From Prorocentrum cordatum (lineage: Eukaryota; Sar; Dinophyceae; Prorocentrales; Prorocentraceae): 64,000 nt of DNA. Position 1 is the stretch's first letter; the number at the start of each line of letters is the position of its first letter. A model generated the notes under the pieces. It worked only from the letters and a program-made list of their open reading frames with translations, did not search any database and was not told the origin of the DNA. This document shows positions 1-64,000 of this stretch, one piece after another. The position numbers and the translations under genes were made by a program. Where the stretch lies: assembly GCA_963575745.1 (NCBI GenBank), contig CAUYUJ010014593.1, forward strand, positions 313,508 to 377,507, read 5' to 3'.

Positions 1-190
1 GGCGAGGTCTAATCTGAGTCTGGGTGGTGCCTCACTCCGCTGAACCCCCAGCAGCCCTCGAAAGTGGAGAGGTAAAGGCAGGAGGGAAGAGGAGATGAGG
101 AAGGATGCGGGAAGGAAGGACTGACGGAGGTGTGCGACCGCAGTGCTCTATTCAAAACGAATACCCAACGCAGGAGGATTGGGAGAAATA
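1..190. repeat. Edge of a minisatellite family shared with 49.47-50.65 kb
   Basis: Bases 1-10 and 45-66 match the unit of the 102-bp array at 49.6-50.5 kb ('ggcgaggtct', 'cagcagccctcgaaagtgg'). The stretch 70-185 matches the right flank of that array (50530-50645), including 'gtgctctattcaaaacga' and 'acccaacgcaggagg'. The window therefore starts inside a second copy whose array continues to the left. No gene is seen here. Confidence 0.8.
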
Positions 191-214
191 ATGTACAGGC
201 CCTAAGCTTTTCAA

Positions 215-600
215 TGAATTTAGCGTTGCTGCCTTTTCGGCTTTTCGACGCTCCAAGAGGCCCCAAGGCCACCCCCGAAGCAGCCTACGAGGCCGCCACA
301 AGGGCGCGGAGACGGCCAAAGAGGCCCGCAAGACGGCCCAAGGTGCCTCCCAGGCGGCCGAAGAAAACTCCCAGACCGTCCCAAGAGAAGCCCCAGAGGG
401 GGAACACAAACCGACATCTCGAGCTCGCCGCCCCAAGAGTCTCGCGGGAGGCGCAAACAAGCTCCCAAGAGGCCCTCAAGAGGCCCCAAAAGGGACCCCA
501 AAAGGCTCCCAAGACGCCCCCAAGAGGCTCTCACGAGGCTCACAAGCGGCCTCACAGCTGCTTACAAAGCCCCCCGAGAGCTTTGCTAAGAGAGCCCTAG
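215..600. repeat. Degenerate GC-rich minisatellite (CCAAGAGGCCCC-like)
   Basis: Short, imperfect repeats of about 10-12 bases built on 'ccaagaggcccc' and 'gcaagacggccc'. The reverse-complement texture recurs at 25.6, 34.4-35.3, 56.9 and 63.0 kb. Open frames exist on both strands but encode only Arg/Pro- or Gly/Leu-rich text without a domain, so I treat this as non-coding repeat. Confidence 0.7.
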
Positions 601-704
601 AAGTATCAAACCTAAGATGGACCCTATATAGCTGAAAGACAATACAAGATGGCAGCACGAGGCCGCCAGAAAGCCTGAAGAGGCTCCTTGAGCCCCGAGA
701 GTTC

Positions 705-835
705 TCCGCTTTTTCCTCCTCCTCCTCCTCCTCCTCCTCCTTGTTCCCCTCCTCGATCGCCTCGTCCCCCTCCTCATCCTCCTGCTGCTGCTCCTCCTCC
801 TCCTCCTCATCCTCCTTTTCCTCCCTCTCCTGATT
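705..835. repeat. (CTC/CTG)n triplet repeat
   Basis: Runs of CTC with CTG and CAT interruptions. Every frame gives homopolymer-like protein (Pro, Ser or Leu; Glu or Arg on the other strand), the signature of a simple repeat and not of a gene. Confidence 0.9.
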
Positions 836-1445
836 GTCCCCTCTTCCTCCCACAGCTACTGCGAAAACACATCGTCAGAGAGCTTGGCCAAGCTGTGCTC
901 CTCGTCAGACGGTCTTGGGGACCTTATGGAGCTTCTGGGGGGCTCTTCGGGGCGACTGGTCCCGACCCTGCCAACACGTCTGGCTGCCACCTTCATCATG
1001 CAAGTCTTCCTCCAAGGTCGGCACCACCAACCGTAAGGCCCTCTCAATATCGAAATCGCATCGGATCAAACTGGCCAAAATCGATATCGATACAGATCGA
1101 TCGACCGGATCGAAATGGACACTGCGAGGGCACCTGAAAAGCGCCTGAAGTTGGTGGCGTGCGCCAGGGGGGAGCGCGAGGGGGTGGTCTTCTAAAGAGG
1201 CGGGGCATTTCCTGGAAGGCGTGCACCTCCTTCGGAGGGACCGGAAACTTCTGAGAGGGCTTCTCAAAGGCGGGAGAGCTTCTGAGCAGGTCCTGGCTTC
1301 TTCGAAGCACCCCGCCTTTTCGGCCTGCCGCCCGCATCGCGCCATCCTCCTCGTGGGCGCCGCCAGTGAAGACCACCGGGGGCGCACTCGAGAGCCTCCG
1401 AAGCCCCGCCGAGGCCGGCTCATAAAACCCACCGAGGCGCGGGCA
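836..1445. other. No gene recognised
   Basis: No domain is visible on either strand. A small cluster of ATCGAT/GATC words lies at 1045-1115. Open frames through 1221-1445 run on into the next triplet repeat and look like chance frames in GC-rich DNA. Confidence 0.6.
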
Positions 1446-1705
1446 GGGCTGGGCGCGCGGCTCCACGCCGACGACGAGAACGACGGCAAGGACGATGACG
1501 GCGAGAACGACGAGGACGAGGAGGATGAGGAGCACGACGACGAAGTCGACGACGACGGCGGCGGCAGCTGCGAAGACGACGAGGACGAGCACGAAGACAA
1601 CGAACACGACGGCGAAGTCGACGAAGACGGCGGCGGCAGCTGCAACGAGGACGAGGGCGAAGACGACCACGACGGCGGACTCGACGAGAACGACGGCGAC
1701 GACCT
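1446..1705. repeat. (GAC/GAG)n acidic-codon triplet repeat
   Basis: Degenerate GAC/GAG/GGC triplets. The plus frame from 1221 reads as Asp/Glu-rich text here and changes to Arg- or Ala-runs in the next array, so no specific protein is supported. Confidence 0.85.
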
Positions 1706-1849
1706 CCAGACCTGCCCAGGGATGCGCCCCGAGCAGAACTCTCAGGGGGGAGCCCGGCCATGGCGACGAAAGCGCCCCGGGAAGCCCAGCAGGGCCAGGA
1801 GCACCCAAAGCCCCGCCCACTCGACATCACCCCTCGAGCCTCGACGACG

Positions 1850-2315
1850 ATTGCGACGACGTGGACACACGTCGTCGTCGTCGTCGGCGGCGGCGGTGGC
1901 AGTGGCGGCGGCAGTGGCGGCGGCGCGGCGGCGGCGGCGGCCGCGGCGGCGGCCGCGCGCCGCGCGCCGTCCCCGCCGCCACCAGCGGCGCCGGCACCGT
2001 GGACGACTTCGCCGAGGGGCAGGGCGAAACTGGCGGCGCCCCGGGCGTGCGCGGGGGCACCTGCCACGGTGCCGGCCATCGCCGACGCCGCCGACGCCGC
2101 CGCCGCCGCCGACGCCGCCGACGACGACGACGCCGACGCCGCCGCCGCCGCTTCCGCCGCCGACGACGACGCCAGCGCCAGCGCCGCCGACGCCGCCGCC
2201 GACGACGACGCCGACGACGACGACGACTACGACAACGACGACGACGGCCACGACGACGTCGGCGGCAACGACGACGACGGCGACGGCGACGACGACGACG
2301 ACGGCGCCGAACATC
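1850..2315. repeat. (GCC/GAC/GGC)n triplet repeat
   Basis: Nearly 470 bases of GTC, GGC, GCC and GAC triplets. Both strands are open in several frames with poly-Arg, poly-Ala, poly-Asp and poly-Val products, as expected of a triplet repeat. Confidence 0.9.
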
Positions 2316-2930
2316 ATCGCCTCTTTCTGTGGCAACTCGAGGCTTGAGGGAGCCTCCCCTGTCATCGAACTGGCTCTTGCGAATCGACGTGAACCGACAC
2401 TGATCGAACGCTTCGTCGAGGCCGATCGGCGATAGCTCGGCGCTCTCTCATCAATCACAAAACGCCACCAACGTACGCTTACGCGCTCTAGAACCGGAAT
2501 TGGGAGGACATGCGAGGTTCCCATGAGCTGCTAACTGCCGAAACATTGGTCGGGGCGCCAAGGGGAGCACCATTGCGGGCCTGGCGAGAGGACGAAGAAG
2601 CACCATTGCGGGCCTTGGCGGGCCCTGACAGCAGTAGAAGGGCACGACGCTGGCGCGGTCGTCGCCGAGGTTTGGGGATCGAACTTGATGGGCGCCCTCG
2701 GGCCTTGCTGGGCCTCATGGGGCGCCCTCGTCGCCTCCCTTAAGGGATTCCGGTCGGGGCGCGGCGCACCCCCTGAGCGCGTCCAGGGATCGTTGTCGTC
2801 GTCGACGAACGCGGCCGCCGCCGTCGTGGTCGATCGAGGGTCGGGGGCGGATGACCGAAAATTGTCCCAACCCTCCCGTGGTGTCGGCCCCCCGCTTTGA
2901 ACAGCGCCTCACCTCGCCTCTTCGCCTCTT
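2316..2930. other. No gene recognised
   Basis: GC-rich sequence between two triplet arrays. Short open frames on both strands overlap one another and show no domain, signal peptide or repeat structure. Confidence 0.5.
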
Positions 2931-3015
2931 TGTTCTCCTTTTCCTCCTCCTCCACCTTCCCCTGCTCCTCCTCCTCCTCCTCCTCCTCCTCCTCCTCCTC
3001 CTCCTCCTCCTCTCT
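2931..3015. repeat. (CTC)n microsatellite
   Basis: About 40 consecutive bases of pure CTC at 2967-3012 with a degenerate left part. Plus frames give poly-Leu/Ser/Pro, minus frames poly-Glu/Arg. Confidence 0.95.
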
Positions 3016-3064
3016 CCCTCGTCCCATTTCCCCTGCCCCCCTTCCATTTCTACATGTTCCTCAC

Positions 3065-3290
3065 CGATGGTGCCCCTAAAGGAAGTTCACCCACGGCCCA
3101 GGCGGGCAAGTCGGCATGCCGCCGCCAAGCCCCGTTTGCCACACCCCTCACCTCACACGGATAGTGCCCCACAGGGAGCTCCATCTACGTTCGCATGCGG
3201 GCCCCGAACCCCCTCGGCACACCACTTGCACGGATCTTGCCCCACAAGGAATTCCACCTACGGGGGCGCGCTCGCATGCGGCTCGGAGTT
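3065..3290. repeat. Three imperfect tandem units of 70-100 bp
   Basis: The phrase 'tgccccacaaggaattccac' and variants, each followed some 20-30 bases later by 'cgcatgcgg' or 'ggcatgcc', occurs at about 3069, 3167 and 3238. Divergence between units is substantial. No gene seen in it. Confidence 0.6.
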
Positions 3291-3299
3291 GCCACCACC

Positions 3300-4341
3300 C
3301 TGTGCCCAACTGCCCCGCATCGAGCACTATGTCAAGGGCGAGCCCCGCCCTGCGCTACACGCAGATGCATCGGTATGGGCCCTCTGCCGACAAAACTTGG
3401 ATGTGCTCGGGTCTTCTTGACCTGCCGCAGCGCCCTGATCACCGCTGTCGGACTCACCTCGAAATTCCTCCCAGAACGCATCCCTGGACAAGTCCACGGG
3501 TCGTCGTCAACAACAATCGGGTTGGACGGAATGTGGGGGGGGTAGCAAATCAGCTCACGAAGTGGCTTGTGGCTTTCCCGGCGCTTCTCGGCGTCGGAGG
3601 CGCCCCTGCATCGAGGAAAGCGCCCAGCAGCAGGCATTTGCCGCGAAATCCGATACCTTTCCTCGCCGATCAACGGTCCAGGCAACTCGATGAGAGGCGG
3701 GGGAGAGACATGCGTGACCATGTCGGGGAGGTGAGACTCTCCACTGGCGCAGCCGCGCGTCAGGGCGACGAGGCCGACACAGATCAGGGAGGGCCTGGTC
3801 GGGGGGGAGGCGAAAGAGGAAGAGGAGGAGGAGGTTCAGGCCAAGGTCGAGTGCGTTGGCGGCGACTCCGAGAGGGGTTGGGCCTAGATCTGGCACAGGC
3901 CTGCTTGGGGCGCCCTGCAGGCTTTTGCCGAACATGGGGCCCTGCTGCAAACGGCCATCGCCGAGCCATGCTCTCTAAGACAACGTAGGGCCTCCATGGC
4001 TCTGGCATGGCGACGGTCCACTCCTGAATGGTGGGCTGGTAGTGCGGCAGCGTGTCGAAATGCTGGCGCCGTACTCCATGGTATCTGGCGCCGATCGGAT
4101 CAGCTAGCTTCCACACTAAACTGGATTCTTCGGACGTGCGTTCAGAATTCGGCTCGTCGAAGCGAACGCGTTCACGACGAGTCCCGCAGCCCTGGCGTCA
4201 AGCTCAAGTGCTTTCCAGGATCTCGACGGGTCTTCAGTGTGTGCCATCTGTCCCTACTCTCTGGCGACGACCTCGCAGCGTCGTCCGAGTTCGCCGATGG
4301 CGGCGAGGGAGCCATTGCCCTGGGGAGGGGCGGTGAGCCTA
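3300..4341. other. No confident gene; weak minus-strand frame 3784-4116
   Basis: A minus-strand frame (4116 down to 3784) has mixed, protein-like composition at its start ('HFDTLPHYQPTIQEW') before turning Pro/Arg-rich. It could be a decayed exon connected with the minus-strand frame at 4342-5151, but no splice pattern or homology supports that. The rest of the interval shows nothing I recognise. Confidence 0.3.
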
Positions 4342-5151
4342 TCATGGTCCCATCATGGCTAGACGGGCCCTCGCATCGGTTCGCAGTGAAGTCGGTAGTG
4401 CAGCCCCCCCAGCATCGTGCAGGGGTCTTTCAGTTAAGCCTGGGGAATACGCCGAAGGTTGTTCCATGGCACTGCGAAGGGAGCACAACGTGGTGGACGC
4501 CATCACGTCAGCCAGAGCCCAGAAATTGTCAGGATGAATTTGATGAAAAACCTCCTGCACGAAATGCTCCGGGCCCGTCTGGTGAAGCCAATCGACCGCA
4601 ACAAGCCGCTCCATGCGCATGGCGAGCAGCAGCTCGGCGCTTGTCGCGTTCTCCGCAGCCGAATTATGCACGTCAGCGGCGGGGTGGCCAACGTTTGCAT
4701 GGATATCTCCGCCCCCTGTCGCACTCCGTCCGAATTCGCAGCTGGAGCCGCCACCGATCACCACGAAGCTCCTAGCTTTAGCGTTTTGCGCGGCTCGCTG
4801 CCCCCAGGAGGCAAACTTGCAGACCGCCGCCTTCCAGCGATCCAATTGCTGTCGCCGAGTGAGAGGAGAGCACACGACAAGGATGACGAAACCGAACGTC
4901 TGGCAGCGTAGTCGACTTCCCCCCACCCGCCCAGCAAGCTCTTTCGCGGGTTCGAGGGCCGCCTGGACGTGGGAGCGGCGGAAGACACGGGAGCGAAAGA
5001 ACATGCTGCAGCCCGCCCGCGCTCTTGTTGGTGTACTGCCCTTCTGTCTGCCGAAATTGAGCACCATGCGTTTGGCGTTTTCTGAATCGTGGCTCCGTCT
5101 CCTGGCCGCCGCTTCTGTTGGGTGCCAGGGCAGAGCACCATGTCCAGACAT
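4342..5151 (-). CDS. Hypothetical protein, 269 codons, possibly a gene fragment
   Basis: This is the longest non-repetitive minus-strand frame in the first 8 kb. The C-terminal half has ordinary amino-acid diversity ('LVAVDWLHQTGPEHFVQEVF' followed by a helical Asp/Asn/Phe/Trp stretch). The N-terminal third is Arg/Ser/Gly-rich and could be chance. No domain, signal peptide or membrane segment was recognised. A shorter plus-strand frame (4459-4911) overlaps and also looks partly protein-like, so strand is uncertain. Function unknown. Confidence 0.28.
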   Translation of the reverse strand: MSGHGALPWHPTEAAARRRSHDSENAKRMVLNFGRQKGSTPTRARAGCSMFFRSRVFRRSHVQAALEPAKELAGRVGGSRLRCQTFGFVILVVCSPLTRRQQLDRWKAAVCKFASWGQRAAQNAKARSFVVIGGGSSCEFGRSATGGGDIHANVGHPAADVHNSAAENATSAELLLAMRMERLVAVDWLHQTGPEHFVQEVFHQIHPDNFWALADVMASTTLCSLRSAMEQPSAYSPGLTERPLHDAGGAALPTSLRTDARARLAMMGP

Positions 5152-5331
5152 CCAAAATGATCAAACGTCCGCCATGAGTTAGTCGGGGGGGAGGGTTATG
5201 AGAGCACAGTCTGGAGTAAGGAAGCCTGCCTGGTTGGTGGGGGCGGGTCCGCAGGCGAAGGCATTACCCTGCGACGCTTCCGCGCAAGAGGCGCGCTCAA
5301 TCCCTGGCCGGAGCGAGAAGGGCTACTGTAG

Positions 5332-5432
5332 TAGGAGGAGGAGGAGGAGGAGGAGGAGGAGGAGGCAAAGTGTTCCTCCTGGAGGGGGAGGGGGAGGAGG
5401 AGGAGGAGGAGGAGGAGGAGGAGGAGGACGAC
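5332..5432. repeat. (GAG)n microsatellite
   Basis: Two blocks of GAG/AGG triplets (5334-5365 and 5380-5430) separated by 'caaagtgttcctcctgg'. It lies just past the 3' side of the minus-strand retrogene remnant. Confidence 0.95.
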
Positions 5433-5466
5433 AAGGAGGAATTATGGGAATGGAATGGGATCGATG

Positions 5467-6745
5467 ACTCAAGCATAATCATAACGCCCCTGGCCCCCTC
5501 GGGCTCCGAGAGCGAGAAGCCGAGCACCGCGACGACGGTCAAGGAATTTGGAATCAACTCCGCGTGCAAGTGTCCGCGGTGGGCGCGGCCGAAGGCGAAG
5601 CGGACGGCGGGCCCGCTGCAGAGCGCCGGCGTGGCGGAGCGACCGCGCTCTCTCGGTCTGCCAGCTCACATCACCCAGCGCGGTGCAGTAGACCGCCCTC
5701 TGGGAGTCGACTTCGGCGTCGAAGCGCACCCGCCGCCGCAGAAAGGGCAGCGGCCACCACCCCGCGGCGCGGGCGGCGCACGCGGCCGCGAAGCGCAGCA
5801 GCTCGTCCCGTCGCTCCTGGGCGCACAGCGCTTCGGACTCGGCTCCGTCGCTCCTGGGCGTCGGATTCCGCGTCGCCGGCGTCGCTCCGTTGGCTCCCGC
5901 GCTCGACCGCCGCCGCTGCCGTTAGCCGCATGCCACTCTCAGAACCTTCTACTGTGGGGGGGACGGCATCAGCTGGAAATTGCGCCCTCGGCGCGCCGGG
6001 CTCGGCGTCGAGCTGCACGTCGGGCTCCACTGCAGCGCCTGCGGAAGACACGACGAACGGCCCCGCCGCGCCAGTGAAGGCCTCAGCGCCACATGCACAG
6101 CGCACTCCGCACGCGACGCCCTCCCCTGGGAACATCACTTGCCAACGCCGTGCACCTGGAACGGAGTCGGCCGCCTCCGCCCGCAGCCGCACGGGTGCCC
6201 ATGCTCTGTGCTCGACTCCTCGACTTCACCCCACGGCTCGTGGCGGGCCTTGTCGCCCGCTGCCTTCATGGCCATGCCCTCCAGCAGCACCGCGTTGGGC
6301 ACGCTCACGAGGCTCGCGAACTCCCTGAGAGCATCCCCCAGTCGGTGCCTGCGGTGCCCCAGTCGCTCGTCAAGTCGGCGGTGCAAGAGCAGCGTCCTGC
6401 CCGAGGCCTCCAGCCGCGCACTCAGCTCCTGGGAGAAGACGCTCTCGAGGTCGAGGTTGTGGACTGCTACGTGGACCGCACTGGACACTAGATGTGTGTC
6501 CGCGATCTGTGCTGAGCTCGCTCGCGTCGCAATCGCCGCTCCCAATTGTTAGCTGATTTTCTCGCCTGGGCCTTGCCTTGGCTCTCCTTCGCAAACTCAC
6601 GCTCGAGCCAGAGGCCCCGCAAGTCTCCCGAAACAATCACCCTCAAAAAGACAAGAACACCGAAAACAATCGCCGCCTGCTGCACCGAACGGTAACCCTC
6701 ACCATGCCGGCTTGAGGAACGAGGCTGTCGCACGTTGTTGTGCGG
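5467..6745 (-). pseudogene. Spliced-leader-tagged retrogene remnant, unknown protein
   Basis: Minus-strand sequence lying immediately 3' of a spliced-leader copy (6746-6766), as expected for a trans-spliced mRNA copied back into the genome. Coding-like text appears in pieces: 6545-6136 ('NLDLESVFSQELSARLEA'), 6192-5830 ('VEGSESGMRLTAAAAVERG') and about 5830-5469 ('RFDAEVDSQRAVYCTALGD', just before 'VSWQTERARSL'). The last two pieces join where a ~27-60-base segment encoding an Ala-Gln-Glu-Arg-Arg phrase is duplicated out of frame, near 5800-5870. I do not recognise the protein. No intron-like interruption or poly(A) tract is evident, and the 3' end is taken at the last stop before the GAG repeat. 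Confidence 0.5.
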
Positions 6746-6766
6746 CTTGAGCCAAAATGGTTACGG
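6746..6766 (-). other. Relict dinoflagellate spliced-leader (DinoSL) sequence
   Basis: The reverse complement of these 21 bases matches positions 2-22 of the conserved dinoflagellate spliced leader (core CCGTAGCCATTTTGGCTCAAG less its last base is already diagnostic) at 20 of 21 positions; the single difference lies at plus-strand base 6761 (T where C is expected). An SL embedded in genomic DNA next to coding-like sequence is the known mark of mRNA recycling by reverse transcription in dinoflagellates. It is not an SL RNA gene: no donor GT and Sm-type region follows on the minus strand. Confidence 0.85.
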
Positions 6767-8869
6767 AGGACAAAGCGGAGGATGAGGAGAAGAAGGAGCA
6801 GAAGAGAGAAACGGGGAGGCAGGGAGCGAGGGATCAGAGACAAGCAAGGAAGGAGGGAAGAAGGAAGAGCAACATAAGAAGAGAAAAGGGCTGCACGAAG
6901 CCAACCAAGTACCAGACCAGCGAGCGGAAACTCCAACATCGAGCCGTTCAGGTACACGGTTGGCGTATGGGGGAGGAGGGAAGTGAAGCGGGAGGAAGGG
7001 CCCATGACTGACGCGGATGCGCGGTCGTGCGGATACGTTCCGCGCGGGGCATCCGCGGGGTCGCGGCCTAGAGGCCTTGGCCCGCAAGGCCGCGGATACG
7101 GATGTATGTTCGCCAACGACTGAGGGCCCCCGGGAAGGGGGTGGGCGCCGTTCGGGGGCCCCCGCGTGCCCTCCCTGAGGGGGACGACAGGGGGAGACTG
7201 CTTCAGAGGAGGAAACGACGACCTGGAATCGGCGACGTTGAAGGGGCCCTGGGACACACAAACAAATAGGCACAATTAACAGGATTCCCCATGTGTTGCC
7301 ATATTTTTTGGATTTTCGTCTCCCCCCCGCTTTCCCATATTTTCCCATACTTTCTGGGGGGCCGACGATTCATTGTGTCTGTGTTTTTTGTCCCTCCTGA
7401 GATGTGGTCGTCGATAGGTCGGCAATGGGGCCTCGATATCGAAACCGTGCGCGCCTGGGCAGGCTGGGACACCGAGGCCCCGATCGGCGAGGAATGGGCG
7501 ATTGGCAAGCGGTGCTCCCTCCCTGGACCACAGTCAACATCGGAAGAATGCGCGATAAGGATGCGAGGGCCTTGGAAGCCCATCTCGAAGCTTTTTGAGC
7601 AGGGCGCGGCCAACGAAAGCGGCCGAGCATGGACCGAGGATGCAAGGATGCAGGGGAACCCTTTGGAAGGGTGCCCATCCTTAATGCGCGGGTTGACTGT
7701 AGCTCCCCACATGCCGGTGCCCCCGAATGCCCCTCCCTGGGGGTCCCAAAACCGTATCGGTGACAGACCGTGCGGCGACCTCGAGCTCCCGAAGAACCTC
7801 ACCGCGCGGTCCGTCACCGCACCGTCTTGTGAGCCCTGGGGGCCCCGATTGCCCGAGACGTCCTCGGAAAACGACCAAAAACCATGCGGTCACCTCGACT
7901 CCCCACTGAATCACCACTTACCTGGCGGCCGCTTGGGACGATCCGGGCACCCCTAGAACGCTCTGGGCGAGGCGCAGCTGCTGGAACGAATCCCGAGGCA
8001 GGAAAACCCCCAAGAACCGGCGAAGACTTCCGAACACCCCGAACACCCGACTGAATGGTCACCGCACCGATTGTCGGAGCAGGGCGAGTTGAGACAACGG
8101 CAGCTCAAACTCGAGACCTGGACTCTGGACCCCTCCTGGGGTCCAAACGCACAAATTTTCCGAGCTGCGTCCAGCCGTGGCGACAAGACCCCCCCCCCCG
8201 AAAGGCCAAGTACCGTTGTCTCAATCGGCTCTCCTCTTAGTTTGGGGGGGACCCCGCCTCCCCATTGAAAGACACGCGCTTGGGAGGCGCGCGAAGCATC
8301 GTGGCTTCCACCTCCGGCGGGTACAAACGAATGAGCGCTGCGGGGGCGCTGGGCGTCGGCTCAAGGATAACCCCGCGCCGGCCCAAAAATTCGGAGGACG
8401 ACTTCGACGAGGACACGTGCACAGAGGGGGGGAACGAACGAAAGGGTCACAAAGGAGAGGCAAGGAACACAGGACAGCGCACAAGCGCTCGACCCCGCGC
8501 GCCGGCATCCCCGCCTGTGCTCGGCTGGGTAAGGAGAGCGAGGGGGAGGGGGAGAAGGAGGGAGGAAGGGGAACGGCGGGGGAGGCGGGGGAGAGGACTT
8601 CCCGCCCGCAGCGGCATCGACAGCAAGCTCTGTCCAACATGGGCAAGAACTGCTGCTGGTATTCGCCCCCATCCTTTCGTACCCAATACGATCGTGCCGA
8701 CCACAGTGCCCCACCCTTATGCGGCAACTCATGGGAGCCGCCCATGTCATCTTGGTGGCCTTTGCGAATTGAAGCTGGCCGACGTTAAATCGACGCGAAA
8801 TCTACGCTAATGAACGCTGCATCGGCGCTCTCATCGACTTTCAGACGCTGGCGCACGCGAGAATGCACT
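6767..8869. other. No gene recognised; GC-rich degenerate repeats
   Basis: Purine-rich DNA (6770-6900), then short GC-rich imperfect repeats ('ggccgcggatac', 'ggggcatccgcgggg'; 7020-7190) and a stretch with recurring 'gaccgtgcggcgacctcgag'-like phrases (7740-8080). Open frames on both strands overlap heavily and contain no domain. Confidence 0.6.
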
Positions 8870-8870
8870 A

Positions 8871-9075
8871 CCTCCTCCTCCTCCTCCTCCTCCTCCTCCT
8901 NNNNNNNNNNNNNNNNNNNNNNNNNNNNNNNNNNNNNNNNNNNNNNNNNNNNNNNNNNNNNNNNNNNNNNNNNNNNNNNNNNNNNNNNNNNNNNNNNNNN
9001 GAGGAGGAGGAGGAGGAGGAGGAGGAGGGGGAGGAGGAGGAGGAGGAGGAGGAGGAGGAGGAGGAGGAGGGGAGG
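8871..9075. repeat. Microsatellite interrupted by a gap: (CTC)n, 100 N, (GAG)n
   Basis: Pure CTC triplets run to base 8900, then 100 Ns, then GAG triplets from 9001. The two sides are reverse complements, so either the locus is a true inverted microsatellite or the assembly joined two arrays. Protein-like frames here are artefacts. Confidence 0.95.
8901..9000. other. Assembly gap of exactly 100 N
   Basis: Exactly one hundred ambiguous bases, typical of a gap of unknown size inserted by a scaffolder. Confidence 0.98.
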
Positions 9076-9359
9076 GGAGGGGGGAGGAGGAAGCGGAGGA
9101 GGAGGAAAGGGAGGAGGAGTGAACGCCCATGTCGGCGTCGATGAAAGCAAGCCCGCCCTCAGCCCCTCAACGCAATCTCAACAAACTTACCTTCATTTAC
9201 ATTCGCAGGATTTACTCGGGAACCCCCGAATTAGCACACTGACGTGTACGGCATCCAAAAAACGTGGGTATAACAAAAATACACGAAATTCACGCATGAC
9301 ACTGTCAAATTTCAAGTCCACCCGGGGGACTTCGAAACGAGAGGGTTGCAGCCCTCGGC

Positions 9360-9540
9360 ATAACCTGGGGGGGTGTCGGAGACCCCCCCTTGGGGTGTCG
9401 GAGAGGGTGTCGGGGACCCCCCCCCGCAGGTGTCAGTGCGGCTGTCGGGGCCACCCCCCGCGGGTGTCGGAGCGTGCGTCGCGTGCACCCCCCGCGGGTG
9501 TCGGAGGGCGTGTCGGGAGTACCCCCGCCTCTTCCCCGGC
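9360..9540. repeat. Tandem repeat, ~35-40-bp units with GTGTCGG and C-runs
   Basis: About four to five imperfect units of the form 'cgggtgtcggag' plus a GTGTCGG phrase plus a run of C ('caccccccgc'). They give matching repeats in every frame on both strands and lie directly upstream of the LINE-like element. Confidence 0.85.
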
Positions 9541-9689
9541 CCGATTTGTATGTCACCCCCCAAACCACGCTCAGCCATCCACCCAGGGGCACGTGTATGC
9601 TGCAACTCCAGAAGCAGTTGCGACAAGTATTCACCAGAGCATTTTTTCGCACAGGTTGATCGCCCCCTTCAAGGCGCATTGGGCGCGGC

Positions 9690-10744
9690 ACCCACCAGTC
9701 GGCACAAGAAGCCCTAACGGAAGAAGCATAACATCAAATAACGCAGCCATAACGGCGGATGACGCATGCGCGCGCCTACAAGACGCAGCAGGAAGAAGCC
9801 CCGACGCAGGCGGGCCGGCGAGCCCCTTCTCCCCCCTAACCGAAGGGGTTCTTGAAGAAATGCTCTCCGTGGCCGCCGGTAGCAGTCCCGGCCCCAGCCC
9901 CAGCAGGCTGAGGACAGTTGACCCCGCCTGGCCCAACCTCAGGGGAGACCCGCCTCTGGGGAGTCCCGCTGAGCGACCCTCGCAGGAAGCCGGGGCAGTG
10001 CCCCCCCCCTCAAAAAAACAACAACTTCCCAACAGAGGAGGCTGGACACCGATGGGCAGCGTGCAGGAGCCAGCGCGGCCGAGGGGGCCACACCACAACA
10101 CCAGCCTTCAGACCAGGCAGAACGAAAGGGCAGAAGCAGGGCGCGGAGGGGCTCGGTACGACCGCAGACTAGGAGCCGAAGCAGGCGGACCCAACAAACA
10201 GGCCACCGGGAAACTAGGCTAAGACGCAGGGCAAGGATGGGAGCGCCAAGGACGGCAGAGAACAACCCCCGGACCCTGATAACATTGTGGGAATCTCACC
10301 CGGTAGCTCCAACACAGACGCGACCTGGAAGGGGCCGCGCGCACCTTAGCGGAGCAGCAAGGAGCAAGAGAAATAACAAGAAGGGCAAGACCGAGAATCA
10401 CCCCCCCCGATCCCCAGTGAACCCACCGCAGCCCCTCAACCGATTGACGTTCTCCAGCAGGTATGGTCGCAGCACAGGGGCAGCGAAACTGGGCTCGCCC
10501 CAGTGGCCCCCCCCAACCAGGTACTTGCCGCCTATCAGGTAGCAGGATTGGACAACAGTACCATCCGGGAGGCACTTCAGTCCCTGCATGAACAAGGCGC
10601 CATCCGTTTAGGACCTGACCAAGCAGCCGACGCCATCACGGGCAGGCTACACGTTCAGGAAGTGGCGGAACGGGATTTCACACAGCAGGAACAGAGGACA
10701 GGCGGAGACGGACATGCAGCGCAGCACTCCCGCACGGGCGAAAG
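9690..10744 (+). pseudogene. N-terminal region of the retroelement protein, low complexity
   Basis: Frame to 10222 is Ala/Pro/Gly/Arg-rich ('SPLTEGVLEEMLSVAAGS'). A different frame continues from about 10437 with ordinary composition ('PIDVLQQVWSQHRGSETG', then 'NSTIREALQSLHEQGAI') and runs directly into methyltransferase motif I. At least one frame change lies between 10222 and 10437. No zinc knuckle or other named domain was found; by position it would be the linker or nucleic-acid-binding part of a retroelement polyprotein. Confidence 0.45.
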
Positions 10745-11935
10745 CTCCCCCCTACACCTGGTGTCGCTATTCGACGGCTGGGGTATCGCCAGACTCGCGG
10801 TAGGGGGCCTCGCACGGAAACTAGACGGAGTTAACAACTTCCGATCATCTGTATTTGTGGAACACAACAGGACGGCAGCAGAGGCGGCGGCGCGCAGATG
10901 GGCAAATGCACCAGACCCCTAGAAGGAGGCCCCCAGCATAGACAAATAGCGGAAGACGTTTGGGACTTGTTCAGGCGGAAAGACCCCCGCGACAACAGAT
11001 CCCTTTGGGAGAAGCACCTGGACTCACTCGAGCAAGAAAGCACCCTCCTAATAGTGGCAGGACTCCCGTGCAACAACATATCGGCTGCTGGCGCGCATGC
11101 TGGCAGGGGTGGACTGGCAGGAGCACAGCCCTCCCACTTCTTCGCTATCCCAACAGCATGGTACCTCGCGAACAAAAGGAGACCAGACGTTACCATACTC
11201 GTCCTCGTGGAAAACGTTGCCTCCATGCAGCCTGTACACCGAGATGCTACGAGGACTGCCATGGGTGAACTTAGCCCGGAATGGGCGGTCAAAATGAATG
11301 CAGGGGGCCACGTGGCCAGTCCAAGGGAAAGGCTGCGGATGGCAAACTTCCCCCCCCCCCCCCATCCAGCACGATAACACACGACCGACTCCCCAGCCCT
11401 TGGGAGCCCGGATGGGCATGCAGGCTTGGCGGCCGAATCCCCAGGTGGACGCAATCCAGGACAGCCCAGGAGGACCCGGGCGCCATTCTACCCTGTAGCT
11501 ACCAGACCCATCTCCTCTGCCTTCTATACCATGAATACAGCAGCTATAGGTGGTCTCTTCGGAATCCGACAGATCTGAAGCAAGGGGCGAGGCAGGTACT
11601 CGGCGAGCGTGGCGCAGAACAACCGTTTCCAGGGTGCACAGAAGGCCTCGGGCCGGTAATGCCCAGTAAAGAAAGGAAGAGCCCGGCCGCGGGGGCCAAG
11701 GTCAAGGCGCGGGGGAGGTGGCTAGTTCAAGAAGGAAGAACCCACGGACTCAGACCCCCCAGTGCCGACGAAAGAGCAAGAACCATAGGCTTGGCGGGAT
11801 GCCACCGTGGACCCGGAGTGAGCGACAAGGCTCTCTGCGACGCGGTCGGCATGCACTTCGACCCTCGCTGCCTCCAACGCAGAATAGCCACAGCAATGCG
11901 GGCCTGGAGCGCAGGGGTGCAACGGGCGCCAGCCT
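10745..11935 (+). pseudogene. DNMT3-like DNA (cytosine-5) methyltransferase domain
   Basis: Ordered C5-methyltransferase motifs are visible across three frames. Motif I: 'HLVSLFDGWGIARLAV' (near 10754-10800). Motif II: 'VFVEHNRTAAEAA'. Motif IV with the catalytic Cys: 'AGLPCNNISAAG' (Cys codon 11069-11071), followed by a Gly-rich loop and 'FFAIPTAWYLANKRRP'. Motif VI: 'VLVENVASM' (11207-11233). Motif VIII-like: 'PRERLRMANFP'. A target-recognition and motif IX/X-like end: 'ADERARTIGLAG' and 'DAVGMHFDPRCLQRRI' (to ~11895). The -PCNN- form and spacing resemble DNMT3 more than DNMT1. Frame changes occur near 10,900 and at the C14 run 11350-11363. The reaction would be transfer of methyl from S-adenosylmethionine to cytosine C5. 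Linkage to an endonuclease and RT on the same strand indicates a retrotransposon-borne enzyme, for which dinoflagellates have published precedents. Confidence 0.82.
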
Positions 11936-12105
11936 GCCCCCCCGCCTCGACAGGCCCCCAGATAGCAAGCGCGCGGGCAGCAGCGCGAGCATATGCCGGA
12001 AGACAATGCCCGCGGGCACAGCTCAGGAACCACCCGTTCCCAGACGACATCGCAGAGCAGTTGGGGCGCGAGGAAGCCCTCCTTCCTGAGTGGACACGCC
12101 CCTAG

Positions 12106-13373
12106 ATTCGACCAGGGGCCCCAATACGTTCCACAGAGCGCTGGGGTCCCCCCCCCCGACACGCACTAGTGCCGGGGATGCGCGCGCTTGCCAGGGCACA
12201 GGCACGACGCGCGCTCAACGAAGCACTCGAAGCCAGGTGTCAACACAAGATCCGCGGACCAAGAAGCCTCTGGTCTCTTCTACACACAGACCCCTGGTCA
12301 CAACCCGCATGGGAAACCGCGTGTGGGAACCTCACACTCGACGATGCGACGCAAGCTCTCAACGCCACCCCCCGGAGCAGCCTCCCCAGATTTAGCTGCT
12401 GGAACGTGAGATACCTCAGAAGCTGCGCTGCCAGTGAGAACCAGATCAAACACGCATGACTGACACAAGTCACGATGAATAACAGGATCGCTCTAATTCA
12501 AGAGACCCACCGGTCCGAACATGAGACCGAAGTGTGGGAGACCATGTTTCCAGCGAGGACAGTAGTGGCCTCTCCCGGCTTCCTCGGGCCGACCGGGGGC
12601 CTCGCCAGAGGAGTAGGCATCCTCCTCCCGCATGGGACTCCCCTCCTGGAGCAGCGAGACATAGTCCCAGGCTGCGCAGTTGCTGCTACTGTTCAACAGG
12701 GCGATAGGAGGGTCCGCCTTGCGTCAATTTACCTCCCCCCTACCGGGGAGGAGGAAACCCTTGTCGACATTGCCATGGCGGTTGAGCAGTGGGAGCCGCT
12801 CGACGCATACTGGGGAGGGGATGCCAACCTACAACTTGAGCACCCAAGAGACGGAGAGCTAGAGGCAGCTGCCCTCCTGAGGGACATCCTGACCAGCTCT
12901 GGCTCGGCTGCCGTGCACATGCATGGCCCCGCTAGAATTGACAAGGATAGTGAGTCCCAGATTGACATGTGTGCCTGCCCAGTCAGTCATATTTACGCTT
13001 CAGAGCCTCGGAAATCCTGGAGGCCCACGCTGTCAGACCACGCTCTCGTATCGCTCGAACCCCAGGGCGCGAGGGGGGCAAGAAGGGACGACACCGAGAA
13101 AGCCGCAGACCTCAGGAGCCTCCCAACCGCGGCGCACGTGGAGCTCTGACAGCTGTGCGCTCACCTTGAACTCTCCTTTGGCGTACCGCCCGTCAACCTA
13201 AGCGGCCTCGTCCAACCCGCTGACTGGATTAGACCTGCCCGCCCAGGTGGGTTCCCCGACCAACGCCCGGACAACGATGATGGTGACACCTCCCGCAAGC
13301 CCACCGACCCGACACACCATGTGCCAAGAGAGCCAAGTGACGACGAGCCAGCCCCGCCCATCCTCCCACCCTG
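12106..13373 (+). pseudogene. AP endonuclease (Exo_endo_phos) domain of the LINE-like element
   Basis: One frame carries the endonuclease hallmarks: 'FSCWNVRYLRS' (12393-12425), 'LIQETHRSE' (Glu of the active site), 'VRLASIYLPPTGEEE', 'WGGDANLQL' (in place of GDFN), 'SQIDMCACP' and 'LSDHALVSL'. TGA at 12457-12459 interrupts it between the first two motifs. TAG at 12103-12105 separates it from the methyltransferase tail in the same frame, and TGA at 13147-13149 precedes a further open stretch to 13373. Such endonucleases nick the target to prime reverse transcription in LINEs. Catalytic residues look conserved, so decay is by stop codons and not by active-site change. Confidence 0.8.
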
Positions 13374-15103
13374 ATGAGGTTCGGCAGGCACGCCCTCTCC
13401 TCGGCTCTGCATGACTGGTGGAAGAAGTGGAAGGCACACAGAGCGCGGACTTCCCCAGGCCTGCTGCTCGCCGCAGCCAGTCAAAAACAAGAAACGACGC
13501 GCCCAGTGGGAGCCCTGGCAGCCTGGTTGTACGAGTACGGGTGGGACGGGCAGGACCTAACCCCAGAGCAAGCTGGACGGCGGCTCAGAACCTGGGACGC
13601 CGCGGTCACGCAGAGAAGAGCTGCCCGACTTTCCCCCGCACAAAGAGGCCCAGGAGCTGAACGGCCCCCCCCTGCAGCCCACCGCAGAACTGGGCGGGGG
13701 ATATACAAGAAGACCCACGCAATCCTAGGCGTCCGGGACCGCAATGGTACATGGCACGACAGGCCCAACCAGATTGACAACGTCCTTTGGGACAGTCGCA
13801 GTGCAATATGGCACTCCGCCCCCCCCCCCCCCCCCTACCTGGCTCAGCTGGCAGGCTCCTTGACCTCTATTTCTAAGGATACCCTGGGATTGACATCCCC
13901 AGCAGGCCAAGGCCCAGGTGGGCCAAGCTTGCTTCTACCGTCCTCACACCCAGCGGGAGCGCCCCGGGGGTGGACGGGATACCCTATCAGGTTTATCATC
14001 CCGGGGGCAAGGTTCGTCGCCTGCCTCATTGCCCAAGCATGGTACGCCGCGGACCTCAACCCATCACTCATCGAGGAGGTGCCAGGGCCCTCCGTGGACC
14101 TCTTGGCATGGATTAGGAAAAAGCTTGGCGCCGAAGGTCCCAACGACATGAGACCGTTGCAACTCCCCACATGCATTCGACGACTGTACGGCGCATCCCT
14201 GGCCGACCTAGCGCTGCGCGCTGCCATCGCCCTCCCCTGGGCCGCCAAGGCCGCCGGTCTCCTGGTCGAGGCACGCAGATGCAGGGGCACACGCACGGAG
14301 GATTCGCCTACCCTCCGTGCTGCGCTGGAGGAAGTCCCCGTTCACTTCGAACAAGACGGGGACAGCGTGCTCATCTCAGGGCTACCAGGAGACCTGATCA
14401 AGGCACTCGCGGAATGCAACGCAGGAAGCCGAGGCCCGATCCGGTGTTCACCCTATCAACACGTCTGCAACTGCACCTTCAAGACAGCGCTCGTCCCGGC
14501 TGGCAACCATGATTGGCCCTATGCAAAGGCACGTGGGACCGCCCCCTTCCTAAACTTAGGGAGAGAGCCCTTGCTTTGCACCTGGCCAAAAGGTCCCCAT
14601 CCCGCACGGCCGCGGCCTGGAACGCCTACCTGATTTCCCTGGCTCCCTACGCCGCGCACTACGCCCCCCCCCCCCCCCCCCCCCCCGACATGGGACAAGA
14701 GCGTGGACTACGGGCCCAACTGAGGACTGCTCTCGGGTTGGCTGGGGCCTCTTGGGTCCCTGACTTAGTGCTGACCGGGCTGGGCATCCGCTTCCAAGTA
14801 CAGGGCGCTCCCAGGTGCCCTGTTGCGACGGCCCGCGCGGTCGCCGCAAGAGCATTCGCACTCAACGACTTCTGGGGGCCCAGTACCGTCAAAAAGCGAG
14901 CAAGCATCAGATGGAACAAGCTGCTGAAATGGGGAGCCCGCGCAGCACGGATGCCCGAGACATCCCCCCCGCGACCCAAGATGGTCACCGAACGAAAGGC
15001 CGCCCGGGCCCTGCTCCTCACGAGACAGCAACCCCACCTACTGGAAGGCAGATACTTCGGCAGGATCACCTACACTGTTACACGGCGGCCTGGGCCCAAA
15101 TGA
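13374..15103 (+). pseudogene. Reverse transcriptase remnant of the LINE-like element
   Basis: Two overlapping frames (13374-14633, then 14513-15103) contain fragments of a dinoflagellate LINE-type RT. Seen are a degenerate fingers motif ('GAPRGWTGYPIRF'), 'VDLLAWIRKKLGAEGPNDM' followed by 'RPLQLPTCIRRLYGA', the post-catalytic 'CTFKTALVPAGNH', and thumb-like text ('LGLAGASWVPDLVLTGLGI'). I see no [YF]-x-DD box and no motif A Asp between the LPTCIRR motif and the KTALVP motif, so the catalytic palm appears deleted. C runs at 13819-13835 and 14664-14686 lie inside the frame and are suspect. Inactive as written. Confidence 0.7.
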
Positions 15104-15115
15104 ATAGCCGACACT

Positions 15116-16245
15116 TCTCAGAGTGGCTCCAGAACACCAGCCAAGGAAGAAGATGGCAGCCCTCCAGAAGGGAGGAGTGGCAATTGCTACGCCACTGCTC
15201 CACCTTCACCGCTGCACCTCACGCGATGAGGATCCTTTGCGACGGCCTTCCTGGCTCGGCAAGACGCAGGGGAGACGACGAAAGAATGCCCCACAGGTGT
15301 CGCTGCGGGGCGCCGGCCAGCAAAGTGTGGATCACCGCCGGCCCGAACGACGAGGGGGCGGCCTGGTGTGCAAGATGCGCCGGCACCGGCCCGCACACCT
15401 TCGCCCTCTGGTAAACCCTACCCCCCGACATGCTCCCACTCCCTCTAAGGGTTCAGGCTGACGCATATGTAAGTACGGGGGGGCGCCTACGGCCACCCGT
15501 CAGAATAGGACTCTATGGGCGCTGCTGTGGGCTGGGTGAGGCGACCACAGAGCACGTCTGGCATTGGTGCCCAGCAGCAGCCCTTGTCTGGGGCACCATA
15601 CGGGGGCCAGACGACCCACCGACCCTCGCCCAAGCCATTTCCAGCGAGGGCGAGCATCAGCCGTTACTCGCCAAGATTCTACATCAGATCTCCTTCAGAT
15701 ACTGCGTCAACCTCACAGCTTCCCCCCTCGAAGCAGGTGGCGCCGCCAGACTCATCCTGCGCGGGTTGGCCACGCTCGACGCTGATCACCACGAGGAGAG
15801 CGATGAAGAGGAGCACAGGGACAACGAGCCCCCAAGAATTAGCAGTCCAGACGAGACAGCCGTGTGGACCGTCCTGCGGGACACATGTCGCACGTGCAAC
15901 CCCTGCCCCGCCCCCGCTGGTTCGGTCCGTGGCACGGCCAGGCCCCGCCTACAGCGGCGCGCGGGCAGGGCAGGAGGCGAGATCCGCAGGCTCCCGATTG
16001 TCACCAGACACCACAACCCAGAGGACAGAATAGTGGTTTTGCAGTCCCCCCACACGCGGGCTGCATGGATGCCTCCGGGCAGAAGCTGGTTCCCTTGCCC
16101 AAGGACGGACAACTTCCCCACTGCCAGCTGGTCGACCATCTTCTGCCGGGAGGTGCAGGCTCCACGCTATCGCGCTAACGGCCAACGCGAGACTCGAGCC
16201 TGGCGACGAGGTCACTGTACGCGATTCTCCCTTCCCCGACTCTGA
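15116..16245 (+). pseudogene. Cys/His zinc-binding region downstream of RT
   Basis: The frame to 15414 includes 'MPHRCRCGAP' and 'WCARCAGTG'. After a stop the same frame resumes at 15430 with 'GRCCGLGEATTEHVWHWCP', the C-C-H-C arrangement of the zinc-binding module found after many LINE reverse transcriptases (zf-RVT-like). An acidic stretch ('DHHEESDEEEHRDNEPP') follows. It probably helps bind template RNA or target DNA. No enzyme motif is seen in the final third. Confidence 0.6.
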
Positions 16246-16915
16246 CTCCACCAAATGGCCGTACGATGTCACCTTCGACGGAGGGGCAATAACCATTGGA
16301 AACTGTGAAAAGGTGTCGGGCGCCGGGGCCATCCTCTGGCACCACAACCCTAACACCGGGTCGCCCCGGGTACTCGCCATAACCATCGTTGCACTCCCAG
16401 ACTGCAGCAGTGCTTAGATGGCAGAGGTGGCAGGTTGCCGGGCCGGGCTGGCGCTGCCCCCTCACCTAGATAGCCAAACCCGGATGGCTCGGATCGTGGG
16501 CGACAACCTGGCGGCCGTGAGATATGGGGCCGGCACCGCCAGATACCGAAGGCCCCACCTGGCTCAGCAGATGGAGGACGCCTTAGCACAAGTTGAAAGT
16601 GCTGGGCGGGTCCTCACGTGGCAGGCCGTCAGACGCAGACTGAATAGAGCTGCTGATAGCCTTGCCACCATTGGGGTTTACTTGGCGGACTCCCTCCGCA
16701 GGGAAGGCGTCACAGCTGCCACCTCTCATATACAGTGGAATGGTAACACCCCCTCTCAGCCAGCGCACTTTCCCGACATCGATCTTCGGGAAAGAAACCT
16801 CTGCGACCCTATCGCGGCAGCAGAAGCTGCTCACTTGCTCGTGCACCCCCCTTCCGCTCCCCTCTCTGCCCCGCTTCGATCCGATCGTCGAGCGACCGAT
16901 CGCCGCAACATCTGA
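16215..16915 (+). pseudogene. RNase H domain with an in-frame TAG
   Basis: One frame shows the four acidic positions of RNase H: 'VTFDGGAI' (Asp), 'MAEVAGCRAGLAL' (Glu), 'RIVGDNLAAVR' (Asp) and 'LNRAADSLAT' (Asp). Also seen is 'SGAGAILW', the second-strand Gly-Ala phrase. TAG at 16415-16417 falls just before 'MAEV', where family members usually have Gln (SAQ-x-AE), so a single CAG-to-TAG change could explain it. RNase H would remove template RNA during reverse transcription. The C-terminus is a Pro/Ala/Arg tail. Confidence 0.75.
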
Positions 16916-17007
16916 GTTTCCGTCGCGGTGGCTCAAGATTTCCCCCCGCGCGCCCATTTGCCAGTAACGCAGCTATCGGCCGCGCTTCCCCCTTACGTTC
17001 CAGCAGG

Positions 17008-17772
17008 ATGCCAAAGGAGAAGAAGAGCAACAACGGGCCCCTGGCCAGACGGCCTTCCCCCATCCAACGCTGCGAGCAAGGTCCCCGCGCAGAAGACGCT
17101 CTCCGACCCTTCCGTGCTCGGGGATGCACATGGCTCAGATGGGCACATTTCAACCATGAGTGGTGCTGGTGGTGTGAGATCTGCCAGAAGTATTGCGACG
17201 GCAAGGAACACTTCCTGGGCGGGGGCCACTTCGCGGAGGCCGCGAAGCAGAAGGGGGCCGGGTGGCCGGACCCCAGAATATACACTCAGCAAGGCAACCT
17301 CTGGACCAGGACCCAAGGATCGACCACAGGCAGCGTGACAGGTCTCAAAATTGAGAGGCAACTATGGCCAGGCTGGGAACTTCCTGGCCCAGTCAAGGAC
17401 GGCGGCCGCGCGTGCCTACCAGGCTGGACCTTATCCGAGGACTGGGGCCACGTACCGGTCAACTTCCCCTTTCGCGACGACAAGTTCGACTTCTCCATTT
17501 CCACCGACGCCATGCGCTCGACTGACCTCCGACCGCCCAGCCAATGCCGACATGGATGGGGGGTCACCCCATGGCGCACTACAGGAGCCTGGGGGGGCAC
17601 CGACCCGCCCCCCCCTAACCCGGCCGCAGCAGGGGGGCCGCGCGCCCCGCCGACTCAGAAGGAGAGACACGCTGGCTCCAGCAGGGCCTCTTCGCAGGAC
17701 CCGTTGGATCGGACAGGGCAACCGCGAGGGGACGAGGACAACTGGGCAAGCGACGCTCCCCCCCAAGACAGC
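17008..17772 (+). CDS. Zinc-finger N-terminal part of the helicase ORF
   Basis: Starts at 'MPKEKKSNN', 95 bases after the RNase H stop. Residues ~45-75 contain 'WCWWCEICQKYCDG', then 'KEHFLGGGHF', a C-x2-C...H-x5-H arrangement like matrin/U1-type zinc fingers that bind RNA or DNA. The remainder is Pro/Asp/Arg-rich. Its TAG (17773-17775) is followed in the same frame by open sequence leading straight to the helicase ORF, so the two were probably one protein. Confidence 0.55.
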
Positions 17773-17775
17773 TAG

Positions 17776-20712
17776 ACGACACCAGACTCTCTTGCAGTCG
17801 CAGCAGCTAAGGCTATCATACGGCTATACGCCATGCCCGCTGACAGCCCAGGGGCTCAATTCCGCCTGCACACCCCCCTGGGCACGGTTCCCAACGGAGT
17901 CAACCTGCCAAAGCACTGGGAGCAGGATCCACGACAAAGAGGCTGCACTCTGTGCAGGCTAGCCTGGGCCGAGTGCATGGCAGCCACTGAAACAGTATGG
18001 GACGGCTCCGCGAAGGCCAGAACATATTTGGCACGTAAAAAGAGCTGTGCCCTGGAGGCGACGGTCACCCCCATCAGCGAGCGGTCCACCTGCTGCCTTC
18101 TCGACAAGTACAAGCTTCGCAACGCTTCCCCCCCGCGGGGCGGAAAGCTGCTTTTGCGTCTACAATGGCCAGTCGAGTTCAAGCTGATGCTCCGAGGATT
18201 GGAAGGGGGACTGGACGCGCAGTCACGCACATTGCTTCTCAGTCTCACCAGCCCAACGGAGGACCAGATTACTACCCTCAAACTCGTGCGGCCCCCGGAC
18301 CTCGGAGGCACCATTCCCCACAACGAGTGCGACGTCATCGGACTAAGGGCAGGCTCCAAGTACCTCGCCAACCAATCCCTGGCCTGGTGCGACTCCAGCC
18401 AGATTGGGGAGTTACTCCCACACGGAGCGCCCGCGAAGTCAGACAAGGAAGGTGACGTCGTGCACCGAGTGGACAAAGCTCCCCCCGAGCTGCAATACTG
18501 GCGGATTTCGAACGCCATCAGTGAGATCTACAAACTGCAGCAGGCCCCCGACGATCTGGTAGGTGCACCGCTCGACGTCATTACATTCCTGCTCAACCAC
18601 CGCGCCATCGACAGAAAGGACAGGGTACGGGCTAACGAAGTGGAGAATACCAGAACGCGCAGCAGCTCCCTTCTTTCCAGGGCGAGAGCCACCATCGAGG
18701 CCAAGGCACTCAGCTTATCCCACGCAGTCGAGGTAGACGGCACGGGACAACTGCAACAGCAGAACAAGGGGCCATCTGCCTTCCCATTCACGGACGACGA
18801 AGTTGACAGCCCTACAGGACAGGTTCCCCCCGCCACCAACCTGAACGACGCCGCCCAACGCCGCCGACTCAATGAGGGCGCTACCAAGGCCCTGGTCGCC
18901 ACCACTCGACACCACGTCACGGTGGTTCATGGGCCCCCAGGGACCGGCAAAACATTCTTTTCAGTTGCCACAATGGACGCCTGGGCAAGCTCGCTTCCCA
19001 AGGGGCAGGCAGTGGCCCTCACGGCAGGGTCGAACACAACCGCCGACAAACCCGCCATCGGCCTTGGGGTTGCGCACGAAGAGGGCAGGTTGGCGCCCGG
19101 AGCCTGCTTCCCCAACAGGTGCGTCAGGCAAGCCAAGGACGCACGTGTTGCGCAGAAGCTCGCCCGCCTCACAACTGGGGGACATTTTCACAGAACGCAC
19201 AACCGCCCCCCTCACCAGAGCGGACCCTCGAAGGAATTCATCGCCTTCCGCGCGCAGTTGCTGGGGGACGCCAAGATGATCATCGCAGCGCACGAGGCGG
19301 CAGAGCCCCTCAAACTTGCCTCCCCGGTTGCCCTGCTCATTATCGACGAAGCAGGGCAGGCCCGCGAGCTGATGGCCGCAATGTCTCTCGTCAGCGTCAT
19401 GCGATCTGGCGGGCACCTATTGCTGGTCGGCGACAGCTTCCCCCCATCGCCCTCTCCAGCAAAGCAGCAGACCGCGGCCTGCGTCTCGATATTCGACCCG
19501 CTGCGCAACGCGCTAGGTGAGGGCACCTCAGCAGTGGTGCAACTGACCCTCTGTTACCGCATGCACCCCCTCCTCCTGTCCTGGCCCAGCGTGGTCTTCT
19601 ACAACAAGGCAATGCGGACAGGACTCATCGACCCACCCAGGCAAAGGCCACTGGTAGCAGGACTACCGTGGCAGGAGATACTGCCCTGGGGCAGGGCACG
19701 GCTCATTGAATTGGCAAAGGCCACCGAGTCCACCCCGGAGGACCTGGAGAAGCTATTGAGGGACCTTCAGCCTACTCCACAACACCTAGAGGAGAGACAT
19801 CGTTTCCTCCTGGTCGACAACCCCTCCCTCGAGGTCTCGTCCAACCTCCGCTCTGGGTACGCGAATCTCCCAGAGGTTGCGCAGGCGGTGGACATCGTGC
19901 GGGCGCTCTTGCCCGCCATGGAGAAGGGGGCCACAGTCCGCGTAGTGGTTGGCTATCAATTGCAGTGTGCTGTGCTCGAGAACGGATGGCCTCAGACAGG
20001 GCGCAGCATCAGCGGCACCCTGGGGCAGACCAAGGCCAGGGAGAAAGGAGTCGGCAAATATGAGGCAATCAGAGCAAGCGGTTGCACCTCTCTCCCCCCC
20101 GAGCGCGACAGCGACCACAGGGGATACGAACGCGTGTTCGAACAATGGAGTTCCCCCCTCACTGGAATCGACCTACGCTTCCAAGGGCTGCGTCAAGTTG
20201 CAGAGGAGTACCTGGCCAACGGCAGACTGACGATCTCCACCATAGACTCAAGCCAGGGCGGGGAGGCGGACATTGTGATCTACCTGACCACGCGTTCCAA
20301 CTTTTGGCACGACTGGGGCTTCATGGACAACCCCAACAGAGTGAACGTCGCAATCGCGCGGGCCACCTCCAACGCGGTCATAATCGGGGACGGAAGGATG
20401 TTCGGCGCTGCCACAGGAGCACACCTTAGGGAGCTCTCCGAGTACGGGAGGCTGGCCAATCTATGGGTCCGCTTCCAGGGGACCAACCTGGGCAAGAGAA
20501 CCACGCTACGCATTGATCAGAAATTTGACCCCATCGTGGACCTCGCGACATGGATTCCCCCCGCTCCCACACACAGGGGACGACAGCATACAAGGCCTAG
20601 ACGACGCCATCAAGAAGGCCAAAGCCAGTATGGAGATCACCTTCGCAGACCGCATCGCGGCAACACTCGGTCCTCAGTTCTCTTGGGACAAGCTGAGTGG
20701 TGCTCTCTCTGA
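17776..20712 (+). CDS. UPF1-like superfamily 1 RNA/DNA helicase
   Basis: More than 950 codons are open from Met 17833 with no break. Motifs in order: Walker A 'VVHGPPGTGKTFFSVATM' (18925-18980), 'IIAAHEAAEPLKLA', Walker B 'ALLIIDEAGQARELMA', motif III-like 'HLLLVGDSFPPSPS', 'VVQLTLCYRMHPLLLSW' (Q-L-x-x-x-Y-R-M-H-P, typical of UPF1/SMG2), motif V 'TISTIDSSQGGEADIVIYL' and motif VI 'RVNVAIARATSNAVIIGD'. This is the AAA_11/AAA_12 SF1B arrangement. All nucleotide-binding residues look intact, unlike the upstream RT. The N-terminal ~330 residues contain Cys pairs ('GCTLCRLAWAEC') but no CH domain I can name. It would unwind nucleic acid 5' to 3' using ATP. A host gene captured by, or a partner of, the retroelement is the best reading. 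The last ~60 residues may be out of frame. Confidence 0.85.
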   Translation, partial: TTPDSLAVAAAKAIIRLYAMPADSPGAQFRLHTPLGTVPNGVNLPKHWEQDPRQRGCTLCRLAWAECMAATETVWDGSAKARTYLARKKSCALEATVTPISERSTCCLLDKYKLRNASPPRGGKLLLRLQWPVEFKLMLRGLEGGLDAQSRTLLLSLTSPTEDQITTLKLVRPPDLGGTIPHNECDVIGLRAGSKYLANQSLAWCDSSQIGELLPHGAPAKSDKEGDVVHRVDKAPPELQYWRISNAISEIYKLQQAPDDLVGAPLDVITFLLNHRAIDRKDRVRANEVENTRTRSSSLLSRARATIEAKALSLSHAVEVDGTGQLQQQNKGPSAFPFTDDEVDSPTGQVPPATNLNDAAQRRRLNEGATKALVATTRHHVTVVHGPPGTGKTFFSVATMDAWASSLPKGQAVALTAGSNTTADKPAIGLGVAHEEGRLAPGACFPNRCVRQAKDARVAQKLARLTTGGHFHRTHNRPPHQSGPSKEFIAFRAQLLGDAKMIIAAHEAAEPLKLASPVALLIIDEAGQARELMAAMSLVSVMRSGGHLLLVGDSFPPSPSPAKQQTAACVSIFDPLRNALGEGTSAVVQLTLCYRMHPLLLSWPSVVFYNKAMRTGLIDPPRQRPLVAGLPWQEILPWGRARLIELAKATESTPEDLEKLLRDLQPTPQHLEERHRFLLVDNPSLEVSSNLRSGYANLPEVAQAVDIVRALLPAMEKGATVRVVVGYQLQCAVLENGWPQTGRSISGTLGQTKAREKGVGKYEAIRASGCTSLPPERDSDHRGYERVFEQWSSPLTGIDLRFQGLRQVAEEYLANGRLTISTIDSSQGGEADIVIYLTTRSNFWHDWGFMDNPNRVNVAIARATSNAVIIGDGRMFGAATGAHLRELSEYGRLANLWVRFQGTNLGKRTTLRIDQKFDPIVDLATWIPPAPTHRGRQHTRPRRRHQEGQSQYGDHLRRPHRGNTRSSVLLGQAEWCSL

Positions 20713-21680
20713 TAGCATGCAGAAGTTGGTTGACGACCCCGCAGTGGCCATCCTTCTGTACACAGTGTCAGGGCTACACCCCCACCAGTGGCAAATTGGG
20801 GCCACCCCCAGGCAGCCGGGCAGCTTAGACAGGAAGGCCTGGAGTCACCTTGGCTACTGCTTAGATGTGGAAGTCGGAATCGATGCCAGCAACCTTGTGT
20901 ATAACCTCACATGGGCAGCCCTGGTCTGGTTCCTTGGACTGGGTACGCCGTGGCGCGACAAGCAGTTCGGCGTCGCATACGACTCGCTCCCACCGCTGCC
21001 CCACATGGTTGGGGACAACCGCCGCCCCAAGGCCTCAAGCCGCTGTGCCCCCCGGAGCACGCTCCCACAGTTTCCCGCGGCCTGGAGCAGCCCCGCCTGC
21101 CGGTGCAGACGCCACAGGGTGCACCCAGGAATGAAGAACCTTCATTCCCTACTCAATACCGACAAGATCGATACAGATTTCACGCAATCCTTAGTATGAG
21201 ACGACGGGCTGCCCCTCAATCCCCTCGCATTCAGGGTGCTACTAGTGGTGATGGTGCTGCAACTACGCGAGCCCCGCGCCACGCTCTGGCCCTTCCCGTA
21301 CCCAGAGGCCACAGGCGACATCCTGGAGGCCATGCTGGGCCTGTGCCTTCCGTGGCAGGATGCACACAAAGAGTTCCGCACCCAGTTCGCTGAGACGTGG
21401 GGTTTCCAGCTCGCGGACCTCGCCCCCCTACGCACCAGGCTAGCGGAGGTCATACACCACACTAGCACCTTGGCCACATATGCCCATCACCATAAGGTTG
21501 CAGCCAAGCATAAATGTCCGAAGACATGGACAGGAATGCAGGCACACGACTTCACCCTGGAGGCCCCCCTGCGCGTGCTGGAAACTTTAGTCCGGCCTGC
21601 CGACGTTACGCAGCCCGCATACCATGGGCGACCTCCGGTACATTGGGGGCGGCATAGCAATCTCCAACCACCGACTTGAC
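20640..21680 (+). CDS. Hypothetical ORF downstream of the helicase
   Basis: From about 20640 coding-like text moves to another frame ('RIAATLGPQFSWDKLSGALS', then 'VAILLYTVSGLHPHQW') and runs to TGA at 21197-21199. The same frame then continues ('VLLVVMVLQLREPRATLWPF', then 'TWTGMQAHDFTLEAPLRVL') to 21679. It is probably the C-terminal continuation of the helicase polyprotein after a frameshift near 20,560-20,640. No domain recognised. Confidence 0.4.
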
Positions 21681-21699
21681 GAGGACATCCCGGCCTCCC

Positions 21700-22409
21700 C
21701 GGCCCCAGGAACAACGCTGTTCCCCCCAATAGTACGCGACGAACGCTTCTGCAGGCGGCAGAAGGATGCTACCTACAATTGCGACGGATGCACCAGCGTC
21801 GGACTACATGGCAGCAGGCACCTGGGAAGACGACGACACACGGGAGCTGCTAGCCCAGAACCGTGCGCAGGCGTACACGGAAGGAAAGAATTGCAGATGG
21901 CTCTGCGAGCGCTGCTGGGTCAGCTCGCTGGAAAGGAAGGGGGTGCACGTCCCCGAACCCGACGCGACAGAGCGCAGTAGCAGGAAGTCCATGCAGTGGC
22001 TATTACAAGAACACAAACGCAGACTGGATGAACACCGCGCACGGAAAAGGGCCAAGACACTCAGCCGAGCGACATCGACGTCGCTGCATTGCGCCGGCTG
22101 TCGAAACCGAGTCTCTTGGATCTCGAAAACCTCCAGCAATCCCATGGAGTTCTTCGTCAGCATCGGCTTCGCCGGGGGCTGCTACAGAGGTTGGAGCTCC
22201 ATGTGCCGTCTGGGACCCACGAGTGGCACGCGCTGTTCCCATGGGAGCCTGGCGCACCGTTGAATATCGGGGGGCGGGGCGCCGATTGTCGTGTCGACGA
22301 TGCGTTTGTCTTGCGCGCCATTGCGCGATCACTGGAGTGCATGGGAGTCTTCACCACGCATATCAATGACTTGGGACAGCGGCCTGCGGTGACAGCGTGT
22401 GTCGAATGA
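21700..22409 (+). CDS. Hypothetical fragments with a Cys-pair, end of the element
   Basis: Two frames look protein-like. 21766-22080 contains 'CRWLCERCWVSSLERKG' (C-x3-C-x2-C) followed by a basic helical segment ('HKRRLDEHRARKRAK'). 22089-22409 contains 'LELHVPSGTHEWHALFPWEP' and ends '...RPAVTACVE'. They may be the last pieces of the element or another degraded retroelement. Function unknown. Confidence 0.35.
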
Positions 22410-22463
22410 TGCGAACGCTATTGCGCGGAATTGTCGGGCGTGCCGGATGAACGAGAACTCATT

Positions 22464-22500
22464 TTGTATATATATTTATATGTATATATATATATATATT
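22464..22500. repeat. (TA)n microsatellite
   Basis: About 36 bases of TA/TATAT repeats directly after the last coding-like piece of the 9.7-22.4 kb element. Simple repeats often form the 3' tails of LINEs; here that is only a positional inference. Confidence 0.9.
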
Positions 22501-22539
22501 GGGCCCCAGCGATCTCGCGACCACGTGGGCCCGCGTCGC

Positions 22540-23130
22540 TCTCCGACGGTCGATGTTGTTCGGCCTCGGCGCCCGCGGACAGCGACAGGCCATCTATGCG
22601 CGTGAACGGCGGCGCGAAATTCTTCGGCTGGTACTGGGCCATTCCCGCGCAGGGCGACGCCATTGAGACGGCCGCGAGGACGCTGGCGGAGCGTGCGATC
22701 ATGGACCTGGCCGGGATACCGGTCATCATCAACAGTGACCGAGGGCAAATGTTCGCCCGTTCTGTTGTCGAGGATTTGGCGCGAACATTTGGAATCGAGC
22801 ATAGTTTCGGGGCGCCCATTCACCTGCAGTTCCCGTTTGCCGCGGAGCGGCCGCGCATGGGGGCGCAAGACATCGACGCGAGCATTCATGGGGGATCGAC
22901 GGGATTGGGATGCAGTTGTGGCAGTGTTTCAATGGTCGGTCCGCGCCCCAGCACACCCCCCACGATATCATCACGGGCATGAAGCCGAGGGTGCTTTTGG
23001 ATCCGACACAGTCCACGCCGACATTTGCGAAGCAGGTTTCAATCACCGACTAAGTGAATACTTTTGCGGAACACGCACAGAACGTTTGCAAGTTCGCGTC
23101 GGAACAGCACGATCTAATTCATTCGTGACA
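22540..23130 (+). pseudogene. Retroviral-type integrase core fragment (Ty3/gypsy-like)
   Basis: 'AKFFGWYWAIPAQGDAIETA' and 'MDLAGIPVIINSDRGQMFAR', then 'VVEDLARTFGIEHSF', match the middle of an integrase rve core. The second catalytic Asp is in 'NSDRG'. After 'PIHLQ' the frame changes (near 22890) and 'DRRDWDAVVAVFQWSVRAPA' continues the C-terminal half (D-W-D plus R-A spacing of gypsy integrases). Text like 'FAEHAQNVCKFASEQHDLI' at 23030-23110 fits the following helix. The first catalytic Asp lies upstream and is not clear. No RT or LTR belonging to it was found. Confidence 0.65.
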
Positions 23131-23857
23131 GGGAGAGCTCCAGGTCCGCGAGCACGGCAGGGGGGGATTTCTCACGCGTGGGAGATGATTGCTCGACTGC
23201 GAGGCCAGCCCATCAGCGGGGCTGGGATGAGACTAAACGTCGCGACGATGTATATCATATCGCTGAAGTTCTTGGACTGGCAGGCGATGCTCGCGCATGC
23301 GCAGTTGCAGACGCCGCAACAGGCAAGCGCAATGATTTGGGTTCCCACGGCCCAGTTAGCGCCGTCAGTCTTGTGCCGATCGAGGCGCTACCGCTGCGAG
23401 TGCCAGACGGCGAGACACGGGCGCGCGCGCAGATGCATGGCCTGAGTGGGACAGTAGCGAATCAAGGCGCGGATGGGCGCGCATGCATCCGGCGGGGCGA
23501 CGTTCCGGCAGAGGCCAGGCCAACGCTTGTGTACCTCACGCAGACCAACTACAGGTGGCTGCGCTGGGCAGGCTCGGATCTGGCGGGCACGTTGGGCCCC
23601 GGCGGACTCCTGGCGGGCGCGCCAGATGCTTGCGAACTCCTGGCAGGCGCGCCGGGTTGCAGCGCTCCCGGCGGGCGCGTCGGGATGAGGCCAACGAAGG
23701 TTTGGCGGGCGCGCCGGATGACCTCTCTACAGCGACTGACTGCGCCCGCTGCTCTCTTTCGCATACAGGCGCGGTCGCGCAACGACGCGGGGGCGGGCGC
23801 TGCGGCGGGCCCCCGGGCCCAGGTTTTGAACCCCCGTCTACAGACCACGTGCAGCAT

Positions 23858-23926
23858 CAGAGCAGGAAGGGTGGCATGTTGTACAAAAGCACCAGAGCAG
23901 GAAGGGTGGCACGTTGTATAGAATTA
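23858..23926. repeat. 35-bp direct repeat, two copies
   Basis: 'cagagcaggaagggtggca' followed by 'tgttgta' or 'cgttgta' occurs at 23858 and 23893. Confidence 0.9.
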
Positions 23927-24004
23927 AGCCTTAAGGCGATTCTGAGGTTGTCGGGGGTGCTACCCGCGATGAAACATCCCGCATCTTTGCTGGTGCGACA
24001 GAAG

Positions 24005-24059
24005 CCCGCTGGCGCGACGGAAACCTGCCGGTGCGACAGAGCCTGCCGATGCGACAGTC
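24005..24059. repeat. 18-19-bp tandem repeat, three copies
   Basis: Units 'cccgctggcgcgacgg', 'cctgccggtgcgacag' and 'cctgccgatgcgacag' follow each other directly. Confidence 0.85.
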
Positions 24060-24334
24060 CAGCCGCTCTGCAGAGATTCGCACGGCGACGGCAACTGCGC
24101 TTAATCTTGCATTTACAGTTTAAGCGTCATTTTGCCACATATACTTGTGTCAGGGAACGGAAGCGACGGCAACCGTATCCAGTAGCTCAAGCCACGCGGA
24201 TGGCGGGCGCGCCGGCCGAGCTAGCAACCGAGCTGCACCAGGCGCGCCGGCGCGCCAGTCCGGAGCAGCAATGTTTTTTTTTTTCCACATCCTGAGTGGG
24301 GATTCTTGTTTTCTCTGGACACCCTCCGCGCAGG

Positions 24335-24735
24335 ATCTCCCCACCCCCTCTCTCTCTCTGTCTCTCTCTTCCTCTTCCTCTCTCTGGCCGTTACCATCAT
24401 CAGTCACCTTCACTCATCATCATCCTGATCATCGCTACCATCATTACCCCCGCACCCCTTCACCCACCATCATCATCATCCTCATCATCACCACCCATCG
24501 TCACTAATCATCATCCTCGTCATCGTTTCCATCATCGTAATCATCACACTCATTCACACTCACACCATTATGATCCTCCTCATCAACAACGTCATCATAA
24601 TCCGACCAATCATCATCATTATCATCATCCTCATCAACACCATCATCATTCTGTCACTCATCACCATCATCACCACTCATCATCACCAGCATCATCCTCA
24701 TCTCCACTCGCTCAATCATCACTTCGTCATCACTC
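24335..24735. repeat. (TC)n and degenerate (CAT)n microsatellite
   Basis: CT/TC dinucleotides at 24345-24385 are followed by more than 300 bases dominated by CAT/ATC triplets. Plus frames read as His- or Ser-rich text and minus frames as Asp-rich, all explained by the repeat. Confidence 0.9.
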
Positions 24736-24775
24736 ACTCCCTAGTTTGAATATGAAGAACGCCTAGAGCGGGAGC

Positions 24776-25010
24776 CTCGTCTGTGAATGAATTGAGAGGA
24801 AGTCTCAGGCGGGACCCCCTTCCATATGGGCTCCGCACTTCACGTTGGCAATCCGAGCAGGTCATCCTCAAACGTGTAATTGTCGTCACTTTTGGGCTCC
24901 TGAGGCCTGACTGCGGAGGAAGTGCCAAGCGGGGGCGCTGTCTGTGGGTGAATTTTGGAATCCACTGCCCCTCTGTTATGAGGCCGCTGTATAGGAGAGG
25001 GAACAGAGGA
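24776..25010. repeat. Isolated copy of the 161-bp repeat family
   Basis: 'aggaagtctcaggcggga', 'gttggcaatccgagcaggtc', 'gtaattgtcgtcacttttgg' and 'gggctcctgagg' occur in the same order and spacing as in the array at 26.87-28.2 kb. It is about one and a third units long and lies 1.9 kb from the array. Confidence 0.85.
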
Positions 25011-26866
25011 CAGAGTTTTTACACAGCTCTGAGGAATTAGTGAATTTAGTAAGGGTCCGTCTTGAAGTGCCTCGAAGAAAGCGCGCGCGCCCGAATCGCA
25101 GGCATGTGGCTATATGCGGACCCAGGACACTTTGCTTCCCGTCGTCGTCCTCGCCCTTGCTCCGTTCCCCTTCCTTTCCTCTCTCCCCTGGATGGTGTCG
25201 AAAGCGTCCGCGGCTCGGGCGGGGGAGCGCCCCTTCCCACCTCCCTCGTTATTCCTCGTTGCTCTTTGCCTCCCTGCTCCACCATCCGTCGTCCTACCTC
25301 GCCCGCCCCCCTTGCTCGAAAAGTGAAGTCCCTGGCGCCGCGTGCCCGCGTCAGCGGTGAATGCTTTTTCGATATCCGAGCGCAGCGGCGCAACCAGAGG
25401 GGATTGCCAATGCGAGAGTTCGGGGCGCGCCCAAAATGCGGGCGGCACGGCCGCCGAGCACAGTCGCATCGCAAACATGTAAATTATAGGTGCCTGCGGG
25501 AAGGTCCGCCCCCCTTGCCAGAGCTGCGATCTATATGGCGACGCGCGGAGCTTTGACGGTTAAGAGGTCCTTGACATGTGACATCCCTCGTGTTTTCGGA
25601 TTGCTGCGCGGCATTTTTTGGGGCCCTTCGAAGCCTTTTGGGGCGTCTTCGGGCCGTTGGGGGCCGCTTTGGCGTCGCGTTGCACCGCGGCCGCCCTGGG
25701 CCAGGGAAGCGCGCATTTGCGGCTCTCTCGGGGGCGCCCTGGGCCGGGGAAGTGCATATTTGCATTCCCCCCCAGCTGGGCACGTCGACCTCGGTTCTGG
25801 GTTGGCAAAGTCGGGGCGCCCTCGAGGTGGCGAGCGTTCACCGTTTTCGAAATGCACAGATAAAGGTGTGATCTGCGTACACAGCTCGTGTCTTCAATTG
25901 TGTATTTTCGTGCTTGTGCCCGCTGTTTGCACAGATCGTGGTGTGATCTGTTGGCGCAGATCTCGTTCCCATTTGTGTATTTGGAGCGTGCCCCTCGCGG
26001 GTGGTGTTGAATGGGCGGGAACTGTCGCGTTTCTCTTCCGGCTGGTCCAGGGTTGGCGTCGTGCGCGGTGCGGGCGAAATGCGCAGCTCGCGTCTTCAAC
26101 TGTGCATTTGTTGTGCGCCTCTCGCTGGAGTGGTCCCCGGGCGGGAGTTTCCGCGGGTCTACCGGCCGGTCCAGGAGGGGGCCGTGGTCTGGGCGCGCAA
26201 AGGCGCGGGGGGGTGGGGGTGGTGGGCTGTGGGAAGGAAGGGGTTTGATAGGTGGGGTGGCCGAGGGGCCAAGGATGAGCGGGACTGGGCGAGAGCGGAG
26301 GAAGAGAGCCCAGGAGGATCTGCATCATCGGCGTCAGCATCACGAGGGCGAGGGAGGTGGGGGGGGGCAGAATTTTGGGGCATGATGCGCACTAGGGCGT
26401 AGAGGATGGGAGGAGGGCAGGCATGTGGACGATGGGGGAACGAATCCGGCGCAGGAGGACGACGAGGAACGACGTGAATTGACGCATGGGGGGGGGGGCA
26501 ATGCGGATGAAGGGCGGGATGAGGACCGGGGCAATCGGAGGGGCATGAAGAAGGTGGGGCCGCAGCGAAGGGATATTTAAACGAGGTGGGGGATGGGGCA
26601 TGAGTTCGAGGCGGGCGCCAGCTAACGATTAGCTGAACAGTTCTTGCGTGTCCGCGCGCCCCCGGAGCGCAGGGACTGGTTGCAGAACTTCCTGATGCGG
26701 GTAATCGTGCTCTCCGTGCTTCCAGGCCCAAGGCTCGAGTCCGCGACGCCTCTTGGCGTCGCGATGATGCCGCCCCGATCTGCCAGACCGCATATGCACA
26801 GATACGCAGAATATGTGTTGCAACGCTTGTTTGCATGACACTCTCTATACAAACAGACCCACGTTG
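25011..26866. other. No gene recognised; GC-rich DNA with one minisatellite patch
   Basis: 25610-25830 has the 'ggggcccttcgaagccttttggggc' texture of the degenerate minisatellite seen elsewhere. 25860-26000 contains two copies of an 'acagatcgtggtgtgatctg'-like phrase (around 25856-25872 and 25931-25952). Open frames on both strands overlap and lack domains. Confidence 0.55.
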
Positions 26867-28232
26867 GAACCCAAGGTGAATGCAGAGGAAGGCTCAGGCG
26901 GGGGCCCCCAGCCCCTACGGGGGCCGCATTTCATGTTGGTAATCCGAGCGGGTCATCCTCAAACCTGTAACCGTCGTAACTTTCGGGCTCCTGAGGTTAA
27001 AATATGGAGGAAGTCTTCGGCGGGGGCCTTGTCTGTGGGTGAATTGCGAGGAAGTCTCAGGCGGGGGCCTCTTCCCTATGGGGCCGGCACGTCATGTTGG
27101 TAATCCGTGCGGGTCATCCTCAAACTTGTGAGCGTCGTCAATGTTGATCTCTTGAAACTTGAATATGGGGGAAGTATCAGGCGGGGACTTTGTCCGTGAG
27201 TGATTTGCAGGGAAGTCTCAGGCGGGGGCCCCTCCTTATGAGGCCTGCGCTTCACGTTGGTATTCCCAGCGGGTCATCCTCAAATTTGTAATTGTTGTCG
27301 ATTTCGGGCTCCTGAGGCCAGAATATAGAGGAAGTCTTAGGCGGGAGCTCCGTCTGCGAATGAATTGTGAGGAAGTCTCAGGCGGGGCCCCGTTCTATAT
27401 GGGCCCCGCATTTCATGTTGGCAATCCGAGCAGGTCATCCTCAAACGTGTAATTGTCGTCACTTTTGGGTCCCTGAGGCTTGAATTTTGAGGAAATACCA
27501 AGCGGGGGCCTCGTCTGTGGGTGAGTTCTGAGGAAGTCTCAGGCGGGAGCCCCTTCTCCTTATTGGGGCCGCACTTCATGTTGGTAATCCGAGCGGGTCA
27601 TCCAACACTTGTAATTGTCGTCATTTTTGGGTTCCTGAGGCTTGAATATGGAGGAAGTATCAGGCGGAATCCACGACTGTGAGTGAATTGCGAAGAAGTC
27701 CTAGGCGGGGGCGTCTTCCTTATGGGGCCGACATTTCACGTTGGTAAACCGAGCGGGTCATCTTCAAACCTGTAATTGTCGTCACTTTTGGGCTCCTGAA
27801 TCTTGAGTATAGGAGAAGTATCAGGCGGGGGCCTTGTCCGTGAGTGAATTGCAGGGAGGTCTCAGGCGGGGCCCCCTCCCTCATGGGGCCGGCATTTCAT
27901 ATGGGTAATCCGAGCGGGTCATCCTGAAACCTGCAACTGTCGTCACTTTTGGTTTCCTGACGCCAGAATATGGAGGGAGTCTTTCGCGGAGGCTTCGCAT
28001 GTGGGTGAATTCCGAGGAAGTTTCAGGCAGGGGCCCCTTCCCCCGATGGGGGCCGCATTTCATGTTGGTAATCCGAGCGTGTCATCCTCGAACTTGTAAC
28101 TGTTGTCACTTTCGGGCTCCTGAGGCCAGAATATAGAGGAAGTAGGCGGGGGCCTTGTCTGTGAGTGACTTGCGAGGAAGTCTCAGGCGGGAGCCCCCTC
28201 CCTATGGAGGCCCCTCCATATGGGCCCCCCTC
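26867..28232. repeat. Tandem array, eight units of ~161 bp
   Basis: The phrase 'ttggtaatccgagcgggtca' (with variants) recurs at about 26937, 27095, 27257, 27418, 27579, 27741, 27903 and 28064, spacing 158-163 bases. Each unit also carries 'gtcgtcacttttgggctcct', an 'ag-gaagt-tcaggcgggggcc' phrase at two places and a 'gtgggtgaattg' phrase. The unit is thus itself a diverged dimer of a ~80-bp motif. The last unit runs directly into helicase pseudogene sequence. Confidence 0.93.
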
Positions 28233-28245
28233 CCTACGGACAACG

Positions 28246-29950
28246 GCGCCGTGATGGTCGTGGCCGTTTCGAACGCGCAGGCGAAGAACATCTCCACGGA
28301 GACTGCGAAGGCGAATTAGAACGCTGCACAACGCCTGTGCCCTGCGAGCCCAGAAATACATCAACGCGAAGATGAGACCGGGGGGCATGCAGAACAGGTT
28401 GAAATTGTTGTGGGAGCACGTCCGCGTTCTGGTCGTCGAGGAGGTCAGCATGGCGGCGGCAGCTCTGTGCAACGCGCATGGCCTTCGCGCCTGCCACGGG
28501 CGCAGTTGCACGCGCGACGTGCAGGAGCCCACCTACAAGCGGCTGCACCACCTTCGGGCGCGCCCCCATCGCGCTGCACCTCGGCGATTTCCTGCAGCTG
28601 AAGCCCACCGGCAGCATCGGGCTCCCGACGGACGTGAACGAGCGCTTGGACGACGGAAACGGGTCGCAGAAGTACGCGGAGCCGCCGACGGTGGAGATTC
28701 AGCACGCCATCGAGGTCTTCACTTTGATCTCCTGCGTCTTCGGGCTGAAGGGCGCGAAGCGCTTCGAGCCCGGGGGCCCTCTGATCACGCTCCTTGGCTG
28801 CGTGCGCGAGGGCAGGCCCTTCCCACCAGAGGTCTGGTCTTCCCGGGAGAAGACGTTGGCCTTGGACAACCAGGGCGCCCTGGGCCCTCGGCACCAGCAC
28901 GAGAACTTTCTGTTCGGCTACGGCGTGAGCATCTACTGGGAGACGCTGGCGAGGTGGATCAACGCGCGTGCTCGTCGCGACGCTCGGCGTCTGGGCGCCC
29001 CCGTCGTTTTCTTGCAGGCCGTGGACGAGCGCGGCGCGATTCGGGGCGATCCCGACGCGCGTCGGCGCCTCCTGAACGTCCCGAACACGCACAATGCGGG
29101 TGACATCCACGGCGTCTTGCCGGCCCACGTCGGCATGGAGGTGCGATTCACGGCCGCGCAGGAGGAGCTGAAGAAGAAGTTGGGGCTCGTACAAGAGCAA
29201 CGGGCCACCATCGCCCCCTTCGAGTTTCAGTTAGACGACGAGCGAGAGTACGAGGAGCGCGCGCCGGACCAGCTCTTGCGCCCCCGCTACCCACCGCAGG
29301 GGATCTGGCTGCAGGTGCGCGGCTTCCAGGAGTCCCCGATCTACCAGGAGGTCGCCGAGGTGCTGCTGCAGAACGCCGAGGGCGCTGGCGACGACGGCGA
29401 GGCCAAGGCGCGGGCGAGGAGCTCGCTCATGTTCAGGCGAATCGAGCAGCAGCTCACGCGGCAGAGCTCGGGGGCGCACGCTGTGCGCCGCTCGGGGTTC
29501 ACCATGGCGCGCGCGCCCCACTTTTCCTCGACGCTGTCGCAAGGCCACACGCTGCGCAAGGGCGTCGCCATCGACTGCGCCAGGGATGAGGACGCTGGCC
29601 GCACGGGCATGTCGGACGAGCAGTGGCGGCTGCACTTCTACGCCATGTTCTCCCGCGCCACGAGCAGGCGGAACATGCTGATCCTGCGGCCGCCCGCGCG
29701 AGAGGTCCTGGGGCGCGGACCGCCGGCGCCCCCGCGAAAGGCGGTCCAGGAGTTCGACAAGAGAGCGGTGGACTCCAGGGTTGAGGCGGAGCAGCTCGCG
29801 GCAGAGCTGGGCCTCGTGCTGCCTCCCGCCTGGGCGCCGCGGCGCGCGCCTGGAGGCACGCGGGGCTGCCCCAACGGTCTGGCCCGCGGGGTTGCCCCGA
29901 CGGCCTGCCCTCGCGCCCCGGTGGCCCGCGGGATTGCCCCGCAGGCATGA
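28246..29950 (+). pseudogene. PIF1-like helicase, 5'-truncated and frameshifted
   Basis: Three frames assemble into a PIF1-family SF1 helicase lacking its Walker A. Seen are motif Ia-like 'VAVSNAQAKNISTE' (28250-28295), 'RTLHNACALRAQKY' (28317-28360), Walker B-like 'VRVLVVEEVSMAAAAL' (Glu-Glu instead of Asp-Glu; 28420-28468), 'ALHLGDFLQLKPTGS' (28574-28620) and C-terminal motifs 'HFSSTLSQGHTLRKGVAID' and 'YAMFSRATSRRNMLILRPP'. Frame breaks lie near 28310 and 28550; the rest is open to TGA 29948-29950. The 5' end coincides with the 161-bp array, which seems to have replaced or displaced the ATP-binding end. Similar PIF1-like proteins are numerous in dinoflagellates and also occur in Helitrons, but no Rep domain is seen here. 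Confidence 0.82.
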
Positions 29951-29992
29951 CTGGCCCGAAGGGCTGCCCCGACGGCTTCGCGATCTAGCTGT
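29862..29992. repeat. Short GGGGCAACCCC-type hairpin repeats (minus orientation)
   Basis: 'cgcggggttgccccgac', 'gcgggattgccccgcag' and 'gaagggctgccccgac' alternate with 'ggcctgccc' phrases over the last codons of the PIF1 pseudogene and beyond. Read on the minus strand they are GGG-GCAA-CCC-like hairpins, similar to those in the Copia element. Confidence 0.6.
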
Positions 29993-30111
29993 CGGCAAGC
30001 GCGCGCGTGCTGGCCGCAACGGCGACGGCGCCGAGGAAAATCACCTTGCTTCCCCCGACCAGGGGGGAGGGGAGGTGCACATGGAGAAGGAAAGGGTGGG
30101 GGGAGGGCGAT

Positions 30112-30187
30112 GATGAGGAGGAGGTGGAGAGAGAAGGAGGAGGAGGAGGAGGAGGAGGAGGAGGAAAAGGAGGGGGAGGGGGAGAAA
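30112..30187. repeat. (GAG)n microsatellite
   Basis: GAG/AGG triplets with a 'gaaaagg' interruption. Confidence 0.93.
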
Positions 30188-30189
30188 TA

Positions 30190-31310
30190 GAAACATAGGA
30201 AGAACAGATGGCTGAGGAAAGGGCGAGAGGAGGGTGTTTGCTATGGCCGGTGGGAAAGGGATAAGGGCAAGCTAAACATATTATCGTGCGGGGCCCTTCC
30301 GTCGGAGTATTTTTTCGACCTTTGGCCACGCAGGCCACTTTTTGAATATACGCGTTTACACCGACACCGCGACTCTAAAGAAGGGGGTCGCGTTTCTCGG
30401 AAGGCCAAGCCAGAGGCACAACGTGCCAAGACGCGCCGCTTCGAAGGCTATCGGCGTGATACGTGTGGCGTCGACGTGTAGTACATACGCCACATATTCC
30501 TCGTTGCATTTCTTGGTTCGACATCGCATATGTTGTTGCAGAAGTCAAATCAGAGACCCACTATGAAGAAAAGACATATACGGACCCTCCGCCAACAAAC
30601 GAGCCGCGCCCAACCGAGGCGACGCAAAGGCCCGCGGCCCCAAAATAACAGAAACGCCGTGGAGGAGGCGGCCTGAGGTGTGTCGAGGAGGGAAGGGTAT
30701 TATTTGGTTGTCTTGGTGGGGTGCTCTGATCGGTTTCGCGGGGCCGTGTTTCTTCGTCGTCTTTTCGTGCTCCTCCTATTCCCCGTCACGCTTGGATATT
30801 TGGTGTCGTTCTCGGTGTCCGAGACCGAAAACGGCGCCCCATCGCAAAACACCAAACCCTATAATGGTCCACCGAACCCGCGTCTTGAAAACTTTGATAT
30901 CGGAAAACATTTCCCCTCTGGGAAATGGTGAAACATATGCACCGCCCCCCGCGCGGGCCCGCAGGGCGTTCACAGGGCCTCGCCGGGAGGCCCCAGAGCC
31001 CACCTGCACCAAGGTCTGACGCCACAGAAGGCCCGCGGACGCTCATGTCCGGGACGACGTGAGGGGGGGCGGGGGGGGACAGGCTCAGGCGGGACGCGTC
31101 GATTGCCAATCGCTTGCTGATCGCCGATAGGGGGCCAGGGTCCGATAGCTCACCCGCCCAGGAACGATCGGTTTCGCCATCGGGGGCTTGTGTCCGATCT
31201 ATCGGCGATGCATCGTTGATTCCAGGGAGATGTTTCTCCCCTCAACCAGTCCTCCCGATCGTTCCCCCTCAATTGGTGGTGATGCTCTCCTTTTCCCTTC
31301 TTCGGGATTT
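30190..31310. other. No confident gene; possible small terminal exon at 30542-30648
   Basis: At 30541 an acceptor-like 'gttgttgcag' precedes a short frame ('EVKSETHYEEKTYTDPPPTN') that stops at 30646-30648. Composition is protein-like, but length is too short for a firm call. The remainder is GC-rich with a 'ggggggcggggggg' patch at 31060-31080. Confidence 0.2.
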
Positions 31311-31326
31311 CCGTGGGTGGCTCCAG

Positions 31327-31448
31327 GAGTACGACAAGCTCATCTGGATGGACAACGACGCGGTCCTGTCACGCAGCGTCGATCGCCTCTTCTCGAAGGA
31401 GGGCACGTGGGCGCAGCAGGACCCGACGCGGCCGCAACCGCAGCTACA
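31327..31448 (+). CDS. Candidate exon of a GT8-like glycosyltransferase
   Basis: The peptide 'EYDKLIWMDNDAVLSRSVDR', followed by 'LFSKEGTWAQQD', resembles the nucleotide-sugar and metal-binding segment of glycosyltransferase family 8 (glycogenin/galactinol-synthase type), where a D-x-D (here Asp-Asn-Asp) binds Mn and the sugar nucleotide. It is bounded by a plausible acceptor (pyrimidine-rich tract then 'ggctccag') and donor ('ctaca|GTGAGA'), giving a 122-base phase-2 exon. No neighbouring exon was found within the window, so this may be a lone retained exon or a fragment. Function from one short motif only. Confidence 0.42.
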
Positions 31449-31454
31449 GTGAGA

Positions 31455-33240
31455 TTATGTTTCCTTCCTGCTCTCCCCCCCCGTGCGCGCAGAGCACCGT
31501 GGGCGATACGGGGTCTCAGCCTTGATCTGGATTGGGGCCTGGAGCGTGGCTGACCCCTGGTTAGAACCGGCCTGCATGCGGCGTGGGCTGGACCGCCTTC
31601 CTCCAAGTCCATAGCCCCCGATCGAGCTTGTCCCCTGAAGGCCGCTGCCACGCGCACAGTTTTCACGCAGAGCCCGTCGCCCCTACTCCCCTCGAAATTT
31701 TCAAGGCTGACGCAATGTGACCGCGCGAAAATGCACACGCAGGGCCGTTGCAGAATCCCGTGGTTGGAAACGGGTTTTCTAGGAGGATAGGGCACACAGC
31801 CACTCACATGCAGACTAGCTGCGTCGGGAGACCAGTTCCCAATCGAGGCGTTGGTGTTTAGCTGTCGTGCCGCTTTTCAACAGCAGTCCTGGCCTGCATG
31901 GTACTCCTGGCCCTGAGGAGCTGGTCCCTGTTGAGGCGTGGGGAAGGGGGAGAGGCAGTGGGGGAGGCCAGAGACGCCACGATGCGACCGAGGGGCAGCG
32001 AAGGGCGAACCCAGACTTCGACGATATGCTATTCAAATCTCCGTCTATTCCCATGATACAACGAATGCCTGCCGTAGCCTGGCTCACTAGAGCGCGCGTG
32101 CGGATCGCCTCTGCTGCGCTGCGACGCAGAAGGTGTTTTCCCACGATTTCGGCCTCGGGGATTCGTTTTCGGGCACCGGGAGCAGCACCACCAGATCCGA
32201 GGCGAAACGTTAGTCTCAGAGAAAGGGTCGTGGGTCGGGGATAATATCAGATCGACGGATTTCGAAACAACTTGAGGACCGCTTTTTGGAACCAAGTTCC
32301 CGATGAGTTTTGATTCGTTGGGCCGTCTAAGGCGCGGTCAGTGGACCAACAGGTTGGCGTGTCTGTGCGTAGTTTTTTTCCCGTGAATACTGCAGCACCG
32401 ACGTATACATATTATAGATACCCGCGTGTAACATGAAACATACATACACACCTGTTTAGATGTTCGTATACATATTTATGTATAGAAACAGTTGAATAAC
32501 TATGTACTCGTATATGCATGATGGGCAGGTCGCGGCCTCCAGTTCTGGCTCCATCGGGTGAATGCCTTGGGTTTCTGCCGTGGGCACGAGCTCGACAAGG
32601 CCAGGCGTCAGGGGCTGGCATGGAAACGAGCTATGTTGGTGGAGCCTTACACGGCGATATATTTTGCACGTGTGGGCTTTGCCGTCCCAAACGCGTTGGG
32701 GGGGGGGAAGCCAAGCACCCGAGGAACACACGGGGTGGTGGGGCCGATAAGTCTTCCTCTTCCGAGCAGGTTCCTTGGCTTCGGTTACGCGTGCAGAACC
32801 GCCGCTGTTCAGACGACGAGATCATCGGATGTTCCAACAGCCTGCCCGTAGAGGGCGACCTCTCGACCCAACTCCAGCAACGTGGATTTTGACGGAGTTA
32901 CCCTTGGTGTGGGCGCTATCGGCCTCATCCCTGGCAGAGCTCTCACCTCGGAGGGTTTTTTCTTCACAGGTAGTGGTCTAGGATTCAGATCCGAGTGCTC
33001 CTGATGCAGGCCTCCACACTACGTGGCATTTTGGGTTCACGCTTGTTCTGGCCGGGGAATTAGCAGGCCTAGAGCATTGTAGTCACAATGAAAAGTACTC
33101 GTATTAGTCTCTGTGGAACGCAGGATATATACATTCATCGCTGCATGATCAATGATACGAACGCCTCAGGAAATGTAGAGCAATTGCGCGAGTGAAGCAT
33201 TCGTCCATCTTGGTCCCCGCAACTGGCACTCCTGCCCAGG
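31455..33240. other. No gene recognised
   Basis: Moderately AT-richer DNA. Short frames such as 31867-32244 and 32518-32892 show no domain. A possible degraded spliced-leader copy lies at 32072-32086. Confidence 0.5.
32072..32086 (+). other. Possible degraded spliced-leader relic
   Basis: 'ccgtagcctggctca' equals the dinoflagellate spliced leader with four bases (ATTT) missing from its middle and then diverges. Adjacent coding-like text (32087-32244) is weak. It may be chance. Confidence 0.25.
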
Positions 33241-33244
33241 CAAT

Positions 33245-33935
33245 CTACCAATGAGAAAGGACAATCATATTTCCCAACCGTGGCCACAAACGCCCCTGGT
33301 GGGAAAATGAAGTGTTAGACTTCTTTTTTCTACTTCCATCAACGAATAACGCCTCCCAGGATCTAGCAACATGTTCAAGAAGATCGGAAGATTGATCTAG
33401 GTGGGTGTAGAGTTGGTGAGCTTGCCCAGCCTCCAGGGAATCCTTGATGCATTCTGGGCTGAAGGCCTGCTCTCGTAACGGCCGTTTGCACGAGCATGGC
33501 AAGGTTCTGTGGAAGGTAGTGTCCGGCACGTGGCAGAAAATACACATTGGTGGGGAAATGACACACCACATCGTTTCGAATTGACACAAACGGGCCAACT
33601 CCTTGCGATATTTGATTTAAAGTAGCTCTCGGGTTCCCCCATAATCTTTGCCAATGAAGGATTGAATTCTCCGCGTGCACCCAAAACCTGCATTTTCAAG
33701 CTACCTAGCTACAAGACGTAGACGTTGGGTTTCCTTTGAACATTCGTTGTTGGCGTATTCTGTCATTCATGTTTTGACAATGCGAGTTGGTGGTCAATCC
33801 GCTAAGACCATTCTCGTCTCTGTGCGAAACACGAATTGGACATCTTATGCTCCATCTTGCTCCATGTTTCCCAGAGCACGGCATCTGAGATATCACCTTG
33901 GCTTTGAGCAGCCAGTTTTGCTTTGGTCGCAACAA
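33245..33935 (-). pseudogene. Minus-strand retroelement 3' remnant (zinc domain, RNase H start)
   Basis: Minus frame 33598-33245 contains 'MCIFCHVPDTTFHRTLPC' (C-x2-C...H...C, the zinc module after LINE-type RTs) and, about 55 codons on, 'WEALFVDGSRKKK', resembling the first RNase H strand (F-x-D-G-S). Upstream minus text in other frames ('SFIGKDYGGTRELL', 'RTETRMVLAD') is consistent with further decay. No RT core or ends found. An alternative is chance similarity in an AT-richer stretch. Confidence 0.4.
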
Positions 33936-33993
33936 CCTAGTTAATCAGGGGCCGCTCAGAAAGCATCATATAGCGTGCGTGTATATGCATTTA

Positions 33994-34034
33994 CTAGAAC
34001 CATCTCGCGCGCTTCGCGCGCGCTCAAGTTCTAG
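33994..34034. other. Strong two-part inverted repeat (hairpin)
   Basis: CTAGAAC (33994-34000) pairs with GTTCTAG (34028-34034), and inside it CGCGCGC pairs with GCGCGCG around a TTC turn. Total 41 bases with a small internal loop. No gene adjoins it. Confidence 0.85.
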
Positions 34035-34289
34035 CTAGGCTTGATAGGCTAACTCATGTAATCTAGTTTGGGTCGCTTCTTGCGCCCAGGGACTCCCTTG
34101 GAGGCCCTGCGCATGTCTCGGAATCGTATAGAAGGGGATGTGTGGAAACGCAGAATTCATTAATCTCCTTGATGTATTCAACGATTTGGGGTCTCAAAGG
34201 CTTCCTGGGTTCTTTTTTGAAGGGGTCTGAATTGTGGTCTGTTGTGCAAGAGTAGACCGGTGGCCAAACTTAAAAAACAAGGAATTGCG

Positions 34290-35400
34290 GGATTTGTTTT
34301 CTGTTCCAGTTCTTCGGCGCTGTTCGGCGCTGTTTCTTGTTTGTGCCTCGCGGGTTTTGTTAGCCGGGCCCCATCAGGGGTGTGGGATCTTCCGGACCCC
34401 CTGGGGGTTCTGGAGGCCTCTTTGAGGCCTGGAGAGCCGTCGGAAGGGTGTCTCGGGCTGCGCGGGAGCGTGTTGGACTGTTCTTTACGTTCTGGAGGCT
34501 TCTTGAGGTCGTCTTTGGCTGTCCTTGGGCGACTTGGGGCCCCCCGGGAAGCCGGGAGGCGCGATACCAGCCAGACGTCAGGGGATGTGTGGGATCTCCG
34601 AGTAGGAGTCCCATTTTTAAAAAAAAAGATTTGTTTTTTTTAGGGGGGGTGGAAGCGGGAAAACGCGAGAAGGCGACAAACATTTGACAAATCATGGGAC
34701 ATCAAGGATTTTACCCTCTTTGGGCTCTCTCGGGACGGCTCTCGCAGCTCTATTGGGCTGTTCTTGGAGCCTCGCCGGGGTCTTTTTAGGGCCTCTCAGG
34801 GATCGTGTGTGTGTTGGGAGCCTCTGGGGGGTCCCAGAGGCCTCTCGCAGGTCTCTGGAAGCCTCCTGCTCCCACTCTTGGGCCCATTTTGGGCGTGTTC
34901 TGGGGTGGTCTGTGGCTGTCCTGGGCGCTTCTTGGGCAGTCTTGGAGCCTTTTTGGCCCGTCTTAGGGCTGTCCTGAGGGTCTCTTGGGTGAGCTTGGGG
35001 CGGTTTTGGGAGCCTCTTCGGCGCTCTTGGATCATTGGAAGCTCGAAAACGCGAGAAGCCGAAAACATTAAAATAACCAACGAACATCTACGATTTCAGC
35101 TTCTTCGGGCCGTCCCGGGACGCCTCTCGGACCTCTCTTCGAGAGCAGTCGGAAGGCTGACTTGGGCTGCTTAGGAACGTCTTGGACCATCCTTTCGCAT
35201 TCTGGGGGTTCCTGGGAGGCGTCTTGGGCCCTCCTGGGGCGCTGTGGAGGCTCCCCGGAAAGGCCGGGGGAGCGGTGCCGGGAGCGTCCCTGAGATGTCA
35301 CGGGGAGGTGTGAGACCCGGGGCCAGGGGGACACGCGCGGGTTAGAGGCGCGGGAGCGCGAGGTCGCCGAGCAGGGCGAAGGGCGCGAGAAAGGTGGCAA
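34290..35400. repeat. Degenerate minisatellite with a ~385-bp higher-order duplication
   Basis: Long runs of imperfect 10-20-base phrases such as 'cttggggcgtcttggaggcc'. The linker 'cgaaaacgcgagaag' followed by 'cgacaaacat' or 'cgaaaacatt' occurs at about 34658 and 35044, each followed by 'tcttcgggcc' or 'ctctttgggc'. Two higher-order units are thus visible, abutting the left end of the Copia element. Plus and minus frames are Leu/Gly/Ser- or Pro/Arg-rich and not coding. Confidence 0.75.
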
Positions 35401-35411
35401 GCCTGGCAACT

Positions 35412-35678
35412 CTAAAGTGAGCTGAGGGACGTCAGGAGCGGAAGCGAGCGTGCGCCCGTGGCCGTCTTGGTTCAAGCGGCCGGCCGTCTAAATATTGTCT
35501 GCGCTTCATCGCGAGGCACACTATCGCTATCGATACTAAAAGGCATCCCCTTTTACTTGACAGAGCTTTCCCTCTTGCGTTGGAACTATCGCTACTACGA
35601 TACAGCCGAGCTGGAGCTTGGCTTCGCCTGGGGCGAAGCTGCTGGCGGGGCCTCCCAGCCCCCTTCAAACTTGGTAGC
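35412..35678 (+). repeat. Left LTR-like direct repeat of the Copia element
   Basis: Aligns with 52389-52653 from 'ctaaagtgag' to 'ttggtag'; by eye roughly nine bases in ten agree. It includes the exact phrases 'gtcttggttcaagcggccgg' and 'cttcgcctggggcgaagctg' (the latter a small hairpin). Ends do not show a clear 5'-TG...CA-3', so exact limits are uncertain. Confidence 0.8.
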
Positions 35679-35751
35679 GGAGCTGGCCTATGGTGGTCAG
35701 CTCTAGCGCTACTCCTCACCATCCACGGCACTATCTGGTGGACTACAGCTA

Positions 35752-36983
35752 TGGTGGAACATCAGGGTGCAGTGGCATTGCGCGGAGGAGTGTACATATA
35801 TACGCAGTACCACAAGGAAACTTGCAGCGGCACCTCTGCTTCAGGGGAGGTCTCTCACTCCTATTCTACATCCTTGCGCTATTACACTCCTGAAGTCCAC
35901 CCACCTACTCCAACTGGAAATTTCTTCGAATGTATAAAGCATGGAAACATGCGATACGATATACTGCCGCCTCCGACCCCTCGCAGACTTACGACGACAA
36001 AACACGAGTCTCCACCGATTACACCCGATTACGACCTACGAGGCCATTGGATTGGGGCTACTATCTTTGGGCTCATATGGGTTGCTCTTGGATGTGCGGT
36101 GGGACATATGCGGGGCGGAGACGACGCTAGGACGACCGGCCCCCATTGGGACCCGGCCGGTCAAGTACCATTTCGCGATTTTGTTCGCGAGGTGCACGCC
36201 TGGATCAACGTGGCCACAGGCAACGTGACTCCCTCCCAGCAGGCCGCCGCACTTCAGCGCCGTCTTGGATGGCTCGCACGGACCATGGCCATGAGAATTC
36301 TCCCAGCAGTCATCAATTTTGGCGTCAATATAGGTGGTCGCCACACCGATGGCGCCACTTACATTATGTTCCTCTTAAGTGCGAATTTCGAGTACCTAGA
36401 AGAGGAACGCCAACTCAACTCTGGTTCGGCTCTCATTGATTTTCGTGTCCATGCAGGAGAAAGGATCGACCAGTCGTTAGCACGGTTCGAGATAGCCCGC
36501 TACGAAGCAGAAGCCGCCGGCTTCAACATCCCCAATTTCCAGATATTAGCAGTAATATTATTCAGAGCTCTGGGAGTGGGGACGTCGCGGGCACAGCAGT
36601 TCCTGCAGCCTCTGAACCACCATGCGCCGAGGGACCGAGCACAATTTGACGCTCTCCTCGAACGCACGAGGTCATATGCTCACATAGCTGAGAGACCCCC
36701 TGGCAATATCGGTGGTATTTTTAGTCGCGGTCACCGAACCGAGACCTTCCATGCAGAGGCCAATGCAGGGCAACCTGCTAACAACGTCTGGAGCGATGAT
36801 ATGCCGCCGTCTGGGACCACTACATTGTTGGCCCAGAATGGCGGCACGGCCTCGGGGTCTCAAGACCCTTGGGCCAGATCTAGGGGACCACCTGACGCGG
36901 TCTCCCTTGTACAAGCTATGGCCCTCATGGGCTCTGCGGGGCAGCCCGCCGAGTCCGACTTCGACTTCGGTACCGTCTTCTGA
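35752..36983 (+). CDS. Copia Gag, capsid-like part
   Basis: The frame is open from before 35580; Met 35752 or the Met near 35950 is a likelier start because the upstream part lies in the LTR. Residues after 'DPAGQVPFRDFVREVHAWIN' form a helical region ('GERIDQSLARFEIARYEAEA', 'ILAVILFRALGVGTSRAQ') like the capsid-forming part of Copia Gag. Two AGQPA hairpin insertions occur near its end (36765, 36936). It stops at TGA 36981-36983, and protein-like text continues in another frame. Gag would coat the RNA genome in virus-like particles. Confidence 0.65.
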
Positions 36984-37428
36984 TGATGAAGCTACTACGC
37001 TGGATTACTCTGATATGCCTACCCACCTTACTGTAGAGCAGCGTGCTCAGTGGTTTTTTTGGGGCTATCAAAAACACAAGCGCCGTTGGCGGAGATTCAC
37101 GAAGAAACCAGTCAGCAAAGTAAGACGCATGGCACGGCGAACACTCACAGGAAAAGGCAAGGGTCGAAGTAAAGGCAAAGGCAAGCGTCGGCGACTACAC
37201 GGTAGAGGCAGACTAGCATTCCTAGCATCTCTCACTGGGCCTCAGCATGAAGAAATGTTTTTTTGGCGCTGGCAGGAACCGTGGGCACACGTCAGGTAAA
37301 GGTGAAGGGCGACGAGGGAACCCAAAGGATGCCAACGGTACAACTATGGAGTGCGACATATGCCACAGTACACAACATGTCCGACGCGAATGCCCTCAAG
37401 GCGATGGGGGGGGGGGGGGGGGGGGGGG
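36975..37428 (+). pseudogene. Copia Gag, basic linker and CCHC zinc knuckle, two frames
   Basis: From ~36975 a second frame reads 'DYSDMPTHLTVEQRAQWFFW', then a strongly basic stretch ('KGKGRSKGKGKRRR') and 'GPQHEEMFF'. At the T7 run (37257-37263) it passes to a third frame ('CFFGAGRNRGHTSGKGEG') that holds a perfect zinc knuckle 'CDICHSTQHVRREC' (C-x2-C-x4-H-x4-C; 37351-37392). The knuckle binds the element's RNA. The third frame ends in a 24-G run (37406-37429) where the frame changes again. Confidence 0.75.
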
Positions 37429-37429
37429 G

Positions 37430-38057
37430 CAGGGGTCCGTCAATGCATTTGGCTCAAACGGACTCCGACATGCAGTGCGTCGACTGGGTGTGTTTTATGG
37501 CCGACCCTGCTGACGGCTCAGCCACAGTCATTCATTTCATGGCTGCCAGGGATTTGCGTGCCAGCATGAACCTCGAGGATTACGCCGACGATCTGTTCGA
37601 AGAGGTGTTCACTGGCCGCGGTGACATCGACTTGGCAGAGTGGCTGGGTATACCCACCGCGGGGCAACCTACAGAGATTGAGTTCGTCGACAACTTCCAC
37701 ATGCCTTTCGAAGATGACTTCGGCATGGCGGGGGCGCCCGCGGACTTTGAGTCTACCATTCCTGCAGCAGATGAAGAAGTTCGTGCCATGCTCTATCCTC
37801 GGGCGATTGGAAATCCGACAAACGTGGAATCGATCAATGATGATCCATTGCGGGGAAGCCCGCGAGACGCTGGTGACCTATCCGAACGCATTCAATGTGA
37901 GCTTGGACAATATGAAGAATGTAAGTGCACTTCTGTTGCGTCAGATCGGTCTGCGATCACTCCGAATCAATCGCCGCGTCGAGTACCCTTCATAAAGAAA
38001 AAGACAGCACGACGATCCAAGTCTGTCGCCAATGGACGATGGAGACGAACGCGATGA
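37430..38057 (+). CDS. Acidic Gag extension, unknown
   Basis: Open from the G run to TGA 38055-38057. Text is rich in Asp/Glu ('LEDYADDLFEEVFTGRGDID') with two AGxPA hairpins (37659, 37728), and ends in a basic tail ('KKKTARRSKSVANGRWRRTR'). In Copia polyproteins such a segment lies between the knuckle and the protease. No domain recognised. Confidence 0.45.
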
Positions 38058-38232
38058 CCGCGTGGTCCGTCGCGATCGAGCCCCCAGCTTCTCACGGGCT
38101 CGGGTGCGAGCCCGCTCCAGCGGCGCTCGTTCGAGCGGTGTTCAGCGCCCTCGCCCTCCTGAGGCAGGGGCTCTAAGTGGCCCGCCAGGGACGGCGCCGA
38201 GAGCGCACGCCCCCCCCCCCCCCCCCCCCCCC

Positions 38233-39064
38233 AATGGGGGAACTGCTGCTGAGAAATGAAACTGCCTCGAGACGACCAGCATTACGAAGAAGAACATTCA
38301 GGCGGCCACTTGCAGAATTTAAAGGGTTTGGAACAAGCCTGGATTGGCTCGTCAGCAAATACCTGCTGAGACGATGCAGTACTGGCTGGACAGAAATTGG
38401 ACAGAACATCAAATCCGACACTGGTCATCTCTTCGCCAAGTTACACGGAACGACGATGGCGCTATCATTCAATCAAAGAAGGGACAGACTAAAGAAAAGG
38501 TAATCATGCGTAATCACAGAAATGGCCACCATCGAGGATCGACACGCGCATCGAGGCGCATGCTGTACATGCCCCAGCTATGCCGACCACAGGCTCGGCT
38601 GTCCCATGAGACACCCATCAAAAAGTCCAAACTTCAAAACGACACCGTGGGTTTTGTCACATGGAGATGGTCGGGGCAAATGTACGGATCCCAACAGAAC
38701 GCCATTCCATAAACGGATGACTGAAGGGAATTACCTTCCTGCCACAGCGACAGAAATTGAACGAACGAATGCGATCCAGAATAGCTTGACACCTATTCAT
38801 CCTCTGGTGCAGTTCAATCGCGCTTGGCATGCAGGGAAGAATGCCGGTTATACGCCAGAAGAAGATTGCCGGCCAGATGTCTATGAAGCTGAAGATGAAG
38901 ATGCTGAAATGGCGGACGAGGTTGATCCTGCGGATGCCGCCCTTGGCGACGGTGAAGCAAGTGGCTCGGGTAATACAGACGGTGCGTGTGATTCTGATAC
39001 TCCGATCGACCCCAAACGCGTTGTCGCAAGAGACATGGATCTCTCTCGGCAGGCGCGTTGCTGA
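38233..39064 (+). CDS. Hypothetical ORFs of the Copia element
   Basis: After a 23-C run (38210-38232), frames read 'QQIPAETMQYWLDRNWTEHQ' (from 38344) and, after a frame change near 38520, 'ACCTCPSYADHRLGCPMRHP', a Cys/His-containing stretch, followed by an acidic tail ('EAEDEDAEMADEVDP') to TGA 39062-39064. A zinc-binding role is possible but unproven. Unknown function. Confidence 0.4.
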
Positions 39065-39177
39065 CCGAGCCGAAGGTGTGGGCTGGATCATTACTTGCAT
39101 AGCTGAACGACGTAGCGCAGACAACTAACTATTTACTTGGCGAAAAAAGAGATCAACACCAAGTTCCTTTTCAGAGC

Positions 39178-40100
39178 ATGGCCCTCAGGAGGCCAGGTGG
39201 TGAGGATTTGAATCCTGGCCGGGGTCCCATAAAACGTGGTCGCCGGTTTGCTCCTGGAATACTGGCGGGAGCCACGGCAAAGGCAGCGCCCAAACAGAAG
39301 CCCGAAACGATCGTTTTCCCCTCGTCTTCTGATTCAGATTCTAGCTCAATAAGCCCATCTCTTGGCCCTGATCATCCCAAGCCTAAGGAGAAGAAGCGTA
39401 AGGGCCCAGGTGATGATCGTAACCTTGGGGATGTCAAGAGATATGCAGGGCAACCTGCTGAGCAACACGCTGATCGACAACGATCTAGAGGTCCAGCAGT
39501 GGCTGCTGCAGCAGCCAGGTTCCAGGGCGCCAGTGCGCCTACCCCAAAGGATCCTGTTCCACGTCGCGGCCCCTCATCTGGTCGGACGCACAGGCCAAGA
39601 TGCATGCCTATTTTGGAGGCAGGAACAAGGGGGCGCATCTTCCACGAGGCGCATTGAGAAACTCTTGGCTACTACACCAAAGATACCGGGAGCAGCGCCC
39701 AGGGACAGAGATATCGATATTTACAACACCAAGGAGAAGGAACACCAAGGCTTCGACATCAGTTCCCCGCGAGGAACTCCATGGACGCCCAGAGGTTCCG
39801 CTGGTGCATCTTCATCAGCTGCGTGCGCAGCAACGTCTGCAGCGCCAGCGCCACAGGCGGCCCCACGTTCTGCGGGGCAACCTGTTCAGAGCTCTGCGGG
39901 GCAACCTGCTGGTAGCCCAGCAGGGCAACCTGCCCTCGTGCTGGAAGTGCCACCGGAATGCAAGAGCTATTGGGACAGGCTGCGTTCAGGCAGCTGGATG
40001 AAGATCAATCCAGCATATGATCCGCGAAGTGATGATGGATCTGATCGCTACATGGTCGTGCAACGCAACATCATGGACACAGCTGTCCACGCTGACGAAG
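39178..40100 (+). CDS. Low-complexity N-terminal part of the Tpt1-like ORF
   Basis: Starts at Met 39178 with Lys/Arg/Ser-rich text ('SSSDSDSSSISPSLGPDHPK') and changes frame between about 39460 and 39650. It continues through an Ala/Pro-rich stretch holding four hairpins within 500 bases (39445, 39872, 39896, 39920). Probably a disordered linker leading into the phosphotransferase domain. Confidence 0.45.
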
Positions 40101-41170
40101 GTGCACGCACGCGCCAGTCAGTGCGCAACATTATGCAGGGACGCCCTGCCCTCACGTTGGATTTAGAAACGGAATATTTGAATGACGTCCTTGTCACGGA
40201 AAAGCTCCACAGGCCGAGGCTCGACCATAGAGAAAAGCGTGAGGTATCTGAGTGGCTGACAACATCCCTCCGTCACAAACCATTTCATCATGGTAAATTG
40301 CCAGATAGATTCATTAGTGAAGTTACGTCCTATGACGAGTACGACGGCTGGGCCGATCTGTCGCAGCTACTCAACACATGGCCCGCGGAAGGATACGAAT
40401 ACTACCACCGTGAGCATCTCGACACGGTACGTCGTGCGCTTAAAAATCGTCACTGGGCGTATTAGGCCTATGCTGTCTTGGAGCTCATCGGCGTGATAGA
40501 TGAGTCCGGAATGAAAAAGAACATGCTGTAGATCAAGAAGATGGGGTGTGCCGATATGACTGACGACACCTACTTCATCCGCCCGTCCAACGGACATAGC
40601 AGCCCTGTCATCAGGTGCCCAGAACCCCATATGCATGAGGATCACGGGCTTATCAGCGCCTGGGGCACCTCGGTATTTCATTCATGGTACTCAATGGGAG
40701 CACGTGCCGATTATTTTCGGCTTTGGTTCATTATGTCGCGCCGACGACACCATTAAGAAGAGGAGGGGCAGGCAATTTGTGCATGGATGCCCATGCCTTC
40801 CTGGTGACAGTAGAATCCAATCTGGTTTACGCATGGATTCTGAGGTCCTGATCATGGCCAGTCTGAATATTTTGATTCGGGACAATATCCCAGTGTGGTG
40901 TTCGGCGAACGACATCGTCATGACAGCAGGCCGTCATGGCAGGATCCCTCCTACTCACATCGTCCAGTTGATCGGGGTCTTGCCAGGTTACGATTGTCAG
41001 TCCAATCGTGCGGGACAGCTATGGATAAACCCCTTATCTTTGAAGGACGACAACCAGACGTACACGAGTACTAGCACTGATGAGCTGTGCGAAGTTCGCA
41101 CTGGCCCATCATCATTAAAGATTTTGTTTGTTCCAGGTACCCCCTACAACTTGAAGTGTCCCGAACTGCA
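40100..41170 (+). pseudogene. Tpt1/KptA-like RNA 2'-phosphotransferase domain
   Basis: Ordered family features: 'EVSEWLTTSLRHKPFHHGKL' (the L-R-H N-terminal motif; 40240-40300), 'YDEYDGWADLSQLL' (the D-G-W-x-x-x-x-x-L-L motif), 'DTYFIRPSNGHS' (the I-R-x-x-x-G-H-S motif; 40567-40602), 'YFIHGTQWEHVPIIFGFGSL' (H-G-T plus I-x-x-x-G-L), 'RGRQFVHGCP' (R-x-x-V-H), and 'GLRMDSEVLIMASL' with 'DNIPVWCSANDIVMTAG' and 'GRIPPTHI' (seen in Tpt1 as the C-terminal V-L-x-x-D, x-S-x-N-x-V and P-P-x-Y-I segments). Family enzymes remove an internal 2'-phosphate from RNA using NAD. The Arg/His residues at the motifs are present. TAGs at 40463-40465 and 40529-40531 and a frame change near 40,640-40,670 interrupt it. 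A Copia-borne Tpt1-like domain is unexpected. Confidence 0.78.
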
Positions 41171-41927
41171 CCTTATTGTATTTTCAGAGGTGTTCATGAT
41201 GAACGCATACCGTGCAGGGGCACCTGCAGGGGGATCTGACGGATCATGGATGCAGGGTCAGAGCGCTGATGTGGCGGGTATTACGCCAACTGGTATTACG
41301 CCTACTGATACGCTATGCGCTAATGATCCGTGGCGTGCCCAGGTTCAACAGCTGCCAGTACCTGCAGGGCAACCTGCTTCATTTGCTCTAGTGAGCCGAG
41401 CTACTACACCAGTTGGCACTCCATACAGTATTGGGGGCACCAACAGCCTGCTGGCGAGGCTCCAAAGTATTCGTTCGGATCCGCATCTCTATCAGGCCCT
41501 ACAGGCAACATCGCCGCGCGCATCGCCACGTCCAATTGCGGGGCAACCTGCTTTCCCAGACCAATATGCCATACAGGGGAGTTTAGTTGGTCAGCAGGAA
41601 TGGATGCACCGTCAGAGGCGGGAGGCCGCCCAGAGCATGCGGAGGGATGGCATAGACCTCCCTAGTGCTAACTGGACGCCGCCGTGGGGGTATGTTCCGG
41701 ATCCAAATCCTTCTCCGGACAACCCCGATCGATTTGGTCATGTACCAGCATTCTTTAGCCACCCGTCTTACGACCCAACAGATGTTGATCGTCCAACGGC
41801 AGCGCCAATGGATCATCCACTCTTTCCTGATTATCATGCGCAAGTGAGTGGAACTGATCGGGTGGGAACACTGCCTGAAAACCATATGTTCGGGCGACGG
41901 CCGACGCTTTCTATCAGTCTCAGCTGA
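41171..41927 (+). CDS. C-terminal tail of the Tpt1-like ORF
   Basis: Continuous with the preceding domain in the same frame ('VFMMNAYRAGAPAGGSDGSW', then 'RLQSIRSDPHLYQALQATS'), ending at TGA 41925-41927. Three hairpin/AGxPA copies lie in it (41214, 41364, 41538). Pro/Asp/Ser-rich; no domain recognised. Confidence 0.45.
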
Positions 41928-41995
41928 TGCGTGGTTCAGAATGTGCATCAGGCGTGCCAGGACAGATACCTCACTATGGGTAATTTGCACCCTCC

Positions 41996-43246
41996 ATGGA
42001 TCGAGACGCACAGCAGCAGGCCCCAGGCCTAGTGCCGCCACCGACCATGGGAGAAATGCGCCCTGAGATCCTGGCCATACACGAGGCGCAGCAAGCCAAC
42101 TTGGCCACGCAGGCCACGCGGCAGCGCCGACAGCAACATCGCCAGGCCAACAGAATGCTGAGCCGCGCAGGGCAACCTGCTAACCACAATGCAGCAGGGA
42201 CACCTGCGAGCAGTCCAGCTATGGATGCATCGATGCAGCTGCCAACCTTCCCACCTATTCGACTCGAAGCTGGCGAATCCACCCTGGAGCGACAGATGCG
42301 CATCAGGCCAGCGGCAACACCGCCTATCATCAGTGACGGCGATTTCAGTAAGTGTGCCATATGCCTGAACCTGTTCATGAATCACGACAAGATCTGGCGT
42401 CTCCAGTGCGGTCACATATTCCACGCACAATGTTGGGATCGTGTGGTACACGCCCATGTAGATCGACAGGTGGCTGGTAACATGGAAGGTTCCGCGCGTG
42501 AGGCCCCCTGTGCCATACGCAGGGGTGTTGGCCTCATTGCTGCTGAGTTCCACTTCGCCCTTGCTGGCTATCAAGAAGCGCATGACCGTCATGAATACAT
42601 ACTTCAGAGAGCGAGCGAGCTCAGGGAGCTCCGTGAAGAGCTCAACCGCGTTACAGCCATGATGACCAGCACTGCGGAGATTTTGACGACGACTCCTGCG
42701 GGGATACCTGCATCATCGGCCAACGCGGGCTTAGTGATGGAAGCAGCTACACTTGCAGGGGCACCTGCCGCTGACGTACTTATTCCACTGGCAGCAGAGA
42801 CCGATAGCAATGCAGGGGCACCTGCCCGATCTGCTCCACCTTCGGTACATGTGAATGATACATGGTTGAGGCGCGTGAAAAGGGCAACTGATAGGAGCGC
42901 CCAATGGCTTCAATCTTCACACGCATACATGCCGTATGGGCGAGACCTCCGTTCACGCAGTCAGCGCAGAACTGAAAGACCGGTAAGCATGCGCAGTGGT
43001 AACAGTGGGATCTCTGAACGCGATGTGTTTCATACGGTACTTATAGTGAATGCCGGCGGCCAGATGGGCATGTGCGCAGAGGAAGATACGTTCATGAATA
43101 TACCCACTGTCTCTACGTCGCACCCATACACGTATGACGGATACCCTGCCGCTCGGATCTTTGAGAAGAGCCCGATTACAGAGGAAGAAGTGCGTGGGTA
43201 CATGAATGTATGCACATCTCTGTCAAGAAGCGATTGGGTGTTATAA
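41996..43246 (+). CDS. RING-H2 zinc-finger protein encoded inside the Copia element
   Basis: 417 codons from Met 41996. Residues ~118-180 hold 'KCAICLNLFMNHDKIWRLQC', then 'GHIFHAQCWDRVV' and, after a 20-residue insertion, 'APCAIRRG'. This gives C-x2-C, C-x-H-x2-H-x2-C and a final C, but the last expected Cys of C-x2-C is Arg (codon cgc near 42519). RING-H2 domains usually act as E3 ubiquitin ligases; loss of one ligand may impair zinc binding. A coiled-coil-like segment follows ('LRELREELNRVTAMM'). Six AGxPA hairpin copies lie in the ORF. The C-terminal third ('HTVLIVNAGGQMGMCAEEDT') is unrecognised. It lies between the Tpt1-like and protease ORFs on the same strand. Confidence 0.72.
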   Translation: MDRDAQQQAPGLVPPPTMGEMRPEILAIHEAQQANLATQATRQRRQQHRQANRMLSRAGQPANHNAAGTPASSPAMDASMQLPTFPPIRLEAGESTLERQMRIRPAATPPIISDGDFSKCAICLNLFMNHDKIWRLQCGHIFHAQCWDRVVHAHVDRQVAGNMEGSAREAPCAIRRGVGLIAAEFHFALAGYQEAHDRHEYILQRASELRELREELNRVTAMMTSTAEILTTTPAGIPASSANAGLVMEAATLAGAPAADVLIPLAAETDSNAGAPARSAPPSVHVNDTWLRRVKRATDRSAQWLQSSHAYMPYGRDLRSRSQRRTERPVSMRSGNSGISERDVFHTVLIVNAGGQMGMCAEEDTFMNIPTVSTSHPYTYDGYPAARIFEKSPITEEEVRGYMNVCTSLSRSDWVL

Positions 43247-43345
43247 CAGAGGCGCCGCGAAGGCCCACGCGGTGCGACAGTATCCGAAGTCCCTGGACTA
43301 TTCGGCGAACGCCATGAATTAGCTCTGGCAGCCAACAGCAGGACC

Positions 43346-44219
43346 ATGATCAACGGTACGTTGATTATTTTATTTGATATTGGTAGTAATGATAATATCA
43401 TCGGTTTGAAGACGGCACAGAATTTCGAGCAGATATCACGCTCCCACGGGCGCGCCATCAAAAGGTTGAACCTATCAAAAAGATTGTATGTGTCTGGAGC
43501 GGGACACGGTGCCGCAATTTGTGATAAATCCCTGCACTGGAAAATTGCGTGCAAAGAATGGTAAGAGTGCGGGGGGGCCTGCCGTGCCGAGACTCGACAC
43601 ATACTCTGCAAATGTGGCTGGGGGCTCTGGAGAGAACCTCCCTGCTATTCTGGGTCTGAGGAGCATGTCCAGCATGCGGGCCATCTTGATCCTCGAGCAG
43701 GGGCACGAGAAGATGATCATCCCTGGAGTGGAAATGTACAAGGCTCTACTTGGAAAGGGTGCCAGGGTATTTGATTTGATGAAGACGCCCTCCGGGCACC
43801 TGGCACTCAAGCCCGATGAATACGAGAAGGTTACGGAGGACCAAAGGTCGATGTCCTTCATGATCACGGCCAATCCTCACTGCGAGGAAGCTCCGTTGCT
43901 TGTCAACGAGGCTTCCGACCCAGAGCCAGCTGCAGGGACACCTGCTGTGGGCGATGCCCATGCGTGCATGATGTCGCAAGACACGCAGGGCATCAGCTCT
44001 TCCATTAACGAGGAGACGCTCGCTTTCACGATCCAGTCTTTGGCGGGCAACACCTTGAGAACCTGGCATCGCAGAACTGCGTCTAGTGGGATTATCCCTA
44101 CCTCGGTCGACAAAGACTTCGCCCTCCACAACCTGCAGGCGAAGATCTATCAGGCCATTCACGAGGAGGGGGAGAAATGGACTCCTCCTGACACACATGC
44201 AGGGACACCTGCATCATAA
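43346..44219 (+). pseudogene. Copia aspartic protease
   Basis: The first frame reads 'INGTLIILFDIGSNDNIIGL' (D-I-G-S in place of the usual D-T/S-G; 43352-43410). After a frame change near 43490 the next frame has 'LPAILGLRSMSSMRAILIL' (the I-L-G flap/second motif) and 'EKMIIPGVEMYKAL'. This matches the retropepsin-like proteases of dinoflagellate Copia elements, which cut the polyprotein. Two AGTPA hairpins (43932, 44199) lie in the C-terminal part, the second directly before the stop at 44217-44219. Confidence 0.7.
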
Positions 44220-44610
44220 AATTGTATTTTTGAGAGTTTGATATATTTACTTCGAGCAGCAGTTCTGCAGCGCAGCACGGCACTGGCATTTGGACCCCCC
44301 CCCCCCCATTAGGAGGGCGGGGTCCGTCAAACGAGCGACGGGGGCAGGCGCGCGCCACGGCCACTCGCGCTTGCAAGGACGGGCCGACCACTCTGGTGCT
44401 GTCAGCAAGCGCGGGGGAACCTGCAATCGTTTCCCAGGCACCGGCTGCGCGCGCCAGGGGCCGCGGCAAGCCCGGCTGCGCGGCTGCCGCAGACAGCAGT
44501 GGACCAGGCTGCGTGGCCGCTGCAGAAAAAGAAGCACTGTCGCATTATTAGCATTCTCGTGCATTCGTTATTGAGGATATACGAACAGCTCGCGCTGAAT
44601 CCCGAGCCCG
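44220..44610. other. Intervening DNA with C13 run and one hairpin
   Basis: Contains 'acccccccccccccatt' (C13 at 44295-44307) and a GCGGG-GGAA-CCTGC hairpin at 44411-44424. No coding-like frame bridges the protease and the next conserved region. Confidence 0.5.
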
Positions 44611-44617
44611 TGGATAC

Positions 44618-45606
44618 ATGTGCAACCGTATCGCACAGACAGAGGTGATGACCTCCACTGGTACACAGCATTTGGGTGCGCTACTTTCGGGCGATTACCA
44701 GCTGTCGCGGGTCGCAACACCTGCCGACTGGCATGTGAGGCTGCCTGGTAAGCGGGCAGGGCCACATTGCCAGCGTATCCAAAATCTGATGTCAAAAACT
44801 CGGGCTCTACGCATGACTGTTGCACTGGTGGGGCCACCGGGGCATCTCTGGAGACAAGGTGCCATGCGAGATGCGATCGAAGATCTTGATTTACAGGTCG
44901 TGCGCATGAGGTTCTGCCATTTCGGCCTCAAGTGCGACCTTGCGAAGAAATTGCCCCGCGGATCGTATCTGCAGTGGCAACTACGTGCAAACGTATCTCC
45001 ACCAACTTATGGGGATGCACATGCAACAGAGCAGGGAAACGTGCATATCCTACTGAGCATATTCTGGACTGGTACGGACAAGGTGCTCAGAAAGCCGAAT
45101 GGCGGAATAAGACATTAGCGATCATGACCGCAAGGTTGATCGATCAAATGGATTTACATAGAATGCAAAGAAACTATACAAGTGCTGTACATTTGACTAT
45201 TCATACTCGCGTGCATAAAGGAGTTCGAACTTACGTTCAGTCTCCTATGAATGGCCCTGAATGGGACCATGTCGTGAGACGGGTGACTATGAACCTGGGA
45301 GACAACGAGATCATCTTGGACATCCAGATCAAGGACCAACCGACTCGGTACAACTACAACGCACCATTACCAGATGGGGTCACTAACATCCGTACTCGAC
45401 TGTACTGGGAGCAGCCGGAACCAACTCTTCTGGGAAACGACAGCTCACGACCACGCTCAAGGCGAGTGGCGATCATCGATGACGCTCGTCTACCTCCCTC
45501 TTCGATTGAGCGCGGCAACGTGCCACCCTCTATTCCAGAATTTCGGACACTTAGCTTGCCAGAAAAAGAGCAACATACAGCACTACCAACAGATGCCAGA
45601 ATTTAA
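44618..45606 (+). pseudogene. Copia conserved interdomain region between protease and integrase
   Basis: The first frame (44618-44975) reads 'RMTVALVGPPGHLWRQGAMR' and 'VRMRFCHFGLKCDL'. Near 44,975 the text passes to another frame with 'CKRISTNLWGCTCNRAGKRA' and 'ILDWYGQGAQKAEWRNKTLA', then open to TAA 45604-45606. I recognise this block as recurrent in dinoflagellate Copia polyproteins, upstream of integrase, but know no biochemical role. The Cys pairs could bind zinc. Confidence 0.5.
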
Positions 45607-45743
45607 CAAAAGCGAAACAAAAGGCAGACACATAAGTTGGCACCACACCACGCAAGATACCCCAAATAGTCGAAGAAGGCAGCGACGATTGTGGAGACGA
45701 CCTCAAAGGACTCGGGTGTAGCTCGTACTGCACCGATGTACCT

Positions 45744-46662
45744 TTGGACTCCGACACGGATAGCAACGTCGAGGAGGATACCTGCATCGCCCTACCTGCG
45801 GGGCAACCTGCTGAATCCTACGCAGATGTATTCTCCATAATCTCCACCCTGTGTTATGGGCGACGCAAGAAGGTAGATATGTTAGAACTATGTGTAAGAA
45901 CCGGAGGCATCTCCCAGTTAGCATTCAGCCGATGTATGTCTTCAGGGGGGAACCTCGACAAACGTCTTTTCGCTGATCTTGGAAATAAGGAGGTCCAAGA
46001 TGCAGTGATGCACTGCTTAGACGTTTGCTTCGTTAAGGTTGTCATGCTACAAGCCATCTGCCGAACGACTGGCTGACCTTCCTACTTCAACGCCAGGGTT
46101 AAATACGACACCTGGCATGAGCATCACAAGGAGGATTTGCCGCGCATCAAGTTCCGGGGGAAGGTAGCTGTACGTCAAAATTAGCTTCGACGATTCTACT
46201 TACGAGAACAACCAGTTGGGCCTTGGGTGGATCAGATACCGCCATGGACTACGTTGGCCAACAGCAAGGGCACTTGCAAGGTACATATGGACCAATGTAC
46301 TACAGGCCTACGCGATTCCCATGGGAACTAATACGAAAACCGACTCATATCATGGCTAACCATCGCTTATTTTACGCGTTTTGGACGAAAGCGATGTGAT
46401 GGCCATCATCCACATGCGTCGGTGTGCAATAAAGAACTGTCCGTGGCTGCGCAGTATACGCCAAGGATGCAGTCGCTCTTTGTTGAAGCTGTTCAGATCG
46501 TACGCAAGCTTTTCCAAACAACTCGTGGCCCTTTCTATGGCCACCCATATTTGCCTACCGTGTTGGTGGCCAACGTACGGGGGCACGATCTGGACGACCC
46601 GAGTCTTCCCCGACAACCGGACAGCTCGATTACGAGACCACCCTAGGGGGGACTTGGCTGTC
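45744..46662 (+). pseudogene. Methyltransferase-like domain in the Copia polyprotein
   Basis: 'KKVDMLELCVRTGGISQLAF' resembles SAM-binding motif I (h-E-h-x-x-G-x-G-G). 'EVQDAVMHCLDVCFVKVVML', then 'QAICRTTG', occupies the place of the motif IV strand and loop. After a frame change at 46075, 'FNARVKYDTWHEHHKEDLPR', 'FYLREQPVGPWVDQIPPW' (an E-Q-P/E-N-P-like motif) and 'SKGTCKVHMDQCTTGLRDSH' follow in pieces, then 'KELSVAAQYTPRMQSLFVEA' (46426-46490). The block recurs in dinoflagellate Copia elements, and the motif pattern suggests a degenerate SAM-dependent methyltransferase fold. Activity is doubtful because the Gly-rich loop and motif IV are eroded. One AGQPA hairpin (45798). Confidence 0.5.
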
Positions 46663-46679
46663 CTGCCTGCGCGGATAAC

Positions 46680-48681
46680 GTGAATGTGCATTCTCCATCG
46701 CATGATCGGAATCCGAGACATTGCAGATGGTACGACAAGGATGACTACCACTGGGAGTGTCCGAGTTGCAAGAAGAACTACGGGAGTAACAAACCTGGAC
46801 ATGTACTAACACCTGGCAAATGCAAGTTTGCAAATCCTTGGAAGTTCCCCGACAATCATAGACAGATCCCGCCGGCTCCTGTCGGGCCGGCAGCAGGACC
46901 TGCACCGCCAGATTCTGCTGACGTTGCAGCACCTCCACCTGACGCACCAGCAGCACCAGCACTTACGCGACTGAGGGCGCCTAGACCTGGCCTGAGAGCT
47001 GGATCTACCGCAGGCGCAAGCAGTCGCGACATTATTGTTGGAAGACACGCTGCTGAGCCTGTTGCAGGGCAACCTGCCTCAAGCGGAGCCGGTAGTTCGG
47101 ATGACCACCTCCGACTACCACAGGTTAGAGTCAGACGTGGTCGACAGCAAGGTGGAGAAGCGCCTCCACCACCACCAGCAGGGAACCCTGCCGCACGACC
47201 ACGACTACCAGACTGGTCACGGTTCGATGTACAAATCAGTCTGCAAAATTTGCGAAGCCTTGACCCCAGCGTGGTAACACGCGAGTTGCGAAAGCTACAT
47301 TTACGCTGGTTCCATGTGAAAGAGCCTAAGATGAGACTCATCTTAAGGAAAACAGGTCTGGACAATGTTCGACTCAACCTCATCAAGGGCGTCTGCGATA
47401 CATGCGGAGAATGCAGAGCTTGGGACAAACCTGGACACACAGTTATGCCCCCTATTGCATTACCTGGCAAATTTAATGATGAAGTGGAATGTGACTTGAT
47501 GTCCTACAGGCAAGAACACAACATATTTCACATTATCGATCGTTGCATACGATGTGCTACTGGGATTGGAAATACCAGATAAAACGATGACTACTACCTG
47601 CAAACATATCATCTGTGCTGGATGCAGTTTGGACCAGCTAAGGTACTTTACTCGGATGGCGGAGGTGCCCTTAATTAGTGACACTGTGAAAGCAGTCCCC
47701 AAGGCCACAGGCACTGAACTTACAATGCGCGCGCGTGGACAGCACGCTACGGCGATCGAGGCCAGAAATGGCATCCTAAATCATGGGCTCCACGCAATGG
47801 AGGCTGAACTCAATATGTTAGACATACCTCTTGTGTTCACGAGACTACTGCACGAAGCCTTGTCTGCAGCCAGCGCATTCACTTTCTACAACGAGGTGTC
47901 TCCATACAATGCATTATTTGGGCGGCAACCAGCAATGCTCCCTGACCTCCCTGTTCTGGACCACGAGCAGTCGACAGAAACATCAGATCATTCTCGCGAG
48001 CAGAAGCGCAGGGTATGCATTGAGGCGATCACACAGGCCACGGCAGTAGCTAAGTTCAATCGTGCAGTACGCACAAAGACGACCACTACAGGTCAATATG
48101 GTTTGGACGAAGGAGATTTGGTTGACTACCATCGCCCTACGACTATTAAAGATGACTGGGGAGGTTGGAATGGCCCGTTCCCAGCTGCGAAGAATAATCC
48201 TGCACGGGGTCAGGTCATCATCCGAGTAGGCAGCCGGCATGTTCAATCACAATACGGCGATGCAAGACATTCGCTCTACATTGACGCACGCATCGCCCGA
48301 GAGATTGGCTTCGGTAACACTGCATTACGCACCGTGTTGACATTCGTAGCTAGCCTTTCAGCGGGGAGGCCTGCGTTGACATTTGGATATGTGCCGACCA
48401 AGAAAGGTACGCTTCAGATGACAACGGCAAGTCGCCGATCTCCAAATGTACACTTGGCTCCACAATATCTCCTCAGAAACTTCTTCCGTCTCGAGAATGT
48501 TGTTTCGGTCAGATTAGCCAGGAGCATTCATAAGCTACCCGCGGTTACTTATGCCGACAGTTGCACAGTTGTTCATTGCGATAACGATGTGGATACAGGG
48601 ATCCACTACTATGAAGCAGAAGGTACTGCTCTGAACATACACGATATCACTGGATCAGCACACTCACGTGTCATCCAATGA
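46680..48681 (+). pseudogene. Copia integrase, two frames
   Basis: Frame one has 'WECPSCKKNYGSNKPGH', a Pro/Ala linker with a hairpin (47064), then the pre-integrase zinc region 'LRKLHLRWFHVKEPKMRLIL' and 'VCDTCGECRAWDKPGH' (H...H...C-x2-C), then 'NDEVECDLMSY' with the first core Asp. A frame change near 47,575 leads to frame two: 'ELTMRARGQHATAIEARNGI' (carrying the core Glu), 'FYNEVSPYNALFGRQPAMLP', and a C-terminal 'YGLDEGDLVDYHRP' and 'GWNGPFPAAKN' typical of Copia. The middle Asp (usually S/T-D-x-G) falls in the decayed region around 47,600-47,690 and was not found. It inserts cDNA into the genome. Two further hairpin variants (47178, 48361). Confidence 0.8.
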
Positions 48682-48738
48682 CTGAAGTCCATCAAACCCC
48701 AGGCAGGCTTCGATCAGGATCTGTCAAAGTTCGAGGAC

Positions 48739-49473
48739 TTGGCTGACGCGCCGCCGCCTGAGGGAGCCGCTAGAGAGGCTTCAGAAGCCGAGCCAGAACA
48801 TGATGACGGACGGCTGTCTACGATCTACGAAGAATCAGAAGCTGATCTTGAGTCACATGTTACGGAGGTATGGCACGCAGAGTTGCGAGAGGAACAGGAA
48901 TTGCTGGAGGCAGCTCCACTAGAAAAGCTCTCTACCGTACCCACACAGATGGTTCCTGACCAGAGTGCGTTGATCACTGTAGCTGATGAACCGCGGGGAC
49001 ACCTGCCGAATTGGGGGCGCACTCATGATCCTGATACTGAGGAAATGTACTTCGCTCCCTTGTGCACCCTGGTCGGAAGACGGCAGCGATGGACTCGACT
49101 CTGACGAAACGGTCCATACGCTGAACTCTGCTTTACAACAGAGACGTCAAAGGTCGTCTTGTCCGAGCAGCAACAGATGCCGTTAGACGTCGGCCGGGTG
49201 ACAACCATGCGAGTATATGCTGCTGTCGCTGCACAGCGAGCTGCGGTCGTCGAGGACGACGACCTCCTCACCAAGGCTGGCATCCAGGCGAATCCCGAGA
49301 AAATTCCGAAGGCCCTTTTCACCGAACTTAAGACATTGTTCGACAATAAATGCTTCATTACCCTGTGACGTACCCAACCCATTTGTATCATGGGAAACGA
49401 GGAGTTGGCCGAAGCTTGCACGGACAATCAAATTGCAGGATCCGCTGTCTGATAGGTAAGCTACTTGGGACAA
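48739..49473 (+). pseudogene. Linker and N-terminal start of the Copia RT
   Basis: 48739-49104 is acidic ('EAEPEHDDGRLSTIYEESEA'). 49159-49368 reads 'VVEDDDLLTKAGIQANPEKI' and 'ALFTELKTLFDNKCFI', the segment that precedes the Copia RT fingers. It degenerates by 49,440 and is then interrupted by the 102-bp minisatellite. RT text resumes at ~50,693, so the array separates the two halves of one protein. Confidence 0.65.
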
Positions 49474-50630
49474 GATCAGCAGCCCTCGAAAGTGGCGACA
49501 GTTTCACAGATCGCAGCCCCCAGCAGCCCTCGAAACGCAGCGACGAGCGAGGTAAGAAAGTGGCGACAGTTTCGCAGATCGCAGCCCCCCAGAGATGGCG
49601 AGGATCCATTTGAATCCGCCGTGGGCACCCACTGTGCTGGGCCCCCCAGCAGGCCTCGAAAGTGGTGACAGTTTCACAGATCGCAGTCCCCCAGGGATGG
49701 CGAGGTCCCATGTGAATCCGCCGTGGGTATCCACTGTGCTGGGCCCCCCAGCAGGCCTCGAAAGTGGCGGCAGTTTCACAGATCGCAGCCCCCCAGGGAT
49801 GGCGAGGTACCATTTGAATCCGCCGTGGGTGCACACTGTGCTGGGCCCCCCAGCAGGCCTCGAAAGTGGCGACAGTTTCACAGATCGCAGCCCCACAGGG
49901 ATGGCGAGGTCTCATTTGAATCCCCTGCGGGTGCACACTGTGCGGGGCCCCCCAGCAGGCCTCGAAAGTGGCGGCAGTTTCGCAGATCGCTGCCCCCCAG
50001 GGACGGCGAGGTCCCATTTGGATCCGCCGCGGGTGCGCACTGTGCTGGGCCCCCCAGCAGGCCTCGAAAGTGGTGACAGTTTCACAGATCGCAGCCCCCC
50101 AGGGACGGCGAGGTCCCATTTGAATCCGCCGCGGGTGCACACTGCGCTGGCCCCCCGGCAGGCCTCGAAAGTAGCGACAGTTTCACAGATCGCAGCCCCC
50201 CAGGGACAGCGAGGTCCCATTTGAATCCGCCGCGGGTGCACACTGTGCTGGGCCCCCCAGCAGGCCTCGAAAGTGGCGACAGCTTCACAGATCGCAGCCC
50301 CCGCAGGGATGGCGAGGTCCCATTTGAATCCCCTGCGGGTGCACACTGTGCTGGGCCCCCCAGCAGGCCTCGAAAGTGGCGGCAGTTTCGCAGATCGCTG
50401 CCCCCCAGGGATGGCGATGCCCCATTTGAATCCGCCGCGGGTGCACACTGTGCTGGGCCCTCCAGCAGCCCTCGAAAGTGGCGACAGTTTCACAGATCGC
50501 AGCCCCCCAGCTGGCACGCAGCGACGAGCGAGGTCAAAGGCAGGGGGGAAGAGAGGGGCGGGAAGGAAGGAAGGAAGGAAGGTTCGCGCGAGCAGTGCTC
50601 TATTCAAAACGAGAACCCAACGCAGGAGGG
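49474..50630. repeat. 102-bp minisatellite, about ten units, inside the Copia element
   Basis: 'ggcctcgaaagtggcgacag' (with variants) recurs at about 49653, 49755, 49859, 49962, 50064, 50162, 50264, 50369 and 50471, spacing 98-105 and mostly 102-103. Each unit also has 'cagatcgcagccccccaggg' and 'gaatccgccgcgggtgcaca'. Because 102 is 34 codons, long frames stay open on both strands ('ESGDSFTDRSPP' on plus), giving false repeat proteins. The first and last units are aberrant and carry 'gcagcgacgagcgaggt'. The right flank to 50645 matches 70-185. Confidence 0.95.
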
Positions 50631-50692
50631 TTGGGACAAATGCAGGAGATCGTCAAAGCGTCGAACATCATAACTTCGAGGTGCGTATACAA

Positions 50693-51180
50693 ATGGGAAA
50701 TTCGTTAAGAACGACAAGGGCGAGATGGAGCGCACCATCCGACTTCGTCTGGTACTTCGGGGCTTCATGGACCTAGAAACTTTCGATGTAGAGACATTTT
50801 CGGGAACGGCCAGAAGGCCAAGCCAGATATTACTTGCCAGCGCGGCAGCGTGCAAGAGACAGTGGACCATTGTTCCCCTGGACATCAACATGGCCTTCCT
50901 CAAGGGATTGAGCTATCGAGACCTCGCCGGGGCAACTGGTGAAAAGGAACGTGCGGTGTGTTTTACCTTGCCGCCTGGGTCGGCGACTGTGCTCCGTGCT
51001 CTTCCAGGGTTCGAGAACAACGACGAGTCAAACCACTGCCTGCAGTGCTTGAAACCGGGCACAGGCACTAAGGACGCCCCCCGGGGGATTTCTCACTTAA
51101 GCTCAGGAGAACCACCAGTGGATTTGGCCTCCTACCTACGTCTTATGACGAGGGGTTCGAGACGAGCACTAACTTGCTCA
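50693..51180 (+). pseudogene. Copia reverse transcriptase (RVT_2), first part
   Basis: 'RTIRLRLVLRGFMDLETFDV', 'FSGTARRPSQILLASAAACK', 'IVPLDINMAFLKGLSYRDLA' (motif A with the first catalytic Asp), and 'CLKPGTGTKDAPR' (motif B region) follow in order. At the C6-G5 tract 51079-51089 the reading passes into the next frame ('SLKLRRTTSGFGLLPTSYDE'). RT copies the element RNA into cDNA. Confidence 0.88.
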
Positions 51181-52244
51181 CGGCCAAACATGTTGATGAC
51201 ATTAACATGGCCTGTACTGAGGTCACCATTGACAAGTATGTCAAACGTGTTGAGGATATGTTTGGCAAGTGTAAACTCAACCAACACACATATACGAGCT
51301 GTGCTGTAAGGTACACCAAGGATGAGGACGGCAATGTCACTTTGGATCAAGATGACAACATTAAACAGCTCTGTTTTATACAACACCCTGAATTGACCGG
51401 CGCGGACGCTGACGCTCAAGCGACCAAGATGGTGGGAGATATGTGTGTCAGCCGCAGAGGTTCGCTGGAATACGAATTGATCACGCAGGTTTGGTTGTTG
51501 GTCTATGTTGTACCCCTCCAGCGCGTCCAAGAACCGACCAATATTCAAGTGCGACGATTACACGCGATCACCAGAAAGTTGCAGGCCTGCCCGAAGAAGA
51601 TCGTCTACCAGGCGATGAACCCCACGTGCGAGGTCGACTTACATAGTGACTCAGGCGATCGACGCCTGAGTGGAGACTCCGATGACGACGTCAAAGGCTA
51701 TGGCATTCGCGGGGCAAACCTGCTACGACGTGGAAACACGTCATCTGGCAAGCCTGTCGTTCACTTGATTGATGTGCACTGCAAGTCTCACCGCTTGGAA
51801 GTCCGCTCAAGCTATTCAGCAGAGACACTTACAGCAGCCCATGATGTGGAGGACTGTTATCCCACGATTGTGACTCTGCGCGATCTCCATGCGGGGCCAC
51901 TCACGCGCACTACACTTGGGTTGGGTGGCCTGTGCATCGAGGTCACTCTGACCATCGATGCTGAGTCTGTCTTTTTATCCTTGTCAAGCAAAGACTTGAA
52001 GAAGCCGGCTGAGTGTACCCTTTTAGGACGCACAAGTTGGATACGACAGATGAAGGAGCGCGGAATCACGCATAGTATTCATTGGTGTGATGCCCGCGAT
52101 TTGACCGCGGATGGACACGCAAAAGGGAGCATTGACAGAGAACTGCTCCTACAAGTCATGGGAGGCATACAGACCTTCAAACACGACCTGGAGAGACATG
52201 CGCCATATCGGGCTGGCCGGACATCAAGTTCTGACGCCGCCTGA
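51090..52244 (+). CDS. Copia reverse transcriptase end and RNase H
   Basis: Open from before 51174 to TGA 52242-52244. 'STNLLTAKHVDDINMACTEV' carries the motif C Asp-Asp in the 'KHVDD' form usual for dinoflagellate Copia. RNase H follows: 'VVHLIDVHCKSHRLEVRSSY', 'SAETLTAAHDVEDCY', 'LTIDAESVFLSLSSKDLKKP' and 'IHWCDARDLTADGHAKGSID'. The usual acidic residues (Glu in S-A-E, Asp in D-A, Asp in T-A-D-G) are visible. A hairpin variant with one extra A (51709-51723) lies between the two domains and puts the AGQPA phrase out of frame. Confidence 0.88.
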   Translation, partial: FSLKLRRTTSGFGLLPTSYDEGFETSTNLLTAKHVDDINMACTEVTIDKYVKRVEDMFGKCKLNQHTYTSCAVRYTKDEDGNVTLDQDDNIKQLCFIQHPELTGADADAQATKMVGDMCVSRRGSLEYELITQVWLLVYVVPLQRVQEPTNIQVRRLHAITRKLQACPKKIVYQAMNPTCEVDLHSDSGDRRLSGDSDDDVKGYGIRGANLLRRGNTSSGKPVVHLIDVHCKSHRLEVRSSYSAETLTAAHDVEDCYPTIVTLRDLHAGPLTRTTLGLGGLCIEVTLTIDAESVFLSLSSKDLKKPAECTLLGRTSWIRQMKERGITHSIHWCDARDLTADGHAKGSIDRELLLQVMGGIQTFKHDLERHAPYRAGRTSSSDAA

Positions 52245-52388
52245 TGCGCGTGCCCTACGCTCGCGAGGGCAATTGGCTGACGGGCCCAACGCCTTTGGGT
52301 CCGTCTCCTTTCCTGTCTTTGTATAGGTTAGTAGCTGAATTTTTCTCGCTTTACAGATGGCGGACGCGCGCTTGGCCCCCCCCCGATC

Positions 52389-52653
52389 CTAAAGTGAGTT
52401 GAAGGACGTAGGGAGCGGAAGCGAGCGCGCGCCCGCGGCCGTCTTGGTTCAAGCGGCCGGCCGCCTAAATTTGACTGCGCCTCATCGCGAGGCATACTAT
52501 CGTTATCGATACTAAAACGGCACCCCCTTTTACTTGACATGGCTTCCCCTCTTGCATTGGGACTATCGTGGCCACGATGAACCGAGCTGGAGCTTGGCTT
52601 CGCCTGGGGCGAAGCTGCTGGCGGGGCCTCCCAGCCCCCTTCAACTTGGCAGT
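52389..52653 (+). repeat. Right LTR-like direct repeat of the Copia element
   Basis: Partner of 35412-35678 with scattered substitutions and small indels. A C-rich tract ('ttggccccccccc') lies directly before it, while a purine-rich polypurine tract is not obvious. It ends in 'cttggcag', after which the sequences diverge. Confidence 0.8.
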
Positions 52654-52699
52654 CGCCGCTATGACACAGCCTGCGCCCGCCTTCGGCGCTGAACACCTG

Positions 52700-53620
52700 C
52701 TGCAGCCACCGCCCGGCTGCGCCTGGCGCCGCTACGGGGTGCGCTGCCCGCGGGCACCGCGCCACTCCGCGCGTGGCCCTCCTCCCTACTCTCTCCTTTT
52801 GCGACGTACCTCCCGGGGCGCGTGTCGCGCGCGCGTTGTCCCTTGCGCCAATTCGGCGCTTCCCTGCTGCGCGTGCTGGACCGCCCATTGGGTCGCCCAG
52901 CGTCGGTGCCTGGCTTCTGCACTTCCCGGTGCCCCCCGCCGCCGCCCCTTTGCGACGTGCCTCCCGCGCGGGGCGCGCGCCGCTCACTCCACGTCCCCTG
53001 CGCCATTTCGGCGCTTCTCTGTTGCGCCCCGCTGCGCCGCCCACTGGGCCGCCTAGCGCCGTTGCCCGGCTTCCGCAACCTTCGGTGTTCCCCGCCGCTC
53101 CCCTCCGCGACGCCTCTCCCGCGTGGGACGCGCGTCGCTCGCTCGCCGTCGCCACTTCGGTGCTTCCCCAGCGCTCCGCGCCCCATTGGGTCGCCCAGCG
53201 TCGCCGCCCGGCTTCTGCGCCTCTCGGCGCCCCCCTCCGCCGCCCCTTCGCGACGCGCCTCCCGTGTCAGTGTGGGGCGCGCGTCGTTCACCCCCTCCAC
53301 CCTGCGCCATGTCGGCGCCCCTCTGCCGCGCCACGCCGCGCCGCCGTCTGGGCCGCCCAGCGCCGTCACCCGGCTTTTGCACCTTTCGGTGCTCCCCGCC
53401 GCCGCCCTTCGCGACGTGCTTCCCGCGCGGGATGCGCGTCTCCCACTCGCTATCCCTTGCGCCACTTCGGTGCTTCTCCGACGCGCCACGCTGGACCGCC
53501 CAGTTGGTCGCCTTGTTCTGCTACCCGGCTTCCGCAACCTTCGGCGCCCCCCTCTTTCGGCGGCGGCCCCGCGCTGCCTCCTCCCGTTGCGATGTTGTTC
53601 CGCCCCGCTGCCCGCGGGCG
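52700..53620. repeat. GC-rich tandem repeat, ~150-157-bp units
   Basis: 'gcgccacttcggtgcttc' and variants recur at about 52850, 53007, 53148, 53305 and 53458. Each is followed by 'ccgcccagcgccg..cccggcttc' and 'gccgcccc-ttcgcgacg' phrases. Long Ala/Arg/Pro/Leu-rich frames on both strands (for example 52773-53909) come from this array and I do not call them genes. It abuts the right LTR. Confidence 0.85.
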
Positions 53621-54230
53621 CCCAGGACGTTTTGCCCGCCGCCACCTGCCCCTCCTCTCTCTGCCTTGTGGCCCCCTGGCGCGGCCTTGGGCGGTCGCCG
53701 CCACTCGCTTCTTTCTGCCAGCCATCTGGCTGCGTTGCCAGTTCCGGCTGCCCCGCGTTTCTTCCCCCGCGTTGTTGTTCCGCCCCGCCGCCTGCGGCGC
53801 CTGGGACGCTTCGCGCGCTGCCTCCCGCCCCACATCTCCCCGCCCCCCGGCCACCTGGCCTTCGCCTCGGGCGGTCACGCCGCAGTATCCTTGTCTTTGC
53901 CAACCATAATTATGGCTGCTGGTCGCGCCCCCGCACGGATCAGTGCTGCGCCTTCTCCTCGGTGCGTCGCGGTACGTCGTTCGCGATGTTCCACGGTGCT
54001 CCCCGCCAGCCCCAGCCGCCAATTTGTTCGGCGTCTGAGCGTCCGTTCTTTCTCTCGGCCGTCTCCCCTTCCCTCGTTGCTCGCCGGCCAATTCGCTAGT
54101 TCGCCGCCTCGCCGCTGACGAAAAAATGCGTGAGCATATGAGTGTGAGAGCGAATCAGCGTGGACGACGGGCGTGACAACGACGACGGCGACAACGACGA
54201 CTTCAGTGATGTCCTCCTCCTTTGGGCATC
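53621..54230. other. GC-rich DNA without recognised gene
   Basis: Continuation of Ala/Pro/Arg-rich open frames with looser 'gcccgccg' repeats. Two similar phrases ('gttgttccgccccgc') occur at 53592 and 53773. No domain. Confidence 0.5.
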
Positions 54231-54249
54231 ATCCGAGAGAAGTGGGGGC

Positions 54250-54930
54250 AACACAGGTGAAGAGCGAGGGATAATTGGACCACCAAGAGGGATAATACTG
54301 AGTGAATCTGGGCGTGAGTGATCCGAGTGTGAGTAATTTTGAATGTGGGTGAATCCGTGTATGGTTGGATGTGAGTGTGCGTGGTTCTAGGTATCGGAGA
54401 GTCTGAGCACGATTTGTTCTGAGTGTGTGTAAGTGATATGAGTGAGTTCGAGTGAGAGTGAGTCTGGGTGTGGGTCAATCTAAATGTGGGTGGGTCTTAG
54501 AACGAGTTGGTGCGTATGGGAATGAATATGAGCGTGTTTGTGTACGAGTGAGTCTGGCTTCGGGTGAATCTGAGGGCCGGCGAGTCTGAGCGTGGGCGGT
54601 GTTGAAAGTGTTTGAGTTTGAATGTCAGTGAGTCTTCGTATGATTAGGATGACTACGAGTTTGAGTATGAATGAGTTTGGGTACGAGTGAGCTTAAGCAT
54701 ACATGGTTCTGCGCATCTGAGTGATAGTAAGTACGAGCGTGAGTTAGTGTGGCTGCGAATGAGCCTGCGCGAACGCATCTGAATGTGAGCGAGTCTATGT
54801 GGGTCTGAGCATGGTTGACTTTGAGTGTGCTGAGTGTGCTTGGTTGAGGAGAGGGGTGCTGATGAGGAAGTATTGGTGTGAATGCGGCCGGGTGAGGAAG
54901 AATGGCGGGAGGTGAGTGAGTGAATGAGGT
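54250..54930. repeat. Degenerate (GAGTGT/GAGTCT)n minisatellite
   Basis: Almost all bases belong to imperfect hexamer-like words (gagtgt, gagtct, gggtgt, gagtga). Minus frames read as His/Thr/Ser/Gln text ('THTQTHSHSN') that a repeat explains. The same texture returns at 55470-56010 and 56455-56770. Confidence 0.85.
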
Positions 54931-54984
54931 CCGGGGGCTTCTGGGTAACACAACTCCGAAAACAAGCCTGGGAGGCCGAAGCAG

Positions 54985-55440
54985 GCAAACCGCTTGAGAC
55001 GTCCTCACAATGTTGGCGTGGCGGCTCCACCGTTGCAGTGCTGAAACCAGCGCCTCGCCCGAGACATCTTCACAATCAGCTCTGCAATCAAAGGATGTTG
55101 TGCGCTCAAACAGGCCAACCGCCCGGATAACCCCACAATCTGGGCGCGAACGGGCCCGTGCAATAGTGCAGTATCCCTGGGCGGCTCCCCCTTTGAGTGC
55201 TGAAACCAGCGCCTCGCCTGGGACATCCTCATACACTGTTGCGAACGCAAAAAATGTTGGACACCCAAACAAGCAAACCGCCTCAGACTTTCCCGCAATC
55301 TTGGCGCGAACGGGCCCGTGCAATACCCTCTTGCGTTTCCCCCTGCGGGGAATTCAGGCAACCGCGCATGGCGTTGCTACGCCCATTCTCCGGCGTGGTG
55401 CTCGCGGCGTCTGCTGGATCCCGGGGTGCTCAAGTGCCGC
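54985..55440. repeat. ~160-bp repeat family, two to three tandem copies
   Basis: 'ctgaaaccagcgcctcgcc' plus 'gacatcctca' occurs at 55031 and 55200, and 'gcgcgaacgggcccgtgcaa' at 55144 and 55304. Both come in a fixed order with 'aaaccgc' and 'ttgtt/atgttg' phrases. Block is embedded in the GAGTGT minisatellite. Confidence 0.85.
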
Positions 55441-55469
55441 GCGAGCTATAGATCGCGGCCACAATTTGT

Positions 55470-56010
55470 GTTTGAGCTGAAACGCGAGTGAATCGGAGCG
55501 TGGTTTATCTGAGTGCGAACTGGTCGAAGTTTGACTGGATCCGGGTATGACCTGGCCTGGGTGTGAGCGATTCTTGCTATAGCCAGTGTGAGCACGAGTG
55601 GGTCTGGGTATAAGTGAGTCCGGGTGCGAGCGAGTCTAGGTGCGCGTAGGATCGACTTCGATTTGTTTTGGACGTGGGCGAATCGGAGTTTGAGCGTGTT
55701 GACTACAAATGTGACTGTGAGTGGGCCTAGGGCCGATGTAGTCTGAGTGTGAGTGAATATGAGGGTTGGTGCGCCTGTGAGCGAGTGAGTTTGAGTTTGA
55801 CTTGGAATGGTTGTGGTGGGTCTGGGTGTGAGCGAGTTTGAGTACGATTGAGTAAGTATGTGCAAGTATGAACATGCGCGAATTTGAATATGAGGCAGTG
55901 AGTCCGGTTGATGAATAAGTTTTTGTGAGCAAGTCCGATTCCAATTGGATGCGTTCGAGTGGGTACAAGGAGATTGAGGTGAGTGAATGAATGAGCGAGG
56001 AGCACGCAAA
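55470..56010. repeat. Degenerate (GAGTGT)n minisatellite, second block
   Basis: Same word composition as 54250-54930. No gene. Confidence 0.85.
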
Positions 56011-56029
56011 CCGAACTATCGCCTCTGGG

Positions 56030-56460
56030 GGTAGAAACATGCAAGCCGCATGACACATTCCCCCGATACAAGCGCGAATCCAAAAGTGCCCCTTTGCCTG
56101 GCGGCTCCGCCTTGGGGTGCAGTGCCACGCCTGCTACATCACGGCGAGCGATGGACCACGAAAAAACAACAGTCAGGTGCTCACAAGTGCCACGCCTGGT
56201 ATATCGCGGTGAGCATGGGTTCGCCAACAAAAATATCCAGGGTAGTTGAAACAGGCAAGCCGCAGGATGTGCGTTTCGCTAGAGACATCTCGCAGTCCGT
56301 TTTGAACGTAAACGACGTTGGGCACCCAGATTGGTAATCCGCTTGAAACATTCCCACCGTCTGGGCGCGAACGGGCCCGTGCAATACTCCCTGGCGGCTC
56401 CCCCTTGGAGTGCTGGAACTAGCGCCTCGCCTGGGACATCCTCACACTGTTGTGCGCGAT
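56030..56460. repeat. ~160-bp repeat family, further copies
   Basis: 'gcgcgaacgggcccgtgcaa' at 56364 and 'gcgcctcgcctgggacatcc' at 56422 match the copies at 55.0-55.3 kb. A more diverged copy at 56090-56150 shares 'cctggcggctccgccttg'. Confidence 0.8.
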
Positions 56461-56775
56461 TGATTCTGAGCATGAATGGATCAGAGTGTGCGAAGAGAGG
56501 ATTGCTAATTTGTCTGGGTATAAGCGAGTCTGGCAGTTGATGATGGTCTTGAGTTTGAGCGAGTCTGAGTGTGAATGAGTCAGAAGTTGAGTGAGTTTGA
56601 GCATGGGTGGGCTTGAGCATGAGTAAAGTGAGTCTGAGTACGACCGTGCCTGAGTTCAGGTGAGCTTGAGTGTGTGTAAGTTTGGGCATGAGTGAGTCTG
56701 AGTACGAGTGAGTACGAGTGAGTGTTTACATGAGCGGATTACAGTATGAATGAGTACGAGTGCGTCCGAGAGGCT
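56455..56775. repeat. Degenerate (GAGTGT)n minisatellite, third block
   Basis: As above, ending in 'gagtacgagtgagtacgagtg'. The alternation of this minisatellite and the ~160-bp unit suggests one composite satellite. Confidence 0.85.
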
Positions 56776-56929
56776 GAGTCAGAAAGTAGAGCAGGAGGAG
56801 GTGAGGAGCAGGAGGGCTTGTTCTCGGAGCCCTCTAAGTAATATCAGGAACCCATCTTAGGAGGTGGGGCATAACGAGAACACCACTTTATGAAATATTA
56901 GTTTTCCGAAGGCACTGTGCTGATTGCTG

Positions 56930-57125
56930 TTGTTTGGGACTGTATCTGCGGTCCTCTGGGAGCGCTCTCTGGCCGTCTTGGAGGCCTCGTTGGCCGTCTT
57001 GATACCGTCTTGTACCGTCGTGGGGCTACCCTGGGCCTTTTCGACGCTCTCTTGGACTGTTTTGTTGCTCTGTTTGGGCTATCTGGGGCCGCCGTGAGGT
57101 TTCTTGGAGGCTCCGGAGGCTCCTA
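56930..57125. repeat. Degenerate CTTGG-type minisatellite patch
   Basis: 'ctggccgtcttggaggcctc' and 'ttggccgtcttgataccgtc' echo the 34.4-35.3 kb block. No gene in 56776-57480 was recognised. A 13-base phrase 'acaatgtttcagg' is doubled at 57438 and 57452. Confidence 0.65.
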
Positions 57126-57904
57126 GGGCGCGTTGGCGAGTTCGTTTCCACCCCCTGCTTTAAAGGTGATTTTGGAACACAGGGGAGGGGAAAAGGGGGA
57201 GGGTGACAGCCAAATGTCTCACACGCCTCTTCACCCCCCGCAAGCGGGGGTCGGCCGATTTTTTCGAAAGCGTAGTAGTTTGGCTCGAAGAGGCGTACGA
57301 CCGTCGCAGCTGGAAGGTAGCGGAACCAGCGTCTCTGGAATTTTGCTTAGGTTGATGCTTTCGCACTGCTGTGAGTGTCGGGCCTCCGAGCCTCTCATGA
57401 AACATTTCGCTCGTTCGTGCATTTTCTGGCAAACGCGAACAATGTTTCAGGTACAATGTTTCAGGGGGTCAGGTCCTCATTTTGAAGCGTCTTCTCGCCC
57501 ATATTCCGAGCCCCGTTGATATAAACAAGACTTCTGGGCATTCCCTGAATCAGGTCGGCGCTTATTTTTATGTGGCAGCCACCGCTTTTGCCCTTTCCCC
57601 GCTGCTTTCCCCTCACCGTCCTCGTCGGCCGAGGGCTGGAGTAGGATGGTGGCCACGTTGGTGGCTGTCGTGCAGACGGCGAGTCCCGTGCCGTCGATAT
57701 TGCCCAGCGTTTCTCGGTACAGTTGGCCGAGGTGGGAGCGAATGGTGTCGTCCAATGTGTCAATCATTTAAAGGCTGCCGCCTCAAGCTATTTTTTCACA
57801 CCTGCACGCGCACGGTTCGCATACCCGGACACTTCCCTCCTACTACCCACGCAGGTATTCGATTGTTTTTCTGGGTGCTCGTGTCTTCGGCAGCTTACGT
57901 GAAG

Positions 57905-58882
57905 ATGCCGGCTGAAAAGCACCATATGGGGACACCAGTGAAAAGCGTGCTGAAACCACCATCGGATAAAATGCGACGTACGGGAAGTTCACCACTACAA
58001 GTTGACGACGAAGGACCTCGAGCTTTACAAGACCAATTCCAGCAACGTCTTGCGGGAGCTGGCGAGGCGACTGGCTCCAACATGATGAGCAAGACCCCTC
58101 AAGCACTCACTACCGATACTTTCCGGGAGATTTTGAGCGAGCAGTTGGACCCGATCCGGAAAGATATTTTGGCCATTAAGGAGCACGGTGTTTCACAACA
58201 TGACCTCCAGACGGCCATCAACCCACTGAAGGACGAGATTGACGGCTTGACCAAGAGGATTGGCTTATTGGAGTCGAATTACACGTCACGTCCGCCAACT
58301 TCGGGTCCCACTTCTGCAAGGACAGCGTCAAGTATAGACACGGCGGCGCACAATAAACTGCAAGAGCTTGAACGGGATCTTCAACAGCTTAAACAACAGC
58401 GTGGCGCACCTGTTTGCCGTTCGCAGCACGATCCTGATGAGAAGCGGTCGTTGACTGGTGTCTTTGGGAACCTTGTGGGGTTCGACATGTTCAACGCAGC
58501 GGCAGCATGGATCAAGGAAAAACTATCCGAAGCAGACGGCCCCACCCCGTACAACCTGTACATGAAAGGCGATGCGACCACAATTTTGTATGCAGAGTTC
58601 GCCACCACGCTGGACAGGGATACTGCCGTGGCTCTGATCAAAAGTGCGAAGTTCGATTTGAATGGGAATACTGTATGGGCTTCGCCCGACCGCCATCCAT
58701 TAGAGAGGGCCGCTCGGAATTTCTGTTTCGGGCTGAAGTATTTCCTCAAGGACACCATGCACTCGACCTACACCATAAATGTATCAAATGACGCTCCTTA
58801 CCAAGTTCGAGTGGGTGGTCAGTTGGCTCTCACTGTTACTACGGACGGCACGCATCTTACTCGTAAGTGGGAGGAGGAATGA
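57905..58882 (+). CDS. LINE ORF1 protein, coiled coil plus RRM-like region
   Basis: 325 codons from Met 57905 ('MPAEKHHMGTPVKSVLKPPS'), chosen because text upstream in the same frame (57482-57904) is less protein-like. A heptad-like helical stretch occupies residues ~65-150 ('DTFREILSEQLDPIRKDILA', 'KLQELERDLQQLKQQR'). The C-terminal third ('TPYNLYMKGDATTILYAEFA', 'DRDTAVALIKSAKF') looks like an RRM-type fold. LINE ORF1 proteins form trimers that bind the element RNA and chaperone target-primed reverse transcription. No Cys-knuckle seen. Ends TGA 58880-58882. Confidence 0.75.
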   Translation: MPAEKHHMGTPVKSVLKPPSDKMRRTGSSPLQVDDEGPRALQDQFQQRLAGAGEATGSNMMSKTPQALTTDTFREILSEQLDPIRKDILAIKEHGVSQHDLQTAINPLKDEIDGLTKRIGLLESNYTSRPPTSGPTSARTASSIDTAAHNKLQELERDLQQLKQQRGAPVCRSQHDPDEKRSLTGVFGNLVGFDMFNAAAAWIKEKLSEADGPTPYNLYMKGDATTILYAEFATTLDRDTAVALIKSAKFDLNGNTVWASPDRHPLERAARNFCFGLKYFLKDTMHSTYTINVSNDAPYQVRVGGQLALTVTTDGTHLTRKWEEE

Positions 58883-59022
58883 GAGAAGTGGGAGGAACTA
58901 CAACAACACGAAAAAACTAAAAGAAATTGATAGCTAAATGCGATTCCTTAGTCACCCGGGCGACTGCAGGGATGAAGGGAGGGGCGAAGGGCAAATCTAA
59001 GGGCGACGGGAAGGCGTAGGAA

Positions 59023-62000
59023 ATGCGGCAAGTATCAGGGAACGTCCGACTTGATACCGGAGCCGGTGAACAAGGACATCCGCAATCTGACCCGCCTAAC
59101 TTTTTGATCATTGGGGATATGCTGGGCAAAGTTACCAATTTCTCCAACAAGTCGGTTTCAGATGTCTGCCCCCGAAAAGTCGTCAACAGATATGTTGAAG
59201 ATGGACCTCCTCATCCTAGTTCTCTTGAGTCCGATGGTTCTGGGCGTAACCAGGGCAAAGCTGCCGCTATGTTTAGACCTACGGCATCCCGCACATTTTC
59301 TGCAGCCGGCATGGGCGACAACTCCAAGCCGCAGCAACAATTACAATTTCATACTCCATCTTATTTATCTTCGTCTCCTCCTACTCCCCCGGCTTCTTCT
59401 ACATCAGCGTCTCGCGTGCCACCGCCGAGGACTCTGGCCCGCCAGGCTACTTCGGCGCAGGCATCCCCAGCTCTGACGTCCGCATCTTCCCCTCCTCTGG
59501 GATCTGGTTCGGTGATGGGCAAAGCTACCGTTTCCGTAAGCCTTCCAACGCATGATAGTTCATTTTGTGATGGACGTATACTGGACAAAGTTGCCACTAC
59601 GGCCATCTACACATGCACACCTTCATCACATACATCCCCACCATCTTCTTGCGCGGGTGCCGTTCCCGAAGGGCGGGCCCATCGTGACCATGTTTCACTC
59701 AGGGCCCCGGCGGTCCTCAACCTTCACTTCGCCGCTGCCCCCGTCGACGGGCTGACCGACGACAACGAGGGCCCCGGCATCGAGGCACAGTCGGCCAGGA
59801 CAGGCTCGCATTCTTCTTCCCGTACTTGCGCGGGCCACCGAACTCAGCAACAGGCCGGGGGACAGACACATTCCACGAGGCAGACAGCTCTATGGTGTCA
59901 ACCTCGCCGTTCATGCGTTCCGCTGGGTTCGGAACAATTGGGTTCTTGGAATGTTGAAGGACTCCGAGGCGACTCCAGGATCAAGCTTACCGAGCTGTTC
60001 CGGATGATGAACTCCATTGGGCTGGGAATTCTTTGTATCCAAGAGACGCAATTTCATGGCGCATATTATGAAGAAGAGCTTGGATTCTTAATTTGTTTAT
60101 CCGGGGAACTCGACGCAGAACGGCTTTCCAACGCAGGAGTCGGTTTTATAATAGCTCCATGGGCACGGGCATCACTTGTAGCTTTCAGGACATATTCGCC
60201 AAGATTGGCATCAGTGCGGCTTCGAGTGCAACATGGCGTCTTGGATCTTATCTCCGCGCACGCGCCACACAGCGGGCACGATTACGACGAGAGGCAACAT
60301 TTCTTTTCCGAGTTGGGCGCAATAACGAAACCCACGACAACGCACAGCACTACCTTAGTACTGGGCGACTTCAACGCCAAGTTGTTGCAGCAAGGATTGG
60401 GGGAATCAGACATTATTGGAGATAGTGTATTCTCGGGTGGGTCAGCCCGCAGCATCCTGCAACAAGTATCTAACAGACAACTTTTGATCGAATACTGTAT
60501 CGAGAAGGACATGTTGGTAGCGAATACGTTTTTCAAGGTACCAGTGGAAGAACAGATTACGTTCAGAAACTTGGGGACTCTACCGTCAGAGCCGATTTCG
60601 CCAGACAAGTTCAGTCAAATTGACCACGTGTTGTGTCATAACACGGTATTGCCTTGGGTACAAGATTGCAGGACAGACCGTGCCGTAGCATTGAACAGCC
60701 ACCACTTCCTGACCAAGGTGATGGTGAATTTCGCATTCAAGAAACACCGCGACACGCAAGCACAATGTCAAAAAGATACATCTTCTGTCCAGGAGCCGGA
60801 CACCAAGGCTGCATTTACCAGGGCTTTCACTGAGGCTTGGGAGGCCAACCGGCCGCCGAAGGGATCGCATAACGACATGGCCAACAACATCGAGCGAGCG
60901 TTCGCTTCAGCGTCTTCCACATTACGGACAAGGCCCGCTCGAGCTAAGAAAGAATGGATTTCCCAGTCTACATTGGATTTGATTGAACAGAGAGACGCAT
61001 GCCGCCGCTCTGGAGATTATCAAGCAGAGCGCCTACTTCACAAGCGTATCCGGAAGGCAGCCCGGCACGATCGCACGAATTGGATTCATGAGACGCTGGT
61101 GGGAGGAAAATGGGACGCCGTAAAGCAACTCAGGAAGAAGCCGCAGATGAAGCACGCAGGAGTACGTGACATGAGCAATAATTTGACTGACACCGCTGGC
61201 AGGCCAGACGCTTTGGCAGATTACTTTGAGAAGATCCAATGGGAAGTCAAATTTGCAGATATCAGCCCTACGTCAACAAGCACTTTGGGCAGCGAGTTGC
61301 CAGTGGATGTGTCTGCCTTCGCGCTGGGGGAGCTACAACAAGCTTTGCGGAAAATGAGAAATGGGAAAGCCGCTGGCCCAGATGACGTCCCGCCAGAATT
61401 CTGGAAAGTCGTTTCTGAAGATGCCCATGCGTGCGGGGCTCTACTGGAAATCTGCCAAACATGCTGGGCGACTAAAGATATCCCGGACAAATGGGGGAGG
61501 GCGAAAGTAATACTTCTATTTAAGAAAGGAGACCACACGTTGCCTAGCAACTACCGCCCGATTTCTTTGTTGACTGTTGGCTACAAGGCACTGGCGTCAA
61601 TGCTCCACCAGAGGCTCTTACGAGGAGGAGCTGAAGAACGAATGAGATCATCTCAATTCGGTTTCCGGCCTCGGCGGGGAACGGCAGACGCTCTCATGTT
61701 GATCAGGCGAATCATCGATGCGGCCAACGTGGACAACACCGGGGGCCTTACGATAATCTTGCTTAATTGGGCAAAGGCGTTCGACAGGTTAAAGCCGGAA
61801 TGCTTGTGTGCAGCTTTGATGCGCTCTGGGGTCCCTTCTCCGATGGTAGACGTGATCAAAGGCATATACTCGGAGCGCTTCTTCACCATAGTGGATCATT
61901 GCGGCTGCTCTACGGAAAGGCGGCAGGCTGCTGGAATAGCTCAGGGTTGTCCTCTATCCCCGTACTTGTTCATTATGGTTCAGAGTGTCATGCTTCATGA

Positions 62001-62817
62001 TGTATACCACGGTCTCCAGCTACGAGATGAACCCGGATATGTGGTTACCCGAGACGTGCTTTACGCGGATGATACGTTGCTACTATCAAGACATGGGGAA
62101 AACTGCCAAGCTATACTTAATGCTGTCGTTTCGGAAGGACGCAAATATGGCCTGGAGCTTAACTGGGACAAGACTCTGCAGATGCCAGTGGCTTCAGACA
62201 GCGTGGTGGCGAGGCCGACCGGGGAGCCCATTACACAAGTTACAGAGGCAGTCTACTTAGGAGGCTTGATCACGCACGATGGGCGAGTGGGAAATGAATT
62301 GAACCGGCGACTTGGCGAAGGGAAAGGCATATTCCAACAGCTTTGTAAGATTTGGAAGCATGCTGCAATCAGCAGGGCAAGGAAGTTGCAGATCTACACC
62401 AGCTGCGTGTTGAGCAAGGTCCTCTACTCCTTGGATTCTCTGTGGCTGCTAAAGGTTGACAGAACAAGGCTGGACGCTTTTCATTGCAGGTGCCTGCGCA
62501 AGATATTAGGCATACCTCATTCCTACTTTTCGAGAGTTCCGAACGCAGCCGTTCTGACGCGTGCCGGTTCCAAGCCTCTCTCTGCAATTTTACGTGATCG
62601 CCAATGCAAGTTGTATAGGAAACTTGTTGCACAAACAGACGATCCCTTGGTGAAGCGGGCGGTGCGCAACGCAGACGGCACGCCGGCGCAGAGGGAGACC
62701 AAGGCAGCAATGGGCACAATCCGTCTACAATCTCGAACACCTGAGCATCTGAAGCTTTTCTGCCTCTTCCGCCGCCTCCCCCTTGAGGCGCCCGCTGCGG
62801 CCGCGGCAACTTTTTAG
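59023..62817 (+). CDS. LINE ORF2: AP endonuclease and reverse transcriptase, catalytic substitutions
   Basis: 1264 codons open from Met 59023; the first ~300 residues are Ser/Pro/Thr-rich and the true start may lie further in. Endonuclease: 'LGSWNVEGLRGDS', 'CIQETQFHG', 'LISAHAPHSG', 'LVLGDFNAKL', 'SQIDHVLC', but the S-D-H motif reads 'NSHHFL' (codon 60700-60702 CAC, His for Asp). RT: 'MRNGKAAGPDDVPPEFW', 'LPSNYRPISLLTVGYKALAS', 'QFGFRPRRGTADAL', motif A 'ILLNWAKAFDRL' (codon 61765-61767 AAT, Asn for the catalytic Asp), motif B 'AAGIAQGCPLSPYLF', motif C 'VLYADDTLLLSRHG', then 'WDKTLQMPV' and a thumb with 'AVYLGGLITHDG'. No RNase H. The two changes predict loss of both activities in this copy. 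Confidence 0.92.
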   Translation: MRQVSGNVRLDTGAGEQGHPQSDPPNFLIIGDMLGKVTNFSNKSVSDVCPRKVVNRYVEDGPPHPSSLESDGSGRNQGKAAAMFRPTASRTFSAAGMGDNSKPQQQLQFHTPSYLSSSPPTPPASSTSASRVPPPRTLARQATSAQASPALTSASSPPLGSGSVMGKATVSVSLPTHDSSFCDGRILDKVATTAIYTCTPSSHTSPPSSCAGAVPEGRAHRDHVSLRAPAVLNLHFAAAPVDGLTDDNEGPGIEAQSARTGSHSSSRTCAGHRTQQQAGGQTHSTRQTALWCQPRRSCVPLGSEQLGSWNVEGLRGDSRIKLTELFRMMNSIGLGILCIQETQFHGAYYEEELGFLICLSGELDAERLSNAGVGFIIAPWARASLVAFRTYSPRLASVRLRVQHGVLDLISAHAPHSGHDYDERQHFFSELGAITKPTTTHSTTLVLGDFNAKLLQQGLGESDIIGDSVFSGGSARSILQQVSNRQLLIEYCIEKDMLVANTFFKVPVEEQITFRNLGTLPSEPISPDKFSQIDHVLCHNTVLPWVQDCRTDRAVALNSHHFLTKVMVNFAFKKHRDTQAQCQKDTSSVQEPDTKAAFTRAFTEAWEANRPPKGSHNDMANNIERAFASASSTLRTRPARAKKEWISQSTLDLIEQRDACRRSGDYQAERLLHKRIRKAARHDRTNWIHETLVGGKWDAVKQLRKKPQMKHAGVRDMSNNLTDTAGRPDALADYFEKIQWEVKFADISPTSTSTLGSELPVDVSAFALGELQQALRKMRNGKAAGPDDVPPEFWKVVSEDAHACGALLEICQTCWATKDIPDKWGRAKVILLFKKGDHTLPSNYRPISLLTVGYKALASMLHQRLLRGGAEERMRSSQFGFRPRRGTADALMLIRRIIDAANVDNTGGLTIILLNWAKAFDRLKPECLCAALMRSGVPSPMVDVIKGIYSERFFTIVDHCGCSTERRQAAGIAQGCPLSPYLFIMVQSVMLHDVYHGLQLRDEPGYVVTRDVLYADDTLLLSRHGENCQAILNAVVSEGRKYGLELNWDKTLQMPVASDSVVARPTGEPITQVTEAVYLGGLITHDGRVGNELNRRLGEGKGIFQQLCKIWKHAAISRARKLQIYTSCVLSKVLYSLDSLWLLKVDRTRLDAFHCRCLRKILGIPHSYFSRVPNAAVLTRAGSKPLSAILRDRQCKLYRKLVAQTDDPLVKRAVRNADGTPAQRETKAAMGTIRLQSRTPEHLKLFCLFRRLPLEAPAAAAATF

Positions 62818-62856
62818 TTGCTATTTCTGCCCACGCGTCCTTCATGGATGCACGGC

Positions 62857-62879
62857 TTCTTGTCTTGTCTTGTCTTGTC
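62857..62879. repeat. (TTGTC)n microsatellite tail of the LINE
   Basis: Four to five copies of TTGTC/TGTCT placed just after the ORF2 stop; LINEs frequently end in a short simple repeat used in target priming. Confidence 0.75.
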
Positions 62880-62899
62880 GCCTCTGCCGCCGACCCCAA

Positions 62900-64000
62900 T
62901 TTAGCGACGAATGTTGGATTCGTTAGTGGTCGGGGTACTTTTCCAAGCACGGCAGGAAAGGGTTCTTTTGAGTCTCGAGATTCTGCGTTGCATCTCGGAT
63001 TTCTTGTGGTGGCCTGCTGGGGAGCTTTTTGGGGCCTCTCGGGGGCTTCACGGGCGGAACGTTACGACTTGTGGTTTGTGATCGTTCTCGTGGGCCTTTT
63101 TGGGGGCCGTCATGGGCTTCTATGGCCGGTCTCTTGACCAGCGCTGGGGTGGCGATGCTTCCACAGTTTGGGCGGTCGGCGCCGTCGCGGATGTCTGTCG
63201 GCGGCCTGTCAGCCGGCATCCACCCGTTTCAGTTTCCACAGAACACCTTGGTATTGTTCTGGGGTTTTAATGCGAACTTGAAGGTGGTGATTTTGCATTT
63301 GGGCCTCTCTCAGGAGCCTTTCAGTGGAAACCCAGGCCAAGAAACACCAGGAGATTGTCTTTAATTAGGGTGCCAGGGGCTTCTTGGGTGTCGGTGGTTT
63401 TGTTATGGAACGCGTGACGTTCCCACACCAAAAAACCAAAGTACGTCCTGGGGTCTCAGGGGTGGGTTTCTTGTGGGAAATCTCTTGTGGTCGAGCTCCT
63501 ACTGTCTGGGCCGCCGTTCCAAGCTGCTTTCCCATCGGGCCTTCGCCACTGTTCGGATGCAACTCCTGGGAGGTCACATTTTGATTTAGCCCTGGTCCGA
63601 AATCCCGCTTCATGCGGCTAAATCCCGCTGCGTCCGGCTCAGTCTCGATTGATCCGAGGCCCACTCTGGCGCGTAACAGCTCGCCAATGGGGCTTCATTG
63701 TCCTTAATCCTTCCGACAAAAACCTTTCGGTAGTTGCCACCTCTCAGGCTGCCCTGTAGCGGCTGCGCCCCGCCTGGCCAAAACCAGGGGGTGCGGTGCT
63801 CTCCGAGCCGGGGCCCCAGAAGCGTTCCAGTGTGTGTTTTTGGAAGTGGACAACGTGAGCCTTGAGATCCTGGCGGCTGGATATTTTCGAGCCAGGCGTT
63901 CCCGACGTTTTCCGGGCCCTGGGACCCTCGCAGATCAATCCGGCTCGAAAAATGACGCAGAAAACTGGGGTCCATAGCTCTTGACGTATTTTTTCGTTGC
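62900..64000. other. No gene recognised; minisatellite texture
   Basis: 63010-63130 has the 'gccttttttgggggccgtca' minisatellite texture. Frames on both strands are short and overlapping. At 63605-63640 'cggctaaatcccgctgcgtc' and its neighbour repeat 'gcggctaaatcccgc' make a small duplication. Nothing else can be supported. Confidence 0.5.

Follow-up and report, generated by a model that had tools for sequence, protein, structure and literature searches.

A Tpt1/KptA-like RNA 2'-phosphotransferase domain inside a Copia-type retrotransposon family of Prorocentrum cordatum

We found that a domain resembling the RNA 2'-phosphotransferase Tpt1/KptA almost certainly sits inside a Copia-type LTR retrotransposon of the dinoflagellate Prorocentrum cordatum, as judged from anatomy alone. 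Removal of 2'-phosphates is the classical reaction of this family. The window analyzed here is a stretch of 64,000 nucleotides (assembly GCA_963575745.1, contig CAUYUJ010014593.1, positions 313,508 to 377,507 of the forward strand), in which positions 35404-52651 are occupied by an LTR retrotransposon of the Copia type that is complete, though decayed. The window copy of the element is dead; related copies elsewhere in the genome are numerous and many retain long open frames.

All six Tpt1/KptA motifs that an earlier note on this DNA had read in correct order are present between 40268 and 40913: LRH (40268-40276), DGW (40343-40351), IRPSNGHS (40577-40600), HGT (40683-40691), RQFVH (40770-40784) and SAND (40902-40913). 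Two in-frame stops, at 40463-40465 and 40529-40531, and a shift of frame somewhere from 40600 to 40683 break the domain into three pieces on the forward strand. Piece 1 (40238-40462; predicted RNA lobe, with LRH and DGW) ends at the first stop, piece 2 (40532-40634; IRPSNGHS) follows both stops in the frame of piece 1, and piece 3 (40635-41147; predicted NAD lobe, with HGT, R..VH and S.N) lies in another frame. The stretch 40635-41924 matches the PTS_2-RNA profile over positions 99-177 (29.3 bits, cut-off 26, E = 1.1e-6), while 39980-40462 and 40532-40753, searched singly, had no Pfam match. Using tblastn, 40238-40600 aligned with residues 1565-1686 of L017, an intact copy from elsewhere in the genome, and the stretch matching piece 1 is open-framed in a sister copy, L053, which is 78% identical to the window over the C-terminal piece and carries the whole domain in one open frame. 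Both open copies scored well above the same cut-off (L053, 58.6 bits, E = 1.1e-15; L017, 94.3 bits, E = 1.2e-26), as did a further scanned piece (89.8 bits), and these significant matches sustain the claim that a Copia-type retrotransposon encodes a Tpt1/KptA-like domain. The best score against the NCBIfam KptA equivalog was 36.8 bits, below its cut-off of 239; on these profile scores, the element Tpt1 is a distant member of the family and not the prokaryotic equivalog. Searched with an alignment, the element domain had its best PDB match in tRNA 2'-phosphotransferase 1 (7yw3, E = 4.2e-13). The family fold has two lobes, a winged-helix RNA lobe and an NAD lobe; structure models of the element domain covered the C-terminal part only, with mean pLDDT values of 64.9 and 68.6.

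To describe the family, we searched the 4.13-Gb genome (21,875 contigs) in six frames with PTS_2-RNA and scored the best 150 of 2877 first-look candidates, all of which exceeded the cut-off. By score and frame length, at least 143 places (71.3-91.5 bits) represent one element type, which we call lineage A and of which 31 places were read as sequence. Open frames reach at least 500 amino acids in 138 of the 143 listed places and at least 1000 in 118, two lengths (4482) being inflated by runs of N. The other seven places (L001-L007, 95.6-186.2 bits) look like cellular genes, and the host genome holds several distinct cellular-type Tpt1 genes (L001, L002/L004, L003 and L005/L006/L007). With the C-terminal piece of the window as query, the best 150 of 3946 candidates comprised the window itself and 149 further places at 58-78% identity. 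No place is common to the lineage A and window-lineage lists, giving at least 293 Tpt1-bearing places, a few equal-score twins among which may be duplicated contigs. The Tpt1 domains of the two lineages are only ~25% identical (67 of 253 aligned residues between L053 and L017).

Linkage to a reverse transcriptase (RT) was assessed by comparing the 143 listed lineage A places with the best 110 of 10,921 RT candidates. In 20 of 26 same-contig pairs, both domains lie on one strand with the RT 8.54-8.82 kb downstream of Tpt1, and in the remaining six they are far apart. For the window lineage, 150 Tpt1 and 114 RT places among the matches listed yielded six same-contig pairs: three far apart, the window at 10.5 kb (a distance that includes a 1.3-kb insertion) and two more loci with spacings of 9.2-9.3 kb. 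Further genomic copies of the domain are therefore linked to a Copia-type RT, where the earlier note had asked for a second one. Two candidate explanations were rejected, a chance motif match being ruled out by the profile, the copies and the linkage, and a host Tpt1 gene beside a transposon by the 8.5-8.8-kb spacing and the long open frames.

Most of the listed window-lineage RT places (108 of 114) belong to a young, near-uniform third subfamily related to the window element, with 68 at exactly 606.1 bits and many having an ORF2 of 2199 amino acids (for example, C10080:411468, C20766:812448 and C21099:158483). Among the matches listed, no Tpt1 place of either lineage was found at 8-11 kb from these 108 RTs, and the young subfamily may lack Tpt1 or have a lower-scoring one.

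Element anatomy was read from ten lineage A copies, picked for long frames. One of these, L017/L018, shows the order Gag with CCHC, long linker, Tpt1, linker, RING finger, protease, TGA and ORF2, the last in the same frame as ORF1 and containing a constrained domain, integrase motifs, an RVT_2 reverse transcriptase and an RNase H region. The placement of Tpt1 between Gag and protease of a Copia element thus holds, with the correction that a RING finger intervenes between Tpt1 and the protease. LTRs of ~250-300 bp, 96-99% identical, are present in 8/10 fetched copies (the 5' halves of the other two hold long runs of N), and 5-bp target-site duplications were seen by eye in five of the eight LTR-bearing copies. 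By tblastn, the window element is collinear with L017/L018, with between-lineage identities of 44-49% for Gag, 23-24% for Tpt1, 33% for RING, 36-42% for the protease, 43-53% for ORF2 and 62-70% for RT/RNase H; Tpt1 is the lowest among the recognized domains.

The window element is bounded by an identical 5-bp target-site duplication, TGGCA, at 35404-35408 and 52647-52651, which fixes the ends of the 5' LTR (35409-35671); these and all other directional features of the element lie on the forward strand. The 3' LTR (52386-52646), whose start is approximate and comes from the LTR comparison, is 89.5% identical to the 5' LTR across 267 columns. Directly after the 5' LTR lies a primer-binding site (TGGTAGCGGAGC, 35672-35683) that is the complement of the 3' end of tRNA-Met, and LTRs, a 5-bp duplication and a tRNA primer site, the features of Ty1/Copia elements, are thus all present. 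Four tRNA genes, all on one contig of the same genome, have the GGGCTCATAACCC loop and CCACGCTCCGCT before the last base, and one of them (L029) was scored as tRNA-Met with anticodon cat. The last 12 bases of the tRNA-Met 3' end, with A and CCA added (the CCA being inferred), are the complement of the primer site. From the GGGCTCATAACCC loop, we take the primer tRNA-Met to be of the initiator type.

The coding regions of the window element were located mainly by tblastn. The Gag region (35664-37263) is 44-49% identical to ORF1 of L017, and the CCHC zinc knuckle region of Gag (37253-37396) aligns with L017 residues 606-656, where zf-CCHC scored under its cut-off (18.5 bits against 20.8, E = 0.0021). 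The Gag frame opens inside the LTR, and two hydrophobic, membrane-like segments were seen by eye near the Gag N-terminus in both lineages (window 35664-36300 and the start of L017 ORF1). Downstream of Tpt1, the RING-finger domain (42197-42664) is 33% identical between lineages and matches zf-RING_2 over 42350-42454 (30.1 bits, E = 5.9e-7); in both lineages this RING finger, a possible ubiquitin ligase, precedes the protease and follows Tpt1, and in L018 it lies at the end of ORF1. The aspartic protease region (43367-43823) is 36-42% identical to L018 and has a DIGSN motif by eye, and the L018 protease piece had no Pfam match.

ORF2 begins with an N-terminal region (44558-45612; 43-53% identity), for which the L018 piece had no Pfam match over cut-off, and continues with a constrained domain (45840-46650, ends approximate; motifs DMLELC..GG and CRTTG) inside the tblastn match 45609-47675. 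Among lineage A copies, this domain has a pN/pS of 0.105-0.107 (L018:5702-6544, reverse strand; motifs DMLELCGGEGG and QPSCRTTG). Judged by eye from its motifs, the domain looks like a divergent methyltransferase; the L018 piece had no Pfam match over cut-off, no PHROGs match and no PDB match below E = 0.3, and L018 ORF2 residues 440-720 did not match Pfam DNA_methylase, the mark of DNMT-carrying retrotransposons. A putative integrase region (47300-47960, ends approximate) lies upstream of the RT, with HHCC and then D..D..E motifs seen by eye in both lineages; its L018 piece had neither a Pfam match nor a meaningful PDB match. A tandem-repeat insertion with repeated peptides (49357-50639) separates the tblastn matches of the ORF2 middle and of the reverse transcriptase and RNase H region (50640-52214; 62-70% identity to L018 ORF2). 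The RT piece of L018 matched RVT_2 (33.8 bits, E = 3.4e-8, cut-off 31.6), the whole L018 ORF2 scored under this cut-off (27.2 bits), and the window piece 51174-52241 alone had no Pfam match. Conservation of the putative RNase H region between window and L018 was seen by tblastn, with no Pfam match for the L018 piece.

An in-frame TGA (TCT TGA AGA TGG CRG GGC) separates the Gag-Tpt1-RING-protease frame from the integrase-RT frame in nine of the ten fetched copies (L018, on the reverse strand, and L010, L014, L016, L020, L022, L024, L026 and L028), the boundary motif being unmatched in the tenth. A hairpin follows 8 nt after the TGA (z = -2.35; 4 of 200 shuffles as good), and TGA and hairpin together constitute a candidate read-through signal. 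Downstream of the TGA, the next 150 codons show constraint (pN/pS 0.14). For the first 59 of these, changes are few, with a pN/pS of 0.54 and a stop in one of nine copies, compared with 1.16 for the 59 codons before. Because Tpt1, RING and protease precede the TGA and integrase, RT and RNase H follow it in frame, we infer that Tpt1 is made at the level of Gag and packaged.

Selection on Tpt1 was examined in 30 lineage A copies (two identical), leaving out a 31st, L045, with an in-frame TGA. Variable codons number 118, 93 and 246 of 291 at positions 1, 2 and 3, respectively. Median dN/dS was 0.19 for the finite-dS pairs among the 432 of 435 pairs with ten or more differences, many of them saturated, and 0.18 across the 266 pairs with dS > 0.2. 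By piece (8-10 fetched lineage A copies each, stop-bearing copies dropped), pN/pS was 0.20-0.23 for Tpt1, 0.07-0.12 for RT/RNase H, 0.09-0.18 for Gag and up to 0.46 for linkers. The Tpt1 domain is under purifying selection in the lineage A copies examined. The Arg-His-Arg-Arg tetrad (R37, H38, R141 and R209 of the L017 domain) is invariant in 30/30 copies, as is the HGT histidine; the S and N of S-x-N are kept in 29/30 and 30/30, and the first H of HIH in 29/30. The tetrad, with residues assigned by motif, is also present in L053 and the window pieces, and its correspondence to published residue numbers is assumed. The conserved active-site lysine position is F in the elements; this lysine of Tpt1 is reported to be conserved yet inessential (PMC6333775).

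A 39-row tree groups the element domains with eukaryote-type Tpt1, apart from 14 bacterial rows (100/99); no nearest relative was singled out for them, and no cellular row of the host joined them. The two lineages join in a single clade at 83/83, a value short of strong support; the branch of L053 is long, and the bootstrap did not settle. An insertion of 8-10 residues between the GL and R-x-H-x-H motifs occurs in both lineages and is absent from 26/26 regex-matched cellular rows, with five cellular rows unmatched; in host gene L003, dropped before the tree, a dissimilar insertion occupies this position. The simplest reading would be a single capture that preceded the split of the lineages, and separate captures by two lineages are not supported, given the single clade, the common insertion and the collinear place. 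The only close match outside this genome was P0002 (EukProt, labeled Pyramimonas sp. AAC.1; 190 amino acids), which is 73% identical to the element Tpt1 and groups with L052 (100/99), and which may be either a transcript contaminating the culture or a member of this element family from a different organism. The other 23 matches are 27-36% identical, the named ones being fish and fungal proteins. Neither the long polyprotein nor a 701-residue part had a match in the protein databases searched, and no relative was found among the viral contigs searched.

What the domain does for the element can be proposed from these data. We tentatively favor, at somewhat less than an even chance, a reading in which a Copia lineage took up a eukaryote-type Tpt1/KptA and kept it as a working enzyme that clears RNA 2'-phosphates in the particle. 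Tpt1 would be made at Gag level, and integrase, RT and RNase H only by read-through; the element protease would then cut Tpt1 free, to be packaged with the RNA. In the particle, it would use NAD+ to ADP-ribosylate and remove the 2'-phosphates of element RNA or of the tRNA-Met primer or, as an alternative chemistry, to ADP-ribosylate phosphorylated ends. RNA that had been cleaved and resealed, or 2'-phosphorylated, would thereby be reusable as template or primer. The most likely prediction for the element Tpt1 is that it would be an active NAD+-dependent enzyme on element RNA or primer. Cellular precedent exists in the removal of internal 2'-phosphates from tRNA by Tpt1/KptA, described also as the eraser of a stable mark (PMC9095486). 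Between lineages, Tpt1 is ~25% identical compared with 62-70% for RT/RNase H, which may reflect a changed substrate. Repair of a cleaved tRNA primer need not be invoked, because the primer site pairs with the 3' CCA end of tRNA-Met and a full-length primer would serve. Counting against the favored mechanism, several Tpt1 genes are already encoded by the host, and these should cover ordinary repair without a further one in the element. The low identity of Tpt1 between lineages, the F at the active-site lysine position and the young third subfamily, with no listed Tpt1 place at 8-11 kb from its 108 RTs, also weigh against it.

Other readings share part of this evidence. An unlikely but substantial rival is a conflict with the host, in which Tpt1 adds or removes RNA-end marks (2'-phosphate or 5'-phospho-ADP-ribose cap) against an RNA-cleaving or RNA-marking defense, or protects decapped RNA or cDNA ends. 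The identity of Tpt1 between lineages, the lowest among the recognized domains, is as in arms races, a RING domain adjoins it, capping of 5'-phosphorylated RNA and DNA by Tpt1 homologues has been described in vitro (PMC8053099), and viral KptA has been interpreted as one of the means by which viruses counter host RNases (PMC9503650); selection within lineage A is nonetheless purifying (0.18), averages that carry no sign of positive selection. Retention for RNA binding or as a structural piece of Gag, with no catalysis, strikes us as rather improbable: the domain does sit in the Gag-side polyprotein among long linkers, and cellular Tpt1 has an RNA lobe (PMC6333775), but binding alone would not need the near-complete conservation of the tetrad, the HGT histidine, S-x-N and HIH. 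That the whole observation reflects chance similarity, a transposon-hit host gene or an assembly artifact is hardly credible. The window copy taken by itself is broken, with one of three pieces passing Pfam, but this reading is already refuted by the Tpt1-RT linkage and has against it the number of places (at least 293), the long open frames, the constant RT spacing, the LTRs (8/10) and the duplications (5/8). A broader proposal, possible but doubtful, is that Copia particles contain, in Gag-like amounts, an element-encoded NAD+-dependent enzyme that erases RNA 2'-phosphates (or ADP-ribosylates RNA/DNA ends), so that template and primer stay usable in the face of a host system cleaving or marking RNA. 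The NAD+/ADP-ribose conflict network would thereby gain its first branch among retroelements, numbering hundreds of copies, perhaps thousands, in a single genome.

Compared with known systems, the element domain is like cellular Tpt1/KptA (Pfam PF01885; TRPT1) in its profile match (to E = 1e-26), its Arg-His-Arg-Arg residues and its eukaryote-type position in the tree, but differs in lying within a retroelement polyprotein, in its extra 8-10-residue insertion and in spanning 236 residues for 174 profile positions. KptA is reported to be rare in eukaryotic viruses, occurring in two RNA-virus polyproteins (Beihai picorna-like virus and Botrylloides leachii nidovirus) and also in sawfly nucleopolyhedroviruses and Bodo saltans virus (PMC9503650). 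The viral polyproteins resemble our case in embedding KptA in the polyprotein of a genetic parasite; unlike here, the carriers are RNA and DNA viruses, and the string 'retrotranspos' occurs 0 times in the main text of that article (PMC9503650). Orchid Ty3/Gypsy elements carrying an AlkB m6A demethylase are likewise large LTR elements with an extra RNA-acting enzyme, but are Gypsy-type, from plants and of other chemistry (PMC9289625). In the same source, a screen of 121 angiosperm genomes is described in which 15 extra domains passed the filter, all Gypsy-type and none Copia-type (PMC9289625). The LINE/DIRS retrotransposons of Symbiodinium that carry a DNMT, with counterparts in charophyte Gypsy elements, likewise come from a dinoflagellate and have captured an enzyme that modifies nucleic acids and evolves under purifying selection; they differ in element class and enzyme, and the abundant Symbiodinium Copia elements are described as lacking a DNMT domain (PMC5890265). 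Among the matches listed from the open-licence literature, no title or abstract start placed Tpt1/KptA in a retrotransposon, in agreement with the earlier note, which knew of no described retrotransposon carrying it. The Prorocentrum cordatum genome study is reported to have removed transposable-element genes early in gene prediction, which may explain why the domain went unnoticed (PMC10666404).

How to account for Tpt1/KptA in organisms that lack fungal-type tRNA ligation is regarded as an open question (PMC6333775, PMC8053099). A parasite that keeps its own Tpt1 under selection suggests that RNA 2'-phosphates or 5'-phospho ends may bear on reverse transcription or on survival; the element family also supplies many natural Tpt1 variants for testing. 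With it, an RNA-repair enzyme joins the captured enzymes of LTR elements, here in Copia.
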